Positions 1-64,000 of a stretch of DNA of 64,000 bases are shown here, one piece after another. Made by a program: the position numbers and the translations under genes. Each line of letters begins with the position of its first letter. Position 1 is the stretch's first letter. The DNA is from Erysipelotrichaceae bacterium (GTDB lineage Bacteria; Bacillota_I; Bacilli_A; Erysipelotrichales; Erysipelotrichaceae). The notes beneath the pieces were generated by a model. It searched no databases. It was not told the origin of the DNA and saw nothing but the letters and a program-made list of their open reading frames with translations. The DNA lies in the NCBI GenBank assembly GCA_030694975.1, contig JAUYTU010000015.1, positions 1 through 64,000 on the forward strand, read 5' to 3'.

Positions 1-1
1 T

Positions 2-241
2 CAATTTGAATGTGCTGAAGGTGCAAGTTTTTCAATTATGGTGGCAGTAACAAGTGGAACAAGTGCCAGATTTAATTTCAAGGTTGATGATGTTGATACT
101 CTTTGGGAATCTTTGGAAGGTAAAGTGAAAATTATTGATACCATTGAAACTATGCCTTATGGGAATCGTAAGTTTACTATTGCAGATCCCGACGGGAATG
201 AACTTGGCTTTGTTCAAGAAAAGTATTCGGAGGTTAAATGA
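2..241 (+). CDS. VOC (glyoxalase/bleomycin-resistance) family protein, 3' part
   Basis: The reading frame is open from the left edge and ends at TGA 239-241, so only the C-terminal 79 or so residues are present. The visible part has the vicinal-oxygen-chelate pattern: RFNFKVDDVD, a short helix, then GNRKFTIADPDGNELGFVQ, where the DPDGNxLGF segment closes a VOC beta-alpha-beta-beta-beta module. VOC proteins act as metal-dependent lyases, dioxygenases or drug-binding resistance proteins, and the sequence here does not separate these. The class call is firm; substrate is unknown. Confidence 0.75.
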   Translation, partial: QFECAEGASFSIMVAVTSGTSARFNFKVDDVDTLWESLEGKVKIIDTIETMPYGNRKFTIADPDGNELGFVQEKYSEVK

Positions 242-261
242 TATGAAATTTGTATGGTTAA

Positions 262-714
262 TTATTTTAAGTATTCTGAGTATTTAGATAAAAATAACTC
301 ATATTCGTGTTTTTCAGTAACCCAGATAATTACGTTGATTTCTTTTCTACCAAGACGTGAATAGGCTTCCAGACGATGGTTTCCATCGTTTAACTCAAAG
401 GCATTTTCAACAAAATGAGCTATAAGTGGAGGCATATCGCTGTCTGTTTTTATTGCGTTTTCTAGCTTTGCGACTTTCTTTTCAAACCATTCTGCATCTA
501 CTTTCCATTTCATGTTTTCTTCAGGTCCACAACATCGATAAAACAGCGATAATGGCATTTTTATCGGTCCTAAAAAATATCTATCAAACAGTTTCAAACC
601 ATTCGAAAATTCTTCATTATTTGCATCAGATAGCAAATATGAATGAACCCAATCTTCAAGTTTTCCATTTTTAGCATAGCCTTGAGCTGATGATAAAGTG
701 CTTCTGTATTCCAT
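262..714 (-). CDS. ParB/sulfiredoxin-like domain protein, hypothetical
   Basis: A 150-residue soluble protein. I chose the ATG at 712-714 because AAAGGAGATA lies just upstream; a longer in-frame start at 750 has no such site. Near residues 108-135 it reads MPPLIAHFVE, then LNDGNHRLEAYSRLG, which resembles the ParB/Srx nuclease-like fold signature in which a DGNHR loop binds nucleotide. No HTH or second domain follows, so it is not a chromosome-partition ParB. Function is not assigned. It converges on the VOC gene and is divergent from the DUF202 gene. Confidence 0.6.
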   Translation of the reverse strand: MEYRSTLSSAQGYAKNGKLEDWVHSYLLSDANNEEFSNGLKLFDRYFLGPIKMPLSLFYRCCGPEENMKWKVDAEWFEKKVAKLENAIKTDSDMPPLIAHFVENAFELNDGNHRLEAYSRLGRKEINVIIWVTEKHEYELFLSKYSEYLK

Positions 715-812
715 AATGAATATCTCCTTTTTATTTACACCTGTATGCAAATATATCTATACATTTTAACTATATTTCTTTATGCTAAAATAAGGGTATG
801 ATTATTAGAAAA

Positions 813-831
813 TAATTCTATCATAGAATTA
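813..831. promoter_or_regulatory. Perfect 9-1-9 palindrome, candidate operator
   Basis: TAATTCTAT-C-ATAGAATTA is a perfect inverted repeat with a one-base centre, in the 161-bp gap between the divergent genes at 262-714 and 876-1298. The geometry (7-1-7 core) is that of Fur/PerR-family boxes, but no such regulator is encoded nearby. A second perfect palindrome, TTGTATACAA, follows at 839-848. With a one-base centre it cannot form a stable RNA hairpin, so a protein site is more likely. Confidence 0.4.
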
Positions 832-875
832 ATGTGTATTGTATACAAGTAGATAAAAAAGTAAGGAGTGGTACA

Positions 876-1298
876 ATGGATGAAAAAGATCCAACAAACA
901 AGAGCGAAACATTTATCGTTGACTCGAATAAACTAGCAGAAGTGCGGACTTCTTTGGCAACAAGTAGAACTTATCTAGCTGCAGAAAGAACATTTGCGGC
1001 ATGGATCCGAACGGGGTTTGCCATTTCAGGTGTAGGCATAACGCTTGGTACAGCACTAAAAGATACCCAAAGCAGATGGATATCCTGGACCATGGCCATA
1101 TCACTGGTGTCTGTTGGCATATTTACTTTTATATATGCGTGGCATCAGTACAAGAATCTCTATCACTACATTAATACCCAATTCAAAAACCACAATCTTA
1201 TATCACAGTCTTATTCTTTCAATTACTATGCGCTGACCATAGTCACCGTGATATTGGTATTGTCATCGTTATTGGGATTCTTTTTGATGTTTTACTGA
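876..1298 (+). CDS. DUF202 family small membrane protein (YidH-like)
   Basis: A 140-residue integral membrane protein. The start at 876 is preceded by AAGGAGTGGTACA; a longer in-frame start at 834 has no ribosome site. After a charged N-terminus it has LATSRTYLAAERTFAAWIR, the DUF202 hallmark (an AAERTxLAWxRT-type motif), followed by three hydrophobic segments at about residues 50-70, 78-98 and 117-139. Family members are inner-membrane proteins of unknown function. It appears monocistronic. Confidence 0.8.
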   Translation: MDEKDPTNKSETFIVDSNKLAEVRTSLATSRTYLAAERTFAAWIRTGFAISGVGITLGTALKDTQSRWISWTMAISLVSVGIFTFIYAWHQYKNLYHYINTQFKNHNLISQSYSFNYYALTIVTVILVLSSLLGFFLMFY

Positions 1299-1368
1299 TG
1301 GTTCTCGCATATTTACTTTTAGATGATGTTATCAAGAAATGATTGAATAATCTGAGGGGAAAATTTCA

Positions 1369-1752
1369 ATGGATTCAAAAATACTACATAAATTACTAAA
1401 TGACTACGATGCAAATTTGAGAATTGAAAGTATTGATGATTATATGTTAATTATCAGAATTAATGAGTATTTAACTCTATTTGCAGCAGAGGCGAATGAA
1501 ATGCTGGGAATAAATGAAAGTGGACAACATTGGCATATGGAAACAGCAGAAATGGCTGATTTTATTATTGATATCTTAAATGGGGATACAATTATTATTG
1601 AGCATACTTCAATATTTGCTAAAATTTTAAGCAGTGATTCACGCCTTAAGATTTTATCGAAAGATAAATATGAGAAAATAAAGCAACGATATATTGGGAA
1701 GAATAGAGTACGGATCTATTCTGGGTATTCGATAATACAGAGAGCAGATTAA
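1369..1752 (+). CDS. Hypothetical protein, 127 aa
   Basis: Not recognised. A small acidic soluble protein starting at ATG 1369 behind GAGGGGAAAATTTCA. It has no signal peptide, membrane segment or cysteine motif. The pattern looks like an alternating beta/alpha domain: YMLIIRINEYLTLFAAEAN, then MADFIIDILNGDTIIIEHTS, then a basic C-terminal helix rich in K and R. The gene stands alone between the DUF202 gene and the EEP gene. The good ribosome site and regular codon pattern argue that it is real. Confidence 0.6.
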   Translation: MDSKILHKLLNDYDANLRIESIDDYMLIIRINEYLTLFAAEANEMLGINESGQHWHMETAEMADFIIDILNGDTIIIEHTSIFAKILSSDSRLKILSKDKYEKIKQRYIGKNRVRIYSGYSIIQRAD

Positions 1753-1864
1753 TATTGATGTTGCTCTGCCACCTCCGTGTGCAGAAGCTTGTGTTGTCAA
1801 GGATAGACATATATGAATTTGATAAGGTGTGGGATAACATTCTTTTCCCACAAAGGTGAGCCAC

Positions 1865-2644
1865 TTGAAAATAGTGACATTTAATATCCGCTGTGATTGC
1901 GGAGTGGACCAAGAGAATAATTTCGAATTCAGAAAGCCCTATATTTTGAAGAAACTGGCTGAGGAAAGTCCGGATATTGTTTGTTTTCAGGAAGTGATGT
2001 CCCACATGGCGTTATGGTTGAATGATTCGCTGCCGGAATATTGCATTGTCGGATGCGGCCGGGATGAAAACCTTGATGGAGAGCAGGTGCCGATTGCCTT
2101 TCGAAGAGATCGATACTCTCTGATAGCACTCAATCATTTTTGGCATTCTGAAACACCGAATGTTCCGGGAAGTATTTTCCCAGAGCAGAGTGTTTTCCCA
2201 CGGCTTTGTACAGAATGTTATCTAATGGAGCGTGAAAGCAGAAAGATCATTCGTGTAGTAAACACGCATCTGGATCATCTTAACTCAGCCGTAAGGCGTA
2301 AGGAACTTGAACTTGTGATGCATACCATCAGTTCAACGTCTATGTATAAAGAATATCTGACGTTTCTTGCGGGAGATTTGAATGCTGTACCTGAATCAGA
2401 AGAAATGGCAGTTATGAAATCATATCCTGATTTTGTCTGTCTTACAGAAGACATCGGCATTACCTATCACGGCTATTTCCGTGATAATCTGAATTCAGAG
2501 AATGATCAGTCGGCTCAGATCGATTATATTTTTGTTCGCGGTGATGTTCGGTTGAAGTTGGTGGAGAAGTGGACGGATGTACACGAAGGAGTGTATTTAT
2601 CAGATCACTATCCGGTGTCAGTAGTTGTCAAAAAAGACAACTAA
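1865..2644 (+). CDS. Endonuclease/exonuclease/phosphatase (EEP) family hydrolase
   Basis: A 259-residue protein of the metal-dependent EEP fold shared by exonuclease III, DNase I and sphingomyelinases. Family motifs are seen in order: KIVTFNIRCD at the N-terminus (metal-site Asn), DIVCFQEV near residue 40 (metal-binding Glu), VNTHLDH at about 140, AGDLNAVPES at about 175, and SDHYPV near the C-terminus (catalytic His). No signal peptide. I take TTG 1865, which gives MKIVTFNIR and lies 6 nt after AAAGGTGA; a GTG at 1856 sits inside that site. Phosphodiester hydrolysis is likely; the substrate is unknown. Confidence 0.85.
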   Translation: MKIVTFNIRCDCGVDQENNFEFRKPYILKKLAEESPDIVCFQEVMSHMALWLNDSLPEYCIVGCGRDENLDGEQVPIAFRRDRYSLIALNHFWHSETPNVPGSIFPEQSVFPRLCTECYLMERESRKIIRVVNTHLDHLNSAVRRKELELVMHTISSTSMYKEYLTFLAGDLNAVPESEEMAVMKSYPDFVCLTEDIGITYHGYFRDNLNSENDQSAQIDYIFVRGDVRLKLVEKWTDVHEGVYLSDHYPVSVVVKKDN

Positions 2645-2779
2645 AAGAGAATGAGAAATGGTGCAACTACATTATCGGATGCGTTAATAAACGATTATTA
2701 AGGAGACAAGAGCTTTATTTTAAATAGAAACCGGCATGGTTGGACAAACTGATGATGGTTGCAGAATGTGAGGGGGAAA

Positions 2780-3193
2780 ATGGAAATCTCTAAATTGAAT
2801 AATCTGAATTCTAAATTACTCATCATTAGTGGTATTTTATCTAGCTTTAATTTTCTTTATGTTCTAAGATCAGAGAATATTACAGATAGAATTCAAGTTT
2901 CACTGATTACATTTTCACCTGTATTAATAGCTCTTATTTTGTTTTCAAGTAGGTCAATCTTTAATAATACGTTGACAAGATTACCAACAGTTTTATTTAT
3001 ATTTACGGCTAATATCTCTACACTTCTGCTTTATATATTTTTTGCTATCAACACCCTGCTTTTTACAAGCGTAGAGGGGTGGGCGAGTGGCAGTCTATAC
3101 TTATTAGTCTTACCACTTTACAGTGGAGTAGTAAGTTTAGTGGTTTTTATCACAACATTTCTAATATTATTAATTTCACGATTATTCAAATAA
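2780..3193 (+). CDS. Small multi-pass membrane protein, hypothetical
   Basis: About 137 residues with four predicted hydrophobic segments (roughly residues 13-30, 40-60, 73-93 and 105-132). No charged catalytic motif; family not recognised. Start taken at ATG 2780 just behind GAGGGGG; an in-frame TTG at 2759 is possible. The last 25 codons and about 30 bp of downstream sequence recur as a decayed copy at 9344-9418, so the gene once had a paralogue in this neighbourhood. Confidence 0.55.
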   Translation: MEISKLNNLNSKLLIISGILSSFNFLYVLRSENITDRIQVSLITFSPVLIALILFSSRSIFNNTLTRLPTVLFIFTANISTLLLYIFFAINTLLFTSVEGWASGSLYLLVLPLYSGVVSLVVFITTFLILLISRLFK

Positions 3194-3520
3194 AGATTCT
3201 TTGTATGGAGGATAAAATATTGGATTGAAATGATCTTGTTTTAACAAGCTTTGAGAGGATGGTGGACTTTTGTTTTAGTAAAGACTTGATACTTAATTCT
3301 TGTAAGTTGAACTCAAGTGATTTATAGTATTGCTATTATTATGTGGTAGAATCATATTAAAGATTTCTAACATGAATCGACAATTGCGTATACGTATGAA
3401 TATCATTGTTTCCAAGATGACATACAGCGTGTTTAGTCATCATGTAGATTCAGAAAAAGAGTTAGAGTGAGAAGTGATAAAGATGAGCCTGTTATGCAAA
3501 GTGTAGAAGGAGGTACAAGT
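3194..3520. other. 327-bp intergenic region
   Basis: No gene seen. It contains a small perfect hairpin, CTTGTT-TT-AACAAG at 3235-3248 with no T-run, so not a clear terminator, and A/T-rich sequence with a possible -10 (TAGAAT, near 3347) ahead of the large sensor gene. No c-di-GMP riboswitch consensus was recognised. Confidence 0.4.
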
Positions 3521-6448
3521 ATGATAGTTGGTAATAATGTGAAATTAGAACAAATCAAAGAAAGTGATGCAACTTTTAGTATATATAAAAAGAAAAACCT
3601 TTTTGTGCGAGTTATCGTTTTCATCATAATAATCGTTGTGCTGAGTGGCCTATATCTTGTTTATGCTTGGAACAGGTATCAAGATATTGCTGAATCTAAA
3701 GCTATTATGTTGGCACAATCTTTGGAATCCGTCTTCCACCCCGAACACATAGCGAAATTAACCGGAAGTGCAGAAGATCTTGAAAAATCCGATTATATAT
3801 TGATGAAAAAAAGCCTTTCACAGTTGGTTGAAGCAACAAATCCAATCAGTTTCGCATACTTGATGATCGAGCGAGATGAAAACGTTGTATTTTTGATGGA
3901 TTCAGAGCCAGCGGACTCTGTCGATTACTCTCCACCCGGACAAATTTATGAAGAGGCGGATAATGTTCTACGGAATACTTTCATTTCAGGCAAGACAGTT
4001 CTTACAGAACCGACAACTGACCGATGGGGAACCTGGATCAGTGTTCTGGTGCCAGTGAAAGATCCGACAAGTGACAGGTATTTAGCTGTTTTCGGGATTG
4101 ACTATGATGCTTCAGAATGGTATGCGGATCTAAGGAGACAGATGCTTCCTGATGCGATTATTATACTTTGTTTAAATTTGCTTGTTTTTGCATGGTTTCA
4201 TTCTTGGGCACAGAAATCTTCGCTTAAGAAGCTAAGTAAAAAAATAGCTTTTGACGAAGCTTTGTACCACAGTGTGTTTGATCAAACCCCAGTCGGAATA
4301 GCCATTATGCATGACAAGAACTATGCGACTCAATCAGAATTTGGAGTTATGAATATTAACCCAATGTTCGAACGCATTCTTATGAGAGAAAGTAGTGATT
4401 TGGTAAATACAACATGGCCAGAGATCACCCATCCAGAAGATTTAAAAGCTGATCTTGAGAAATTTGAACAATTTAAAGCCGGAGTGATTAGTGGTTATTC
4501 TATGGAAAAACGTTTTTTAAGACCGAATGGATCAAGCGTGTGGACGAATATGATAGTGTCCCCTTTGCAAGGTTTTTCTGACGATGAATCCCTACATTTA
4601 TGCTTAATAGAGGACATCACCTCAAAAAAAAGAACAAGTGATGCACTTAAAGAAAGTGAACGTAGCAAATCTGTTCTTATCTCAAACCTTCCGGGTATGG
4701 CATACAGATGCAATTATGACCGAGATTGGACGATGCAATTTGTTTCTGACGGCTGCACTAAGCTGACCGGATATGCTCCTGAAAGCCTTATGAACAATAG
4801 AGATGTGACATTTAATTCACTAATCACTCCTGAATATCGTGAACCTTTGTGGAGAGAGTGGGAGAGAATTATTGACAAGAAACTGCCTTTTGAATACGAA
4901 TATGAGATTACATCAGCTTCTGGAGAACGAAAATGGGTTTTAGAGTTAGGCGAGGGAGTGTATGGCAAAAATGGTGAAGTTGAAGCTTTGGAAGGGATCA
5001 TTCTAGACATTTCCGACCGTAAAAAGTCCGAAGAAGAAACGAAACGTTTGCTTGAACGCACATTATCAATGTTCAATAATCATGAAGCCGTTATGCTTCT
5101 TATTGAACCGTTGTCTGGTGAAATTATTGATTCAAACACGGCAGCTAGCACATTTTATGGCTACTCTAAAGAAGAACTCTTGAACATGAAAATTCAAGAT
5201 ATAAATACATTAGATAAGGACGAACTTAGTGCGATGCGTTTGAAAGCTCTTAACAAAGGCAGGAAATATTTTACTTTCCCGCATCAATTAAAAAGTGGAG
5301 AAATCAGAGTTGTTGATGTATACAGCACTCCTATAGAATATGAGGGAAAGAAGGTTCTGTTTTCGATAATCTTCGACGTGAGTGAGAGAGAAAAGGCCAC
5401 AAAGAAGAATGAGTTTTTGGCTTATCACGACCATCTTACTGGAGTTTTTAACAGAAGATATTTTGATGAGGAGTTTGAACGTAGAGTTAAGAGAGGCGAT
5501 TTCCCTATTGCTTTTCTTTTAGGTAATATAGATGGATTTAAAACCTTTAATGACGCATTCGGGCATGTTAAAGGTGATGCAGTTTTAAAAGATATTGCAA
5601 ATAGACTTGCGTCAATCATCATTGACGGTAGTGTACTAGCTCGTGTTGGGGGTGACGAATTTGCAATCTTGATATCTGGTAAAAATGAAACTGAAATCAG
5701 ACAATGTTTAGATAAACTGACTCGGGAATTTGATAAAGAGCTAGAGGATTCTGGGAAAGATGCACTGATTACCATTTCATGGGGGCATGGGATTCAAAAG
5801 GATGAAAGAGATACATTGGATGACCTTCATAGAGAAGCTGAAGCATTTCTGAACAACAGAAAGTTTTATAATACAAACAGTCTTAGAAGTAAAACTGTTA
5901 ATGTTATTATGGAAACGCTATTTATGAAAAGCGAAAGGGAGAAAAAACACTCTGAGCGGGTCGGAAAACTTTGTGAGTCAATTGCCCGAAAAATGAATTT
6001 TAGCAAACCAGAAGTGGATAAAATTAGAGTTGCAGGTCTTTTACATGACATCGGAAAAATCGGTATTGAAGAAGCTATTCTTAACAAAGAGGGCAAATTG
6101 GATGCAAAGGAGTGGGAAGTGATGAAACTTCATCCGGTAAAAGGTGCTTCAATTCTTGTTAAGACAATCGAATATAATGATATAGCGGAGATAGTACTGT
6201 TACATCACGAACGCTATGATGGAAAAGGTTATCCGAATGGTTTAGCAGGTGAAGAGATACCTTTGATGGCAAGGATCATTGCTGTTAGCGATGCGTATGA
6301 TGCCATGACTGAACAAAGAACTTATCGTACACCTTTTAGTAAAGAGGAAGCCATTGCAGAGTTGAAAAAATGTTCGGGTACTCAGTTTGATCCTAGAATT
6401 GTAAACACTTTTATAAATATGGTTATGGGAGTTGAGAAAGCAGATTGA
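3521..6448 (+). CDS. Membrane sensor with three PAS domains, GGDEF and HD-GYP
   Basis: A 975-residue c-di-GMP signalling protein; start 3521 follows GAAGGAGGTACAAGT. Order: TM helix 29-48, extracytoplasmic sensor 50-207, TM helix 208-228, PAS at about 247-370, 386-505 and 513-630, GGDEF at about 638-785, HD-GYP at about 795-970. The HD-GYP has LLHDIGKIG and HHERYDGKGYP, the intact diiron phosphodiesterase motifs. The GGDEF motif (RVGGDEF) is intact, but the first metal-site Asp is Asn (GNIDGFKTFND) and there is no RxxD inhibitory site, so net hydrolysis of c-di-GMP seems more likely than synthesis. The gene stands alone. Confidence 0.9.
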   Translation: MIVGNNVKLEQIKESDATFSIYKKKNLFVRVIVFIIIIVVLSGLYLVYAWNRYQDIAESKAIMLAQSLESVFHPEHIAKLTGSAEDLEKSDYILMKKSLSQLVEATNPISFAYLMIERDENVVFLMDSEPADSVDYSPPGQIYEEADNVLRNTFISGKTVLTEPTTDRWGTWISVLVPVKDPTSDRYLAVFGIDYDASEWYADLRRQMLPDAIIILCLNLLVFAWFHSWAQKSSLKKLSKKIAFDEALYHSVFDQTPVGIAIMHDKNYATQSEFGVMNINPMFERILMRESSDLVNTTWPEITHPEDLKADLEKFEQFKAGVISGYSMEKRFLRPNGSSVWTNMIVSPLQGFSDDESLHLCLIEDITSKKRTSDALKESERSKSVLISNLPGMAYRCNYDRDWTMQFVSDGCTKLTGYAPESLMNNRDVTFNSLITPEYREPLWREWERIIDKKLPFEYEYEITSASGERKWVLELGEGVYGKNGEVEALEGIILDISDRKKSEEETKRLLERTLSMFNNHEAVMLLIEPLSGEIIDSNTAASTFYGYSKEELLNMKIQDINTLDKDELSAMRLKALNKGRKYFTFPHQLKSGEIRVVDVYSTPIEYEGKKVLFSIIFDVSEREKATKKNEFLAYHDHLTGVFNRRYFDEEFERRVKRGDFPIAFLLGNIDGFKTFNDAFGHVKGDAVLKDIANRLASIIIDGSVLARVGGDEFAILISGKNETEIRQCLDKLTREFDKELEDSGKDALITISWGHGIQKDERDTLDDLHREAEAFLNNRKFYNTNSLRSKTVNVIMETLFMKSEREKKHSERVGKLCESIARKMNFSKPEVDKIRVAGLLHDIGKIGIEEAILNKEGKLDAKEWEVMKLHPVKGASILVKTIEYNDIAEIVLLHHERYDGKGYPNGLAGEEIPLMARIIAVSDAYDAMTEQRTYRTPFSKEEAIAELKKCSGTQFDPRIVNTFINMVMGVEKAD

Positions 6449-6663
6449 TAGATTGGAATAGAAAAATATTTTATAACTTAACTTGTGCTATAACTTCAAT
6501 GACTGCTAACTATTACGTATCAATGCTTGATTATAACGTTGTTAACGGACCAAACAGACTCAACACAGGTATCTTATTATACAAGAACGTATATTAGCAA
6601 TTTTTTACAAGTATTTTGGAACTTTCATTTAAATCATTGCATTTTATCGAGACTCAACAGAGT

Positions 6664-6669
6664 TATAAT
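6664..6669 (+). promoter_or_regulatory. Putative -10 box before GGDEF gene
   Basis: TATAAT lies 21 nt before ATG 6690, just ahead of the GCGAGGAGG ribosome site. No convincing -35 is placed at 16-18 bp; TTGCAT is 21 bp away. The preceding 241-bp gap otherwise shows no gene. Confidence 0.35.
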
Positions 6670-6689
6670 GTATTGCGAGGAGGTTTAAC

Positions 6690-8066
6690 ATGTTAACAAT
6701 AAAAAGAATCAGCATTATATCTTTAATGATAGTTGTACTTCCGGTATTTTTCTATTTTTACATGGCCGATTTTAGAACTGAGCCTATGGTCTATGGTGAT
6801 TTACACTTTTATTATGTAATTTTCAGTTCAGCAATAGCCATTTTAGTTGGATTGGCATCATATCTCGAGTATAAGAAAAACAGAGTTGAGAAAATATTTT
6901 ACATTTCTGTTGGCTTTATTGGAGTTGGAGTGTTTTACACATTTCATGCATTAGTTGCACCTAATATGAAAATGGGGCAATTTTTTGAATTTCCTAATAT
7001 GATAAGCAATATCAATGCTTTTGTATTATTTGGGGATTTGAGTAGGCTTTGGTTAGCCTTAATGATGTTTATGCCAGATAGCCTGTTTGAACATAGATAT
7101 CAAATAAAGAAATATTTCAATGGCTACGTTTTATTAGGATTATTTATTCTTTTGTCTGGATTATTGTATATTGGTTTATTAACACCTGAGATATTTCCTA
7201 TATTTAAAAATGATGACCTTACGGATACAAATTTAGCCATTCTGACAAAGGTTGTGACACTGCTGTTTTTGGGTATAAACTCATTGAAATACTATTATTC
7301 TTATAGGGCAAAGCAAAATATTACAATTCTTTCTTTCATTATTGGATTGTGTCTTATTATGGAAACAGTAATAATTTTCATGATTTCCAAGCCTTGGAGT
7401 TCAAACTGGTGGTTAGCACATAACTTGTTTTTGATGAGTTATTTAGTGATAGGGTCAGGAGTTTTGTATAGTTACTTCGATAAGCAAAAGTATGAATACT
7501 TTGATGTTTTGGGTCAGATAAGCAGATATACTAAATTGTTAGAAGAGAATAATGTGAAATTAAAACAATTAGCTAACTATGATGCTTTAACCGGATTATC
7601 AAATAGAAGCCACTTTATAAATACAACCGAGGAGTATATAAAAAAGGCTGGCATTGAACATACTACTTTTGCACTAATGTTCATCGATCTTGATTATTTT
7701 AAAACAATAAACGATAAGTATGGGCACCAAGTTGGAGATGAGCTACTAAAGATTATTTCTAAGAAGATCATCAGTATTATCAAATCAAACGACTTGGCAG
7801 CAAGAATTGGAGGAGATGAGTTTTTACTGTTATTTAAAGATGTAAGCCAAACTCAGATAGATGCAATCTCAAAGCGCATTCTAGACCGATTGTCAGAGCC
7901 GATCATAATTAATGAAAATATTTGTAAAGTCGGTGCAAGTATTGGAGTAAGCATTTTTCCCAATAATGGCAAGACAATTGATGAACTTATTTCTAAAAGT
8001 GATGAAGCAATGTATAGAGTAAAAAAAGAAGGTGGGAGTAATTACTTGATACTTTCAAATAATTAG
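6690..8066 (+). CDS. Multi-pass membrane diguanylate cyclase
   Basis: A 458-residue protein behind GAGGAGGTTTAAC. Residues 1 to about 265 are an N-terminal membrane sensor with seven or eight hydrophobic helices, some carrying conserved-looking His/Trp (for example TFHALVAPNMK and WWLAHNLFLMSY), of the MASE type; I cannot name the exact family. Residues 290-455 are a GGDEF domain with MFIDLDYFKTINDKYGH and RIGGDEF, so catalytic residues are intact. The inhibitory position reads KSND rather than RxxD, so product inhibition may be weak. It probably makes c-di-GMP in response to a membrane-borne signal. Confidence 0.85.
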   Translation: MLTIKRISIISLMIVVLPVFFYFYMADFRTEPMVYGDLHFYYVIFSSAIAILVGLASYLEYKKNRVEKIFYISVGFIGVGVFYTFHALVAPNMKMGQFFEFPNMISNINAFVLFGDLSRLWLALMMFMPDSLFEHRYQIKKYFNGYVLLGLFILLSGLLYIGLLTPEIFPIFKNDDLTDTNLAILTKVVTLLFLGINSLKYYYSYRAKQNITILSFIIGLCLIMETVIIFMISKPWSSNWWLAHNLFLMSYLVIGSGVLYSYFDKQKYEYFDVLGQISRYTKLLEENNVKLKQLANYDALTGLSNRSHFINTTEEYIKKAGIEHTTFALMFIDLDYFKTINDKYGHQVGDELLKIISKKIISIIKSNDLAARIGGDEFLLLFKDVSQTQIDAISKRILDRLSEPIIINENICKVGASIGVSIFPNNGKTIDELISKSDEAMYRVKKEGGSNYLILSNN

Positions 8067-8151
8067 GTTTTTTGAAACGGTGTTAATTCACTTTTGTTGT
8101 AACGGTGGTATTGATGTCACGTTAAGGTGAATCTCAGACTCGGGAATGCTC

Positions 8152-8213
8152 AAAAAGGAAGTTTTCAGACTTTCGGTAATAATCACCGACATCTGGAAAC
8201 TTTTCTTTTGTCT
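8152..8213 (+). terminator. Long hairpin with T-rich tail
   Basis: AAAAGGAAGTTTTCAGA pairs imperfectly with TCTGGAAACTTTTC; an inner CGGT/ACCG stem closes a small loop, and TTTTGTCTTT follows. It is well placed to end transcription of the upstream cyclase gene. The rest of the 348-bp gap (8067-8414) shows no gene I can support. Confidence 0.5.
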
Positions 8214-8414
8214 TTGATTTAAATCACTTTCAAAGAGCGGAACATTGGATTGCCTGATGCATTTTAAAAATGAGGGTTACGCGAAACTCTGGCTTTGATT
8301 CAATAAAGTTTAAGAATAATTTAAGATTCGAAACAGTTATATTTAAGGATGCTTTGCTATATTAATTATGAGAGGCGGCAGAAGAGGCTGCTTCAATTCG
8401 AAAGAGGTAAAAAG

Positions 8415-9176
8415 ATGAAAAAAGAAAGAAGAAAAAAAACGATGGTAATTTTGGTATTTTTAGTAGCAATCGCAATTATTCAAACATTACCGGTATTTTT
8501 TCTGAAACCCATGGGTTTTAAAACGATGTCGGATGAGAATATTGAGATGTTTTATGCACCTGAAGTACAAAAAGGTGCAGAAGAAGTGTTTGAGCTGCTT
8601 CAGTTGAAATCCAACGAAATTAAAGAGAAAATGAATGTGGAATTCGATGAGCCTACGAAAGTATACATATACAAAACTCAAAGACAGTTGGCCATTAGAG
8701 AAGCAGGTTTTATAACATTGACTTTTGCACCAAGCTGGTACATAGGAGACAGCCACAATGGGAACATTATGATGGTCTCACCGTATACAAAGGTTAAAGG
8801 ACATACCCATGAAAGCATTTTGAATGCAACCTTGCATGAACTCGTTCATGCCATCAATTATCAAATCAATCCAAAGATGTCTTACTTCTGGGACAATGGT
8901 CTGGCAACATATCTTTCAAATCAAAAGCCAAATGAGTCGGATTTGACAAGCCATTCCATTCCTACCTTCAAGCAGTTAAAGACGGATAATGGATTAGAGT
9001 TCGGGAACATGGGTGGATATGCCTATTCATATTCGTATATTGAATATCTCGATGAAATCTATGGTTGGGATAAGGTGCATGCTTATGCCTCTGGAAACAA
9101 AACATACGAAGATGTATTTGGTAAGTCAGAGTTGGATGTTTATAATGATTGGTGCCATTTCCTTAAAGAAGATTAA
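8415..9176 (+). CDS. Membrane-anchored gluzincin-type metallopeptidase (peptidase MA-like)
   Basis: 253 residues. Start 8415 follows GAAAGAGGTAAAAAG. A very basic N-terminus precedes one TM helix (about residues 10-28), so the catalytic part is extracytoplasmic. LHELVHAINYQ at about residues 138-148 is a zinc HExxH motif. About 18 residues on, YFWDNGLATYLS occupies the place where peptidase-MA proteins usually carry the third zinc ligand as NEGLA; here it reads DNGLA, so the third ligand may be the Asp or the site may be altered. Zinc peptidase fold is likely; substrate unknown. Confidence 0.75.
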   Translation: MKKERRKKTMVILVFLVAIAIIQTLPVFFLKPMGFKTMSDENIEMFYAPEVQKGAEEVFELLQLKSNEIKEKMNVEFDEPTKVYIYKTQRQLAIREAGFITLTFAPSWYIGDSHNGNIMMVSPYTKVKGHTHESILNATLHELVHAINYQINPKMSYFWDNGLATYLSNQKPNESDLTSHSIPTFKQLKTDNGLEFGNMGGYAYSYSYIEYLDEIYGWDKVHAYASGNKTYEDVFGKSELDVYNDWCHFLKED

Positions 9177-9281
9177 TTTAGCATTAAAAAATAGTAGTAT
9201 AGAAAACTCAAATTACAAACTGAGAAGGCGATGAAATGTAAATACGTTCATTGAGTTAGGCCTATCCAGGAAGTAGATGAA

Positions 9282-9321
9282 TAACCTGTGGGATCGTAAT
9301 ATATTCAGCAGGTTTTTTATA
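9282..9321 (+). terminator. Weak terminator-like hairpin
   Basis: AACCTG and CAGGTT are separated by about 20 nt and followed by TTTTTAT. It is placed after the peptidase gene; the loop is long, so the call is tentative. Confidence 0.35.
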
Positions 9322-9343
9322 CCTAATTTGCAAAAGAACTGCT

Positions 9344-9418
9344 AGTTTAGTAGTTTTTTTCACAACATTTTATAGTATTATTAACTAAACAGCTATTCAA
9401 ATAGAAATTTATTGTGAG
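9344..9418 (+). pseudogene. Decayed 3' end of a paralogue of the 2780-3193 membrane protein
   Basis: This stretch aligns over about 75 bp with 3135-3210, covering the last coding segment and downstream flank of the membrane protein gene; runs such as CACAACATTT and TATTATTAA are identical. In the matching frame it reads LVVFFTTF and then hits a TAA where the intact copy continues to LISRLFK. Nothing of the upstream gene body is recognisable. The remnant ends directly at the ribosome site of the GrpB gene. Confidence 0.6.
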
Positions 9419-9427
9419 GAGAAAATT

Positions 9428-9970
9428 ATGGATCAAATTATTTTGCAACCATATACAGATGAATGGGCCCATTTGTTTAGTAGCATCGCAAAGAAGATTC
9501 GAGAAGAACTTGGTGAAGTCGCGATACGAATAGATCATATCGGTTCGACTTCAATTTCTGGTTTAGCAGCAAAACCTATTATAGATATACAAATATCTGT
9601 AAAATCTTTGGATAATATTGATGAATTTCGGATACCTCTGGAAAGGTTAGGATATGTTTATAAAAGTGATAATCCAGAGAAAACAAAAAGGTATTTCAGA
9701 GAAAAACCAGGTGAGAGCAGGATCCACATCCATGTAAGAAAGTTTGGAAGTTGGCACCAACAATTCCCGCTTTTGTTTAGAGATTATCTTAGATGCCATC
9801 CATTAGAAATAAAATTATATGAGAATGAAAAATATCGTCTGGCAGAAATGTACAAAGATAATAGGGCAGCATATGTTGAAGGAAAGAATGTAATCTTTTG
9901 GGACATTATTTATAGGGCGGATAAATGGGCAAGTCAAACCGGTTGGGATTCTGGACCCTCTGATGCCTAA
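9428..9970 (+). CDS. GrpB family protein (nucleotidyltransferase-like)
   Basis: A 180-residue protein behind GTGAGGAGAAAATT. It carries the GrpB/UPF0157 signature DHIGSTSISGLAAKPIIDIQ at about residues 36-55, a Pol-beta-like nucleotidyltransferase core (GSTS loop, then DI), followed by HIHVRKFG and FRDYLRCHP. Some relatives are fused to dephospho-CoA kinase; this one is free-standing. Biochemical role is unknown. Single-gene unit, convergent with the dehydrogenase gene at 9996. Confidence 0.85.
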   Translation: MDQIILQPYTDEWAHLFSSIAKKIREELGEVAIRIDHIGSTSISGLAAKPIIDIQISVKSLDNIDEFRIPLERLGYVYKSDNPEKTKRYFREKPGESRIHIHVRKFGSWHQQFPLLFRDYLRCHPLEIKLYENEKYRLAEMYKDNRAAYVEGKNVIFWDIIYRADKWASQTGWDSGPSDA

Positions 9971-9995
9971 GTTTTCTTTTGTTGATATTTTGATA

Positions 9996-11063
9996 CTACA
10001 TCTCCATGATTATTCGTACATTCTCAATTCCCAGTCTCTCTAAAGTTCGTCCATTTGCTCTATAATCAGTATCCAAACAAGCGGATGCGATCTCTATCAA
10101 TGCAGTACAGACAGGTGTTTTAATGTTAAGCATCTCTCCTAATGACTCCAACAGCACCAAACCTTCCGGAACATCTTCCGTGATGTATCTTGAATCGCTT
10201 ACATCAGGACCGGAAGGTGAATCGTTTTGAGCATAATCATAGAAAACTTCTTTAGCATCAAGACTAAGGTCTTTGGAGTTTCGAAATTTACAAGCCTCAA
10301 CATAAGGTAATCTTTTTAGGTTTAAGGATTCTAAAATATCCATTTTTTCGTTGTCTAGTTTTTCCACAAGATTCCAGACGCTCGGAGTGAATACTTCGCG
10401 GTACATGGAATACTCTTCATCGGTATACTCGATTCGAGGTATACTCATAATGGCTCCAATTGTGTGAACGATAAGATTGGGATTGTGCAATGCTGCTTCC
10501 ACAACTGAATTCAAGATAATAAAATTATAATCGAACTCTTTTAATATGTTTTCCGCTTCACTTGTTCGACTTAAGGGATAAATACCAATTGGATTGCGTT
10601 CATTTTTAAATAGAATTTTTACTATTCCCGGCGCAATAATACGGCAATCCAGTGGAGAACTCTGTGCCTCAACTACAATTAATTTACGATTTTTACTATG
10701 CTTAAGAAAGTATGCGGTGCTCAAATATCCGGGTTCAAGTAATACGACTTGATCATCCTTTAAATAGGGTGAAATCCTTTTGATAATATCTTCGTGGAAG
10801 TTTGTTTTAATAAATAACACGATTACTTTCGGATCTTCCGAAAATGCTTCATCGATGGAACTCGTTACTTTATGAATCTTCGTTTTCATATCACCATCTA
10901 AATCTTTTAACAAAATCTCGCCGTTTTCTTTTACAAGTTTATCAAAGTGCTCATTATTTCCTTTTACAGATGATTTAAAAAGAGTAACGGAATGTCCTTT
11001 AACACTTAAATCTGCGGCCATGGCAGATCCGCCATTACCTGCACCTATAATTGTTATCTTCAT
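9996..11063 (-). CDS. NAD/NADP octopine/nopaline dehydrogenase family protein
   Basis: A 355-residue oxidoreductase. The N-terminus MKITIIGAGNGGSAMAADL is a Rossmann GxGNGG dinucleotide-binding loop as in opine dehydrogenases and 6-phosphogluconate-type reductases. The C-terminal half has HNPNLIVHTIGAIM at about residues 193-206, the pattern of the octopine DH substrate domain (conserved His), and PYVEA. It likely reduces an imine formed from an amino acid and a 2-oxo acid, or a related 2-oxo compound; the substrate cannot be read. It is transcribed away from the SRPBCC gene. Confidence 0.8.
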   Translation of the reverse strand: MKITIIGAGNGGSAMAADLSVKGHSVTLFKSSVKGNNEHFDKLVKENGEILLKDLDGDMKTKIHKVTSSIDEAFSEDPKVIVLFIKTNFHEDIIKRISPYLKDDQVVLLEPGYLSTAYFLKHSKNRKLIVVEAQSSPLDCRIIAPGIVKILFKNERNPIGIYPLSRTSEAENILKEFDYNFIILNSVVEAALHNPNLIVHTIGAIMSIPRIEYTDEEYSMYREVFTPSVWNLVEKLDNEKMDILESLNLKRLPYVEACKFRNSKDLSLDAKEVFYDYAQNDSPSGPDVSDSRYITEDVPEGLVLLESLGEMLNIKTPVCTALIEIASACLDTDYRANGRTLERLGIENVRIIMEM

Positions 11064-11219
11064 ACTTTTTCCCTTTCTTTCGTTTGTGAGCCATAGTGTT
11101 TATATATACAATGATTATTGTTATAATTATCTTAACACATATTTTAATAATATACTGAAAATGCTCCCGCTAGCTTTAATGCTACAATTGCGTAGCGAAT
11201 GCTTGTGTAAACGAAAGGA

Positions 11220-11666
11220 ATGATGAAAGTTATGAAAGAAATTCAGTTCTCAACCGAAATAATTGCCTCAAAAGAAAGAGTCTGGGCAACTCTTTGGGAG
11301 GATGGTACATTCCGTGATTGGGCGAATATTATTGATGAAGGAACATATATTAAAGGTGTATTGGAAGAAGGCACTGAAATCCAGTTTATATCCTCTGTAA
11401 GTGGTTACGGTGTGACAGATCTTGTAGAGAGACTTGTTCCCAATGAGTTTGTTTTATTTAGACATAGTGCAGACACAAAAGAACGTGGAGAGCAAACACG
11501 TGAAAATGAGTGGACGGGTGGAGCAGAGAGTTATTCACTTATCGAAAAACATGGAGTTACAACTCTAATTGTTAAGACCGATGTTCCCCAAGAACAAGAA
11601 GAAACGATGTGTATCAGGTTTCCAAAAGCGTTAGAACGTGTAAAAATCCTAGCTGAAGGAGGATAA
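11220..11666 (+). CDS. SRPBCC (AHSA1/START-like) domain protein
   Basis: About 145-148 residues with the helix-grip fold pattern: IQFSTEIIASKERVWATLWE at the N-terminus and VERLVPNEFVLFRHS in the middle, then a C-terminal helix. Such proteins bind hydrophobic ligands in a deep cavity. The start is unsettled: AAAGGA abuts ATG 11220, while ATG 11223 and ATG 11232 (MKEIQFS) are also possible, the last matching the family N-terminus best. A frameshifted DUF4287 gene follows after 4 nt, and a DUF1801 gene after that, a grouping common in small stress loci. Confidence 0.75.
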   Translation: MMKVMKEIQFSTEIIASKERVWATLWEDGTFRDWANIIDEGTYIKGVLEEGTEIQFISSVSGYGVTDLVERLVPNEFVLFRHSADTKERGEQTRENEWTGGAESYSLIEKHGVTTLIVKTDVPQEQEETMCIRFPKALERVKILAEGG

Positions 11667-11670
11667 GGTA

Positions 11671-11897
11671 ATGTCATTTAATGCTTATATGGATAACATT
11701 GCTAAAAAAACGGAAAGATTCCCGAGCAGATAAGAGATGAGGTTGTTAGTCAAGGAATGCTAACGGAAGATATGAAGGCAACTGTTTTTACTAATTGGTT
11801 AAAAAAAGAATATCAATTAGGTCTTGGACATTCTATGGCAATGTGGAAATACTTTATTGATCAACCATGGATTATCACAAAGCATTTAAAATTGTAA
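11671..11897 (+). pseudogene. Frameshifted DUF4287 gene
   Basis: ATG 11671 starts MSFNAYMDNIAKKTERF, the DUF4287 N-terminus, but the frame stops at TAA about 20 codons in. A one-base shift near 11720-11726 restores the rest: PEQIRDEVVSQGML, then TNWLKKEYQLGLGHSMAMW and IITKHLKL to TAA 11895-11897. All family landmarks are therefore present in two frames. The break most simply reflects loss of one base in the run before CCCGAGCAG. It sits between the SRPBCC and DUF1801 genes, behind GGAGGATAAGGTA. Confidence 0.75.
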
Positions 11898-11912
11898 AGG
11901 ATGATTATATAA

Positions 11913-12311
11913 ATGGAAAAGTATAATTTAAGTAATGAGGTTACTGCGCTTTTAGATAATTTGGAGCACCCCTTAAGAAATGAAATCAATTACTTACGAT
12001 CGATAATAATGAGTACAGGATTGGGACTTTCTGAGGGAGTTAAATGGAATGGACCGAATTATAGCATCAATAATGAAGATCGCGTCACGATAAGGATAAA
12101 TCCTTTTAAGCAGATTCAAGTTATTTTTCATCGGGGTGCGAAAGTAAAGGAACAACCAAAAGAGAGATTGCTCAAGGACGAACACAAGATTTTGACTTGG
12201 AAGGAAAACGATAGGGCAATAGCTACATTTAAACGAATGGATGAAATTGAACGATTAAGTGTCGTCTTCAAAGAATTAGTCATCCAATGGATAGAAGCTA
12301 CATATAGTTGA
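11913..12311 (+). CDS. DUF1801 domain protein
   Basis: 132 residues. EGVKWNGPNYSINNEDRVTIRIN at about 48-70 matches the DUF1801/YdhG core, which normally reads KWxxPxYxxN. The beta-strand segment IQVIFHRGAKVKE and a C-terminal helix follow. Family members are small cytoplasmic proteins of unproven function. It is probably cotranscribed with the SRPBCC gene and the broken DUF4287 gene. A second DUF1801 protein, with an added helix-hairpin-helix domain, is at 36028-36618. Confidence 0.75.
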   Translation: MEKYNLSNEVTALLDNLEHPLRNEINYLRSIIMSTGLGLSEGVKWNGPNYSINNEDRVTIRINPFKQIQVIFHRGAKVKEQPKERLLKDEHKILTWKENDRAIATFKRMDEIERLSVVFKELVIQWIEATYS

Positions 12312-12451
12312 CTTATTCAGTTTCAGTTCTAAATCCGAACTCTTTAAACTGCTTAACTGATTATATATCATATAAATTATCGCTCCTGACATTTTGTTTG
12401 AGGAGATTGATGTTTAAAAGGGACTATATTTATGAAAGAGGTATGATAAAC

Positions 12452-12883
12452 ATGCTGGATCGAGTTAAAGAAATGTTGATGAACAATTCCCTATGTGTTT
12501 TGTGTACGGTAAGCAAAGACCTTCCCTATTGTTCCCTGATGACCTATGTCCTTAGTGATGATTTGAAGACGGTGTACATGGTGACTTATCGTAATTCCAG
12601 GAAATTTAGAAACCTGTTAGAGAATTCAAAGGTGAGTCTGCTGGTTGATAACCGTCACAAGCTTGTTTATCCTACAGATGAAACCGTAGCCTCAGTTACA
12701 TTTGAAGGGGTTCTAAAGCATTTGGATCCTTTAGAAACCGAGATCGTTCGCATACAATTAGTTAAAAGGCATGATGAATTAAAAAATATTCTGAACACTC
12801 CTGATTGCGTGATTTTTGGTATTGAGTTGAAGTCGTTTTTATTACTCAATGGTCCCGTGGATTCTGTGCAAGGAGAGTTTTAG
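12452..12883 (+). CDS. Pyridoxamine 5'-phosphate oxidase-like flavin/heme split-barrel protein
   Basis: 143 residues from ATG 12452, 9 nt after AAAGAGGT; longer in-frame starts lack a ribosome site. The pattern LCVLCTVSKDLPYCSLMTYVLSDDLKTVYM is the first half of the FMN-binding split barrel, followed by the SRKFRNLLENSKVSLLVDN segment typical of PNPOx-like proteins. It probably binds FMN, heme or F420-like ligands; activity is not inferable. A similar protein occurs at 30635-31102. Confidence 0.75.
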   Translation: MLDRVKEMLMNNSLCVLCTVSKDLPYCSLMTYVLSDDLKTVYMVTYRNSRKFRNLLENSKVSLLVDNRHKLVYPTDETVASVTFEGVLKHLDPLETEIVRIQLVKRHDELKNILNTPDCVIFGIELKSFLLLNGPVDSVQGEF

Positions 12884-13050
12884 AACTAGTAATAAATTTA
12901 AAACTGTCGAATAAAGTATGTTCAAGTATTTAAAATATAGCATTCAAGAAAGTAAGTCAGAACTCTTAGGGGTAAGAAAGTAATAATTTCATGCAAAGAT
13001 AAAACTTACGCACTTGATTGACTATGAACTTGAATAAGATTAAGATATCG

Positions 13051-13078
13051 TTGACAAGTTATACGGATAAAGTATAAG
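13051..13078 (+). promoter_or_regulatory. Sigma-A promoter for the REC/GGDEF/HD-GYP gene
   Basis: TTGACA at 13051-13056 and TATAAG at 13073-13078 with a 16-bp spacer, about 79 nt before the start codon at 13157. This is the only clear promoter in the 273-bp gap 12884-13156, which otherwise shows no gene. Confidence 0.6.
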
Positions 13079-13156
13079 TAAATTACCAAAGATGGTGACA
13101 AAAAAAGACAGAATTTACAAGCAAGGTGTTTGTGAAAATTGAAGGGAGTTTTTCTA

Positions 13157-15673
13157 ATGGAAAACAATCAGATAATAGATGTTTTTAAGGCAGAAATCAT
13201 GATTGTAGATGATACCTTGGAAAGCTTAACTCTACTGAGTGAAATTTTCGTATCTGAGGGATATCTGATTAGATCTTCCAATAGTGGAGAACAGGCATTG
13301 CTATCTATTGCAAAAAAACAGCCGGATATTATTTTACTGGATATAAAATCATCTACGTTAGATGGATTTGAACTATTGAGAAGGCTTAAGTCGGATGAAA
13401 AAATGAAAGATACGCCAGTACTGTTCATTTCTGATTCGGATGGAGCGAAGGATAAAATTAGAGCATTCAACATAGGAGCAACAGATTTTATCGTGAAACC
13501 TTTCAATAAACAAGACATAATAAACCGTGTTAAATCCCATTTAAATTTTAGAATACAACTGCAATTCGAGCAGGACAATTTGTATTTACTTATTGAAAAA
13601 GAGAAACGTGCAGCAGAACTTGTTATCGCTAATGAGGAATTGGACTTTCAAAGCGAAGAAAAAGAGAAGCGTGCAGCAGAACTTGTTATCGCTAATAAGG
13701 AATTATTATTTCAAAACGAGGAAAAAGAGAAGCGTGCAGCAGAACTAATTATTGCCAATGAAGAGTTACTATTTCAAAACGAAGAAAAAGAGAAGCGTGC
13801 AGCGGAATTGATTATTGCCAATGAAGAATTACTATTTCAAAACGAAGAAAAAGAGAAGCGTGCAGCAGAACTTGTTATAGCTAATGAGGAATTGTTATAT
13901 CAAAACGAAGAAAAAGAGAAGCGTGCAGCGGAATTGATTATTGCCAATGAAGAATTGTTATTCCAGAATAAAGAAAAAGTAAAACGAGCAGCAGAACTGA
14001 TTATTGCCAATAAAGAATTGTTATATCAAAATGAAGAAAAAGGAAAACGGGCAGCAGAGCTGATTATCGCAAATAACGAGTTAGCGTTACAAAGTAAAGA
14101 GATTGAGCAAAAGACGAAAGAATTATTACTAGCCAGAGAACAAATTGAAATGGCGGGTGTAATAATCAATAGAGCTTGGAGATACAATCAAAGCTTAATC
14201 GAAGCCAGTATAGATCCCATTCTTACGATTGATGAGAATGGGGAAATTATAGGTGCAAATACTGCCGTAGAAAATGCAACAGGTTTAACTAAAAATGAGC
14301 TAATTGGTACCAGCTTTTGGGAAATATTTTCCGATCCGGAAAAAGCAAGAAGTTATTATCAAATGGTTTTTGAATTGGGTCAGTCATTTAACTACGAACT
14401 CAACTTAAAGCATATCAATGGATTCACCACACCTGTTATATACAATGCATTTGTGTATTCGGATAATGATGAAAAAAGAGTAGGTGTTATGGTTGCCAAT
14501 AATGATATTACAACCAAGCAAAAAGATGAAATTGTGTATTTGCAGATTAATCTAAATCTATTGATTAAACAAAGAACAAGTGAATTAATGATAGCAAATG
14601 AAAAACTGGCTATTGAGAATGAAAAAAATGAATATTTAGGATATCATGATTACTTAACCGGCCTATACAATCGAAGGTATTTTGAAAAAGAAATTAGGCG
14701 AGTTGACACAATCGATAACCTTCCCATATCCATTATTATGTGTGATGTTGACGGATTGAAATTGATAAATGATTCATTTGGACATGGTTCTGGGGATGAT
14801 CTTCTAATCAAGACAGCTGAAGCCATTAAGAAGGCATGTCGAGTTGGTGATATTGTTTCCAGATTGGGAGGGGATGAGTTTGTTATTATTCTTCCAAAGA
14901 CTGATGCCGATGAAACAATACAAATAGCAAACCGAATTAAGATGTTTGCATCACAAGAAAAGGTTGAAAAGATTGAACTGTCTATATCTTACGGATATGA
15001 GACGAAAAAGACGGATGATCAATCATTGATCGAGATTTTTGCAACTGCTGAAAATCATATGTATAGGCATAAGCTGTACGAACGCTCTAGCATAAGAAGT
15101 AATACAATAAACCTTATTATGAATACACTATTTGAAAAGAGTAATAGAGAATCCCTGCATTCAGCCAGAGTGGGTAGCATTTGCCAGGCTATAGCCACTA
15201 AATTAAATTTCTCAGTAGGTGATATCAAAAAAATGAGGATCGCTGGTCTTATACATGACATTGGTAAAATAGGAGTTGATGATAAAATTTTGAATAAAGC
15301 AGGAAAACTAACCGGCGATGAATGGGATGAGATGAAAAAACACCCTGAGAAAGGATGGCGTATATTAAGTACGTCAAACGAGTTTTTAGAGTTAGCGCAG
15401 TTTGTACTTAATCATCATGAAAAATGGGACGGAAGCGGGTATCCTAATGGACTTATAGGAGATAAAATACCCCTCGAATCAAGGATAATCGCTGTTGCAG
15501 ATGCTTACGATGCAATGACCAGTGAAAGAAGTTATCGGAAAAGTTGTGACAAAGAGGAATCCATCAAAGAGCTTTTGAGATGTTCCGGAACACAATTTGA
15601 CCCTGAAATTGTGGACGTGTTTGTCAACCAAGTATTGCCTAACTATAGTAATTTTGAGACAGTTAGAATTTAA
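13157..15673 (+). CDS. Response regulator with 21-residue coiled-coil repeats, PAS, GGDEF and HD-GYP
   Basis: 838 residues; start 13157 lies 8 nt after AAGGGAG. Receiver domain at 15-130 with acidic pair VDD, phospho-acceptor Asp62 (LLDIK) and VKPF Lys. Residues 148-315 are eight near-identical 21-residue repeats (KEKRAAELxIANEELxxQNEE), then a ninth degenerate one: a long signalling helix. A PAS domain at 346-455 follows, then GGDEF (500-650) with CDVDGLKLINDSFGH, RVGD inhibitory site and RLGGDEF, then HD-GYP (655-835) with LIHDIGKIG and HHEKWDGSGYP. Both catalytic domains look intact, so it may both make and break c-di-GMP under phosphorelay control. No partner kinase is adjacent. Confidence 0.9.
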   Translation: MENNQIIDVFKAEIMIVDDTLESLTLLSEIFVSEGYLIRSSNSGEQALLSIAKKQPDIILLDIKSSTLDGFELLRRLKSDEKMKDTPVLFISDSDGAKDKIRAFNIGATDFIVKPFNKQDIINRVKSHLNFRIQLQFEQDNLYLLIEKEKRAAELVIANEELDFQSEEKEKRAAELVIANKELLFQNEEKEKRAAELIIANEELLFQNEEKEKRAAELIIANEELLFQNEEKEKRAAELVIANEELLYQNEEKEKRAAELIIANEELLFQNKEKVKRAAELIIANKELLYQNEEKGKRAAELIIANNELALQSKEIEQKTKELLLAREQIEMAGVIINRAWRYNQSLIEASIDPILTIDENGEIIGANTAVENATGLTKNELIGTSFWEIFSDPEKARSYYQMVFELGQSFNYELNLKHINGFTTPVIYNAFVYSDNDEKRVGVMVANNDITTKQKDEIVYLQINLNLLIKQRTSELMIANEKLAIENEKNEYLGYHDYLTGLYNRRYFEKEIRRVDTIDNLPISIIMCDVDGLKLINDSFGHGSGDDLLIKTAEAIKKACRVGDIVSRLGGDEFVIILPKTDADETIQIANRIKMFASQEKVEKIELSISYGYETKKTDDQSLIEIFATAENHMYRHKLYERSSIRSNTINLIMNTLFEKSNRESLHSARVGSICQAIATKLNFSVGDIKKMRIAGLIHDIGKIGVDDKILNKAGKLTGDEWDEMKKHPEKGWRILSTSNEFLELAQFVLNHHEKWDGSGYPNGLIGDKIPLESRIIAVADAYDAMTSERSYRKSCDKEESIKELLRCSGTQFDPEIVDVFVNQVLPNYSNFETVRI
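13598..14101 (+). repeat. Eight tandem 63-bp units inside a coding region
   Basis: Units start at 13598, 13661, 13724, 13787, 13850, 13913, 13976 and 14039, each encoding 21 residues (three heptads). Units 3 and 4 encode identical peptides; units 1 and 8 are the most diverged. The array keeps frame, so copy-number change would lengthen or shorten the signalling coiled coil without breaking the protein. Confidence 0.9.
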
Positions 15674-15692
15674 TTTTTTCTATAAAAACTTC

Positions 15693-15732
15693 AAACTCTA
15701 GAGCTATTGAAAAGTGGTCCTAGAGTTTTTTT
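15693..15732 (+). terminator. Rho-independent terminator
   Basis: AAACTCTAG pairs with CTAGAGTTT, and TTTTTTTC follows, about 20 nt after the stop of the response-regulator gene. Confidence 0.8.
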
Positions 15733-15903
15733 CGTAAACGAATGACTGAAAACCTTCGAATCTTGCGTATACATTGTGAAATAGTTTTTTAAGTAGTAAG
15801 ATTAAAATACATTCAAAAAGGGTTTATAAATGGTACATACCATATATAGGAGAAAAATACAGCCTAGAACTTAGGCAATTTTTATATTGAAAGGAAAATT
15901 AAC

Positions 15904-16707
15904 ATGAGATCAATGTGGAATGGCGCAATATCTTTTGGACTCGTAAATATTCCGGTGAGTTTATTTACGGTGGAAGATAGCAACGATTTAAAGTTTAGTT
16001 ATATAGATTCAAGAGATGAAAATAAAGTTAAGTATAAACGAGTGAATGAAGCGACTGGAGAGGAAGTTCCTTGGGAAAGTATAGTAAAAGCATTTGAGTA
16101 TGAAGATGGAGATTATGTTGTGATGACGGATGATGATTTTGAAAAGGCGGATCCGGAAGCCTCTAAAACTGTGGACATTCAAACGTTCATCGACAGAGAT
16201 GAGCTATCGCTGATGTACCTTGAGAAACCATACTATATGACTCCGACAAAGGGAGGTGAAAAGCCCTACGTCCTACTTCGTGAAGCACTTAAGAAATCAG
16301 GGAAGGTGGCTATCGCTCGTGTAGTCATTCGAACCAAAGAACATCTGGCGGTGATATATACCCAAGAAGATGGACTGGTTTTGAACTTGATTCGCTTTTA
16401 TGAAGATATTCGGACGATGGAAGAACTCAAAATCCCTAAGTCAATTAAGATAACGGATAAGGAAATGGAGTTGGCTCAAAGTCTTATCGATGGTATGACC
16501 GATGATTGGAAACCTGAAGATTATAAGGATCAGTTCAGTCAAGCCATTATGAAACGTATCGAAGCGAAGTCTAAGAAAAAAGGTAAAGCTGTCGATGAAG
16601 TTGAGTCTGAAGAAGAAGCACCGGAACCTTCTGGAAAAGTTGTGGATATTTTGGATCTGCTTAAGAAAAGTGTCAAAGCACATCCAAGAAAATCAGCAAC
16701 CAACTAA
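15904..16707 (+). CDS. ku: Ku homodimer protein, non-homologous end joining
   Basis: 267 residues. MRSMWNGAISFGLVNIPVSL is the conserved start of bacterial Ku; the central beta-barrel that threads onto DNA ends covers residues 1 to about 190 (for example ARVVIRTKEHLAVIYTQEDG, then LNLIRFYEDIR). The C-terminus is Lys/Glu-rich and short, ending in VVDILDLLKKSV, the tail that in this family contacts LigD. It is followed after 30 nt by ligD, so the two form an end-joining operon. Upstream is ATGGTA-CA-TACCAT at about 15831-15844, a possible operator. Confidence 0.95.
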   Translation: MRSMWNGAISFGLVNIPVSLFTVEDSNDLKFSYIDSRDENKVKYKRVNEATGEEVPWESIVKAFEYEDGDYVVMTDDDFEKADPEASKTVDIQTFIDRDELSLMYLEKPYYMTPTKGGEKPYVLLREALKKSGKVAIARVVIRTKEHLAVIYTQEDGLVLNLIRFYEDIRTMEELKIPKSIKITDKEMELAQSLIDGMTDDWKPEDYKDQFSQAIMKRIEAKSKKKGKAVDEVESEEEAPEPSGKVVDILDLLKKSVKAHPRKSATN

Positions 16708-16737
16708 GCATGCTTCAAGTAGAAAGAACGTGCTTTC

Positions 16738-19191
16738 ATGGCTAGAAAACTAGACGAATATCAAAGAAAGCGAGATTCAAGTAAGTCACCTGAACCTCAG
16801 GGCAGTGTTGCCAGTAGCGGAAAGAAACTTGTGTTTGTTGTTCAGCGCCATGAGGCGACGCGCGATCATTATGATTTCCGCCTCGAATGGGAGGGTGTTC
16901 TTTTAAGTTGGGCTGTTCCCAAAGGTCCTTCCTATAATCCACAAGACAAACGCCTGGCTGTTGAAGTTGAAGATCACCCGCTTGAATACAGGAACTTTGA
17001 GGGTGTCATTCCTAAAGGTGAATACGGTGGGGGTACTGTAATGTTATGGGATGAAGGGGTATGGGAGCCTTTTGAAGATGTCGAAAATGGATTGAAAGAA
17101 GGTTCTTTGAAGATCATATTGAAAGGAAGTCGTTTAAAGGGTAAGTGGGCGTTGGTTCGGCTTAAACAGGAAAAAGAAGGTAAGAACAATTGGTTGTTGA
17201 TTAAAGAAAAAGATAAGTATGCCTTGGATAATGACGGCATCTCTAAATTTACGACGAGTATACGTTCTCGTCGAACCATGGAAGAAATTGCAGATAATAA
17301 AGAAGTTGATGAGAATCCTGATAAAGTTAATATTCGCTTGCCATTTGAAAATACCAACGTTCAGCTAGCCAAACTTGTCGATCGAGTACCGACCGGTGAT
17401 AACTGGATTTTTGAACTTAAGTACGATGGCTACAGAATCATTGCCTACCTTCATCATAATGAAGTGCGACTGATGTCGAGAAATGGAAATGATTATACTT
17501 CCAAGTTACAAAGCATTGCGGATGCGCTTTTAGAATGGGGCGGTGGACGATCCTTGATCTTGGATGGGGAAGTAGTAGTTCATGATAAAAATGGAAAAAC
17601 GGATTTTCAAGCGCTTCAAGGCTTTCTTAAACATCCGAAAGGTCAATCACTTACGTATATCATATTCGACCTTTTGGCTCTTTCCGGAAGTGACCTTCGT
17701 GGGGTTCCACTTATAGAAAGAAAAGAAAAATTATCGTCCTTGATGGAGAATGTGCATCCGAGTTTGCATTACAGTAATCATACAGACACAGCCGGGAAAG
17801 ATACTTTTGTAGCATCTTGTAAAGCGAACATGGAAGGTATTATATGTAAAAAAGCAAACTCTATTTACAGGGGTACACGAAATGGTGATTGGCTAAAAGT
17901 AAAGTGTCAGAACCGACAGGAATTTGTGATTGGAGGATATACACTAACCGAGAAGAAAAGAAGTGGGTTAAGTGCGCTGCTTTTAGGCGTATATCAAGAT
18001 GAAGAACTGATACATGTCGGGCGTGCCGGAACAGGATTTACGCAAAAATCCATGGCTGATCTAGAAAGATTATTTAGTTCGATAAAGAGAAAAACATCTC
18101 CATTCAAAAATGCTGTGGAACAACGATCGGATGAAGTAATTACATGGCTTAATCCAAAGTCAGTTGCGGAAATTAAGTTTGCGGAGTGGACGGATGAAAA
18201 TCTGTTACGTCAGGCAAGTTATAAAGGATTGAGAGTAGATAAGTTGCCGAAGGATGTAATACGTGAGCATTTTCAAAAAGAAGCAGAAAAACCAGTAGAA
18301 GAGAAAAGTAAGCCAGCAGTTAAACGCAAGAATACCAATGTAAAGGGGATAAGAATTAGCAGCCCCGACAAAGAGATGTTCGAAGGTTCTAACATCACAA
18401 AAGAAGACCTAGCTAAATATTATAATGAAATTTCTGAGCGAATGATGATATTAGTGGGAAATCGCATCCTAAGTCTTTTGCGATGCCCTGATGGAGTTCC
18501 CGGGGAGTGTTTCTATCAAAAGCATCTGTCACAGGCGGTTAAAGGAGTTCATTCCATATCCATCGAAGAAAATGGTGGTGATAATGAGGACTATTTCTAC
18601 CTTACGGAAGCTGAAGGTCTTATTCGATTGGTCCAAATGGGAACCATAGAACTTCACACGTGGGGCAGTAAAGTGGAGAAACTCGAAATGCCGGATATGA
18701 TGGTCTTTGATCTGGATCCCGAAGAAGGTATGGAACTGCAACGTGTGCGTGAAGGCGTTTTGCATATGAAAGAAATACTGGATGAGATCTCTTTAGTATC
18801 ATTTTTAAAGACCAGCGGCGGTAAAGGGTATCATGTGGTCGTTCCTCTTGAACCATCCGCGGATTGGAGTGCAGTTAAAGCCTTTGCGAAAATGACTGCG
18901 ACTGCGATGGAAGAACGGTGGCCGGACCGATATACGAGCAATATGAGAAAAGACAGTCGTAAAGGCAGAATATATATTGATTGGGTACGAAATGGCAGAA
19001 GTGCAACCAGTGTTGCGCCTTATTCAGTCAGAGCTAGAAAAGGGGCTCCGGTTTCCATGCCGATATTTTGGGAAGAACTGGATACAGTTACCCCAAATGA
19101 AATCGATATGATAACTGCGATTGCAAGACTAAAAGGTGAAGATCCTTGGAAAGATTTTTTCAAGGTGAGACAGAAAATTAGAGATCTTTGA
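16738..19191 (+). CDS. ligD: LigD: multidomain ATP-dependent DNA ligase (PE-LIG-POL)
   Basis: 817 residues. Residues 1-170 are the 3'-phosphoesterase domain (FVVQRHEATRDHYDFRLEW and GVIPKGEYGGGTV). The ligase domain follows with ELKYDGYRII, whose Lys228 is the adenylation nucleophile, and DGEVVVHD, EGIICKK and WLKVK motifs; an OB-fold runs to about residue 520. Residues 535-815 are the primase/polymerase domain with MVFDLDPEEG metal Asps and SGGKGYHVVVPL. The order PE-LIG-POL is that known from Pseudomonas LigD; the Bacillus form lacks PE. All catalytic motifs are intact. With Ku it repairs double-strand breaks. Confidence 0.95.
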   Translation: MARKLDEYQRKRDSSKSPEPQGSVASSGKKLVFVVQRHEATRDHYDFRLEWEGVLLSWAVPKGPSYNPQDKRLAVEVEDHPLEYRNFEGVIPKGEYGGGTVMLWDEGVWEPFEDVENGLKEGSLKIILKGSRLKGKWALVRLKQEKEGKNNWLLIKEKDKYALDNDGISKFTTSIRSRRTMEEIADNKEVDENPDKVNIRLPFENTNVQLAKLVDRVPTGDNWIFELKYDGYRIIAYLHHNEVRLMSRNGNDYTSKLQSIADALLEWGGGRSLILDGEVVVHDKNGKTDFQALQGFLKHPKGQSLTYIIFDLLALSGSDLRGVPLIERKEKLSSLMENVHPSLHYSNHTDTAGKDTFVASCKANMEGIICKKANSIYRGTRNGDWLKVKCQNRQEFVIGGYTLTEKKRSGLSALLLGVYQDEELIHVGRAGTGFTQKSMADLERLFSSIKRKTSPFKNAVEQRSDEVITWLNPKSVAEIKFAEWTDENLLRQASYKGLRVDKLPKDVIREHFQKEAEKPVEEKSKPAVKRKNTNVKGIRISSPDKEMFEGSNITKEDLAKYYNEISERMMILVGNRILSLLRCPDGVPGECFYQKHLSQAVKGVHSISIEENGGDNEDYFYLTEAEGLIRLVQMGTIELHTWGSKVEKLEMPDMMVFDLDPEEGMELQRVREGVLHMKEILDEISLVSFLKTSGGKGYHVVVPLEPSADWSAVKAFAKMTATAMEERWPDRYTSNMRKDSRKGRIYIDWVRNGRSATSVAPYSVRARKGAPVSMPIFWEELDTVTPNEIDMITAIARLKGEDPWKDFFKVRQKIRDL

Positions 19192-19214
19192 TTATTAAAT
19201 ATTGATGATGGAAG

Positions 19215-19304
19215 TTGAAAGTTTATGCTAATCCCACAGCTAAAATCCGGCGGTTAGTTGATAATGGCACACTTGTTCCGATAGTTCGTGGTTTTTCTAT
19301 ATAA
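19215..19304 (+). pseudogene. Short fragment resembling an AbiEi/DUF6088 N-terminus
   Basis: TTG 19215 behind ATGGAAG opens a 29-codon frame reading KVYANPTAKIRRLVDNG, then TLVPIVRGFSI and TAA. The NPxAKIRRLVxxGxLxPIVRG pattern resembles the winged-helix N-terminus of AbiEi-like antitoxins (a helix, then a basic wing). Nothing downstream continues the family, so this would be a leftover of a deleted gene. Evidence is pattern memory only. Confidence 0.3.
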
Positions 19305-19338
19305 AGGATGTTGAATAATCAATGTAATCATAAGTAAT

Positions 19339-19373
19339 AAGAAACTTTAACCTCTCTGGTAAAGTTTCTTTTT
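19339..19373 (+). terminator. Rho-independent terminator
   Basis: AAGAAACTTTA pairs with TAAAGTTTCTT around an 10-nt loop and is followed by TTT. It separates the ku-ligD unit and the remnant at 19215 from the TetR promoter. Confidence 0.75.
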
Positions 19374-19416
19374 ATGTGAAAAAGTCAAAATTCTTCATAA
19401 ATATATTCATAGATTG

Positions 19417-19445
19417 TTGACATATTACTATCAGTATCATAAAAT
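19417..19445 (+). promoter_or_regulatory. TetR-gene promoter with internal dyad
   Basis: TTGACA (19417-19422), 17-bp spacer, TAAAAT (19440-19445). The spacer holds TACT-ATC-AGTA at about 19426-19436, a short inverted repeat that is a natural place for the encoded TetR protein to bind and shut off its own operon. Confidence 0.6.
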
Positions 19446-19479
19446 AGACTCGTAGTAAAATAAAAAGGACGGTGAGTAT

Positions 19480-20130
19480 ATGAGCAAGACAGATCGTAAG
19501 CAAAAAGATATTGAAAATCGGCGTAATGAGATACTGGACGCGGTGGAACGTATATATGAAATTGGTAACTTTGAATCTGTCACAATGGATGATATTGCTA
19601 AGGAAGCCGAATTCACCAAGCAAACACTTTATGCTTATTTTAAGGGCAAAGAAGAAATAATGGCATCGATCTATATTCGTGCAGCTAATAATATTAATCA
19701 AATGATAAAAGCAGCACTTGATGAAAAACAATCGATGACCGGATATGAAATGCTTGATTTGATGCGAATCGTATTTACAGATATAGCGGAAAGGAGACCT
19801 CTTTATACCAAGATGATGTCAATATTTCAACTAAAGGATTTAAGCGAATTTAAGAATCTAGGAATTTATGATGAAATTGTAGCCAAGAATACCAACCTGA
19901 CAAACTATATGTCAGCATGCATGACTAAAGGAATTCATGATGGAAGTATAAAGAAAGATACGGATGTAAAAAGTGGAGTTCTGTTTTTAAAAGCTTTAAT
20001 ACTCGGAACTGTATCCATGGTTACATACAACGAACAGAATTTTCTGCAAGAATTCAATCTGACACCGATGGAATCGTTGAGAGGTATATTTGAGTTCAGT
20101 ATGAAAGCATTTAAAAATGACACAGAATGA
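19480..20130 (+). CDS. TetR/AcrR family transcriptional regulator
   Basis: 216 residues. The N-terminal HTH is classic: RRNEILDAVERIYEIGNFESVTMDDIAKEA, then EFTKQTLYAYFKGKEEI (residues 14-60). The C-terminal ligand domain is all-helical with no recognisable ligand motif. It is 77 nt upstream of an FtsX-like ABC permease and its ATPase, so it most likely represses that exporter operon in response to a transported or stress-related ligand. Confidence 0.9.
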   Translation: MSKTDRKQKDIENRRNEILDAVERIYEIGNFESVTMDDIAKEAEFTKQTLYAYFKGKEEIMASIYIRAANNINQMIKAALDEKQSMTGYEMLDLMRIVFTDIAERRPLYTKMMSIFQLKDLSEFKNLGIYDEIVAKNTNLTNYMSACMTKGIHDGSIKKDTDVKSGVLFLKALILGTVSMVTYNEQNFLQEFNLTPMESLRGIFEFSMKAFKNDTE

Positions 20131-20207
20131 TAGAAGAGAATTACTATAGATTATTAGATATGTAGCAAAATAGGTCTTGCATAAAGCTTGATTCAAGGAG
20201 AAAAACG

Positions 20208-22562
20208 ATGTTTTGGAAAATTGTTAAGAATGATTTTAGCAGAAAGAAAGTTATCACCACAGCGGTATTTGTGTTTGTGACCATGGCAGTCATCTTAAGT
20301 GCCAGTGCAATTAACATTATTGCGAATCTAACTCAGTCCATATCGGAGCTTAAAGATCGGGCAGTACCCGCCGACATTGCACAAATGCATGCCGGAAAGT
20401 ATGATCAAACAGAAATCGATAATTTTACAAACCAACATCAAGAGCATATAGCGATGCAAGAGACGATGATTCTTTTGAATATTGAAGGAATCGATATCCA
20501 TTTTGGCCAGAATGAAACCATGGCCGGAACCGTACAGGATATCTCATTTGTAGTACAGAATAAGAAATTTGACTTTCTGTTGGATCTCAACAATGAAAAA
20601 TTGGATGTAAAAGAAGGGGAAATAGCGGTTCCCATTTATTTCATGGTTAAACATGATCTTAACATAGGCGATAGACTCACCGTGGATTTAGAAGGTAATC
20701 AAGCGGAATACGTTATTTCAGATTATGTGAGAGATTATGAGATGAATGCTTCCATCGCATCTTCAAAACGGTTCGTCGTCAATCAATCTGACTTTGATAA
20801 AATACTTGAAAGCAAATCAGGGGAACTGGAATACATAATAGAATTCAAATTAAAAGAGAATGGCAATGCTCAGGCCGTACTGTCAGCATATATCGAAGCG
20901 GGACTTCCTTCCAATGGTCCCTCGGTAGGCGCCATGGCTTTTATGTTGTTTAACGCAATGTCAGATGTAGCTATTGCGATGATCATTATCCTTATAAGCA
21001 TTTTATTGATTATCATATCCGCATACTGCATAAAGCTGACATTCTTAGCAACGATGGACGAAGATTTAAGGGAAATTGGTGTCATGAAAGCGATGGGAAT
21101 ATCTCGAAACGACATCAAGAAGGTATATCTTACTAAGTATAGAGCCATGTCAATCATAGCTGGCGTAATGGGTTACATAATTTCATTCCCAGTAGCAAAC
21201 CTTTTTAGTGGAAATATGAAACTCTACTTATCCTCAAATTTAACTGGGAGATTACAATATGGTCTAACCCTTATCGCACCGCTTGTTGTGTATCTGATGA
21301 TTGTAATGTACTGCAAGAAAGTTTTGGGAAGTATCGATAAAATCTCTGCAGTCGAAGCCTTACGTGCCGATATTATGGAAAAGGGGAAGAACCACAAGTA
21401 CAATTTCCCATTGCTAAAGAACAGGTTTTTGAGTACGAACACTTATATGGGCTTCAGAGATGTTTGGAAACGTTTCAAACTGTATCGATTACTGTTACTT
21501 ATATTCACTGTAATTATGTTCATCGTAATTCTTCCGCTAAATGTATTTAACACGATGAACTCACCTGACTTTTCCACTTACATGGGAATTGGCAAATCTG
21601 ATATGCGAATCGATCTTAGAAAATCTGAAACCATTTCTGAAGATTTCTTGAAGTTGCAAGAAGATTTGCGAAACGATTCAGAGATTGAAAAGTCAGCGGC
21701 CTATATTACATGTTATTACCAAGCTAAAAATCCGGAAGGATCGTGGGACTATATTTCAATTGAGACCGGTGACTTTTCAATATTCCAACTAAACTATTTG
21801 GAGGGTAGGGCACCTGTTGGTGAAGGTGAGATCTCACTTTCATTTGCGAATGCATCACCAGACGGTTTGGATAAGAAGTTAGGTGATGAAGTCATTGTTA
21901 AGGTTGATGGAGTTGAGAAGACTCTGAAAGTAACCGGTATTTATCAGGATATTACCAATGGGGGTAAAACTGCTAAGGCACATACCAGTCTGGGATTAAA
22001 TGAAGATGCTATTCTTTGGTACATTGTTTACATTGATGTGGCGCCAGGTGTCGATATCAAGAGTCGAATGGATTTCTATCAGAGTGCCTATGCTTCTGCC
22101 CAAGTAAATGACATCCAAGAATACACAAGGCAGACTTTAGGGAATCTTATTGATCAGATGGGACTCGTTGTCATAGCAGGTATGGCCATTGCATTGATTA
22201 TTGCAACGCTGATAACTGCATTGTTTCTAAAAATGTTATTGTCAAAAGATATGTCACAAATCGCAATTATGCGAAGTATGGGTTTAACTTCCAAAAACAT
22301 AAAACAACAATACATGGCAGGAATGCTGATGATCTTAACATTGGGAATCATTCTAGGCGTATTGGCATCGAGGTATCTAGGAGAACTCCTGGTGAGCCTA
22401 GTTATGTCGACCATGGGAGCGGCAAGAATCCAGTTTGTTGATATTGCTTGGCAGACCTGGCTGCTATGTCCGTTAGCTCTATTTACAGTCGTTGGATTTA
22501 CGGTATCGGTGTGTTGTAACATGTCAGTTAAAGAAGATATATCGGTAGTTTTAAGAGGGTAG
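20208..22562 (+). CDS. FtsX/MacB-type ABC transporter permease
   Basis: 784 residues; start after CAAGGAGAAAAACG. One TM helix at about 15-37, a large extracytoplasmic domain (40-250), three TM helices (about 255-375), another about 425-445, a second extracytoplasmic domain (450-650) and three C-terminal TM helices (about 655-780). Both FtsX modules carry the motif EIGVMKAMGIS or QIAIMRSMGLT just after their first core helix. This is the duplicated 10-TM permease form that pairs with a LolD/MacB-type ATPase to export lipids, peptides or antibiotics. The ATPase follows. Confidence 0.9.
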   Translation: MFWKIVKNDFSRKKVITTAVFVFVTMAVILSASAINIIANLTQSISELKDRAVPADIAQMHAGKYDQTEIDNFTNQHQEHIAMQETMILLNIEGIDIHFGQNETMAGTVQDISFVVQNKKFDFLLDLNNEKLDVKEGEIAVPIYFMVKHDLNIGDRLTVDLEGNQAEYVISDYVRDYEMNASIASSKRFVVNQSDFDKILESKSGELEYIIEFKLKENGNAQAVLSAYIEAGLPSNGPSVGAMAFMLFNAMSDVAIAMIIILISILLIIISAYCIKLTFLATMDEDLREIGVMKAMGISRNDIKKVYLTKYRAMSIIAGVMGYIISFPVANLFSGNMKLYLSSNLTGRLQYGLTLIAPLVVYLMIVMYCKKVLGSIDKISAVEALRADIMEKGKNHKYNFPLLKNRFLSTNTYMGFRDVWKRFKLYRLLLLIFTVIMFIVILPLNVFNTMNSPDFSTYMGIGKSDMRIDLRKSETISEDFLKLQEDLRNDSEIEKSAAYITCYYQAKNPEGSWDYISIETGDFSIFQLNYLEGRAPVGEGEISLSFANASPDGLDKKLGDEVIVKVDGVEKTLKVTGIYQDITNGGKTAKAHTSLGLNEDAILWYIVYIDVAPGVDIKSRMDFYQSAYASAQVNDIQEYTRQTLGNLIDQMGLVVIAGMAIALIIATLITALFLKMLLSKDMSQIAIMRSMGLTSKNIKQQYMAGMLMILTLGIILGVLASRYLGELLVSLVMSTMGAARIQFVDIAWQTWLLCPLALFTVVGFTVSVCCNMSVKEDISVVLRG

Positions 22563-22616
22563 ATTATTGAATTTGAAGCATGTGAAACTAAATTGTTTGA
22601 AATCGGAGGAAGATGA

Positions 22617-23384
22617 ATGAACAATATTTTAGAGGCAAGAGGCCTAAGTAAAAAAGTAGTTTTGGGAAAAGACAATGAACTTCATATTTTAAAAAATATA
22701 GATCTTGATGTAGTTTCAGGGGAGTTCGTATCCGTTATGGGACCCTCTGGAAGCGGGAAGTCAACATTGCTTTATAATATAAGCGGAATGGACAGACTTA
22801 CTTCTGGAAGTGTGAAACTTAATAATGTTGAAATCGGCGGATTAAAAGAAGAAAAATTAGCAGATATCCGACTGAACAATATGGGATTCATCTTTCAGGA
22901 TATTAATCTTCTGAAGAATCTGTCATTGCTTGACAATGTAATGTTCCCGGCACTTCTGGCTAAGAATGCGGATAAGTCAGGGATTAGTCAAAAAGCAATG
23001 AAACTAATGGAAATCACTGGGATTGAGAAACTGGCAGATAACCATATAACGCAGGCTTCTGGGGGACAATTGCAAAGAGCGGGCATTTGCAGAGCATTGA
23101 TCAATGATCCGGATATCATATTTGGCGATGAACCTACAGGGGCATTAGATTCCAAATCTGCATCCGAAATTTTGTCAATTCTTGCGGACATTAATAAAAA
23201 AGGTACAACCGTAATGTTAGTCACTCACGATGTTAAAGTTGCTGCGAAGAGCGAAAGAATCTTGTATATGTTAGACGGAAATATTGTGGCTCAGAAGAAG
23301 ATGTGTAAATATGATGAGCAACAACATGATATTAAAGAACGAGAAGAAAGTGTTATGAAATGGTTAGTCGAAAATGGAATCTAA
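22617..23384 (+). CDS. ABC transporter ATP-binding protein (MacB/LolD type)
   Basis: 255 residues; ATG 22617 lies 6 nt after GGAGGA. Walker A GPSGSGKS at about 42-49, Q-loop FQDINLL, signature ASGGQLQRAGICRAL, Walker B IIFGDEPTGALD and H-loop THD are all intact. The C-terminal tail KEREESVMKWLVENGI is the usual ending of this Firmicute subfamily, which supports the stop at 23384. It powers the preceding permease. The next gene starts inside its last four codons. Confidence 0.92.
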   Translation: MNNILEARGLSKKVVLGKDNELHILKNIDLDVVSGEFVSVMGPSGSGKSTLLYNISGMDRLTSGSVKLNNVEIGGLKEEKLADIRLNNMGFIFQDINLLKNLSLLDNVMFPALLAKNADKSGISQKAMKLMEITGIEKLADNHITQASGGQLQRAGICRALINDPDIIFGDEPTGALDSKSASEILSILADINKKGTTVMLVTHDVKVAAKSERILYMLDGNIVAQKKMCKYDEQQHDIKEREESVMKWLVENGI

Positions 23385-23856
23385 TCTATTTATAAAAGAG
23401 TTCGATGGGTTTGATATTCCATGCCAATACATGTTTGATTTAAGGAAAACGAAAGTAAAAGATTGTGTCGGCTGTTGGTCCTGTTGGATTAAAACTCCTG
23501 GAAGGTGTATAAACACGGATTTAGATGAGTTTTATAAGGCATATTTAAAGGCAGATAAAGTTATCATACTTTCAAAAGTGAATCAACGATTTGTCAGTGG
23601 TAATCTCAAAACTCTCTTTGATCGCATGATTCCACTGTTTATGCCAGATATAACCTTTAAGCACGGAGAAGCCATGCACTTGCCACGCTACAGAAAGTAT
23701 CCGGATGTTGAGATTTACTACCAAGGCGATTTTGATTCTTTGGATAGCAAAGAAATATACGAAAATTATCTTCATAGGACTTTCGCTCAGTTTTACAGTA
23801 AATGCGAAGTGGTGAAACCGATAAATCAAAGTTCCATGCAGGAAATATCGGGATGA
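23374..23856 (+). CDS. Iron-sulfur flavoprotein-like protein, N-terminal half (split form)
   Basis: 160 residues. DCVGCWSCWIKTPGRC at 30-45 is a Cx2Cx2Cx7C motif like that binding a 4Fe-4S cluster in archaeal Isf flavoproteins; VIILSKVNQRFVSGNLKTLFDR follows as the flavodoxin-like core. The FMN phosphate loop expected at the N-terminus is absent. It matches residues 10 to about 170 of the fused protein at 26745-27962. Its ATG lies inside the ABC ATPase gene (11-nt overlap), has no ribosome site, and starts in the first helix, so the first strand is missing. It ends by ATGA overlap with the next gene. Confidence 0.65.
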   Translation: MESNLFIKEFDGFDIPCQYMFDLRKTKVKDCVGCWSCWIKTPGRCINTDLDEFYKAYLKADKVIILSKVNQRFVSGNLKTLFDRMIPLFMPDITFKHGEAMHLPRYRKYPDVEIYYQGDFDSLDSKEIYENYLHRTFAQFYSKCEVVKPINQSSMQEISG

Positions 23857-24497
23857 AAACGTTAATTATCAACGGTTCTCCAAAAGGGAGAAACGGGAAT
23901 ACTGAAGTAATTATTGAGAAATTTATTGGTAGTGCAAAAAATTTGTACCAAGTATGTTATGTGGCCAATGAAGACCCTTTGAAACTCGCTGAGTATATGA
24001 AGCGGTTTGATGCCGTCATTATAGTAATGCCGTTATACATTCATGCGATGCCGGGCATAATGATGAAATTAATCGAATGCATGGAACGAACAATCGATGA
24101 TGGAAAATCGATGGGTTTTATCGTGCAATCAGGATTTAGAGAATCTGAACATTCGAAATATTTGAAAAGATATCTGACTGCACTCGCACATAAGCTGAAT
24201 TATACATACATTGGAACGGTTGTCAGGGGTGGATCGGCCGGAATTTGCATGATGCCTGAGAAGATGAACAAAAAATTGTTCAAACAATTGCAAAATCTTG
24301 GAGAACACTTTAGATTAACCAGAACTTTTCATGGAGATATTGTCGAAGAACTAGCGAAGCCGATTCGACTCTCAAAAGGTATGAGTATGTTGTTGTATTT
24401 TTTATTTAAACTGGGCATTAGTGATAGTATATTTTGGAATGGGATGCTGAAGAAGAACAATGCGCTTGACAGAAAGTTTGATAGACCTTTTGCATAA
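23853..24497 (+). CDS. Flavodoxin-like NAD(P)H/FMN protein, C-terminal half (split form)
   Basis: 214 residues from ATG 23853, which overlaps the previous stop. MKTLIINGSPKGRNGNTEVI is an FMN phosphate-binding loop of the NADPH-dependent FMN reductase type; VIIVMPLYIHAMPGIMMKL and GFIVQSGFRESEHS follow. No cysteine cluster. It matches residues 187-395 of the fused protein at 26745, including the shared tail NNAxxRKFDRP. With the preceding gene it makes up the same two-domain protein as separate chains. Possible role: electron transfer or detoxification linked to the ABC exporter; this is inference. Confidence 0.75.
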   Translation: MKTLIINGSPKGRNGNTEVIIEKFIGSAKNLYQVCYVANEDPLKLAEYMKRFDAVIIVMPLYIHAMPGIMMKLIECMERTIDDGKSMGFIVQSGFRESEHSKYLKRYLTALAHKLNYTYIGTVVRGGSAGICMMPEKMNKKLFKQLQNLGEHFRLTRTFHGDIVEELAKPIRLSKGMSMLLYFLFKLGISDSIFWNGMLKKNNALDRKFDRPFA

Positions 24498-24517
24498 CTA
24501 GCGTCGGGGAGATAACG

Positions 24518-24645
24518 ATGAATGAAGTAGTAAAAATAGTGAATCTGACTAAACCAAAGCACTGAGATGTTTCCATCACTCATAAATCAGGAAGAATTTA
24601 TGGTTTCGTTGGTCAAAATGGTGCAGATAAAACGACTTTATAACG
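24518..24645 (+). pseudogene. ABC transporter ATP-binding gene fragment with stop codons
   Basis: ATG 24518 behind GGGGAGATAACG opens MNEVVKIVNLTKPKH and then a TGA; the same frame continues DVSITHKSGRIYGFVGQNGADKTTL before TAA. This is the start of a typical ABC ATPase (VNLTK..., GxIYGFVGxNGAGKTTL), but the Walker A Gly is Asp and two stops interrupt it. The rest of the ATPase is missing. Confidence 0.75.
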
Positions 24646-24660
24646 TATCATCCCGATCAG

Positions 24661-24750
24661 ATATTTAAGGCAGTGATAATTGGTTCATTGATTTCATTTA
24701 TGTTCTTTTTTATAACTTATGCCCTATTCTACAGGACAGAACTAAAGTGA
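24661..24750 (+). pseudogene. 3' scrap of an ABC permease
   Basis: In a different frame from the ATPase scrap, 24661-24750 reads IFKAVIIGSLISFMFFFI, then TYALFYRTELK and TGA. This looks like the final TM helix and basic tail of an ABC-2 type permease. Together with 24518-24645 it implies an internal deletion of about 1.5-2 kb that removed most of an ATPase-permease pair. Confidence 0.5.
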
Positions 24751-24916
24751 TTATGTGCAATTAAGAATATTTTAATAATTGTGAAATAGCATTGACTCGA
24801 TAAAATACAGTCCATTAATCGCATGTCCGTTGGAATCCGGGTAGAGAATATCGATGGTAGAGTGTGTGAAACCTTAATGAACAATTGGGAGGAATGTCAT
24901 AAGTAATTCTTTAATA

Positions 24917-24925
24917 TGTTATAAT
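24917..24925 (+). promoter_or_regulatory. Extended -10 promoter before the DUF1232 gene
   Basis: TGT-TATAAT, an extended -10, lies 37 nt before ATG 24962. No good -35 is present. The stretch 24751-24916 shows nothing else. Confidence 0.45.
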
Positions 24926-24961
24926 TCACATGCAGTCTAACAATGCACGAAGGAGTATACC

Positions 24962-25375
24962 ATGGACGTTATCAAAGAAAAAAAAGACCCAAAGTATACA
25001 AAATCTTATTCTGGGACGAGACTATTTGAAAAGATTCTTAAATTCTCGAAGGTGGTTGGAATCAGAATTGTATATACTGCTTTGATTTTATTTTACACCT
25101 TACAAAAGGCAACAACGCCTAAATGGGCAAAGTCGATGATCATCGGAGCTTTGGCATATTTCATTCTACCCATCGATTTTATTCCGGACTTTATTCCATT
25201 TATTGGATATACGGATGATTTCTCTGCTTTGGCTGGTGTACTTGTTGCGGTTTCGATGTATGCTGATGAGGAAGTAAAGCAAAAATCAAAGGAAAAATTG
25301 AATGTTTGGTTTTCAACGATTGATGATGCAGAGCTAAAAAAAATCGATGCTAAAATCGATAAAAGCGTCAATTAA
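24962..25375 (+). CDS. YkvA/DUF1232 family membrane protein
   Basis: 137 residues; start after GAAGGAGTATACC. ALAYFILPIDFIPDFIPFIGYTDD at about 62-85 is the DUF1232 signature (LxPxDxIPDxIPxxGxxDD). A hydrophobic segment sits at about 35-50 and another at 82-97; the C-terminus is a charged helix. Members are small membrane-associated proteins of unknown role. Monocistronic, with its own promoter and terminator. Confidence 0.85.
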   Translation: MDVIKEKKDPKYTKSYSGTRLFEKILKFSKVVGIRIVYTALILFYTLQKATTPKWAKSMIIGALAYFILPIDFIPDFIPFIGYTDDFSALAGVLVAVSMYADEEVKQKSKEKLNVWFSTIDDAELKKIDAKIDKSVN

Positions 25376-25725
25376 ATCATTGTGTTGTAAGAAGGGATTT
25401 ACTGATTCAGTGGATCCTTTTTTTGTCCTTTCATTAAATAATATATCAACTTGTGAAGAAATCAAAATTCTTAAACAAAAAATATAACTTCATGTGAAAT
25501 AGATTATAATGTGTAGGTATCGTAGAGCGTATCTTAAAATTGCTAAGAAGCAGGTTATCTGACAATCATTAGTTACCTGAATTTTGAACATTTTAATTGC
25601 TAGAATATTTGTAAAACTACCAAAATATCGAATATAAGTGAGAACTCTTTAATCACTGTGCTTTGAGTTCCAATGCTTGGATATGCATGTTGGTATGTGG
25701 TTTTAACTAACCGAGAGGAGCATTT
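25376..25725. other. 350-bp intergenic region
   Basis: Holds the terminator at 25392-25424, a TATAAT at 25505-25510, and an imperfect hairpin at 25551-25579 (CAGGTTATCT against ATTAGTTACCTG) without a T-run. No gene recognised. The hairpin lies in what would be the 5' leader of the next gene if TATAAT is a real -10. Confidence 0.4.
25392..25424 (+). terminator. Rho-independent terminator
   Basis: AAGGGATTTACTG pairs over 13 bp (with G-T pairs) with CAGTGGATCCTTT around a 3-nt loop; a run of seven T follows. Confidence 0.85.
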
Positions 25726-26589
25726 ATGGAATTAAATTTAAATGAGTACAAAACGATTGTCGAAACAGCACCGAACTTGATTTGGAGATCTGGTTTAGAT
25801 GCAATGTGTTACTACTTCAATAAAACGTGGCTTGACTTCACAGGCAGAACTTATGAACAAGAATATGGTAATGGATGGGCTGAAGGAGTTCATCCGGAGG
25901 ATTTTGATAGATGTCTGAAAATTTACTTGGAAAACTTTGAGAAAAGAACTGCTTTCGAAATGGAATATCGATTACTTCGTCACGACGGTGTGTATCGATG
26001 GATTGATGATCGTGGTGTACCGGCTGTTGATGAAAATGGCGAATTCACTGGTTTTATAGGTAGCTGCTTGGATGTATCTGAAAAAGTTGAAGGATTCATT
26101 TTAAAGGAAATGGCTCAAAAAGATGGTTTAACAGGTGTATTCAGCCGTCAGTACTTGATAAGTCTCTTTAAGTATGAATTTGAACTAGCAAAACGAAATG
26201 GCAGCAAGTTATCGGTTTGCATGATGGACATCGATAAATTTAAGCAGATAAATGATTTGTATGGTCATGTTGAGGGGGATGCAGCTCTTAAACTGTATGC
26301 ATCGATTGTTAAAGAAAACATTCGTCAGGACGACTTGTTTGGCAGATATGGCGGTGATGAGTTTGTCATTGTTTTCCCCAATGCAACATTAGATATGGCG
26401 CAGAAAGTCATTGAAAGAATTAATAACTCACTTAAAACGACTCATCTAATCATTGACAATACTGAGATTGAATTATCAAGCAGTGTAGGACTTTGCGAGT
26501 TAGCCGATGAAATCAATCCAGAGGATATGATAGCTAAAGCGGATAAATTAATGTATGAAAGTAAGAATAGGAAACAAGTCTCAAATTAG
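25726..26589 (+). CDS. PAS-GGDEF diguanylate cyclase, cytoplasmic
   Basis: 287 residues; start after CGAGAGGAGCATTT. The PAS domain spans about 8-120 with the PAS_3 pattern: TAPNLIWRSGLDAMCYYFNKTWL, then GNGWAEGVHPEDFDRC and RYRWIDDRG-type end. GGDEF at 125-285 has CMMDIDKFKQINDLYGH and RYGGDEF; RQDD upstream is an RxxD inhibitory site. All active-site residues are intact, so this is a probable product-inhibited c-di-GMP synthase sensing a soluble signal. No TM helix. Confidence 0.9.
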   Translation: MELNLNEYKTIVETAPNLIWRSGLDAMCYYFNKTWLDFTGRTYEQEYGNGWAEGVHPEDFDRCLKIYLENFEKRTAFEMEYRLLRHDGVYRWIDDRGVPAVDENGEFTGFIGSCLDVSEKVEGFILKEMAQKDGLTGVFSRQYLISLFKYEFELAKRNGSKLSVCMMDIDKFKQINDLYGHVEGDAALKLYASIVKENIRQDDLFGRYGGDEFVIVFPNATLDMAQKVIERINNSLKTTHLIIDNTEIELSSSVGLCELADEINPEDMIAKADKLMYESKNRKQVSN

Positions 26590-26744
26590 GTAATCAAGTT
26601 TGAAAAATTAGTCAATTTACTTTATCTGGAATCTCAGAATGTTTTTTGAATGCAATTTAGTGAGAAATGAAAAATGAGTACAACAGATGATTCAACAATG
26701 ATATACTAAAAATATTGAATTAGTTCTAAGGGGGAGACATTACT

Positions 26745-27962
26745 ATGAAAACATTATTTGATTTGAGAAAGAATCAGGAAGATGAAACCATCGAGGCCAT
26801 CCAGAATTTATTTGATGAACCACTTAATGTTATTAAGTTAGGTGATCAATCGATTTCATCATGCATCGGCTGTTGGAATTGTTGGCTAAAAACTCCAGGG
26901 ACATGTGTAATGAAAGATCCAATGGCGGAATCATATTTTGATTATGTTAACAGTGATACCGTAATTATACTTATGAGCACAGTACAGGGGTTCATTCATC
27001 ATAAAGCCAAAGCTTTTTTAGACAGAACTATTCCTCACTATCATCCCTACATAGAATTGGTGGATGGTGAATGTCATCATGTTGCCCGATATGATCGATA
27101 TCCTGACATGGTATTCTACTTTCAAAATGAAGGTCTAACAAGTCAGGAAGAGCAGGTCATTGAAGACTATTTGTATCGTACGGCTTTCCATTTCAAATCC
27201 AAGGCTTTTCGTATCGTCAAAGATGACAATCTTCAAATGAAATCACTTGAATCCAGAAAAGCTAAAAACCGTAAACTGCCATTTTCATCTACGGATCCCA
27301 TGGAGAAACTAGTTATTTATAATGGTTCTCCAAGAAGGATTGTTAGCAACTCAAGTTTAATTTTAAACAAAGTTATCGAAACTCTAGGCGATAAGGTCGA
27401 AGTCCGTGACCTGAGGAAAAATGAAAAATGGGAAGAATGGGCTGAAGCTTTTAACAGTGAACAACATGTAATGTTCTTAATGCCTCTTTATGTCCATGCA
27501 ATGCCTTCCCATGTCAAAGCATTTATCGAAAAACTTCAGCCCTCCAAAGGCGACTTAAGTTTTTTTGTACAGTCCGGCTTCCCGGAAAGCAGTCAGTCTC
27601 ATTATCTTGAAGCTTATTTTGAACTGTTATCGACTCGATTGGGTAGAACTTATTTGGGAATGGCCATCAAGGGTGGAGCGGAAAGTCTGCAAATGAGTCC
27701 GGAAAAATACCAAGAAGCTACGATAAGGCCTATAGTCAATACGATTTCAACATTGATTAATGAGGGCAAATTCAGTAGCGCAGATATTCAACGATTAGCT
27801 ACACCTATCCGATTTGGAAAAGGTATGGGAATTATCTTTAAGATATTGAGTAAGATCGGATTTGTGAACTCAATGCTTTGGGATCAGAGAATTAAAGCAA
27901 ATAATGCTTTTGAAAAACGATTTGATCGACCTTATATGACTGTTAATAATGAATTGAAGTAA
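26745..27962 (+). CDS. Two-domain iron-sulfur/flavodoxin-like oxidoreductase (fused form)
   Basis: 405 residues. The N-terminal domain (1-180) has SCIGCWNCWLKTPGTC at 39-54 (Cx2Cx2Cx7C, as in 4Fe-4S Isf flavoproteins) and VIILMSTVQGFIHHKAKAFLDR, but its first strand MKTLFDLRKN lacks an FMN phosphate loop. The C-terminal domain (187-395) has VIYNGSPRRIVSNSS, an FMN loop, and MFLMPLYVHAMPSHVKAF, but no cysteine motif. Cluster site and flavin site are thus on different domains. The split genes at 23374-24497 are its homologue in two pieces. It stands alone. Electron-transfer or reductase activity is inferred, substrate unknown. Confidence 0.8.
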   Translation: MKTLFDLRKNQEDETIEAIQNLFDEPLNVIKLGDQSISSCIGCWNCWLKTPGTCVMKDPMAESYFDYVNSDTVIILMSTVQGFIHHKAKAFLDRTIPHYHPYIELVDGECHHVARYDRYPDMVFYFQNEGLTSQEEQVIEDYLYRTAFHFKSKAFRIVKDDNLQMKSLESRKAKNRKLPFSSTDPMEKLVIYNGSPRRIVSNSSLILNKVIETLGDKVEVRDLRKNEKWEEWAEAFNSEQHVMFLMPLYVHAMPSHVKAFIEKLQPSKGDLSFFVQSGFPESSQSHYLEAYFELLSTRLGRTYLGMAIKGGAESLQMSPEKYQEATIRPIVNTISTLINEGKFSSADIQRLATPIRFGKGMGIIFKILSKIGFVNSMLWDQRIKANNAFEKRFDRPYMTVNNELK

Positions 27963-28016
27963 TTATTACGTACTGACAAAATATTATACCAATGAAGCAT
28001 TTGATCGGAGAGTAGA

Positions 28017-28733
28017 ATGGTGAAAATCGTTAAGCATATTCAATCGGTGTATGGTCATAATTTTGAGTGTGCAATAAAGGGATCTGAAAGTCCCTCAATC
28101 CTATTGATCAATGGTGCTGGCGGACCAATTGAAGGTTGGTTAAAAGTATGGGAAGAAATAGGAAACGATAATGTAATTTTCGCTTACAATCGATTGGGAA
28201 TTGGAAATAGCAGTAAACCAAGCGAGCCGCAGACCGGCGAAGTAATGGTGAGAGACTTAAAGGGACTTTTAATAGCTTTGAAGATTGAACCGCCCTATCT
28301 GATTGTAGGTCATTCCCTCGGCGGTTTTATTGCACAATTGTTTGCCCACACTTATCCAAGTGAAGTGTGTGGGGTCGTTTTTCTTGAGTCATCAACCATA
28401 AGCGATGTATTGAGTGAAAAGAAACATACATTCAATCAGAATAAACTTACGGAAGTAGATTATGTACTAACAACTGTACATCAAATTCAGCAGTTTGACG
28501 GATTCCCCAACATACCGATTGTTGTTATTGCCGGAAGTAAACCGGCATTACGTTGGTTTATGCCAAGGAGAGTTAAAGAGGCAAGACTAAACCATCAGAT
28601 TGAACTAACAAACCTTTCTTTACGAGGCAGAGTCATCATTGCTAAAAACAGCGGTCATTTTCCTCAACTGACAGAACCACAAGTAGTTATTGATGAAGTA
28701 AACAGATTACTGCTTGAGATTGCTGGGAACTAA
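28017..28733 (+). CDS. Alpha/beta hydrolase
   Basis: 238 residues. Oxyanion segment LINGAGGPIEGW near residue 26, nucleophile elbow VGHSLGGFIAQL at about 98-109 (GxSxG), a short cap, then NSGHFPQL near the C-terminus with the catalytic His. No signal peptide. The lid is small, as in esterases and peptidase-like members. Substrate not inferable. Confidence 0.85.
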   Translation: MVKIVKHIQSVYGHNFECAIKGSESPSILLINGAGGPIEGWLKVWEEIGNDNVIFAYNRLGIGNSSKPSEPQTGEVMVRDLKGLLIALKIEPPYLIVGHSLGGFIAQLFAHTYPSEVCGVVFLESSTISDVLSEKKHTFNQNKLTEVDYVLTTVHQIQQFDGFPNIPIVVIAGSKPALRWFMPRRVKEARLNHQIELTNLSLRGRVIIAKNSGHFPQLTEPQVVIDEVNRLLLEIAGN

Positions 28734-28812
28734 CTCATATTTCTGATTTTGACCTTGAATATTATTCGTATCCATTATCAGAGAATTATACAATCCGAAA
28801 TAACGAATGACG

Positions 28813-28853
28813 AAAGGAGTAAGATATCTTATAACTAGATATCTTGTATTTAG
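28813..28853 (+). promoter_or_regulatory. Shine-Dalgarno separated from its start by a hairpin
   Basis: AAAGGAG (28813-28819) is 34 nt from ATG 28854, too far for normal initiation. Between them AAGATATCT (28821-28829) pairs perfectly with AGATATCTT (28837-28845) around a 7-nt loop. Folded, the stem leaves 1 + 8 nt between the ribosome site and the ATG, a standard spacing. No other ribosome site is present and an in-frame TAG directly precedes the ATG. Confidence 0.55.
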
Positions 28854-29711
28854 ATGAGAGATGAAGTAAAAAATGATCTTATAACTATTCTAAAAGGATT
28901 CATTATTGGATCATCTATGAGCGTTCCAGGAATAAGCGGCGGAACCATGGCCATTCTTCTAGGAATATACGATCAACTAATTAGTTCAATAAGTAATTTT
29001 TTCAGTGATATCAAAGGAAACTCCATTTTTCTGTTTAAAGCGCTGCTGGGAACATTTTTAGGCATTGGCTCCTTAGCTTTTGTCATTCAGTGGCTTTTAC
29101 TCAGATACCCTATATATCTTTCATTTTTCTTCTTAGGTGCTGTCATCGGCGGTGTTCCGGCTTTATTTAAGAAAACAAAGGAAAGAACGTTAAAAGTCTC
29201 ATCGATCCTCTACATGATCGTTGGGTTTTTGACCGTTATTTCCATAAGTTTTATTCCAACCGGAAGCTTTAGTATAGTCTCAGGTACAGGACTTGTTCAT
29301 TATCTGATGGTATTGATTACAGGAATTATCATCGCAATCGCACTGATATTGCCAGGCATCAGTACTTCGCATATGTTATTAGTTTTAGGTATGTATGACA
29401 CATTACTCAAGGCAATCACGACTTTCGATGTTATTTATATCGGTATTTTAGGTGTATCGACAGTTATCGGTGTATTTCTAATCACTAAACCGATTGAATG
29501 GACCATGAACACATTCACGAAACAAACATATTTTGTTATAATTGGCTTTGTATTAGGATCTACGGCTGAAATATTTAAAGATAAAATCTTGCCGGCAGTA
29601 CCACAAGATCCAAGCACATTTTGGTGGTTATCCGCATTTGTATTCTCATTGATTACCTTTATCATCGGATATCGTGCTATTTCATCATTGTCAACGTTTT
29701 CGAACGATTAA
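28854..29711 (+). CDS. DUF368 membrane protein, polyprenyl-phosphate transporter family (PopT-like)
   Basis: 285 residues, about eight TM helices. The first repeat has GSSMSVPGISGGTMAILLGIYD and the second has ALILPGISTSHMLLVLGMYD: the two PGxSxxxxxxxxGxYD motifs that define DUF368. DUF368 proteins have been reported to recycle undecaprenyl phosphate across the cytoplasmic membrane for cell-wall synthesis; assignment here is by family. Monocistronic; initiation probably uses the hairpin-spaced ribosome site upstream. Confidence 0.9.
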   Translation: MRDEVKNDLITILKGFIIGSSMSVPGISGGTMAILLGIYDQLISSISNFFSDIKGNSIFLFKALLGTFLGIGSLAFVIQWLLLRYPIYLSFFFLGAVIGGVPALFKKTKERTLKVSSILYMIVGFLTVISISFIPTGSFSIVSGTGLVHYLMVLITGIIIAIALILPGISTSHMLLVLGMYDTLLKAITTFDVIYIGILGVSTVIGVFLITKPIEWTMNTFTKQTYFVIIGFVLGSTAEIFKDKILPAVPQDPSTFWWLSAFVFSLITFIIGYRAISSLSTFSND

Positions 29712-29728
29712 AAGAAAGAAGGACAACT

Positions 29729-30574
29729 ATGAACATCAACTTTTCCATTGAAGAAGCTGTAGGAAAAAGAGTCAGCGTCAGAAATTACACCAGTCAACCA
29801 ATTGAAGATGAAAAAAGAACATTGCTCACCGAATTTCTCAAAGGATTGGAGAATCCCTTCAATCAGAAAGTGAACTTCCATTTTTTTGACATGGATCAAT
29901 CAAGTGAAGATCAGAAGCTCGGTACGTATGGAGTAATTCAGAAAGCTAAGCACTTTCTAGGAGCTAGCATACGGCCAGTGCCAAGGGCTTTGGAAGCATT
30001 GGGCTATGAAATGGAAACCGTCATGCTTTATTTAGCTCATCTGGATATCGGTACATGTTGGTTGGGTGGTACATTTGATCGAAAAGGTTTTGTTCAGGCA
30101 CTTCATGTTGGTGAAAATGAAATCCTTCCGGCAATCACACCGATAGGATATGCGCAAAGCAGCCGTCATCTTCAGGAAGTTTTGATGCGAACCTTTGTTC
30201 AGGCACATAAGCGCTTGGAGTGGAGTAAACTCTTCTTCTACAATGATTTTCAGACAGGTTTAGCCAAAGAGCAGGCAAATAATTATACATTTGCTTTGGA
30301 AATGGTGCGACTTGCGCCTTCCGCATCCAATAAACAGCCATGGCGGATACTCTTGAAAGATGGGAATGTACATTTTTACGAGTACAAAACTCCAAAATAC
30401 AGTGATGCATTTGGCTATGATATTCAACGCATTGACATGGGAATCGCGGCTGCGCATTTTGAACATTCTGTAAAAGAACTGGGAATGATCGGGAAATTCG
30501 TGTGGGATGTCGATCCAAAAGTTGAACTCCCCCAACATATGGAATATGTCTTTTCGTGGATACCTTTGGTATAA
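29729..30574 (+). CDS. Nitroreductase family protein (two-lobed TM1586 type)
   Basis: 281 residues from ATG 29729 behind AAGAAAGAAGGA; the frame is open upstream into DUF368 but without a ribosome site. KRVSVRNYTSQPI near the N-terminus is the FMN-contacting Arg/Ser loop; YLAHLDIGTCWLGGTFDR and RLAPSASNKQPWRILL are the second half. The internal duplication, with two nitroreductase-like lobes in one chain, marks the TM1586-like subfamily. Likely binds FMN and reduces small electrophiles with NAD(P)H. A paralogue is at 51222. Confidence 0.85.
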   Translation: MNINFSIEEAVGKRVSVRNYTSQPIEDEKRTLLTEFLKGLENPFNQKVNFHFFDMDQSSEDQKLGTYGVIQKAKHFLGASIRPVPRALEALGYEMETVMLYLAHLDIGTCWLGGTFDRKGFVQALHVGENEILPAITPIGYAQSSRHLQEVLMRTFVQAHKRLEWSKLFFYNDFQTGLAKEQANNYTFALEMVRLAPSASNKQPWRILLKDGNVHFYEYKTPKYSDAFGYDIQRIDMGIAAAHFEHSVKELGMIGKFVWDVDPKVELPQHMEYVFSWIPLV

Positions 30575-30634
30575 AACTGAAAGACATTGTTTGACGCCAT
30601 TTCCATTTGGGCTATGGATCGAAAGAGGTTAGAA

Positions 30635-31102
30635 ATGACAACCTATGAAAAAGCTTTGGAAGTTATGAATGTATTATTTGCCAAGGATTGTCAATTTGCA
30701 TTGGCAACAGCTAGAGATAATGTTCCAACTGTCCGCATGATTGATACTTTCTTTGAGGAAGGTTCGATGTACATCGTTACCTATTCAAAATCGAATAAAG
30801 TATTGGAAATAGAAGAAAACAGTCAAGTATCGTTATGCAATATGCTCTATCGTTTTAGCGGAAATGCGTATAATATCGGCCATCCTTTATACTTTGAAAA
30901 TCGAGAAATCAGGGATAAATTGATTAAAGCATTTGAACCCTGGTACTTTGCCCATAACAATGAAAATGACCAGGAAATGTGCTATATCAAAGTAGAGTTG
31001 ATCAGTGGCTTTTTCTATAAAGATGGCGTTGGTTATAAAGTTGATTTCAAGCATAAAGAAGTTGAGCAGTTTCCATTCGATAGTGATATCGTGTTAGAGT
31101 AA
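30635..31102 (+). CDS. Pyridoxamine 5'-phosphate oxidase-like protein
   Basis: 155 residues; start 30635 follows GAAAGAGGTTAGAA. QFALATARDNVPTVRMIDTFFEEGSMYIV and SNKVLEIEENSQVSLC are the split-barrel flavin-binding pattern; GFFYKDGVGYKVDF closes the barrel. It follows the nitroreductase gene by 60 nt and precedes a membrane protein by 7 nt, so a flavoprotein operon is plausible. Exact substrate unknown. Confidence 0.75.
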   Translation: MTTYEKALEVMNVLFAKDCQFALATARDNVPTVRMIDTFFEEGSMYIVTYSKSNKVLEIEENSQVSLCNMLYRFSGNAYNIGHPLYFENREIRDKLIKAFEPWYFAHNNENDQEMCYIKVELISGFFYKDGVGYKVDFKHKEVEQFPFDSDIVLE

Positions 31103-31109
31103 AGATCGG

Positions 31110-32351
31110 ATGAAGAATCAAATTATTGAAAATATGAACAACCCTAAAGAACTTGAACGAATGTATCGACTTGACCCGGAAACATTTATTGAAGATTTTA
31201 ATGATGCATGGAAGAGTCATCCTGAAAGTGATGTATTATCAGTTTGGAATCAACGATTGAACTATCAAAATACCACAGGTTATAACAAAACTTTCACGAC
31301 GACCAGAGAATTTCGTTTGATGGCGATTTGTACTTTGTTCGCCGGAATTTCAACTCGTATCATTCTCTATTTTACTGAACTCAGTTTCGTTTCTCCGATT
31401 AATCTGCTCTTTACTGTGATGGTTCCAATTATTTTGTATTTTTTGTTTTATCGCTCAACAAACAAGAAAATCGTTCAAATTGTCATCAGTGTGATATTGA
31501 TTTCAATCATATATATCAATCTTTTGCCTATGCAAGAAACGGATAGTATACTACTGTCCTACTTGCACTTACCCATCGTGCTATGGATGATGATGGGATT
31601 GGCATACACGAAGGACTCCTGGCAAAAAGTGAGTCATCGTTTATCCTTTCTCAAAATAAACGGAGAGTTTATAATCCTTTATGCTATCATGGCCATTAGC
31701 GGTATGATTCTGGCCTTGATCACTATTCAACTGTTTCAATTCACGGGGATGGACATTTCCGAATTCTATATGGAGAACATTGTACTTTTTGGAGCTTCGT
31801 CCTTATCGATCGTCGGATTCTATCTTGTAACTCGCAACTTAAGCATAACGAAAAATATAGCTCCAATCATTGCTCGTATATTTGGACCTTTGGTCTTATT
31901 GACATTGTTCGGATTTTTATTTACAATGGTGTTACTGGGAAAAAATCCTTTTTCTGACAGAGATTTCCTGCTTTTTTTCAATATTATCCTAATTGTCGTC
32001 TTGGCAGTTTCGATATTTTCCATCAGTGAACGAAAAACTACCGAATCAAAAAATATCTTTGACTATAGTTCAGCTCTGTTGCTTGGCTTGGCTATTGTAA
32101 TTGATTTTATAGCTTTATCCGCAATCCTATTCAGACTGTCATCTTATGGAATATCAGTCAATCGCATCGCTGTACTCGGAATTAATCTGATTATATTGAT
32201 TCATTTAGTTTGGATCTTGCGTACTTACATTCGCTTTCTTCAAGACAAAGTACAACCGCATGCGATTCAATCGGCGATAACAATTTATCTGCCAGTATAC
32301 GGGCTGTGGGCAGCCATCGTAACATTTACGTTTCCGATCATCTTTCGATGA
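31110..32351 (+). CDS. Polytopic membrane protein, DUF4153-like
   Basis: 413 residues. A soluble N-terminus of about 70 residues (with RMYRLDPETFIEDFNDAW) precedes ten or more TM helices from residue 70 to the end. The layout resembles DUF4153 proteins, whose function is unknown. No catalytic motif stands out. It starts 7 nt after the PNPOx-like gene with only a weak ribosome site, suggesting coupling, and is followed by a small membrane protein. Confidence 0.6.
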   Translation: MKNQIIENMNNPKELERMYRLDPETFIEDFNDAWKSHPESDVLSVWNQRLNYQNTTGYNKTFTTTREFRLMAICTLFAGISTRIILYFTELSFVSPINLLFTVMVPIILYFLFYRSTNKKIVQIVISVILISIIYINLLPMQETDSILLSYLHLPIVLWMMMGLAYTKDSWQKVSHRLSFLKINGEFIILYAIMAISGMILALITIQLFQFTGMDISEFYMENIVLFGASSLSIVGFYLVTRNLSITKNIAPIIARIFGPLVLLTLFGFLFTMVLLGKNPFSDRDFLLFFNIILIVVLAVSIFSISERKTTESKNIFDYSSALLLGLAIVIDFIALSAILFRLSSYGISVNRIAVLGINLIILIHLVWILRTYIRFLQDKVQPHAIQSAITIYLPVYGLWAAIVTFTFPIIFR

Positions 32352-32393
32352 GTGCTGCTTAAAATAAATTAACCAAACAGAAAGGAAAAAATT

Positions 32394-32696
32394 ATGGCAT
32401 GGTTAAATGGGGGTAGTTTGGTTTTGGGTATAATTGCTTGGACGTTGCCAATCATCGGAATATTGATTGCGAAAGAGAAGAAACTTAATTTTTGGTCGTT
32501 GACGGCACTGAGTCTGATGGCATGTGCAATCGCAATCTTCTTTCAGATGATGTACAATCAGCATCTGATTGATATCGAAGATATGTCCGCATTGCTTGAT
32601 ACCAGTAAAGCTGTGACCTATATCTCAGGAATTCTGTTATTAATCACCGGAATACTCAACGCGCTTAACGTTGGAATTAATCAAAAGAAAATTTAA
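32394..32696 (+). CDS. Small three-TM membrane protein
   Basis: 100 residues; start after GAAAGGAAAAAATT. Three hydrophobic segments at about 7-25, 35-52 and 70-93, with FQMMYNQHLIDIEDMSALLDTS between the second and third. Small Firmicute proteins of this shape exist and are sometimes labelled cytochrome c oxidase subunit 4-like, but I see no heme or copper ligand set and would not adopt that name. Confidence 0.6.
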   Translation: MAWLNGGSLVLGIIAWTLPIIGILIAKEKKLNFWSLTALSLMACAIAIFFQMMYNQHLIDIEDMSALLDTSKAVTYISGILLLITGILNALNVGINQKKI

Positions 32697-32728
32697 AAAA
32701 ATGCGCAGGCTTCGGCTTGCGCATTTGC
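32692..32728. terminator. Bidirectional terminator between convergent genes
   Basis: ATGCGCAGGC-TTCG-GCTTGCGCAT at 32701-32724 is a strong stem with a UUCG tetraloop. The A-run at 32694-32700 gives a T-run on the minus strand, so it serves the DNA alkylation repair gene best; the plus-strand tail is weaker. Confidence 0.85.
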
Positions 32729-33436
32729 TTAACAGCGGACGTGTTTGCGTTTGAATCCCAAACGTCCTTTGCTTACTTCACTGACAATATCATTTAACGG
32801 ATCGACTACTCGCGATTTAGATTCACTCAACTTAATCTCTCTTTTTCCTATTAGCTTCGCAACTTTCAGTGCTTCCTCATGCAAAGGCGGATACGATATA
32901 GCTACTGCCTGAAGGAAATCAACCATCGAACATTGAGCCCTCGGTGGCTGAGATTCAAATCGGATGGGAATTATTTTAATAAGTTCTTTCAATCGTTGTT
33001 CGTCAAATGTTTCATTCTTACGGGTTCCCAACATCCACTCATACGTCTTCCAACCGGCGGAAACAGTAAGTTCTTTATCACTTTCAATCCATTCATCCGC
33101 AACCTGTGCACCGATATCTGCTTCCGCCAGTGTCACCGAAACGATGAAATCAGAAATCATAAAGAAATACGCCTTATCAATCCAACGATCAAAATCCTGC
33201 TTGGTCATTTTTTTAGGTTCCGCAATCATTCCGGCCAGATACATAGCATCGTAGTTTCCGGTTTCATATAATTGATCCGCCAATGTTTGATTAAATTTTA
33301 ATTGTTTAAACAGCGGTTTCATCGAACTAATCGTACACCCAAACACCGGCTCTTTCGCACCGCCACCCACAACATATTTTTTGGTTCGCTCATTGGTCAG
33401 AGATGAGAGCTGATCCATTATTTCTTTAAGTTCCAT
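32729..33436 (-). CDS. DNA alkylation repair enzyme (AlkD/HEAT-like)
   Basis: 235 residues; ATG at 33434-33436 follows AAAAGGAGATTTTCT. The chain is all-helical with tandem HEAT-like pairs: LGTRKN..., AGMIAEPKKMTKQDFDRWID, ADIGAQVADEWIESD. This is the pattern of AlkC/AlkD-type 3-methyl/7-methylpurine DNA glycosylase relatives. The N-terminal KKYVVGGGAKEPVFGC is typical of the Firmicute group. Catalytic residues cannot be placed with certainty, so activity is by family only. Confidence 0.75.
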   Translation of the reverse strand: MELKEIMDQLSSLTNERTKKYVVGGGAKEPVFGCTISSMKPLFKQLKFNQTLADQLYETGNYDAMYLAGMIAEPKKMTKQDFDRWIDKAYFFMISDFIVSVTLAEADIGAQVADEWIESDKELTVSAGWKTYEWMLGTRKNETFDEQRLKELIKIIPIRFESQPPRAQCSMVDFLQAVAISYPPLHEEALKVAKLIGKREIKLSESKSRVVDPLNDIVSEVSKGRLGFKRKHVRC

Positions 33437-33477
33437 AGAAAATCTCCTTTTCATAAGTATAAGATTGATTGAATCGA

Positions 33478-33491
33478 ATATCAAATGATAT
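33478..33491. promoter_or_regulatory. 14-bp palindrome between divergent genes
   Basis: ATATCA-AA-TGATAT lies between the minus-strand DNA repair gene (start 33436) and the plus-strand gene at 33562. TTGACA follows at 33497. A shared operator is possible; no regulator is adjacent. Confidence 0.3.
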
Positions 33492-33561
33492 CCCCTTTGA
33501 CAAATATGGTAATTTTCTTCATCCAGTGATAAGATTTAATCATCTAAAAAGGAGACATTCA

Positions 33562-34047
33562 ATGGATAGACTAAATCAGCATATCAAATATTACAATGAA
33601 CAACTGAACGTAGGACATATCCAGAAAGCCTATCGGGGAATTATGGAAATGATGTCCCAACTGAAAACAACATGGGATACACAATATCCAGAAACACCAT
33701 CCGGTGCACTGTACGCTGGATATATGGACATGACATTTATTTCCGTAAAACCTTCCAAAATCTTTGCTTTGGATTTACGAGTATCTATCGTCTACCTTCA
33801 TGAAAGTCATACGTTTGAAGCGTGGCTGATCGCTCGTAACCGCAAGATTCAATCACAAATTCACAGTCAGCTGAAAGACAAGAAACTTGGCAAGTACAAA
33901 CTGACCGAATTAGGACCAGGAATCGATTCAATTATTGCGATGACTTTGGACGAAGAGCCGAATTTCGATCAAATCGATGATTTGATTGGTGAAATCATCA
34001 AAAAAACTCAACATTTTATTTCCGATATGACAAAACTGGTGAGATAA
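33562..34047 (+). CDS. DUF7000-like hypothetical protein
   Basis: 161 residues from ATG 33562 behind AAAAGGAGACATTC. LNQHIKYYNEQLNVGHIQKAYRGIMEMM, then SGALYAGYMDMTFISVKP and ALDLRVSIVYLHESHTFEAWL, matches what I recall of DUF7000 proteins. Alpha/beta, soluble, no known activity. Followed by an MFS transporter after 33 nt. Confidence 0.6.
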   Translation: MDRLNQHIKYYNEQLNVGHIQKAYRGIMEMMSQLKTTWDTQYPETPSGALYAGYMDMTFISVKPSKIFALDLRVSIVYLHESHTFEAWLIARNRKIQSQIHSQLKDKKLGKYKLTELGPGIDSIIAMTLDEEPNFDQIDDLIGEIIKKTQHFISDMTKLVR

Positions 34048-34080
34048 TACAACTATTGATTTTTTAGAAAAGAGGTTCTT

Positions 34081-35349
34081 ATGACGATGATTACCCAAAA
34101 GATAAAGCACATGCGACCCGGCGTGTTTTTGTTCTTCGTTCTGGTTGCCGCAGTAGCTTTGGGCAATGGACTGAGCGATGGAGTATACTCTAATTATTTC
34201 AAAGAAGTGTATCAAGTCACCGCCTTTCAACGGGGATTGATCGAATTTCCACGAGAACTCCCGGGGTTGTTGTGTGCCATCGTCATTGGCGGACTTGGTT
34301 TTCTTGGGGACCTAAAAACGGCCTTTATCGCCCAAATACTTTCAATTATTGGTGTAACCGTGCTGGGATTGTTTACTCCCACATTTGGCGTGATGCTAAT
34401 TTTCTTATTTATCAATTCCATGGGAATGCATATGTTTATGCCCTTACAAGATGCTATTGGCATGTCTTTGGCCGAGCCCAATCAAGTCGGTAAACGTATG
34501 GGACAATTCTTCAGTACGCGCGCCGCATTTAATCTTGTCGCGGCACTGCTGGTATTCTTTGGTTTTCGCTATGGGTTTTTCTCTTTTGCGACATCCGTTA
34601 CGTGGATATTTCTGGTATCGGCGATGGCCTTCGCTTTCGCTGCTATCATTACGCTTGTTATGATCAAGCGAGTCGGACCAACCAAGAAAGTAATGCGTAC
34701 CAACAAGTTGGTCATCCATAAGCAATATCGCTATTTCTATATATTGACGATTTTGCATGGTGTACAAAAGCAGGTTGCCTATGTTTACGGAACCTGGGTC
34801 ATCGTAGATTTATTACTTAAAAAAGCCGATACCTTGGCATTGCTTGCGATCACGGTCGGATTCGTTTCAATTTTCTTCTTAAACCTTATCGGCCATTGGA
34901 TGGATAAATATGGCATCAAGCGCATGATGTACGTGGATGCTCTGACATTCATTGGCGTGTATATTATTTATGGATTTGTGGTGTGGGGTATAACTTCAAA
35001 AGTGCTTCCCTCAACCGGATGGTCGATATGGATCGTTTATCTGCTCTTTGTGCTTGATCGCTTATCCATGCAAATCGGCATGGTCAAATCCATCTACTTA
35101 CGTTCCATCGCATTCAACGAACAGGATGTGGTATCTACGTTATCCATGGGTATCAGTTTAGATCATATGGTCTCAATTGTCGCAGCGATTGCCGGTGGTT
35201 TTGTCTGGTCTGTGTGGGGAAGCCAATGGGTCTTCTTCTTCGCGGCATTTTTCTCCTTAGGAAACTTGTACGTTGCTTATAAAGTTCAACCAGAAAAGGA
35301 AAAAGCGCTTGCGGAAACTATGCGACTTACCAATCAGGATAACCGTTAA
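34081..35349 (+). CDS. MFS transporter, 12 TM
   Basis: 422 residues; start behind AAAGAGGTTCTT. Twelve hydrophobic helices in two bundles; the first loop has NYFKEVYQVTAFQRGLIEFPRELPG and the central loop MIKRVGPTKKVMRTNK is basic, so N- and C-termini are cytoplasmic. Substrate not inferable; the sequence is closer to unclassified efflux members than to sugar symporters. The methyltransferase gene starts 1 nt after its stop. Confidence 0.85.
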   Translation: MTMITQKIKHMRPGVFLFFVLVAAVALGNGLSDGVYSNYFKEVYQVTAFQRGLIEFPRELPGLLCAIVIGGLGFLGDLKTAFIAQILSIIGVTVLGLFTPTFGVMLIFLFINSMGMHMFMPLQDAIGMSLAEPNQVGKRMGQFFSTRAAFNLVAALLVFFGFRYGFFSFATSVTWIFLVSAMAFAFAAIITLVMIKRVGPTKKVMRTNKLVIHKQYRYFYILTILHGVQKQVAYVYGTWVIVDLLLKKADTLALLAITVGFVSIFFLNLIGHWMDKYGIKRMMYVDALTFIGVYIIYGFVVWGITSKVLPSTGWSIWIVYLLFVLDRLSMQIGMVKSIYLRSIAFNEQDVVSTLSMGISLDHMVSIVAAIAGGFVWSVWGSQWVFFFAAFFSLGNLYVAYKVQPEKEKALAETMRLTNQDNR

Positions 35350-35350
35350 T

Positions 35351-36001
35351 ATGAGTACGTTGTGTAAGGTGTGTTCAACTGTGACGCGTGCGATTCATCA
35401 TAGAACCTTTGGGATGTATCATGTCTGCGACTATTGCGGTTTTATTTCGAAGGACAAAAGCGACCATGTATCAACTTCAGCTCAACAGACAATCTATGAT
35501 TCACATAACAATTCCATCGAAGACCCGGTTTATGTGGAGTATTTTAATAATTTTTTAAAGGAAGCAGTTTTACCCTCTAGCACAAATAGCAAGTCCGGAC
35601 TTGATTTTGGCAGTGGACCATCTCCAGTTCTTGCACAAATACTGAGTGATACCTATGGTTATAACATGGATATTTATGATTTGTTCTATTCGCCTCAAAA
35701 AAGTTATTTAAACAAAACGTATGACCTAATAACCGCAACCGAAGTGGTCGAACATCTTGAAAATCCCTTGGATTACTTCACGCTGTTTCGTGAACATCTC
35801 AATGAAAAAGGAATCCTAGCCATCATGACGCATTTTCATAACAACCATGACGAAGATTTTTTGAAATGGCACTATATCCGCGATCGCAGTCACATATCCT
35901 TCTATTGTGAACGCACTTTTGAAGTGATTGCGGAAAAGATGAAGATGAAAGTAGTCTATACCAATCATAAGAAGTTCATAACCTTTGAAAAAGCTATATA
36001 A
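35351..36001 (+). CDS. Class I SAM methyltransferase with N-terminal zinc knuckle
   Basis: 216 residues starting 1 nt after the MFS stop (translational coupling). MSTLCKVCSTVT and HVCDYCGF are two CxxC pairs that should bind one zinc. Residues 77-90 (GLDFGSGPSPVLAQ) are the SAM-binding loop, and TATEVVEHLENP is motif II/III of the Methyltransf_23 type. Substrate unknown. Confidence 0.8.
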   Translation: MSTLCKVCSTVTRAIHHRTFGMYHVCDYCGFISKDKSDHVSTSAQQTIYDSHNNSIEDPVYVEYFNNFLKEAVLPSSTNSKSGLDFGSGPSPVLAQILSDTYGYNMDIYDLFYSPQKSYLNKTYDLITATEVVEHLENPLDYFTLFREHLNEKGILAIMTHFHNNHDEDFLKWHYIRDRSHISFYCERTFEVIAEKMKMKVVYTNHKKFITFEKAI

Positions 36002-36027
36002 TATTTGTATCAAAAAGGGGAGCTACT

Positions 36028-36618
36028 ATGAAACTTGCCGATATTAAAATCAGTGCACCGGCTCATCGGGCATTAGCAAATGAAAACATCACGACCATCG
36101 AACAACTGTCTCAATATACCGAACAACAGCTACTAAAACTTCATGGATTTGGCCCAAAGGCGCTTACTATTCTTAAAGAAAGAGGTATTCATTTTAAGCA
36201 GGAAATGAATGATATTATCAGAGGAGATAAGATAGTGAGAAAAACCATTGAAACCGTTGACGCGTATATTTTACAGTTTGAGCCGGAAGTTCAGAAACTC
36301 CTCAATGAGATCCGAGCTTTTATATTGAAACTCGCGCCTCAAACTCAAGAAGTCATCAGTTATCAAATGCCTACCTACCGATATTATGGTAATCTTGTAC
36401 ACTTTGCGGCACATGCTCATCATATCGGCTTTTATCCCGGTCCCAACGGTATCGAGGGTTTTAAAGATAGATTTTCCGGTCTCAAATATTCTAAAGGAGC
36501 GGTTCAGTTCGATATGGACAAGCCGATACCCTATGAATTGATTGAGGAGATTATCATTTTCCGATTAGCAGAAAACACTCGCAATCAACAAGCAAAATTT
36601 GATAAAAAGAAGAAATAG
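36028..36618 (+). CDS. Helix-hairpin-helix plus DUF1801 protein
   Basis: 196 residues. Residues 1-55 form a domain resembling the RNA-polymerase alpha C-terminal fold: ISAPAHRALANENITTIEQLS, then LLKLHGFGPKALTILKERG with the HhH GFGPKA. Residues 70-190 are a DUF1801 domain with ISYQMPTYRYYGNLVHFAAH and GFYPGPNGIEGF. The HhH suggests DNA contact, but no experiment on this combination is known to me. Ends in a KKKK tail. Confidence 0.8.
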   Translation: MKLADIKISAPAHRALANENITTIEQLSQYTEQQLLKLHGFGPKALTILKERGIHFKQEMNDIIRGDKIVRKTIETVDAYILQFEPEVQKLLNEIRAFILKLAPQTQEVISYQMPTYRYYGNLVHFAAHAHHIGFYPGPNGIEGFKDRFSGLKYSKGAVQFDMDKPIPYELIEEIIIFRLAENTRNQQAKFDKKKK

Positions 36619-36733
36619 TTAACAAACAAGAATCATAACTAACATGTAAAATGAATGTTGTATATTTTTCTTGCGCATATTAAACTATGTTCGGATTAAT
36701 AGGCAGTAAACACTGTCTTAAGGGGAACTAGTA

Positions 36734-37555
36734 ATGATTGTTGTAGATAAGAAAGATTTCGACTATTTGAAGGTCGCAAAAAGAATGACTATTCTTGCGA
36801 TGCTTATTTCCGCAGTTCTTTGTATTGGCGGCATATTTTTTAGAGTATACAACGACAATCCGATGATTACAGCCATATGGCAAGGCAATGACATTATTAC
36901 ACTGTTTGTGGCGATTCCGATGTTGATGGTAACCTTATTAAAAATGAAATCAACCGCTCAAACGGATACTATAGCAATGCTGATTTGGTTCGGTGGGTTG
37001 TGGTACTTAATTTATAACTATGTGTTCTATGTGTATGGTGCTTATTTTAACATCTTCTTTCTGGGATATGTTGCGGTGGTCATCTTATCGACTACAGCAC
37101 TATTCTTCGGTTTGATTTCTGCTTCATCACGTATCAGCCGATTTGAAAATATCCAGTATTCATTTAAATCCATCAGTAATTTCATGATTGGGTTTGCGTC
37201 ATTATTAGGATTGATGTGGGTATTATTAGCCGCATCGTACTTGTTTACACAAGTGGTTCCTACCGCAATTACCCAAACCGGGCATCCGACAGGAGTTGTA
37301 TTTGCGACGGATTTGATTTTCTTGGTATTCCCACTGTTTTTGACCGCTTGGTTTCTTCGAAAAGGGAATAAATGGGCAATATTGGCTACACCGATCATTA
37401 TGGTTAAGTGTTGCCTTTATCCTTTGGTATTTATGGCCGCCGGACTGCTTGCCTATCTTAAAACCGGCGCTTATGATGTATTAACACCGATCTATTTGTT
37501 GTTGGGACTGGGCTGTGCCTGGGTATTGCGAACCATGATCCTTCGCTTGAAATGA
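36734..37555 (+). CDS. Polytopic membrane protein, hypothetical
   Basis: 273 residues, about eight TM helices, behind AAGGGGAACTAGTA. Loops are short; a conserved-looking GHPTGVVFATDL lies between the fifth and sixth helices. I do not recognise the family. Single-gene unit with its own terminator. Confidence 0.65.
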   Translation: MIVVDKKDFDYLKVAKRMTILAMLISAVLCIGGIFFRVYNDNPMITAIWQGNDIITLFVAIPMLMVTLLKMKSTAQTDTIAMLIWFGGLWYLIYNYVFYVYGAYFNIFFLGYVAVVILSTTALFFGLISASSRISRFENIQYSFKSISNFMIGFASLLGLMWVLLAASYLFTQVVPTAITQTGHPTGVVFATDLIFLVFPLFLTAWFLRKGNKWAILATPIIMVKCCLYPLVFMAAGLLAYLKTGAYDVLTPIYLLLGLGCAWVLRTMILRLK

Positions 37556-37563
37556 CGATTACC

Positions 37564-37601
37564 AAAAAGAAATCTCTAGAAATCGCAAGATTTCTTTTTT
37601 T
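37564..37601 (+). terminator. Rho-independent terminator
   Basis: AAAAAGAAATCT pairs perfectly with AGATTTCTTTTT around a 12-nt loop and runs into T residues, 8 nt after the stop of the preceding membrane protein gene. Confidence 0.85.
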
Positions 37602-37655
37602 ATCTTGAATCCTGATCGATATTTTGTTAATGTATGAACAATTGTGAGGACATCC

Positions 37656-38348
37656 ATGAGACTCAAAGCACTGAAAGCCGCATTCCCATTAACCTTACCG
37701 GTACTCACCGGTTATTTGTTTTTGGGCATCGCCTACGGATTGTTGATGAGCAATCAGGGATTCTCCATTATCTGGACAATATTGATCAGTTCGGCTGTAT
37801 TTGCCGGGGCACTCCAATTTGCTTCCATAACTTTACTCACATCCGCCTTCAATCCGATTGCTGCGCTGTTGTTAGCCCTTTTAGTGAATATCCGCCATAT
37901 TTTTTACGGAATCGCCTTATTAGGGAAGTATCGAAAACTTGGGATTAAAAAGAATTTTATGATTTTCTCACTAGCCGACGAAGCTTTTTCAATCAACGTT
38001 GCATCACAACCACCACCGGACATTGATGCCGGATGGTATTACTTCTTCGTTAATCTATTGTGTTACAGTTACTGGCAGTTGGCATGCTTCAGCGGACATT
38101 TACTCGGAACTTGGCTGCCCGATGATATCATCGGTCTGGACTTTGTTTTAACAGCGCTATTCTTTGTACTGTTTTTAAACCAATGGAAAAAGAAAGAGAA
38201 TCGCAAAAACCTTTTAATCGGTGTGTTTGCGACGGCTATTTCATTAGTCCTTGTCAGTCGAGCACAGTTTTTGCTCGTGGCCATGATTTTGATCGTCGTT
38301 TTGATCTTTATTCTCGATCCGAACAAAGGAGAATCTCATGAACAATAA
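37656..38348 (+). CDS. azlC: AzlC-type branched-chain amino acid exporter, large subunit
   Basis: 230 residues. ATG 37656 is 6 nt after GAGG; a GTG at 37644 overlaps the ribosome site. KAAFPLTLPVLTGYLFLGIAYGLLM, then SAVFAGALQFASITLL and NIRHIFYGIAL are AzlC hallmarks. About seven TM helices. AzlC with AzlD exports branched-chain amino acids in Bacillus; the same is inferred here. azlD overlaps its stop by 11 nt. Confidence 0.92.
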   Translation: MRLKALKAAFPLTLPVLTGYLFLGIAYGLLMSNQGFSIIWTILISSAVFAGALQFASITLLTSAFNPIAALLLALLVNIRHIFYGIALLGKYRKLGIKKNFMIFSLADEAFSINVASQPPPDIDAGWYYFFVNLLCYSYWQLACFSGHLLGTWLPDDIIGLDFVLTALFFVLFLNQWKKKENRKNLLIGVFATAISLVLVSRAQFLLVAMILIVVLIFILDPNKGESHEQ

Positions 38349-38664
38349 TCAAATGCTCATCACTGTGGCAATGTTGGTTGTGGGAACGGTATTCACACGA
38401 TTTGTGCCTTTTATTGCATTTCCTGAACATAAACCCATACCTAAAGTCATTACGTACTTGGGTCAGCGCTTACCTTATGCAACCATGGGCATGTTGGTGG
38501 TTTATGCTCTGAAAGACACTCAACTGACCGAATCTCCGTATGGAATGTTTGAACTGTTGGCGTTGGTTGTCATCGCAATTGTTCATCATATTAAAAACAA
38601 CACATTGCTCAGCATCTCGGCGGGGGTCATTGTCTATCTGATTCTTGTCAATGGCTGGATTTAG
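38338..38664 (+). CDS. azlD: AzlD-type branched-chain amino acid exporter, small subunit
   Basis: 108 residues, ATG 38338 inside the end of azlC with AAAGGAGAATCTC before it. MLVVGTVFTRFVPFIAF and YLGQRLPYATMGMLVVYALKD are AzlD motifs. Three to four TM helices. Partner of AzlC. Confidence 0.92.
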   Translation: MNNNQMLITVAMLVVGTVFTRFVPFIAFPEHKPIPKVITYLGQRLPYATMGMLVVYALKDTQLTESPYGMFELLALVVIAIVHHIKNNTLLSISAGVIVYLILVNGWI

Positions 38665-38671
38665 GAGGATT

Positions 38672-39280
38672 ATGAAAATCATCGATAAACATACCGGACT
38701 GTTTGATCGTATCGCAAAAGTCTATGGTTGGTTTTTTCATCGCCAACAAAAAGGGTATGAGTTCGCGTTAAAAAAACTAAGTGAAGCTGAGGAGCTTTCA
38801 TCGGTTACCCGCGTCCTCGACATCGGTTGCGGGACCGGTGCTCTATGTTCCGTATTTGCGAAAAGCGGATATCAAACTTTTGGTGTTGATAGTTCACATA
38901 AGATGCTAGAGCAGGCAAAATCGAAGACAAAAGGATTGAACATTGATTTTCAATGGGCATCCATCGTCAATGACTTACCCTTTGAAAATGATTCCATGGA
39001 TCTGGTCAGTGCTTCGTTTGTGGCACATGGCTTACCCAAAGAATTACGCATGAAAATGTTAAATGATATGAATCGTATCAGTAATCATTTTGTCATTTTA
39101 ATTGAATTTAATCAAAATCGTCGTTGGTATATTGATATGGTTGAGTGGGCAGAACATGGTGATTATTTTAATTTCATAAAGACCATAGATATAGAATTGA
39201 GCACCATATTCACATCGGTAAAAAAAGTTCAGATCAATGATACATCTTCCATCTATGTTTGTAAAAAGGACCGTCATTAA
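38672..39280 (+). CDS. Class I SAM-dependent methyltransferase
   Basis: 202 residues from ATG 38672 behind TTAGGAGGATT, 7 nt after azlD. RVLDIGCGTGALCSVFAKSG is motif I; DSSHKMLEQAK gives the ribose-binding acidic residue; NDLPFENDSMDLVSASFV is motif II of the Methyltransf_11 type. A small-molecule target is likely; which one is unknown. Confidence 0.85.
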   Translation: MKIIDKHTGLFDRIAKVYGWFFHRQQKGYEFALKKLSEAEELSSVTRVLDIGCGTGALCSVFAKSGYQTFGVDSSHKMLEQAKSKTKGLNIDFQWASIVNDLPFENDSMDLVSASFVAHGLPKELRMKMLNDMNRISNHFVILIEFNQNRRWYIDMVEWAEHGDYFNFIKTIDIELSTIFTSVKKVQINDTSSIYVCKKDRH

Positions 39281-39289
39281 CGGTCCTTT
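39266..39289. terminator. Bidirectional terminator overlapping a stop codon
   Basis: AAAGGACCGT-CATTA-ACGGTCCTTT; the methyltransferase stop lies in the loop region. The A-run on the left gives a good T-run on the minus strand, so it also ends the ZIP transporter transcript. Confidence 0.8.
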
Positions 39290-39313
39290 GATTATGATAA
39301 ACTATGTCCACGG

Positions 39314-40117
39314 TCAGATAAACAATAATAAACTCAAAGCCATTACGGCCATTCCTGCCATCATCCCGAAAATTGAAAGATGATGTTCACCATAGCGCTG
39401 AGCGGAAGGCAATAGTTCATCCAGAGATATGAAGACCATGATTCCGGCAACCGAAGCAAACAAGATCCCAAAGATCGTGTCATTCATAAACGGCATTAAA
39501 ATCAAATAGCCCACCAAAGCACCAACGGGCTCAGAAAGTCCGGAAAGAAATGAGTACAGAAAGGCTTTTCGCTTGCTGCCCGTCGCATAGTAAATCGGTA
39601 CAGAAACCGCAATGCCCTCCGGAATATTATGAATAGCGATGGCCACGGCAACGGGAATCGCAATTTTTGGATCTTGTAAAGCAGAGACAAAGGTCGCTAA
39701 ACCTTCGGGAAAGTTATGAATACCCACAGCCAGTGCCGTAAACATTCCCATACGCATCAGGCTGTCTTTGTCAGGCTCTTTTTTTAAATCTTCAACGCCT
39801 CGAATGACATGGGGATTCTCTGCGGAAGGAATAAATTTATCAATGATAGCGATTAAAAGCATTCCTCCGAAAAACGACAGTACATTCACCCAGGATCCCA
39901 AGCGCACACCCAATGTCCCGATTAAAGACGCTTGTGCTTTAAAAAAGATTTCAACCATGGATACATAAATCATAACACCCGCTGAAAATCCCAAGCTTAT
40001 CGAAAGAAACTTGGTATTGGTTCGCTTTGCGAAAAAGGCAATGGCACTGCCAATCCCGGTGCTTAACCCCGCAAACAACGTTAATAAAAATGCAAATGCA
40101 ACTCTTTCAAAGTCCAT
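39314..40117 (-). CDS. zupT: ZIP family metal transporter (ZupT-like)
   Basis: 267 residues, eight TM helices. [14 protein letters not shown] and [12 protein letters not shown] are the paired metal-binding motifs of helices IV and V in ZIP proteins; [15 protein letters not shown] is the earlier conserved helix. Imports zinc or related divalent ions in this family. It is transcribed away from hutH; its promoter carries an inverted repeat that may be a metal-responsive operator. Confidence 0.9.
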
Positions 40118-40145
40118 AATTCTCTACCCCTTCAAACTTAAGTAC

Positions 40146-40173
40146 ATTATACACGATTGATTGAACTTTTCAA
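40146..40173 (-). promoter_or_regulatory. zupT promoter (minus strand)
   Basis: On the minus strand TTGAAA (40168-40173), 16-bp spacer, TATAAT (40146-40151). It is about 30 nt before the zupT start. Confidence 0.55.
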
Positions 40174-40178
40174 TCGAT
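40156..40178. promoter_or_regulatory. Inverted repeat over the zupT promoter
   Basis: ATTGATTGAA-CTT-TTCAATCGAT, ten base pairs with one G-T type mismatch. It covers the -35 and most of the spacer of the zupT promoter, the position of a repressor site. Confidence 0.5.
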
Positions 40179-40210
40179 GTAAATCGATGATGAAAGCTCC
40201 TGTTTTTCAT

Positions 40211-40240
40211 TTGGGAGAGACGGGTATCTTTTGTTATAAT
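40211..40240 (+). promoter_or_regulatory. hut operon promoter
   Basis: TTGGGA (40211-40216), 18-bp spacer, TATAAT (40235-40240) with an extended TGT before it, 29 nt ahead of the hutH ATG. No HutR/HutP-type site or antiterminator hairpin could be identified in the short leader. Confidence 0.6.
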
Positions 40241-40268
40241 AGAATTAAGAGAACAACAGAGGTTTATA

Positions 40269-41795
40269 ATGGAACAAATAAATATCAATGGCCGCCATCT
40301 GACACTTGAACAGGTCATCGCGGTTTCGCGCCATCAAGCAAATGTCATCATTGACCCAAGCACACATGAAGGTATTCAAAAGTCGCGTGACTACGTAGAA
40401 CGCCTCGTCAAAGAACGTAAAGTCGTCTACGGTATTACCACCGGCTTTGGCAAGTTCAGTAATATTGTCATATCCGACGATCAACTCGAAGAGCTTCAAG
40501 TCAATCTGATCCGCTCTCACGCATGTGGGGTAGGGAATCATTTGCCGGAAGATGTCGTTTTGGCGACCATGCTATTACGAATCAATGCACTGGTCAAAGG
40601 ACTGTCAGGAATCCGACTTTCCGTCTTACAGCTGATGGCCGATTGCATCAATCATAAAATTATTCCGTTGATTCCGGAAAAAGGATCCCTGGGTTCAAGT
40701 GGCGATTTAGCCCCTTTATCTCACATGGTACTGACCTTACTGGGTGAAGGTGAATGTATGTATCAAGGAAAGAAGATGATCTCGGATGAAGCCCTGCGAT
40801 TATGTGGTTTAACACCGATAACACTTCAAGCCAAAGAAGGACTGGCTTTAATTAACGGTACCCAAGTCCTCACAGCCATTGGGGCATTGGCATGTTATGA
40901 TGCCATCCAACTGCTTAAAATGGCGGATATCAGCTCTGCCATGACCTTTGAGGCATTACGTGGTGTATTTGATGTCTTTGACCCCAAAGTACATATCGCC
41001 CGCAATCAACATGGTCAAATGTTAGCGGCCTGCAATTTTCTTCGCATCCTTGAAGGAAGCAAACTGATGACCAAACAAGGTGAACTTAAACTCCAAGACT
41101 CTTACTCACTGCGCTGTTTACCACAGATTCACGGAGCGTCCAAAGACGCGGTAAATTATGTTCTTGATAAGATCAATAAAGAGATGAATGCTGTGACGGA
41201 TAATCCCCTAATATTCGCAGATGATGACCAAGTTATCTCCTGTGGTAATTTTCATGGACAACCGATGGCCTTGGCCTTTGATTTTCTAGGCATAGCCATG
41301 GCCGAAATCGCCAATTCATCCGAACGAAGGATTGAACGATTGGTCAATCCCAGCTTAAGTGAACTTCCTGCTTTTCTGACAAGGTATGGTGGTGTCAATT
41401 CCGGATTTATGATCATGCAATATACCGCCGCAGCACTGGTATCTGAGAATAAGATTCTCGCTCATCCGGCATCGGTCGATTCCATCCCTTCTTCCGGAAA
41501 TCAGGAAGACCACGTTTCCATGGGAACTATCGCTGCTCGAAAAGCGTATGAAATCGTCAAAAATGCCAGACACGTGATTGCAATCGAGTGGTTATGTGCG
41601 GCGCAGGGCGTAGACTTTGGCCATCCCGAACATTTAGGCATGGGCACAAAGATTGCTTATGACATTTTGCGCAATCATGTCAGTTACCTCGACACCGATC
41701 GAACGATGTATCCGGATATCGAAAAAGCTGTTTCGTTGATTATTGAAGGTGAAGTCATCCGAAAGGTTGAGGATGCCTGTGGCATCCTGGATTAG
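40269..41795 (+). CDS. hutH: Histidine ammonia-lyase
   Basis: 508 residues, the usual HAL length; ATG 40269 after AGAGGTTTATA. First step of histidine degradation, L-histidine to trans-urocanate plus ammonia. VYGITTGFGKFSN carries the catalytic Tyr53-type loop; GSLGSSGDLAPLSHM at 139-153 is the MIO cofactor region, where residues 143-145 read Ser-Ser-Gly rather than the usual Ala-Ser-Gly. NGTQVLTAIG, YSLRCLPQIHGA and SIPSSGNQEDHVSMG are also present. First gene of a five-gene operon. Confidence 0.95.
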   Translation: MEQININGRHLTLEQVIAVSRHQANVIIDPSTHEGIQKSRDYVERLVKERKVVYGITTGFGKFSNIVISDDQLEELQVNLIRSHACGVGNHLPEDVVLATMLLRINALVKGLSGIRLSVLQLMADCINHKIIPLIPEKGSLGSSGDLAPLSHMVLTLLGEGECMYQGKKMISDEALRLCGLTPITLQAKEGLALINGTQVLTAIGALACYDAIQLLKMADISSAMTFEALRGVFDVFDPKVHIARNQHGQMLAACNFLRILEGSKLMTKQGELKLQDSYSLRCLPQIHGASKDAVNYVLDKINKEMNAVTDNPLIFADDDQVISCGNFHGQPMALAFDFLGIAMAEIANSSERRIERLVNPSLSELPAFLTRYGGVNSGFMIMQYTAAALVSENKILAHPASVDSIPSSGNQEDHVSMGTIAARKAYEIVKNARHVIAIEWLCAAQGVDFGHPEHLGMGTKIAYDILRNHVSYLDTDRTMYPDIEKAVSLIIEGEVIRKVEDACGILD

Positions 41796-41803
41796 GAGGA
41801 ATT

Positions 41804-43813
41804 ATGAAATTATTTACGATCGAACTGAAGTTTGAAGATGGCTTGCCTCCGTCGAAAGAATTTTTATCCGAAATTCGGCGGGCACCCAAACGTAGCAACA
41901 CCCTCAGTGAATCCCAAAAAATACAGGCTGTCGCCAATGCTTTGCGCTACATTCCCAACCACTTTCATGAAGAAATCATGGAAGAGTTTATTAATGAGCT
42001 AAATGAATATGGACGTATTTATGGATATCGCTTTCGACCCGAAGGAAAACTATTCGGTCAACCGATCAATCAATACGAAGGCGAATGCTTGGAAGGCAAA
42101 GCCTTTCAGGTCATGATTGATAACAATCTTGATTTTCAAGTGGCCTTATATCCCTACGAACTAGTCACCTATGGCGAATCGGGCAGTGTATTTCAAAATT
42201 GGATGCAATATCTTCTGGTTAAAGAATATCTCAAAGTTCTTCGCGATGATCAAACCCTATTTATTGCCTCCGGACATCCCATCGGACTGTTTGACAGTCA
42301 TAAAGAAGCGCCACGCGTAATTTTGACCAATGGACTGATGGTAGGAATGTTTGATACACCGGAAATATTTGCCAATGCGGCTGCCATGGGCGTAGCGAAC
42401 TACGGTCAGATGACTGCAGGGGGCTGGATGTACATCGGACCCCAAGGCATCGTTCATGGAACCTACAATACTTTACTTAATGCCGGACGCTTGAAACTCG
42501 GCTTAGATAAAGAGGATGATCTGCGTGGCAAACTGTTTGTATCCTCAGGATTGGGCGGAATGAGCGGTGCACAAGGAAAGGCTATTGTTATAGCTAAAGG
42601 GGTGGGCATCATCGCGGAAGTTGATCCGTCCCGCATCAAGACCCGTCACAGTCAAGCCTGGATCGATGAAGTTGCGTATACAAGTGAAGAAGCCTTTGCG
42701 ATTGCTCAAAAGTACCTAATTAAAGGCAAACCACGCTCGATTGCTTACTCAGGAAACATTGTCGATTTGCTTGAATATGCTTCAGAGAAAGAAATTAAAA
42801 TCGATTTGCTTTCCGATCAGACATCCTGTCACGATGTATATAACGGCGGATACTGTCCGGTGGATATTACCTTTGAAGAGCGTACGTGCTTGTTAAAAGA
42901 AGATTTGAATTTGTTTAAAGCATTGGTTGATTCGACGTTGAAACGACACTACCTTGCTATTAAGAATCTAATAAAGAAAGGCACCTACTTCTTTGACTAT
43001 GGCAACGCCTTCTTAAAATCTCTGTATGACAGCGGTATTTCGGAAATATCGAAAAACGGACTTGATGATCAAGATGGATTCATCTGGCCTTCCTATGTCG
43101 AAGATATCTTAGGACCGCATCTGTTTGATTATGGTTACGGACCTTTTCGCTGGGTTTGTCTGAGCGGCAAAGATGAAGATTTGGATTTGACGGATGCCAT
43201 GGCTATGAAATGCATTGATCCAAACCGAAGATATCAGGACAAAGACAATTATGATTGGATCAAAAATGCCAAAGCCAATCACTTGGTGGTCGGAACCAAA
43301 GCGCGCATCTTATATCAGGATGCTTCCGGTCGATTGAAAATCGCCTTGGCATTTAATGAAATGGTACGAAATCAGCAAGTCGGTCCGATCATGTTGGGAC
43401 GTGATCACCACGATACCGGCGGTACCGATTCACCTTTTAGAGAAACGTCCAATATCAGGGATGGCAGTAATATCATGGCAGACATGGCCACTCTTATTTT
43501 CGCAGGTAACAGTGCGATGGGTATGAGCCTGGTGGCATTGCACAATGGCGGGGGCGTCGGCGTATCAAAATCCATCAACGGCGGCTTCGGATTGGTACTC
43601 GATGGTTCCAAACGGGTCGATGAGATTTTACAAAGAGCGATGATCTGGGATGTCATGGGTGGTGTCGCCCGACGAAATTGGGCATCCAATCCTCATGCTA
43701 TCGAAACCAGTGAGATATTCAATGAATCCTTGGATCAACGCAGTCATATAACCATTCCGTATGTCGCCGATTTGGAAGAAATCAAAAAGAAAATGAGGGG
43801 ATCCCATGAATAA
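41804..43813 (+). CDS. hutU: Urocanate hydratase (long form)
   Basis: 669 residues, the roughly 670-residue form seen in several Firmicutes and Fusobacteria, longer than the 550-residue Bacillus/Pseudomonas enzyme. Converts urocanate to 4-imidazolone-5-propionate with tightly bound NAD. NYGQMTAGGWMYIGPQGI, SSGLGGMSGAQGKA, DQTSCHDVYNGGYCP and GRDHHDTGGTDSPFRET are conserved signature blocks. Start 41804 follows TTAGGAGGAATT, 8 nt after hutH; the stop overlaps ftcD. Confidence 0.95.
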   Translation: MKLFTIELKFEDGLPPSKEFLSEIRRAPKRSNTLSESQKIQAVANALRYIPNHFHEEIMEEFINELNEYGRIYGYRFRPEGKLFGQPINQYEGECLEGKAFQVMIDNNLDFQVALYPYELVTYGESGSVFQNWMQYLLVKEYLKVLRDDQTLFIASGHPIGLFDSHKEAPRVILTNGLMVGMFDTPEIFANAAAMGVANYGQMTAGGWMYIGPQGIVHGTYNTLLNAGRLKLGLDKEDDLRGKLFVSSGLGGMSGAQGKAIVIAKGVGIIAEVDPSRIKTRHSQAWIDEVAYTSEEAFAIAQKYLIKGKPRSIAYSGNIVDLLEYASEKEIKIDLLSDQTSCHDVYNGGYCPVDITFEERTCLLKEDLNLFKALVDSTLKRHYLAIKNLIKKGTYFFDYGNAFLKSLYDSGISEISKNGLDDQDGFIWPSYVEDILGPHLFDYGYGPFRWVCLSGKDEDLDLTDAMAMKCIDPNRRYQDKDNYDWIKNAKANHLVVGTKARILYQDASGRLKIALAFNEMVRNQQVGPIMLGRDHHDTGGTDSPFRETSNIRDGSNIMADMATLIFAGNSAMGMSLVALHNGGGVGVSKSINGGFGLVLDGSKRVDEILQRAMIWDVMGGVARRNWASNPHAIETSEIFNESLDQRSHITIPYVADLEEIKKKMRGSHE

Positions 43814-44705
43814 AATCGTTGAATGTGTCGTTAATTTCAGTGAAGGCAGAAACAAAGAGGTTATTGATTCGATTACTTCGGTGTTTAATGTTGAAGGTGT
43901 AAAACTGTTAAACGTAGAAGCTGACAGTGATTACAACCGCGTCGTTGTGACCGTTGCCGGTGATCCACAAACCGTAAAAGAAACAGTCGTTGAGTCAGTC
44001 GTTTTGGCTACGCGACTGATCGATATGAATGTGCACACGGGTCAGCATCCGCGCATGGGAGCGACCGATGTCGTACCGTTTATTCCTATTAAGAATATGA
44101 CGATGGCCGAATGTGTGACACTTGCCAAAGAAGTTGGGGAGTTAATAGCTTTGCATGCGAACGTTCCGGTATTTCTGTATGAAGCGGCCGCAACCGCTCC
44201 TCAACGCGAGAATCTTGCGGATATCCGAAAAGGCGAGTATGAGGGAATGGTGAAGAAAATGACGGATGACCGGTGGAAGCCGGACTTTGGACCGGATCAG
44301 CCTCACCCAACGGCGGGAGTGGTGGCTGTTGGAGCCCGGATGCCGCTGATCGCATTCAATATTGACTTAGCAACCACCGATGTATCCATTGCCAACAAGA
44401 TTGCCAAGGCCATTCGAAACAGTTCGGGGGGATTTCGCTACATCAAAGCCGGTGGAGTCGAGGTTAAAGAACGGGGTTTGGTTCAAGTCACTATGAACAT
44501 TACGGACTATACCAAGACGCCGATTTATCGCGTGTTTGAAACGGTCAAGATGGAAGCCTTGCGCTATGGAGTAACGGTATGTGGAAGTGAAATCGTCGGA
44601 TTGGTTCCGATGGAGGCCATCGTTGAAAGTGCCGCTTACTATATGCGTTTCAATAATGTAGACATGGATAAAATCCTTGAAACTCAATTGGAGGGATTAT
44701 TATGA
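43806..44705 (+). CDS. ftcD: Glutamate formimidoyltransferase
   Basis: 299 residues, the transferase part only. Moves the formimino group from N-formimino-L-glutamate to tetrahydrofolate, releasing glutamate. IVECVVNFSEGRNKEVIDSI and NVHTGQHPRMGATDVVPFIP are FTCD N-terminal signatures; the catalytic His lies in the latter block. In mammals the cyclodeaminase is fused to it; here that activity is the separate gene at 45955. Overlaps hutU by 8 nt and hutI by 4 nt. Confidence 0.93.
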   Translation: MNKIVECVVNFSEGRNKEVIDSITSVFNVEGVKLLNVEADSDYNRVVVTVAGDPQTVKETVVESVVLATRLIDMNVHTGQHPRMGATDVVPFIPIKNMTMAECVTLAKEVGELIALHANVPVFLYEAAATAPQRENLADIRKGEYEGMVKKMTDDRWKPDFGPDQPHPTAGVVAVGARMPLIAFNIDLATTDVSIANKIAKAIRNSSGGFRYIKAGGVEVKERGLVQVTMNITDYTKTPIYRVFETVKMEALRYGVTVCGSEIVGLVPMEAIVESAAYYMRFNNVDMDKILETQLEGLL

Positions 44706-45958
44706 AGAAAATCCTCATCACCAAAGCCAGTCAGATCGTAACACCGATTGGCCGAAGCGGACGTCCGGGCCAAGGCATGAATGACTTAACGATTATTGAA
44801 GATGGTTGTGTGCTGATACAAGATGGGAAAATTCTAAAGGTATGTAAGACGAGTGAAATTGATGAGAACTGGCTGCACGGTGCTGATATCATTGACGCAT
44901 CCGGAAAAATCGTTCTTCCCGGCTTGATTGATGCCCATACGCATTTGGTATTTGCGGGGACTCGTGAAGATGAGTTTTCCCTTCGAATGGCTGGAGAAAG
45001 TTATCTGACAATCATGGAGAAAGGCGGTGGCATCCAACGCTCGATTGATGCCACAAGACTTGCTTCGGAGAAAGAGTTGTATGATCTTGCTCGAAAACGA
45101 GTCATTAATATGGCGAAAATGGGTGTTACGACCGTGGAGGCGAAAAGCGGATATGGTGGTACGCTTGAAGATGAAATCAAGCAGTGCAAAGTCGCTCGAA
45201 AACTGAATGAGTCAGGTCCGATATCTGTGGTTTCAACCCTGATGGCTGCCCATACCGTGGTTCGGGAATATAGAAATGATCCGGAGAAGTATGTTAAGTT
45301 AATCATCGAAGAAATCATTCCGCGGGTCGCCCGCGAGAAGTTAGCGGAGTTCTGTGATGTTTTTTTAGAGAAAAGTGCATTTAATTACGCTCAAGCCGAG
45401 AGAGTTCTTACGGCCGCAAAAGCGAATGGATTTGAGCTGAAAATCCATGCGGATGAAATTACCAATGGCAAAGGAGCACATTTGGCCGCAAAACTAAACG
45501 CAATCAGTGCGGAGCATTTATTGTTCAGTGATCGCGAAGGTTTGGAAGCGATGCGAAAGCATCATGTAACCGCTGTATTGTTACCGCTGACCGCATTCTC
45601 GCTTCGTGAACCCTACGCGAAGGCACGGGATATGATCAAAAACGGACTGGTCGTAGCGCTAGCCTCTGACTTTAATCCGGGTAGCTGCTATACCTACTCA
45701 ATGCCTATGTTAATGGCCGTGGCCTGTCTTTCAATGCACATGTCCATTGAAGAGGTCATCACCGCCCTCACTTTAAATGCGGCAGCAGCGATTAATCGTG
45801 CACATAAAATCGGCAGTATCGAAACAGGCAAAGATGCGGATATCGCAATCTTCAGTTGTCCTAATTATGCTCATTTGGTGTATCATATGGGAATCAATCA
45901 AGCACACACGGTGATTAGAAAAGGTGAAGTAATTGTTAGAAACGGAGAAATCGTATGA
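44702..45958 (+). CDS. hutI: Imidazolonepropionase
   Basis: 418 residues of the amidohydrolase superfamily. Opens the imidazolone ring to N-formimino-L-glutamate. GLIDAHTHLVFAGTREDEF provides the first two metal His; GGIQRSIDATR, EAKSGYG, LKIHADEITN and LASDFNPGSCYT follow in order. Its ATG overlaps the ftcD stop (ATGA). Confidence 0.95.
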   Translation: MKKILITKASQIVTPIGRSGRPGQGMNDLTIIEDGCVLIQDGKILKVCKTSEIDENWLHGADIIDASGKIVLPGLIDAHTHLVFAGTREDEFSLRMAGESYLTIMEKGGGIQRSIDATRLASEKELYDLARKRVINMAKMGVTTVEAKSGYGGTLEDEIKQCKVARKLNESGPISVVSTLMAAHTVVREYRNDPEKYVKLIIEEIIPRVAREKLAEFCDVFLEKSAFNYAQAERVLTAAKANGFELKIHADEITNGKGAHLAAKLNAISAEHLLFSDREGLEAMRKHHVTAVLLPLTAFSLREPYAKARDMIKNGLVVALASDFNPGSCYTYSMPMLMAVACLSMHMSIEEVITALTLNAAAAINRAHKIGSIETGKDADIAIFSCPNYAHLVYHMGINQAHTVIRKGEVIVRNGEIV

Positions 45959-46569
45959 TTAAAAATATGACCATTGAAATGTATAGTGAGTTATTGGCTT
46001 CGGATGAACCAACCATTGGCGGCGGTACTGCGGCCGCAATCAGTGGTGCCATCGGAGCATCCTTGGTAATGATGGTCGCTAGTTTAAGTGTCGGAAAGAA
46101 AAAATACGCACAACATGAAGAAATCTTTGAGGATGTACTTGGAAAAATGCGTGACATTCAGCTCATATTGTTGGATAAAGCCGATGAAGATAAAGCATCG
46201 TTTGAAGCGGTGATGCAAGCTTTTCGATTGCCAAGAACAAATGAAGACGAAGTAATCGTTAGAAACTTAGCGATAGAAGATGCAACGAAACAGGCGACCT
46301 TAGTCCCGATGTCGGTTGCGATGTGGGCAATTGAAGTTGCGAAAAGTGCCATTATCGTAATTGAATATGGCAATGTCAATGCGCGTAGTGATGGTTTGGT
46401 CGGTGCGCAAATGGCATTAACAAGTTTTATCAGTGCGATCTATAACGTGAAAACCAATTTAACCACGATTTCAGACCATGGATTTGTGGCAGAAATCAAT
46501 GAAAAGATTTTTGCGGCGCAATCGCAAATGAACTTGTTTGAGTCCATGTGGAAGAAATTCACAGGGTAA
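45955..46569 (+). CDS. fchA: Formimidoyltetrahydrofolate cyclodeaminase
   Basis: 204 residues of the FTCD-C/FchA family. Converts formimino-tetrahydrofolate to methenyl-tetrahydrofolate and ammonia, completing transfer of the histidine C1 unit to the folate pool. PTIGGGTAAAISGAIGASLVMMVASLS near residue 20 is the family signature; the rest is a helical bundle. ATGA overlap with hutI; last gene of the operon, followed by a terminator. Confidence 0.9.
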   Translation: MIKNMTIEMYSELLASDEPTIGGGTAAAISGAIGASLVMMVASLSVGKKKYAQHEEIFEDVLGKMRDIQLILLDKADEDKASFEAVMQAFRLPRTNEDEVIVRNLAIEDATKQATLVPMSVAMWAIEVAKSAIIVIEYGNVNARSDGLVGAQMALTSFISAIYNVKTNLTTISDHGFVAEINEKIFAAQSQMNLFESMWKKFTG

Positions 46570-46588
46570 TTCCCTGTGATTTTTATTT
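46559..46588 (+). terminator. hut operon terminator
   Basis: TCACAGGG-TAATT-CCCTGTGA then TTTTTATTT; the fchA stop codon is in the loop. Confidence 0.85.
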
Positions 46589-46615
46589 GACCGAACGTTT
46601 TTATAAAGGTACAAT
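46587..46615 (+). promoter_or_regulatory. Promoter of the HAD gene
   Basis: TTGACC (46587-46592), 17-bp spacer, TACAAT (46610-46615), 26 nt before ATG 46641. It begins inside the T-tail of the hut terminator. Confidence 0.6.
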
Positions 46616-46640
46616 AAGTCATATGTAAGCGAGGAATGAT

Positions 46641-47360
46641 ATGATCAACACGATTTTATTTGATTTGGATGGTACATTGTTGCCAATGGATATCAAAGTT
46701 TTTGAGAAAGTATATTTCGGTTCCTTGGCCAAGCACTTTACCGATAAGCATGATTTGCAAAGCTTCGTTGCTTTGATTTGGGGAGCTACCAAAACCATGG
46801 TTGCCAACACCGAGCATCGCACCAATGAAGAAGTATTTATGGAAGCCATGCAACTGTCGGTCAACGAGCAATTGGAAGAGTATAAAAAACGTTTCAGTCA
46901 TTTTTATCAAACGGACTTTGATGCAGTGCGTCAATCGGTAACTAAAAATGAGGACATACTTGTTGCTGTTAAGATGTTAAAGGAAAAGGGATATCAATTG
47001 GTTATTGCGACCAATCCGATGTTTCCACGTTTAGCCATTGAAAAACGAATTGGTTGGGCCGGTTTGGACATGGATGATTTCAGTTATGTGACCTCTTTTG
47101 AAGATAATCATTATTGTAAACCGCAACCGAAGTTCTATCAGGAAGTACTGAGTGAAATCGGAAAATCCGCTTCAGAATGTCTGATGGTAGGTAATGACAC
47201 GGTTGAAGATTTGATTGCCGGTAAACTGAATATTGCGACCTATCTGATTGAAGATCATGCGATTGTCCGCGAGCAAGCCTTTGAGCCGACGTATCAGGGA
47301 TCCTACAAAGATTTTCTGATATTTGTTAACGAATTACCCAAAATTAACGAAACCCGCTAG
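46641..47360 (+). CDS. HAD family hydrolase
   Basis: 239 residues; start after GCGAGGAATGAT. TILFDLDGTLLPMD is HAD motif I with both Asp; LVIATNPMFPR is motif II; KPQPKFYQEVL gives the motif III Lys and CLMVGNDTVEDLIAG motif IV. The cap is an alpha-helical C1 type between motifs I and II. Probably a small-molecule phosphatase; substrate unknown. Confidence 0.88.
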   Translation: MINTILFDLDGTLLPMDIKVFEKVYFGSLAKHFTDKHDLQSFVALIWGATKTMVANTEHRTNEEVFMEAMQLSVNEQLEEYKKRFSHFYQTDFDAVRQSVTKNEDILVAVKMLKEKGYQLVIATNPMFPRLAIEKRIGWAGLDMDDFSYVTSFEDNHYCKPQPKFYQEVLSEIGKSASECLMVGNDTVEDLIAGKLNIATYLIEDHAIVREQAFEPTYQGSYKDFLIFVNELPKINETR

Positions 47361-47378
47361 ACGGGTTTTATTTATTAT
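47350..47378 (+). terminator. Rho-independent terminator overlapping a stop codon
   Basis: AAACCCG-CTAGA-CGGGTTT then TATTTATT; the TAG of the HAD gene is in the loop. Confidence 0.7.
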
Positions 47379-47422
47379 GACTTTGTGTTACGCTAATAAA
47401 GGAAATAAAAAAGAGGGTGTTT

Positions 47423-47752
47423 ATGGATACATTTAATGTTCGCTGTTCCATGCATGAAGCTGAAAAGCTGTTGGATCATCACATCATCGATGGCAGTATT
47501 ACGGGGACGTGTATTGGACGCCATATGACAGGCACGGTGGGGCATATGACCGTCGTCATTGTATATGAGAAACATTATGTGCGGGTGGGTAATCGTTTGA
47601 CTCTGACGGTTGTGTTGGATGATACGACCGGTCAGACGAGAGTGTTTGCTGTTGGTGGCGGAGGCGGAGAGGGAATTTTCCGATTTGACTGGGGAGCCTC
47701 GGAAAACTTTAAGAACGCTGCGTTTACTGCGTTAAGGGATTATGTAAAATAA
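47423..47752 (+). CDS. DUF6054-like protein
   Basis: 109 residues from ATG 47423, 5 nt after AGAGGG. Layout: helix near EAEKLLDHHIIDGSITGTCIG, then strands with VVIVYEKHYVRVGNRLTLTVVLDD, then glycine loop VGGGGGEGIFRFDWG and a closing helix. This matches my memory of DUF6054. Function unknown. Followed after 12 nt by an oligoendopeptidase gene. Confidence 0.65.
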   Translation: MDTFNVRCSMHEAEKLLDHHIIDGSITGTCIGRHMTGTVGHMTVVIVYEKHYVRVGNRLTLTVVLDDTTGQTRVFAVGGGGGEGIFRFDWGASENFKNAAFTALRDYVK

Positions 47753-47764
47753 AGGAGGCCAATC

Positions 47765-49531
47765 ATGCGCTGGAGTTTAAAAGAATTATATGAATCATTT
47801 GAAGATGTGGCATTTGTTGAGGATTTAAAGTTGCTTGATCAAATGATTGAGGAGTTTGGCAAGTGGGTGAATGAATCGGTAAAAAGTGACAATAATCCCG
47901 CAGAAGTAATTTTGAGATTTATCCGCTACAGTGAAGAGATTACGACTTACATATCGAAATTATCTCAGTTTGCCAATTTAACAAGTGCAACCGATGCCAG
48001 AAATGAAGTTGCTTTGGATTTTTTGAATCAATTAAATGTAAAATCTACGGCTTTAACACAGCCAAGTGTCGTCTTTCAAACGTATTTAAAGGGTCTGGAC
48101 TCACTGAATCATATTATTGACTCATCAAGTGAATTAAAAGAATATGCCTTCTACCTGGACCAAATCAAGTTGCGCAGTCAGTACATGCTGTCTGAAAAAG
48201 AAGAAGTTGCGATTTCAAAATTAACGACGACAGGATCGACCGCTTGGAGCAATCTTCAAAACAAACTGTCATCAACACTGATGGTGGAGGTGGATTTGGA
48301 TGGCGAGAAGTTGTCCTTACCTTTGCCGGCCGTACGCAATTTTGCCTATAGTGAGGATATTAAAAAGCGCGTAGCCGGATATTTGGCAGAGATGGAAGCT
48401 TACAAAAAGATCGAAGAGTCTTCGGCGGCCGCGCTGAATGGAATTAAAGGTGAAGTTGTAACTTTGTGCGAGTTGCGCGGGTATGAATCCGCTTTAGAAG
48501 AAACCTTGATTAAGTCGCGCATGGACAAAGAAACGTTGGATGCTATGCTTACGGCCATGAGAGAGTCCTTACCGGCTTTTAGAAAGTATCTTCGTCGCAA
48601 AGCTGAATTATTGGGTCATGGCAACGGATTACCATTCTATGATATGTTTGCTCCGATGGGTGAGGTGAATATGACGTATACCTATCCTCAAGCCATGGAT
48701 TTTATCATTACTCAGTTCAGAACGTTTTCGGACAAACTTGCTGATTTTACGCAAAATGCCTATGATCATGCATGGTTGGATGTCGAACCGAGAGAAGGCA
48801 AGCGTGGTGGAGCTTTCTGCGCGAATCTTCATGGTATTAAGGAATCACGAATCTTATCGAATTTCAGTGGCAGTTTCTCAAACATGACGACCTTAGCTCA
48901 TGAGTTGGGACATGCGTATCATGGGACTACCCTCATTGATGAATCCGTTTTGAACAGTCGCTATCCGATGCCGATTGCGGAAACAGCATCGATTTTTTGT
49001 GAAACCATCGTTGTCAACGCCGCACTGAAAAATGCTTCAAAAGAAGAACAATTGGCTATTTTAGAGTCATCAATTTCCGACTCAACGCAGGTCATCGTTG
49101 ATATATACAGCCGTTTCTTGTTTGAGAGTGCCCTGTTTGATCAACGTAAGAATTCGGTGGTTTCGGTTGCAAAATTGAAAGAATTGATGATCAGTGCTCA
49201 AAAGGAAGCGTATGGCGATGGATTGGATCAAAATCTCTTGCATTCGTATATGTGGGTCAATAAACCGCACTACTATTCGGCGGGTTTGAATTTCTATAAC
49301 TTTCCCTATGCCTTTGGCTTATTGTTTTCCAAGGGACTGTATGCTGAGTATTTAAACCGCGGTGATGAGTTTGTGGAGCAGTATGATGAATTGCTTAATG
49401 CAACCGGTAAAGAACTGGTTGCGGATGTGGCAATGCGCATGAATGTTGATGTGCGTAATCCGGATTTCTTCAGAAGTTCGCTGGCTTTAATTGAGAAGGA
49501 TATTGATAAGTTTATCGAATTGTCTAAGTAA
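47765..49531 (+). CDS. M3 family oligoendopeptidase F-type
   Basis: 588 residues; start behind AAAGGAGGCCAATC. Zinc site TTLAHELGHAYHG (HExxH) at about residues 376-388, with the third ligand Glu in IAETASIFCE about 25 residues later. N-terminal helical domain as in PepF. Cytoplasmic, cleaves short peptides. A second, distinct M3 enzyme is at 56241-57935. Confidence 0.92.
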   Translation: MRWSLKELYESFEDVAFVEDLKLLDQMIEEFGKWVNESVKSDNNPAEVILRFIRYSEEITTYISKLSQFANLTSATDARNEVALDFLNQLNVKSTALTQPSVVFQTYLKGLDSLNHIIDSSSELKEYAFYLDQIKLRSQYMLSEKEEVAISKLTTTGSTAWSNLQNKLSSTLMVEVDLDGEKLSLPLPAVRNFAYSEDIKKRVAGYLAEMEAYKKIEESSAAALNGIKGEVVTLCELRGYESALEETLIKSRMDKETLDAMLTAMRESLPAFRKYLRRKAELLGHGNGLPFYDMFAPMGEVNMTYTYPQAMDFIITQFRTFSDKLADFTQNAYDHAWLDVEPREGKRGGAFCANLHGIKESRILSNFSGSFSNMTTLAHELGHAYHGTTLIDESVLNSRYPMPIAETASIFCETIVVNAALKNASKEEQLAILESSISDSTQVIVDIYSRFLFESALFDQRKNSVVSVAKLKELMISAQKEAYGDGLDQNLLHSYMWVNKPHYYSAGLNFYNFPYAFGLLFSKGLYAEYLNRGDEFVEQYDELLNATGKELVADVAMRMNVDVRNPDFFRSSLALIEKDIDKFIELSK

Positions 49532-49555
49532 CAAGTCTTCGGACTTGTTTTTTTT
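49530..49555 (+). terminator. Rho-independent terminator
   Basis: AACAAGTC-TTCG-GACTTGTT and a T-run of eight, starting in the stop codon of the peptidase gene. Confidence 0.9.
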
Positions 49556-49565
49556 GATTAATACA

Positions 49566-49599
49566 TTGACAAACATCTATATAGTGGTAATATATAGAT
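49566..49599 (+). promoter_or_regulatory. Promoter and ArsR-type operator
   Basis: TTGACA (49566-49571), 16-bp spacer, TAATAT (49588-49593) with upstream TGG. ATCTATATA (49575-49583) and TATATAGAT (49591-49599) form a perfect 9-7-9 inverted repeat over spacer and -10, ideal for autorepression by the ArsR protein encoded 24 nt downstream. Confidence 0.8.
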
Positions 49600-49622
49600 A
49601 TCCATCGATATGAGGTGATACT

Positions 49623-49919
49623 ATGGATGTTGTTGCATGTTTTAAAGCATTATCGGATGAAACCCGATATGGAATATTTATGAAGCTGAGATCGAAGGAG
49701 TTGTGTGGTTGCGATTTGTTGGTGGATTTTGATATCACTCAGCCAACTCTTTCATTTCATATGAAAAAACTTATTGAATGTGGCTTGGTGAATGGTCAGA
49801 AGGATGGGATTTGGATGCGATACCGCATCAACGAATCGATGGTTAAAGAAGTTATTGTGTTATTGGAAGGTTCATTGTTACCGGTTGAATCTTTATGTGA
49901 AGGGAAATGTGCATCATGA
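49623..49919 (+). CDS. ArsR/SmtB family metal(loid)-responsive repressor
   Basis: 98 residues; winged HTH. ALSDETRYGIFMKL opens the domain; ELCGCDLLVDFDITQPTLSFHMKKL contains the ELCxCDL thiol site known from arsenite-sensing ArsR, and the C-terminus CEGKC may add a third thiol. It probably represses itself, the permease and the thioredoxin-like gene until As(III)/Sb(III) or a similar thiophile binds. The permease start overlaps its stop. Confidence 0.88.
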   Translation: MDVVACFKALSDETRYGIFMKLRSKELCGCDLLVDFDITQPTLSFHMKKLIECGLVNGQKDGIWMRYRINESMVKEVIVLLEGSLLPVESLCEGKCAS

Positions 49920-50908
49920 GTGTTTTTATTTGGTTAAATGATCAACTGTTAAAAATGGTTTGGTTAAGTAATTTAGTAGAGTCCTTTCTTATTCTTGTAG
50001 GGATTGACATTGAAACCCGCTTCGGAGCAAGTCTGAATTTTTTCATCTATGATGTAATCAAGATTTTCATCTTGTTATCCGTGTTGATTTATACGATTTC
50101 ATATATTCAAAGTTACTTTCCTCCGGAAAGAACCCGTCAGATTTTAGGCAAACACAAGGGAATCGTGGCCAGACTGTTTGCGGCGCTCCTTGGGACGGTG
50201 ACACCGTTTTGTTCATGTTCATCCATCCCGTTGTTTATTGGTTTTACCAACGCCGGTTTGCCAATCGGAGTTACGTTCTCATTTTTGATCTCATCGCCGC
50301 TTGTCGATTTGGCATCTGTCATCTTATTGGCCAGTATCTTTAATTGGACGGTAGCCTTAGCTTATGTTGTCGTTGGAATCTTGTTAGCCGTCATTGGCGG
50401 AACTCTGATTTCGTGGTTGAAGATGGAGAAATATGTCGAGGGATTTGTGTATGACAATCCGATGGTTACACTTGAAACAGAAGAAATGACTCGCAAAGAT
50501 CGGATGGCTTTTGCGAAAGAGCAAGTGATCTTTATTGTAAATAAGGTATGGATTTATGTTTTAATCGGCGTTGGAATTGGCGCAGCCATTCATAATTACA
50601 TCCCGGAATCTTGGATTTCTGCAGTGTTGGGTATCGATAAATGGTACTCTGTTCCTTTGGCCACGCTGGTCGGAGTTCCGATGTACGCGGATATTTTCGG
50701 TACACTACCGATTGCATCTGCATTGGTTGATAAAGGAGTTGGTTTAGGTACGGCACTGGCGTTTATGATGGCTGTTACAACGTTGAGTCTTCCTTCGATT
50801 ATTCTGTTGAAGAATGTCGTCAAGACGAAGTTGTTGATATTGTTTGTGGCTTATTGTACATTTGGTATAATGTTAATCGGATTTATGTTTAATATCCTGA
50901 TGGGATAA
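49916..50908 (+). CDS. Permease of the COG0701/ArsP type
   Basis: 330 residues; ATG 49916 overlaps the ArsR stop with GAAGGGAAATG before it. About eight TM helices in two halves; LLGTVTPFCSCSSIPLFIGFTNAG holds the CSCSS cysteine cluster of this superfamily, and VGVPMYADIFGTLPIASAL the matching second repeat. ArsP members export trivalent organoarsenicals; other relatives are uncharacterised. Role in thiophilic metal(loid) export is inferred from ArsR and the Trx-like partner. Confidence 0.85.
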   Translation: MSVFIWLNDQLLKMVWLSNLVESFLILVGIDIETRFGASLNFFIYDVIKIFILLSVLIYTISYIQSYFPPERTRQILGKHKGIVARLFAALLGTVTPFCSCSSIPLFIGFTNAGLPIGVTFSFLISSPLVDLASVILLASIFNWTVALAYVVVGILLAVIGGTLISWLKMEKYVEGFVYDNPMVTLETEEMTRKDRMAFAKEQVIFIVNKVWIYVLIGVGIGAAIHNYIPESWISAVLGIDKWYSVPLATLVGVPMYADIFGTLPIASALVDKGVGLGTALAFMMAVTTLSLPSIILLKNVVKTKLLILFVAYCTFGIMLIGFMFNILMG

Positions 50909-50918
50909 GGAGGGAAAT

Positions 50919-51173
50919 ATGATTATCAGAATTTTAGGGCCTGGATGTCCGAATTGCAAGAAATTGGAAGTGAATGCTCGTGATGCAGTGAAGCAGTTAG
51001 GTTTAGGTGTCGACTTTGTTAAAGTTACAGATTTCAAGGAAATTGCCAGTTATGGTATCATGCGAACACCGGGTTTAGTATTCGATGAAAAAGTGGTTTC
51101 TTTTGGTAAAGTTACCGATACAACCACCATTGTTGAATTGCTAAAGACCTACATCAATGAACGAAGAGTCTGA
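50919..51173 (+). CDS. Thioredoxin-like small redox protein
   Basis: 84 residues behind AAGGAGGGAAAT, 10 nt after the permease. IIRILGPGCPNCKKLE gives a CPNC active site at residues 10-13 of the redox-active disulfide protein 2 family; MRTPGLVFDEKVVSFG carries the cis-Pro. Probably reduces the permease cysteines or the metal(loid) in the same operon. Confidence 0.88.
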   Translation: MIIRILGPGCPNCKKLEVNARDAVKQLGLGVDFVKVTDFKEIASYGIMRTPGLVFDEKVVSFGKVTDTTTIVELLKTYINERRV

Positions 51174-51190
51174 TTAATCAGACTTTTTTT
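51167..51190 (+). terminator. Terminator overlapping a stop codon
   Basis: AGTCTGATTAATCAGACT, a perfect palindrome, then TTTTTTT. It contains the TGA of the Trx-like gene. Confidence 0.8.
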
Positions 51191-51196
51191 GTGATG

Positions 51197-51205
51197 TGAT
51201 ATACT
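51197..51205 (+). promoter_or_regulatory. Extended -10 before nitroreductase
   Basis: TGA-TATACT, 17 nt before ATG 51222, with AAGAGGT as ribosome site in between. Confidence 0.4.
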
Positions 51206-51221
51206 GAAACAAGAGGTATTT

Positions 51222-51965
51222 ATGGAAACAAATCTATATCCCACAATATTCAAACGTAAATCTGTCCGTCGGTATAATAACCAAACGGTCGATGTTGCTT
51301 TATTGCAAGAAATCATCGATCAATCCAAGAGCATGCATCCAAGGGTGGATGATTTTGAATACGAAGTCGAGATTGTCGAAGGACACGATTTAAAAGGGTA
51401 TCTCAATTTCAAACCACCCATGGGCTTGGTTTTATTTGCGCAACAACATCCTATGGCTGATTTTTATGCGGGAATGATCATGCAGAAGATTGACCTTCTT
51501 TGCAGTGCCAATGGTTTAGGGACTTGTTGGTTGGGAATGGCTTTGCCTAAACATGACTCTCATAAAAAGTTAAAAGCGATGGCTACCCTTTCCGTTGGAA
51601 TAGCCGATGAACCCCTTCAGCGTGATACAATAACTCAGTTCCGTCGGTTGGATATCACTCAGATACGTGATTTTCCCTATTGGGATCAGGTTTTGGAAGC
51701 TGTTCGGATCGCACCATCCGCCACCAATGGTCAGCCTTGGTATTTTAAAGTTCAAGAAGATTCAATCGCTATGACTTTTCGTAAGAGAATAGACATTAAG
51801 GATATCGTTGTCAGTCATTTGCGTTGGATCGATGCTGGAATTGCTTGTTGTCATTTACTTATAGCGTTGCAAGAGCAGAAAATTATTTATACAAAGCATT
51901 TGAATCATAAAATTACGAATGAAAATGACACAATTTGTATAATTGACATAAGTCGAGTGTTATAA
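51222..51965 (+). CDS. Nitroreductase family protein (two-lobed type)
   Basis: 247 residues. IFKRKSVRRYNNQTVD is the N-terminal FMN loop; ANGLGTCWLGMALPK and VRIAPSATNGQPWYFKV are the later conserved blocks. Same internal-repeat subfamily as the 29729 gene. FMN-dependent reductase by family; substrate unknown. No partner gene is obvious. Confidence 0.85.
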   Translation: METNLYPTIFKRKSVRRYNNQTVDVALLQEIIDQSKSMHPRVDDFEYEVEIVEGHDLKGYLNFKPPMGLVLFAQQHPMADFYAGMIMQKIDLLCSANGLGTCWLGMALPKHDSHKKLKAMATLSVGIADEPLQRDTITQFRRLDITQIRDFPYWDQVLEAVRIAPSATNGQPWYFKVQEDSIAMTFRKRIDIKDIVVSHLRWIDAGIACCHLLIALQEQKIIYTKHLNHKITNENDTICIIDISRVL

Positions 51966-52007
51966 TGATACCAATAAACGTAATTGAGATATCCATGGGG
52001 TGATCAA

Positions 52008-53603
52008 ATGAAACGACTTCTTGGATTTGCACGACAACTAAATGAGAAGAAAATCAGCTTACAGGGGAAGCCTTTTTTCGAAGCGCTTCGTTTTTTGATC
52101 ATCTATCTCATTGTCGGAATCATCTGGATTATGTGGTCAGACCAATGGTTGGCCGCAATCGTTGATGATTATGATTCATTTATTGAAATGCAGACATACA
52201 AAGGTTGGTTTTATGTTGTAACATCGGGTCTGTTATTCTTTGTCATCTTGCAATCACGGTTAACCGTGCTTAAAGTGCTTTCTGATAAACTTATCCATCA
52301 GGCAACGTATGATGAACTGACTCAATTGCCCAACAAGAACAAGCTTACTCAAATGATTGACAGTGTAATCGAAGACAGTGAGACGGATGATCGTTATGCC
52401 TTGATTTGTATGGACTTCGATGATTTTTCCAATGTTAACGAACTTTTAGGATATCACATCGGTGATCAGTTAATTGCATCAATTAACAGAAGAGTAAAGC
52501 CACTGATTAAAGAAGACGATATTATCGGTCGCGACAGTGACGGGTTCGTATTTTTTGTTGATTTAAAAAATTACCCTGAAGATCAATTGATTGATTTCCT
52601 GGAAGAAATTAAAAAGAGCGTCAATCAGTCGTGGAGTATCGAAAATCAAATCTTGTTTGTCACTTGTACGATGGGTGTTTCGCGATATCCCCAAGACGGA
52701 GACAAATTCACCGAATTATACAAAGCTGCCAATGCTGCTATCCATCAATTAAAGGAGAAAGGGAAGAACGATTATCATTTCTTTGCTCAAGATTACCACC
52801 TGAAACGGATTGAGCGGGTAACGATGATGAACGAATTGCGCAAATCTTTGGATATGCACGAATTGACATTGGCATTTCAACCCATTTATCAAATGGTTGA
52901 AAACAGGATCATTGGTTTTGAATCCCTAATCCGCTGGCAAAGCCCTACCTTTGGTAAAGTGTCGCCGTCGATATTTATTGAATACTCTGAGGAAACCGGA
53001 CTTATTCATTTGATTGACGAGTTCGTGTTTGAATCTGTCATCCGACTTCGCAAAGATTGGTGTCATGGCGAATACAAGGATATTATGATATCGCTAAACC
53101 TATCTGCGAAAGGATTGGCCAATGCCCAATTGATGTCAAAAGTGGAGTCGTGGGTTCAACAATATGAAATCGATACCCGCCTGATACAAGTAGAGATCAC
53201 GGAGACCGCATTAATTGCTAATTTCGATATTGCTATCGAGCATCTTCATTTTTTAAGAAATCTCGGCTTCAGTATCGCTCTGGATGACTTTGGATCAGGA
53301 TATTCATCACTTACCTACCTACAAACCTTACCGATCGACACTCTGAAAATCGATCGTACGTTTACAATGAATATCGGATTGGACGTGAAACAAGATATCA
53401 TTTTGGAAGCGATCATTAATTTAGCAGATGAACTTGATTTGAAATTGGTCATCGAAGGAGTTGAAAATGTACAACAGCGCGACTTCTTACTTGAACACCA
53501 ATGCCTATATGGTCAGGGATATTACTTTGGTTATCCCACCGAAGTCAAAAATGCTGTGGAACTTGTTAAAAAGGATTTCGAAGAAGCCAACGGTAAAATC
53601 TGA
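52008..53603 (+). CDS. Membrane GGDEF-EAL protein with degenerate GGDEF
   Basis: 531 residues; ATG 52008 is 5 nt after GGGGTGA. Two TM helices at about 23-42 and 62-82. GGDEF-like domain 100-265 reads GRDSDGFVFF in place of the catalytic motif, so no cyclase activity. The EAL domain (about 275-520) has FESLIRW (ExLxR), NLSAKGL, ITETALI, LDDFGSGYSSLTYL, LKIDR and IEGVE, so phosphodiesterase residues look intact. It should hydrolyse c-di-GMP, with the dead GGDEF perhaps binding GTP or c-di-GMP as a regulator. Confidence 0.9.
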   Translation: MKRLLGFARQLNEKKISLQGKPFFEALRFLIIYLIVGIIWIMWSDQWLAAIVDDYDSFIEMQTYKGWFYVVTSGLLFFVILQSRLTVLKVLSDKLIHQATYDELTQLPNKNKLTQMIDSVIEDSETDDRYALICMDFDDFSNVNELLGYHIGDQLIASINRRVKPLIKEDDIIGRDSDGFVFFVDLKNYPEDQLIDFLEEIKKSVNQSWSIENQILFVTCTMGVSRYPQDGDKFTELYKAANAAIHQLKEKGKNDYHFFAQDYHLKRIERVTMMNELRKSLDMHELTLAFQPIYQMVENRIIGFESLIRWQSPTFGKVSPSIFIEYSEETGLIHLIDEFVFESVIRLRKDWCHGEYKDIMISLNLSAKGLANAQLMSKVESWVQQYEIDTRLIQVEITETALIANFDIAIEHLHFLRNLGFSIALDDFGSGYSSLTYLQTLPIDTLKIDRTFTMNIGLDVKQDIILEAIINLADELDLKLVIEGVENVQQRDFLLEHQCLYGQGYYFGYPTEVKNAVELVKKDFEEANGKI

Positions 53604-53608
53604 GTCAA

Positions 53609-53617
53609 TATGATATA
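53609..53617 (+). promoter_or_regulatory. Extended -10 promoter of the busR-like gene
   Basis: TGA-TATAAT 25 nt before ATG 53642; no strong -35. Confidence 0.5.
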
Positions 53618-53641
53618 ATAGCGCTAATGGCAGGTGAAACT

Positions 53642-54265
53642 ATGAAAAAAACAGCACCGGATCAACCGGTTTATGCACAAATTGCACTGGATATATGTGC
53701 GCGAATTGCACGCGGCGATTTAAAAGAGAACACGAAATTCTCTGGTCGTTCCATGATGTCGAGCGAATATGGGGTATCTCCAGAAACCATTCGTCGTGCT
53801 TTGAATCTGTTGCAAGACGAAAACATTGTCGAAGTGCAACATAACAGTGGAGTAGTTATTAAGTCGAAAGATAAAGCTTTGATTTATTTACAGCAGTACT
53901 CTTTCACCAATGATATTCACAATTTGAAACTTCAACTAAAGGAAATGATGAAAGAGCGCGAACTTTTAGACCAAAAGATTGTTCAACTGGTCGAACACAT
54001 CATCGATCTTAACGATCGTTTCAGCTATACCGATCCATTGCGCAAGTTTGAGTTTGAAATTCCCGAGAATTCATCGTTGATTGGATTAACCGTAAAAGAT
54101 GCTGCATTCTATCAGCATACGCAGGCAACGGTCATTGCCATCCGACGTGGAAAGCAGATGATCCTGTCTCCTGGACCGGATGCTCGCTTTGAAGCAAAAG
54201 ATGTAATCATTGTAATTGGCAGTGTCGATTTAGCTTCGAGAGTTGAAGCATTTATAGCAAAGTAG
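53642..54265 (+). CDS. GntR-type HTH plus RCK_C regulator (BusR-like, c-di-AMP responsive)
   Basis: 207 residues; ATG 53642 follows CAGGTGAAACT. Residues 8-75 are a GntR winged helix (YAQIALDICARIARGDLKE, SSEYGVSPETIRRALNLL). A coiled coil spans about 90-130 and an RCK_C/TrkA-C domain 135-205 (SSLIGLTVKDAAFYQHTQATVIAI, FEAKDVIIVIGS). This architecture is that of BusR, a c-di-AMP-binding repressor of osmolyte and K+ uptake. No transporter gene is adjacent, so targets lie elsewhere. Confidence 0.88.
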   Translation: MKKTAPDQPVYAQIALDICARIARGDLKENTKFSGRSMMSSEYGVSPETIRRALNLLQDENIVEVQHNSGVVIKSKDKALIYLQQYSFTNDIHNLKLQLKEMMKERELLDQKIVQLVEHIIDLNDRFSYTDPLRKFEFEIPENSSLIGLTVKDAAFYQHTQATVIAIRRGKQMILSPGPDARFEAKDVIIVIGSVDLASRVEAFIAK

Positions 54266-54288
54266 CAACGGCAACGTTGCTTTTTTCT
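54264..54288 (+). terminator. Rho-independent terminator
   Basis: AGCAACG-GCAA-CGTTGCT then TTTTTT, starting in the stop codon of the GntR gene. Confidence 0.85.
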
Positions 54289-54344
54289 TAATCGTGAAGA
54301 AATAGGATGTCTTAACAAAGAATTTACAACAAATATTAAATCTC

Positions 54345-54353
54345 TGCTATAAT
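54345..54353 (+). promoter_or_regulatory. Extended -10 promoter of the UMF1-type MFS gene
   Basis: TGC-TATAAT 26 nt before ATG 54380; TTACAA lies 18 bp upstream as a weak -35. Confidence 0.5.
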
Positions 54354-54379
54354 AAAATCAAAAAGAAAAGGGGAAATGT

Positions 54380-55627
54380 ATGAAGCTGACCAAAGCTGAG
54401 AAGAGTTGGATTTTGTATGACATTGCCAATTCCGCATTTATCTTAAGTGTAACCGCAACAATCCCGATTTATTTTAGAGCACTGGCCGAAAATGCCGGAG
54501 TCGAAAGTAATATCGTTTCCGCCTGGTGGGGAACAGCCACTTCCGTCGCAGTCGTTATATTAGCCATTATGGCACCGATTTTAGGAGCAATTGCTGATTA
54601 TAAAGGGATGAAGAAAAAGTTGTTTGTGGCATTTTTAGCCATGGGTATCTTAGGAGCTTTTAGCTTAGCTGTTACCACGGATTGGATGGCGTTCTTGTTG
54701 TTATTTATCATCGCCCGCGTCGGCTATTCTGCATGTAACATTTTCTATGATTCCATGTTGGTCGATGTTTCTACCGATGAACGCATGGATATGATTTCTT
54801 CGCAAGGCTATGCCTGGGGATACGTCGGAAGTACGATTCCGTTCATTGTTGGGATTATCCTCATCTTTACCAAACCCTTTGGAATTTCGACAACCCAAGC
54901 AACTCAAATTTCGTTTCTGATTACGGCTGTATGGTGGGGATTATTGACAATTCCGATGCTTAAAAATGTTAAACAGACGTACTATTTGGAACCCCAACCG
55001 CAAGTTGTCTCAAAGGCTTTCAGCCGTGTATTCTTAACGTTAAAAAAGATCTTTAAAAACAAAAAGATTTTCTACTATATCGTTGGTTATTTCTGTTATA
55101 TCGATGGTGTTTATACGATTATATCGATGGCGACTACCTATGGCGGTGAAGTCGGCATCGGCACTACGGAGATGATTGGCGCATTGTTGCTCACACAGTT
55201 TGTCGCATTCCCATTCGCTATTCTGGCAGGGATATTAGCAAAGAAACATGGCGCATTAAAACTGCTTAAATTCTACATTCTGATGTATATCGGAATTTCA
55301 ATCTTCGGCTATCAACTGGATCAGGCGTGGGAATTCTGGGTATTGGCCATTGCTGTTGGGATGGCTCAAGGTGGCATTCAATCGCTGTCACGCTCTTATT
55401 TTGGTAAGCTGGTTCCGAAGAATGAGTCCAATGAATACTTTGGTTTCTTCGATATTTTCGGAAAATTTGCAGATTTCTTCGGCCCGTTGATCTTAGCCAT
55501 TATGGCAGTTACGACTGGCTCCTCCCGTAATGGAATATTAGCATTAATCATATTGTTTGTTATCGGATATTGGATGTTGGTCAAAGTCGAAAAACTTGAG
55601 AAAGCCGAAAAAGCTTCACAACAATAG
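54380..55627 (+). CDS. MFS transporter, UMF1/Atg22-like
   Basis: 415 residues behind AAAAGGGGAAATGT. WILYDIANSAFILSVTATIPIYF at the N-terminus is the YDxANSAF signature of the UMF1 (Atg22-like) family, with twelve TM helices and GGIQSLSRSYFGKLVPKNESNEYFGFFDIFGKF in the second bundle. Related yeast Atg22 effluxes amino acids from vacuoles; bacterial substrate is not established. Confidence 0.88.
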   Translation: MKLTKAEKSWILYDIANSAFILSVTATIPIYFRALAENAGVESNIVSAWWGTATSVAVVILAIMAPILGAIADYKGMKKKLFVAFLAMGILGAFSLAVTTDWMAFLLLFIIARVGYSACNIFYDSMLVDVSTDERMDMISSQGYAWGYVGSTIPFIVGIILIFTKPFGISTTQATQISFLITAVWWGLLTIPMLKNVKQTYYLEPQPQVVSKAFSRVFLTLKKIFKNKKIFYYIVGYFCYIDGVYTIISMATTYGGEVGIGTTEMIGALLLTQFVAFPFAILAGILAKKHGALKLLKFYILMYIGISIFGYQLDQAWEFWVLAIAVGMAQGGIQSLSRSYFGKLVPKNESNEYFGFFDIFGKFADFFGPLILAIMAVTTGSSRNGILALIILFVIGYWMLVKVEKLEKAEKASQQ

Positions 55628-55630
55628 ATA

Positions 55631-55666
55631 AGCAGCCGGAAATCAATCCGGCTGCTTTTTGTTTTT
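55631..55666. terminator. Terminator between convergent genes
   Basis: AGCAGCCGG-AAATCAAT-CCGGCTGCT then TTTT. It serves the MFS gene and overlaps the 3' end of the NERD gene. Confidence 0.85.
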
Positions 55667-56239
55667 CACATGACGCTGATGTGTCTTTTTGTTTTTTCTC
55701 GAAATATGTCTCATTTTGCGCAACTGTTCAGCAATCTCACGGACTTGTCTGCGTGTAAGAATCATGGGTTGAGTGTTCAACCATAGCTTCAACTGCTTGT
55801 TAAGTTGCTTGCGGTGAACTACACGATTATGATCATCCGATGTTACTTGCAACGCACATGCCTCATCCACCACAATCATCGAAAACTTCGGTATATGTTT
55901 GTATTGCGGTAAAGCTTTCGTCAAAGCATATATATGCGTCTGATTTTGGCGGATCGGACTATACAAATTGCGCTTATGATGCTTAAACTGCAACGTCCAC
56001 TGTTCCTGACTGTGATGACCGATCAGCGTTCCGGAAAAGTGCTTTGTTTCAATGACAATAAATCCAAAACGTGTGATCATGACCGAATCAATCTCTGTTG
56101 GAACCGGATTGTTGTTGACACAGTAAACATTAGAAATGACTTTTTTATATCCTGGGAAACTTAATGCTTTGATGTGTGTCAGCCATTCACCAAAATGACC
56201 GTTGCGTGATAACTTATAGAAAATTTTTTTGAGTGACAT
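55643..56239 (-). CDS. NERD (nuclease-related) domain protein
   Basis: 198 residues; ATG at 56237-56239 begins 1 nt after the stop of the upstream oligoendopeptidase gene, so translation is probably coupled. GEWLTHIKALSFPGYKKV, then VPTEIDSVMITRFGFIVIETKHFSG is the NERD core with the Glu/Asp/Glu-x-Lys set of restriction-like nucleases. The C-terminus is very basic (KKTHQRHVKNKKQ), suited to nucleic-acid binding. Nuclease activity is inferred only. Confidence 0.8.
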   Translation of the reverse strand: MSLKKIFYKLSRNGHFGEWLTHIKALSFPGYKKVISNVYCVNNNPVPTEIDSVMITRFGFIVIETKHFSGTLIGHHSQEQWTLQFKHHKRNLYSPIRQNQTHIYALTKALPQYKHIPKFSMIVVDEACALQVTSDDHNRVVHRKQLNKQLKLWLNTQPMILTRRQVREIAEQLRKMRHISRKNKKTHQRHVKNKKQPD

Positions 56240-56240
56240 A

Positions 56241-57935
56241 TCAAAGTGCTTTGTCGTCGACACCTTCCAGCCAATGATCAATCGTTGTAATTACCGAACT
56301 TACACAACCTTCCTCAAACGGTGATTTCAGGTTAGCTGCTTTAACCAAGCCGGTAAAAGACATCGTTCCGCCCAACGTACACAGATGATGATAATCTTTC
56401 CAGGCTGTTTCATCTTTATCTTGAATACGCTTAAAGAACTGAAGTGCACAAATCTGCGCGAGTGTGTAATCGATATAATAGAACGGCATTTGGAAAATGT
56501 GGGCTTGTTGGAACCAGTAGGTACCTTTTTCTAAAAATTCACTTTCCTGATAATCGATATGAGGTAAATATTGTTTTTGCAAAGTTCTCCATGTTGATTT
56601 TCTTTGGTCAGGAGTCATATCCGGATGCGCATATACTTCATGTTGGAAATGATCGACCAAAACGCCGTAAGGAATAAACTTGATGGCACCGCCCAAGTGG
56701 GAGTAACGATATTTCTGAGCCTGATCCCCAAAGAAACTCTCCATCCACGGCCAAGTAAAGAACTCCATCGACATTGAGTGAATCTCAGCACTTTCCATGG
56801 TCGGCCACATGCATTCGGGAACTTCGATATGACGGGAAGAGAACACTTGGAAAGCGTGTCCGGCTTCATGGGTAAGTACATCGATATCACCGGAAGTGCC
56901 ATTAAAGTTAGAAAAGATAAATGGTGACTGATAATCAGCGATGTACGTACAGTAACCGCCGCCGGCTTTACCCGGTTTGCTGACAAGGTCGACTAATTCG
57001 CGATCCAACATAAAATCGATGAAATCAGCGGTTTCCTTGGATAACTCATGATACATTTTACGTCCGTTATCAACAATGAAATCCGGATCACCGATTGGTT
57101 TGGCATTGCCGCTGGTGAATTCAAAGCTTAAGTCATAATGTAATAGTTTATCCAATCCCAAACGTTCCTGTTGGCGTTTGAAAAGTTTTTTGGAAACAGG
57201 TACGATATCAGAAAGCACTTGCTTGCGGAATACATTGACCATATCTGCATTGTAATCCAGACGCATCATACGGATATATCCGAGTTCGATGAAATTGTTA
57301 TATCCAAGTTTCTTGGCGATATTATCACGTAATTGTACAAGATCATGGTATATCTCATCGATTTTAGCTTCATTTTTCTCAAAGAAGCCCCAACGGGCAT
57401 CGGTCGCCCGTTTACGAATGTCGCGATCGACGGATTGAGTCAGCGGTGTTAATTGTGGAAGGGTATAGACTTTTCCATCAAATTCGATTTGAGCGGAAGC
57501 AATCAGCTTTTGATATTCAGATGAAAGACGGTTTTCTTCTTGAAGATCCCCGATAATTTTCGGATCAAACGACTTTAAGGAAAACTCGACGATTTTGAAG
57601 AAAGCTTGGGGCATACGAATTTTTAACTCTTCGATAAAAGGCGAAGCCAGCAGTGTCTTATAGAAATTGACTGTAAGCTCTTCATACAACGGACCTTGTT
57701 GGTCCCAATAATTATTCTCAGCTTCATAAAACTCATCCTTCGTGTTGATGGAATGTCGGATACTGCATAAGACATTCGCTGTCATCACATTGAAACGATC
57801 AACATTAAACTGTTTGATCAATTCGATTTGCTCATCGACACTTTTTGCCTGAGCGAATTTCTCATATAGTTTTAAAGCACCGACTTTGATCGTATCAAAA
57901 TCCGGACGAAGATATACATATTCATTAAATTTCAT
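56241..57935 (-). CDS. M3 family oligoendopeptidase
   Basis: 564 residues; ATG at 57933-57935 after GAGGTGAGACCA, in preference to an in-frame start at 57995. Zinc motif VLTHEAGHAFQV (HExxH) at about residues 342-353 and third-ligand region ESAEIHSMSMEFFTWP follow. It belongs to the M3B group found in many Firmicutes, different from the 47765 enzyme. Cytoplasmic peptide turnover. Confidence 0.9.
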   Translation of the reverse strand: MKFNEYVYLRPDFDTIKVGALKLYEKFAQAKSVDEQIELIKQFNVDRFNVMTANVLCSIRHSINTKDEFYEAENNYWDQQGPLYEELTVNFYKTLLASPFIEELKIRMPQAFFKIVEFSLKSFDPKIIGDLQEENRLSSEYQKLIASAQIEFDGKVYTLPQLTPLTQSVDRDIRKRATDARWGFFEKNEAKIDEIYHDLVQLRDNIAKKLGYNNFIELGYIRMMRLDYNADMVNVFRKQVLSDIVPVSKKLFKRQQERLGLDKLLHYDLSFEFTSGNAKPIGDPDFIVDNGRKMYHELSKETADFIDFMLDRELVDLVSKPGKAGGGYCTYIADYQSPFIFSNFNGTSGDIDVLTHEAGHAFQVFSSRHIEVPECMWPTMESAEIHSMSMEFFTWPWMESFFGDQAQKYRYSHLGGAIKFIPYGVLVDHFQHEVYAHPDMTPDQRKSTWRTLQKQYLPHIDYQESEFLEKGTYWFQQAHIFQMPFYYIDYTLAQICALQFFKRIQDKDETAWKDYHHLCTLGGTMSFTGLVKAANLKSPFEEGCVSSVITTIDHWLEGVDDKAL

Positions 57936-58024
57936 TGGTCTCACCTCGAATTTCATTGTACAATGATTTTGTATCAAAGAAAAGGTACAAGACAAATTCT
58001 TTTACAGATTAGTTGAGGTGTCTT

Positions 58025-58960
58025 ATGAAGAAGAAACTACTCATACTGTTATTGACGGTTATATTGTCGGGCTGTTCGCTCTGGCCTTTTGGTACTGAGA
58101 AATTTGAAGAAACCTGGGCGATTGAACCCACGCAAATGATTGCTCCGGGACACACGTTCAAACGCGTACAATTAGGGAATTTTTTGAGCAAATCTACACT
58201 GTACTCCATTTCCTCGGAACAGGAATTAGCATTGCTTCTATATAAAAATTATGAAATCGGAGTGTTGGAAGTGCCTTATATCTCTGAGGCTGACATTTCT
58301 CTGCAACGCGTTTACTTGTATTTGGACACACTGATGGTTTCACCATTTAGTCTGAAACAAGGGATTATTGAATATAAGACAGCGGGCAGTGTTCAATATA
58401 AAACGATGTACATTCGTATAGAACCGGATGAAAAATATGCGGAAGATGTACTTAAGATGTCCAATGCCGTGATCAATTCACTGATTGATGATAGCATGTC
58501 TGATACTGAGAAGATCGAAGTCATTCATGACTATCTGGTAAAAACGATTGTTTACGATGAAAGTGTCTTACAATTGGATTTAAGTAAATATATCGATCAT
58601 CCGTCATTTACGGCTTATGGTGCTTTGAATCTGAAAATCGCAGTGTGTAGCGGTTATGCCCGAGCATTTTTACAGATCATGAGACTTTTGGATATTAAGA
58701 CGGGCATCGTAAGTGCCCAATCCATTCAACATGCTTGGAATATTGTGGAAATTGATGGGGAGTGGCTGTATTTGGATGCTACTTGGAATGACCCGATACC
58801 GGATGTTCCCGGACGGGTATTAAGGACATATTTCTTACAGTCAAGACGCCGTTTTTTGGCGGATAAAGAACATCGTTTTGATATAAGTTCAAAAAATACA
58901 TTGGATGCTGATGAGATGGAATCCTTTATGCAATATGCATATTCAAAGATTTCTCAGTAA
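58025..58960 (+). CDS. Transglutaminase-like domain lipoprotein
   Basis: 311 residues; ATG 58025 after TTGAGGTGTCTT. Signal peptide with lipobox LSGC (Cys17), so membrane-anchored outside. The C-terminal domain shows the papain-like transglutaminase triad in order: AVCSGYARAF (Cys), QHAWNIVEIDG (His) and YLDATWNDP (Asp). Such proteins act as peptidases or cross-linkers at the cell surface; which is unknown. It is divergent from the oligoendopeptidase gene. Confidence 0.88.
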   Translation: MKKKLLILLLTVILSGCSLWPFGTEKFEETWAIEPTQMIAPGHTFKRVQLGNFLSKSTLYSISSEQELALLLYKNYEIGVLEVPYISEADISLQRVYLYLDTLMVSPFSLKQGIIEYKTAGSVQYKTMYIRIEPDEKYAEDVLKMSNAVINSLIDDSMSDTEKIEVIHDYLVKTIVYDESVLQLDLSKYIDHPSFTAYGALNLKIAVCSGYARAFLQIMRLLDIKTGIVSAQSIQHAWNIVEIDGEWLYLDATWNDPIPDVPGRVLRTYFLQSRRRFLADKEHRFDISSKNTLDADEMESFMQYAYSKISQ

Positions 58961-58962
58961 TA

Positions 58963-58976
58963 AGTAAGCGCTTTAA
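58963..58976 (+). promoter_or_regulatory. cre-like catabolite box
   Basis: AGTAAGCGCTTTAA matches the CcpA cre consensus TGWAARCGYTWNCW at 12 of 14 positions by eye. It lies 29 nt upstream of the -35 of the small transcription unit at 59005. Confidence 0.4.
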
Positions 58977-59004
58977 TTATTTTGTGGGATTTAGGTGAAA
59001 ACAC

Positions 59005-59032
59005 TTGAGTATTTCATAGGATTGGTTACAAT
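59005..59032 (+). promoter_or_regulatory. Promoter of the small ORF unit
   Basis: TTGAGT (59005-59010), 16-bp spacer, TACAAT (59027-59032), 42 nt before ATG 59075. Confidence 0.5.
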
Positions 59033-59074
59033 ATAGATAACACGAGAGTACCAACAGAATTGAGGTGAGCTAAT

Positions 59075-59164
59075 ATGGTCTTACTTTTACCATCTGTAGA
59101 ATCAACCGTATTGGCAACTGTCAATCCGGTTGGTGTGCGTTTTAAAATTCGACTGATGTTTTAA
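59075..59164 (+). CDS. Candidate small protein, 29 aa
   Basis: ATG 59075 follows TTGAGGTGAGCTAAT, an excellent ribosome site, and ends at TAA 59162-59164. The peptide is hydrophobic and basic at its end (MVLLLPSVESTVLATV, then NPVGVRFKIRLMF). A terminator begins at the stop codon and a promoter lies upstream, so it is a complete unit of about 170 bp. It could be a small membrane-associated protein or a leader peptide; no homologue is known to me. Confidence 0.5.
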   Translation: MVLLLPSVESTVLATVNPVGVRFKIRLMF

Positions 59165-59192
59165 GATGGGTTTAATGTGCCCGTCTTTTTTT
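59163..59192 (+). terminator. Rho-independent terminator
   Basis: AAGATGGG pairs with CCCGTCTT (one G-T pair), loop 9 nt, then TTTTTTT. It overlaps the stop of the 29-codon ORF. Confidence 0.8.
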
Positions 59193-59235
59193 CATCAAAA
59201 AACGATGTGTTTGATTAAATCAAGGAGGAATTGTT

Positions 59236-59904
59236 ATGGATCAAACAAACAAAACATTCTGGGATGCGGCCGCGGCCGGTGACTTTGCGAAAGTCAGTGC
59301 TATGTTTAAACAGGGTGCCGATGTAAACATTGTAAACGGCGATGGCAGGACCGCGCTGATGCGAACAGCAAAACGCGGTCATGAAGACATTGTACGTTTT
59401 TTGATTGACAATGGTGCTGAAGTAAATGCACGTGATGTCAATGACAAAACTGCCATTATGGGAGCTGCAAAAAAGGGACATTTAGGAATTGTCAAAATGA
59501 TTACGGAAGCTGGAGCAGATATTAATGCTTTGGATAACAAAGGTCGTAATGCATTGATGAGAGCCAGTTTTCTGGGTCATGCGGACGTGGTCGGCTATTT
59601 GGTGGCCAAAGGCGCTGATGTCAATGCTCAGGATGAAATGGGGCGTTCTGCTTTAATGGAAGCGTGCCTTGCATTTAGGGTGGATGTCATCAAAGAATTG
59701 GTTGAAGCCAACGCGGATATCAATGCTAAAGATGCCAACGGCTGTACAGCATTGATGAGAGCGAGCTATTCAGGATATTTAGAGCTTGTTCAATATTTGC
59801 TCAATCAAGGAGCAGATAAGGAAATCGTTGATAATGAAGGAAATAAAGCAATCCATTACGTTCGTGAACACAGCTTTACTGATTTAAAGCCATATTTGAA
59901 ATAA
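59236..59904 (+). CDS. Ankyrin repeat protein
   Basis: 222 residues behind CAAGGAGGAATTGTT. Six ankyrin repeats of 33 residues fill almost the whole chain (for example DGRTALMRTAKRGHEDIVRFL, then IDNGAEVNARD). No signal peptide or TM helix, so a cytoplasmic protein-binding scaffold. Followed after 23 nt by the EF-G-like gene, suggesting cotranscription; a functional link is not established. Confidence 0.9.
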   Translation: MDQTNKTFWDAAAAGDFAKVSAMFKQGADVNIVNGDGRTALMRTAKRGHEDIVRFLIDNGAEVNARDVNDKTAIMGAAKKGHLGIVKMITEAGADINALDNKGRNALMRASFLGHADVVGYLVAKGADVNAQDEMGRSALMEACLAFRVDVIKELVEANADINAKDANGCTALMRASYSGYLELVQYLLNQGADKEIVDNEGNKAIHYVREHSFTDLKPYLK

Positions 59905-59927
59905 GAAAGGACCGTGGGAAATTTCAT

Positions 59928-62003
59928 ATGAGAGATTATTTAGCACATGAGGTGCGCAATATTGTTTTGTTAGGGCATAGTGGCAGCGGTAAAACAGCTG
60001 TGGTCGAGTCCATGTTATTTTACACCAAAGCCATTGACCGTGTAGGAAAAGCGGTCGATGGAAATAGCGTCCTTGATTACGATTCAGAGGAAGTCAGACG
60101 TGGTGTGACAGTATTTACAACATTGGCTCCAATTGAATGGAAAAACTGTAAAATTAATTTCATCGATACTCCGGGTTATTTGGATTACGCCGGTGAAATG
60201 TTATCTGGAGTATCTGTGGCAGACAACGCCTTAATTGTTGTCAGTGCAAAAGACGGTGTTCAAACCGGTACCGAACGTGCCTGGAAAATCGTTACGGTCC
60301 GAAAATTACCTACCATTTTCTTTATCAATAAGATGGACGAAGAAAATGCATCCTTTGAAAAGAGTTATGACTCACTTCGAGACAGCTTTGGTAAATCGGT
60401 CATTGCTTTTGAAGTACCGATCATTGAAGGTGGTAAAGTCGTTGGAAGTGTTAATATTTTAAAGAAAAAAGCCTGGTATCATAACGATCGAGAAAATGCC
60501 AAAGAAGTCCCAACAGCGATGAGCAGTCAGGTGGACGCTTATTATGAACAAATCGCAGAAGCTGTAGCGATGGGTGATGATGAGTTGATGGAAAAGTTCT
60601 TTGAAGGTGAGCCGTTTACGGAAGCTGAGATTCTTAAAGGTGTTCGTATCGGTGTTCGCACCGGTGAAATCCGTCCGGTATATTGCGGATCCGCGATTCA
60701 ATTGACCGGCATCGAACGTTTGATGGATCTGATTTCCGAATACTTCCCTTCGTATGCCGAGCAGGGCGTAACTGAAGCCAAAGATCTTAATGGTAAAGTC
60801 GTAAAGTTGGAGACCAACGAAAAAGAGGCATTTAGTGCCCGCGTATTTAAGACGATCGTAGACCCCTTTGTCGGACGTATTTCGTTTGTTAAAGTCATGA
60901 CGGGTGTTTTGACGACCGATGCTCAAGTTATCAATGTTCAAAAAGATAAAGTTGAGAAAATCGCTCAATTGTTTGCCATCAAAGGCAAACATCAGATCGG
61001 TGTCGGAAAACTATTTACCGGTGATATTGGCGCAATCGTAAAATTACAATTCACGGAAACCAGCGACACATTGGCAACCAAAGCTAAACCGGTCATTTAT
61101 GATAAAATCGAGTTCCCGCAACCGATGCTTTCGGTCGCTTTGTGGCCAAAGAGTAAGAATGACGAAGATAAACTGAGTACCAGTTTACAACGTCTGGCAG
61201 AAGAAGATGCTTCTTGCCGTTTTGAGAAAAACAGCGAAACAGGCGAATTGATTTTATTTGGTGTCGGTGATCAACATATCGATGTCATTATCAGTAAGTT
61301 AAAATCCAAATATAAAGTTGAAGTTGAATTAACTGAACCCAAAGTCCCATATCGTGAGACGATTCGCGGAACCGTTACCGTCGAAGGTAAACATAAAAAA
61401 CAGTCCGGTGGCGCAGGCCAGTTCGGACATGTGTTTATCACCTTTGAACCTTGTGACAGTGAAGAAATGGTTTTTGAAGAAAAGGTCTTTGGCGGTGCCG
61501 TGCCACGTCAGTACTTCCCAGCGGTCGAAGCCGGCTTAAGAGAGTGTATGTTTAAAGGGCTGTTGGCCGGTTATAAGGTCGTTGGATTGAAAGCAATCTT
61601 GGTCGATGGACGTTATCATGAAGTTGACTCAAAGGAAATTGCCTTCAAATCTGCGGCACGTCTTGCATTTAAGGCAGGATTCCCGAAAGCCCGTCCGGCA
61701 CTGATGGAACCGATTGTTAAAGTTCAAGTTACGATACCGGAAGAATATACCGGTACAGTCATCGGTGATTTCAATAAGCGTCGCGGAATTATCTTAGGCA
61801 TGGAATTACTGAACGAAAAAGAACAAATGGTCACAGCTGAAGTTCCGATGTCGGAAATGATGCGTTATGCGACCGAACTGCGTAGCTTTACCCAAGGCCG
61901 CGGCAGTTATACTCAAGAGTTTGATCGCTATGAGTTTGCTCCTCAGCCGATTGCGGACAAAGTCATTGCTGCTCACGTCAAAGAAGAAGAAGACGAAGAT
62001 TAA
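59928..62003 (+). CDS. Elongation factor G-like GTPase (second EF-G type)
   Basis: 691 residues. G1 GHSGSGKTAV, switch region with EEVRRGVTVFTTLAPIEW, G3 DTPGYLDYAGE, G4 NKMD. Domains II-V follow, with domain IV at GGAGQFGHVFITFEP. The G1 loop (GHSGSGKT instead of AHIDAGKT) and RRGVTV mark the EF-G2/FusA2-like paralogue rather than the main translocase. Its role in translation or ribosome recycling in this organism is unknown. Ends in an acidic EEEDED tail. Confidence 0.88.
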   Translation: MRDYLAHEVRNIVLLGHSGSGKTAVVESMLFYTKAIDRVGKAVDGNSVLDYDSEEVRRGVTVFTTLAPIEWKNCKINFIDTPGYLDYAGEMLSGVSVADNALIVVSAKDGVQTGTERAWKIVTVRKLPTIFFINKMDEENASFEKSYDSLRDSFGKSVIAFEVPIIEGGKVVGSVNILKKKAWYHNDRENAKEVPTAMSSQVDAYYEQIAEAVAMGDDELMEKFFEGEPFTEAEILKGVRIGVRTGEIRPVYCGSAIQLTGIERLMDLISEYFPSYAEQGVTEAKDLNGKVVKLETNEKEAFSARVFKTIVDPFVGRISFVKVMTGVLTTDAQVINVQKDKVEKIAQLFAIKGKHQIGVGKLFTGDIGAIVKLQFTETSDTLATKAKPVIYDKIEFPQPMLSVALWPKSKNDEDKLSTSLQRLAEEDASCRFEKNSETGELILFGVGDQHIDVIISKLKSKYKVEVELTEPKVPYRETIRGTVTVEGKHKKQSGGAGQFGHVFITFEPCDSEEMVFEEKVFGGAVPRQYFPAVEAGLRECMFKGLLAGYKVVGLKAILVDGRYHEVDSKEIAFKSAARLAFKAGFPKARPALMEPIVKVQVTIPEEYTGTVIGDFNKRRGIILGMELLNEKEQMVTAEVPMSEMMRYATELRSFTQGRGSYTQEFDRYEFAPQPIADKVIAAHVKEEEDED

Positions 62004-62010
62004 ATCAGAC

Positions 62011-62037
62011 AAAAGACAGCCTGTGGGCTGTCTTTTT
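62011..62037 (+). terminator. Terminator after the EF-G-like gene
   Basis: AAAGACAGCC pairs with GGCTGTCTTT around TGTG; TTTTT follows. Confidence 0.85.
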
Positions 62038-62042
62038 CGTTT

Positions 62043-62065
62043 AAAAAGGGACCTTGCGGTCCCTG
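62043..62065 (-). terminator. Original sodA terminator, now 1.5 kb from its gene
   Basis: Read on the minus strand, GGGACC-GCAA-GGTCCC then TTTTTAA. Before the IS insertion it lay about 10 nt after the sodA stop codon. Confidence 0.75.
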
Positions 62066-62184
62066 GTACTTACTTTTTACGAGTATTTGCGGGACTTTTA
62101 GAAATGTACGAGCTATACGGAAGTTTTAGATTTTCTAGAGCTTCTTTTTTGTAGGCTTTACGGAAGTTTTAGATAAATAAAAAG

Positions 62185-62234
62185 GACAAGACCCTTATGA
62201 TTAATCTGACGGAAAAAACATAGGAGGTCTTGTC
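62185..62234 (+). promoter_or_regulatory. Hairpin masking the transposase ribosome site
   Basis: GACAAGACC (62185-62193) pairs perfectly with GGTCTTGTC (62226-62234); the transposase ATG starts at 62235 and the GGAGG at 62223-62227 is partly in the stem. Long read-through transcripts from outside would fold this stem and suppress transposase translation. Confidence 0.6.
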
Positions 62235-63500
62235 ATGAATAACAGTATCATAGAATTCTTGAATCTAAAAGAGGAAGAGATAGCTTCTCTTACTTGTCAA
62301 TCAACCGACGAAGGACTGTTCGTATTTTTATCATTGAAGGTGAAGCCTCACCCTTGTCCGACATGCGGTACTACGACATCGAAAATTATGAATCGATATG
62401 AGCGAAAGATCAATCATGGACTATTTATTGATCGCCGTTGCATGATCTATTACAGGCAGAACCGCTATCAATGTCCGATTTGCCAAACAACCTTTAACGA
62501 GGTTTGCTCGTTGGCGACCAAGCATCAGAAGAAATCCATGGCCTCCCATATCCAGATGATGGAGCTATTAAGAGATCCACATCTTACCTTCAAAAAAGTC
62601 GGTGAGTTGCTTCATCTTGCTCCTTCGACCATTATGGATGCTTTTTATAAGTCCGTACCGGTTTATCCACCTTCACTACCCCGGGTTCTTTGTATTGATG
62701 AGGTTTATCTGGGAAGAAACGCAACGAAGAAATACGTAGCGGTTCTATTGGATTTTGAATCGAATCAGATTGTGGATATCATTTATGGAAGAACCAAAGA
62801 TGCTTTACACAGTTATTTCCAGCGATTACCCGAGGAACAACTACGAAAGGTCGAATTCATCAGTTCGGATATGTATGAAGGATATCGTTTTCTTCAACGA
62901 CATTATTTCAAGCAAGCGAAGCTATGTGTCGATTCCTTTCATGTTATCCAATTAGTCCTAAGCATGATGGATGCACAGTTAAAGGGTTTTCTACGACACT
63001 ATGATCGAGGTTCTTTGGAATACTATTTACTCAAACAGAAGCGATTCGTGTTACTTCGCAACGCTTCAAGCATTGAATGGTATCGACAGGAATACAATCG
63101 GAAACTGGGATATATCGTATATTTGATGAAATACCGGGAGCTTTTGTTTAACATCCATCCGCTCATTAAAGAAATCTATGATCTGAAAGAATCGTATATC
63201 TCGTTCAATCGAGTCAAAAGCGTTCAGGATGCTTCTCATCAATTGGATGCCATTATCAAGATTTTTTTAGCTCATCCTCATTCAGAAGTAAAGCGTGTTG
63301 GACGTACCCTGCTTAAATGGAAGCCTGAAATACTCAACTCATTTTCATGGTTTAATGGAAAAAGAATATCCAATGGTCCTATCGAGTCTCGCAATAACAC
63401 CATTAAATTACTGATCAGAAACGCAGCTGGATATCGCAATTTCGACCACCTTCGTAGGCGAATCATATACTGTATAAATACGAAAAAAAAGGAATCATGA
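62235..63500 (+). CDS. tnp: ISL3 family transposase
   Basis: 421 residues. An N-terminal zinc ribbon has PCPTCG at about 41-44 and CPICQTTFNEVC at about 79-90; an HTH follows (LTFKKVGELLHLAPSTIMDAF). The DDE catalytic set is LCIDEVYLG (Asp near 155), ISSDMYEGY (Asp near 215) and NGPIESRNNTIK (Glu near 387). Full length for the family, no frameshift. Confidence 0.95.
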   Translation: MNNSIIEFLNLKEEEIASLTCQSTDEGLFVFLSLKVKPHPCPTCGTTTSKIMNRYERKINHGLFIDRRCMIYYRQNRYQCPICQTTFNEVCSLATKHQKKSMASHIQMMELLRDPHLTFKKVGELLHLAPSTIMDAFYKSVPVYPPSLPRVLCIDEVYLGRNATKKYVAVLLDFESNQIVDIIYGRTKDALHSYFQRLPEEQLRKVEFISSDMYEGYRFLQRHYFKQAKLCVDSFHVIQLVLSMMDAQLKGFLRHYDRGSLEYYLLKQKRFVLLRNASSIEWYRQEYNRKLGYIVYLMKYRELLFNIHPLIKEIYDLKESYISFNRVKSVQDASHQLDAIIKIFLAHPHSEVKRVGRTLLKWKPEILNSFSWFNGKRISNGPIESRNNTIKLLIRNAAGYRNFDHLRRRIIYCINTKKKES

Positions 63501-63522
63501 TAGCTTTCGTACCATGATTCCT
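63483..63522 (-). terminator. Strong inward terminator inside the IS
   Basis: On the minus strand AGGAATCATG and CATGATTCCT form a perfect 10-bp stem with a 13-nt loop and are followed by eight T. It stops transcripts entering from the sodA side and so replaces the terminator that sodA lost; it also overlaps the transposase stop codon. Confidence 0.8.
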
Positions 63523-63586
63523 CCATGTTTCTAAAAGTCCCGTAAAGCTAACATCTAAAACTTCCGCAATGCTTACAACTTATTTT

Positions 63587-64000
63587 CTAAAAGTTCCGTA
63601 AAGATCCCTTTTTACCTTCTTCGAATAGTTTGGTTACGACATCCCAGTTAACGACATTGAACCAATTTTCGATGTATTCCGGACGACGGTTTTGATATTT
63701 AAGATAGTATGCATGTTCCCATACATCCAATCCAAGAATTGGTGTCAAACCATCGGAAATCGGATTATCCTGATTGGCTGTCGATACGACACTTAATTTT
63801 TTATCTTCGTCTAATACCAACCATGCCCAACCGCTTCCGAAGCGAGCCTTCGCTGCTTTACCAAATGCATCTTTGAAATGGTCAATACCACCAAAAGTTG
63901 CTTCGATTGCTTCAAGAAGTTCGTCTTTAGGTTTTGAAGCACCACCCGGTGCCATCATTTCCCAAAACATCGTATGATTAATGTGTCCGCCGCCATTGTT
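63587..64000 (-). CDS. sodA: Superoxide dismutase (Mn/Fe type), partial, C-terminus altered by IS
   Basis: The gene enters from beyond the right edge; 137 C-terminal residues are visible. [18 protein letters not shown] holds a metal-ligand His region, [12 protein letters not shown] and [10 protein letters not shown] follow (the Gln is typical of Mn-type), and [19 protein letters not shown] has the Asp and His ligands. The native end was FEEGKK and TAA; the IS starts right after AAG, so the protein now runs on as GSLRNF to a TAG within the IS end. The catalytic core is untouched, so enzyme activity is probably kept. Confidence 0.93.

Follow-up and report, generated by a model that had tools for sequence, protein, structure and literature searches.

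A conserved hairpin between a distant Shine-Dalgarno sequence and the start codon of a DUF368 gene: a probable structure-bridged ribosome-binding site

The leader of the DUF368 gene in the window, the whole 64,000-nt stretch of Erysipelotrichaceae DNA analyzed here, is most probably a structure-bridged (split, or accommodated) ribosome-binding site, judging from its sequence and from that of its close homologues. The features involved are listed below in the order in which they occur.

28749..28778, + strand: weak sigma-A-like promoter TTGACC-18-CATTAT, 9/12 matches
28812..28819, + strand: Shine-Dalgarno (SD) GAAAGGAG; same 8-mer in 17 of 24 homologues including the window, a variant in six, none in L003
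28820..28829, + strand: 5' arm of the hairpin, (T)AAGATATCT, from sequence and folding
28830..28836, + strand: hairpin loop TATAACT, not conserved in relatives
28837..28846, + strand: 3' arm of the hairpin, AGATATCTT(G), from folding; RNAalifold helix in a 12-leader alignment that includes the window
28847..28853, + strand: unpaired linker TATTTAG, without an SD; its last codon is an in-frame TAG stop
28854..29711, + strand: DUF368/VCA0040-like (PF04018) gene, a putative undecaprenyl-phosphate translocase of 285 aa (Pfam E 1.6e-42)

In the window, a 34-nt gap (28820-28853) separates AAAGGAG (28813-28819) from the ATG at 28854, and this gap is occupied by a perfect 9-bp hairpin in which AAGATATCT (28821-28829) pairs with AGATATCTT (28837-28845) around the TATAACT loop, with a possible tenth pair between U28820 and G28846. 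A preliminary description had pointed out this distance, the hairpin and an effective spacing of 9 nt, all of which were confirmed on the sequence; the spacing becomes 7 nt if the tenth pair forms. As an in-frame TAG lies directly 5' of the ATG and no in-frame ATG, GTG or TTG lies upstream, the codon at 28854 is the only usable start, and the stretch from this ATG to the first motif (KGF.IGSS), whose length and pattern are common to the homologues, provides additional support for it. None of the SD-like motifs searched for occurs between the hairpin and the ATG in the window. An exact 12-nt direct repeat, ATCTTATAACTA, is found at 28826-28837, in the hairpin, and again at 28876-28887, early in the open reading frame (0.03 expected in the window).

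In the mechanism proposed here, the local hairpin would fold immediately behind the SD and the 30S subunit would bind the SD while the hairpin stays folded, so that a start codon 34 nt off in sequence would effectively be 7-9 nt off. The hairpin would be a built-in spacer, the sequence of which is of little importance. What the sequences themselves show is an SD, a hairpin and a single usable ATG, along with the conservation and compensatory changes of this arrangement in a clade of homologues; from these we infer initiation by the 30S subunit at this SD, translation of the mRNA in its folded form and a constitutive effect.

The window protein scores 146.2 bits against PF04018, for which the cut-off is 26; PMC9876793 presents proteins of this family as candidate undecaprenyl-phosphate translocases. 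The same genome carries a second DUF368 gene (L002 1501-2211; G000:C24:80443-81153) with 32% identity and a start without an apparent SD. Close homologues are rare in the window's family (2 of 272 genomes, E 1e-60); they were detected in 6 of 397 sampled genomes from the family of genome G316 (E 1e-80) and in 16 of 34 genomes from the genus of G316 (E 1e-60), and a genome scan yielded seven loci at 62-68% identity, including Herbinix and Anaerocolumna MAGs. Removal of duplicate loci left 24 homologues, namely 14 collected first (the window, L003, L009-L015, L019, L020 and L022-L024) and ten collected later from the genus of G316 (L057, L059, L060, L061, L063-L066, L068 and L070). Seventeen plasmid records, all below 60% identity, were left out of the comparison, and among viral contigs seven stretches fit the search pattern, none of which encodes a relative. 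The 24 homologues form one clade against the more distant L016 and L017 (support 100/100) and the window and L003 are sisters (99/94), in a tree where most inner branches lack resolution and the bootstrap is still short of settling. L003 comes from the same genus as the window, is 60% identical and has a reading frame that extends to 409 aa. That so few genomes of the window's family have a close homologue hints at a transfer with Lachnospiraceae as donor or recipient.

An SD located 29-126 nt ahead of the ATG, with an intervening hairpin, was found in 22 of the 24 close homologues, including the window. In the first set of 14, AAAGG[A/G] occurs as an SD-like motif 32-126 nt upstream of the ATG in 13, each with a single hairpin that fills the gap, and a fresh test on the ten later homologues with the same energy test, using an SD pattern broadened for L066 and L070, detected the arrangement in nine. 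The two exceptions are L003, which has neither SD nor hairpin, and L063, in which the SD is 16 nt from the ATG and the hairpin is absent; these indicate that the gene can manage without the bridging arrangement. Across the leaders the SD is near-perfect despite its distance from the start, and the SD-like motifs searched for are absent from the 18 nt before the ATG in 22 of 23 leaders. Three distant DUF368 genes (L016, L017 and L018) have an SD at the ordinary distance, without the gap.

Before folding, the SD-ATG spacing of the 22 leaders ranges from 29 to 126 nt (mean 42.4, sd 19.9), and after folding it ranges from 3 to 19 nt (mean 10.9, median 10, sd 3.5), with the stem starting 0-5 nt after the SD and stopping 3-14 nt ahead of the ATG. 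Effective spacing falls outside 5-15 nt in L061 (19 nt), L065 (16 nt) and L013 (3 nt), the first two being long for an SD. The leaders combine, on sequence, a good SD that is too distant with no nearer one (ambiguous in L066 and L070), a stable structure that fills the gap, an effective spacing within the working range (except in L013, L061 and L065) and retention of the structure in relatives. With the arrangement in 22 of 24 homologues, compensatory changes in the arms and a median of 10 nt, the comparison lends strong support to the preliminary proposal that the hairpin sets the SD-start spacing.

Starts in the relatives were taken as the ATG aligned to residue 1 of the window protein, or were set by the reading frame (L022, L023, L024, L063, L064, L066 and L070; L024 has two in-frame ATGs, and the upstream one was used). 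Additional in-frame ATGs lie upstream in L014 (6 nt), L019 (15 nt) and L020 (6 nt), where the spacing hinges on the start chosen, and in-frame GTG or TTG codons in several relatives make their starts less certain than that of the window. In L070 an in-frame ATG follows AGGAGG by 5 nt, making an ordinary start possible there, and in L066 an AAAGG resides within the 3' arm, nearer the ATG than the main SD. Including these two, the weak or ambiguous cases are L070, L061, L065, L066, L023 and L013. It is very unlikely that the SD instead serves a short leader ORF, with the DUF368 gene translated by coupling. An ATG 5 nt after the SD of L020 does open a 12-codon ORF that overlaps the main start, and L009 and L014 have GTG mini-ORFs and L019 a TTG one, but their lengths, frames and stops are not conserved, no ATG, GTG or TTG occurs 3-15 nt after the SD in nine of the first 13 leaders, that of the window among them, and coupling would leave the complementarity of the arms unexplained.

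Folding of the window spacer was matched by 0.85% of 2000 dinucleotide shuffles, and by 0.35% under the added demand for a single exterior helix with 5-15 nt left over. Longer window stretches gave a weaker signal, with 16 of 200 shuffles (111 nt) and 7 of 200 (127 nt) folding equally well; the exact hairpin is present once in the window, and with up to three mismatches 0.09 occurrences are expected and 8 of 100 shuffles have one. Taken alone, the window sequence is no more than suggestive, and the hairpin is judged real because of its conservation in 22 of 24 homologues. Comparison of hairpin energies with shuffles gave a Fisher p of 2e-13 for the first 13 SD-bearing leaders, a combined p of 1e-8 for the ten later leaders (including L063) and, for the 22 pooled spacers of at least 20 nt each, a combined p of 1.4e-19 with a mean z of -2.9; these combined values treat the leaders as independent, though they are related by descent. 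Control stretches from the 23 leaders gave no such signal, whether taken from the 40 nt 5' of the SD (p 0.13) or from the opening 40 nt of the ORF (p 0.99). Individually, 18 of the 23 SD-bearing leaders beat 95% of their shuffles (11 of the first 13 and seven of the later ten), with L014, L023, L061 and L066 below that mark. The SD is predicted to be unpaired at 37 C with a probability of 0.34 in L012, 0.51 in L022 and 0.62-0.98 in the other 11 leaders of the first set. It is extremely unlikely that the hairpin is a matter of chance, or has an unrelated role such as mRNA stability, in a gene that starts with little help from its SD: L003 and L063 do without a hairpin, but the shuffle energy tests, the covariation described below, the result for the later ten and the flat flanks all stand against this reading.

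The sequences of the stems vary: of the 6 standard pair types, between 4 and 6 are seen at each of positions 1-9, numbered from the helix base, in a count where pairing itself is given by construction. When 3' arms were exchanged between species, the average cost was about 4 kcal/mol. Own arms gave -10.1 kcal/mol against -5.3 for swapped arms in the first 13 leaders (0 of 20000 permutations), -7.2 against -4.3 in the later ten (24 of 20000) and -8.9 against -4.9 in all 23 including L063 (0 of 20000). A leader's own 3' arm was the single best partner in 9 of the first 13, 2 of the later ten and 8 of all 23. Covariation was measured on a sequence-only MAFFT alignment of 12 of the 24 leaders (A2, the window plus 11 hand-chosen as alignable; pair counts exclude the 11-leader alignment A1). 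In this alignment, paired cells reached 81.3% compared to 72.5% in shuffled alignments, cells altered on both sides numbered 12 compared to 4.9, and the covariation score was 0.424 compared to 0.272, with 0 of 500 shuffles reaching any of these values. Two measures were less clear, namely pairs altered on both sides (5 versus 3.1, reached by 45 of 500 shuffles) and further pair types (15 versus 11.6, reached by 7 of 500). Slid controls on the same alignment gave at most 64.6% paired cells and a covariation of at most 0.244, and RNAalifold, unaided, returned the same eight pairs with a modest energy of -2.49 and a small covariation term of -0.06.

These changes also bear on a DNA-level reading, in which the palindrome AAGATATCTT and its partial copy would be an operator bound by a transcription factor. 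The first arm in the window is itself palindromic and repeated, as such a site could be, but relatives retain the complementarity and not the sequence, and the position is locked between the SD and the ATG. As the sequence is not conserved, the operator was set aside as exceedingly improbable.

The preliminary description had further proposed that the short stem could act as a switch responsive to temperature or a ligand. RNA thermometers and translational riboswitches are structures in the 5' leader that act on initiation, typically by hiding the SD, unlike the DUF368 hairpin, which leaves the SD outside and joins it to the start. A regulated switch, in which the bridged form is the ON state and translation stops once the hairpin is opened by temperature, a ligand, a protein or an sRNA, is unlikely overall. 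The conservation fits regulation as well as it fits plain spacing, and PMC9876793 reports a conditional importance of DUF368 genes, at alkaline pH, for V. cholerae and S. aureus. In an alternative fold of the window leader, the 3' arm base-pairs to the start region instead (-9.9 versus -10.5 kcal/mol for the bridged fold), and the pairing probability of 28825-28841 was 0.70, 0.61 or 0.93 in the three stretches folded; this alternative was examined for the window alone, however, and 0.93 is the value for the bridged fold in the longest stretch.

Predictions with temperature did not bear out the thermal switch. In the energy model, most stems of the first 13 leaders are predicted to be stable at 50-60 C and none melts sharply near 37 C, so that melting within the physiological range, as an RNA thermometer would have it, was absent from these predictions. 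Eleven of the 13 would hold their outer stem pairs at a probability of at least 0.79 at 50 C, the exceptions being L013 (0.64) and L023 (0.17, and 0.38 at 20 C), the latter with a weak stem when folded in context (0.28 at 37 C). The window stem is not predicted to melt; its probability rises from 0.66 at 37 C to 0.82 at 55 C as the competing fold melts first.

The ligand switch fared no better, as loops and stems share no common sequence, and with it no obvious recognition site, and 13 of the 23 leaders appear to have little room for a sensor. Each of these has, in the 45 nt 5' of its SD, a promoter-like site with at least 10 of 12 matches (compared to 4.8% of shuffles), and eight leaders have TTTACA-17-TATAAT at 11 of 12 matches (compared to 0.14% of shuffles). 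The clear sites end 18-39 nt before the SD, so the mRNA probably begins shortly before it and has no space for a sizeable aptamer. Promoter-like sites in the other ten leaders, including the window (9/12), are weak, and around the window leader their number is as expected by chance. In Rfam, the window had no match at the gathering score, with the matches near its leader far below that score, and none was found at the leaders of 12 homologues (those of the first set other than the window and L003).

In order to look for further instances of the structure-bridged site, a model (R1) was built from 12 leaders. Searched against 53 sources, R1 found seven of the 12 held-out homologue leaders at E <=5, with only L009 (0.0019) below 0.1 and the others within a chance-like range, and missed those of L013, L022, L070, L063 and L003, making it a weak detector. 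In its own genome the window scored E 4.4e-6 and the next match 2.63, among 150 of 1659 first-look candidates. With 150 candidates considered per genome, the best match was the DUF368 leader in 12 of 15 genomes, 11 of which were in the training set, that of L009 being outside it, and no DUF368-leader match was obtained in G001, G666 and G728. As far as these stretches and this rather weak model can tell, each genome's clearest instance is the leader of its DUF368 gene. Descriptor scans, which relied on a crude gene caller, gave three fits among 354 ORFs (the window and 320 kb of contig C24), one being the window and the other two seeming to sit within longer reading frames. Among 238 ORFs in stretches of G666 and G465, the two DUF368 genes fit, as did three additional starts, at sample positions 195270 and 149084 of G666 and 41961 of G465.

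Five further R1 matches had E values of 0.15-0.39; L088 has a clear hairpin, and the others resemble ordinary SDs or chance. At L088 203-245 (G742:C281:13002-13044), GAAAGGAG is followed by a 7-bp perfect hairpin (AGCTATT/AATAGCT), 9 nt and the ATG of a Glyco_transf_4/DUF1972 gene, with Glyco_transf_4 as its Pfam match (R1 E 0.22). This glycosyltransferase leader is possibly a second use of the arrangement. At L049 ~9035-9084 (G666:C1 ~749,084), AAAGGAGG is followed by a hairpin (GCGTATG/CATACGT) and an ATG; the encoded 332-aa protein has no Pfam match, and a mini-ORF, ATG AAG TAG, lies inside the leader. One speculative and rather improbable extension is that the bridging hairpin is a regulated on-state, whose opening, or replacement by a fold that hides the start, would stop the undecaprenyl-phosphate transporter under particular envelope or pH conditions, and that the same device operates on other envelope genes, with L088 as the second case.

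Most examples of SD spacing set by structure are, to our knowledge, single phage genes. The accommodated ribosome-binding site of T4 gene 25 was reportedly worked out by Nivinskas in 1999 and by Malys and Nivinskas in 2009. As described in PMC3014915, this split site resides at the gene 26-25 junction and is supported by DMS probing and lacZ fusions, RNA structure reduces its SD-AUG gap from 27 to 11 nt, and the structure is present in close T-even phages and missing in distant relatives; the same text gives T4 gene 38 as a reduction from 22 to 5 nt by structure between the SD and AUG. The likeness to known cases that the preliminary description had noted may be drawn, by analogy, with these two genes. 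As in gene 25, an over-long gap would be shortened by RNA structure (34 to 7-9 nt in the window), and distant DUF368 genes (L016-L018) are without the arrangement. Unlike phage gene 25, the DUF368 site belongs to a bacterial chromosomal gene, has gaps of up to 126 nt and a stem sequence that is free to change, and is known here from sequence; unlike gene 38, a single phage case, it recurs in a clade of bacterial genes.

In E. coli thrS, which is regulated by ThrRS, the accommodated hairpin lies 5' of the SD and separates it from a distal single-stranded site, unlike the DUF368 hairpin, which lies between the SD and AUG. The thrS leader is called a split ribosome-binding site (Sacerdot et al.) in the portion of PMC3936740 that was available, and the accessible part of PMC4619774 contains no such case. 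Our literature search, with most subscription journals outside its coverage, returned the T4 and thrS precedents and not the DUF368 element itself. As far as these searches show, the principle of structure-set spacing is already known, and the bacterial chromosomal family, the size range and the natural series of compensatory changes are new.

If the reading of the DUF368 leader as a structure-bridged site is true, the repeated change of both arms would argue strongly, from natural variation, that initiation by the 30S subunit across a folded hairpin is possible. With gaps that range naturally from 29 to 126 nt, the clade would also allow the limits of bridging to be gauged, and prediction of ribosome-binding sites that is confined to about 20 nt upstream of a start codon could miss real sites.
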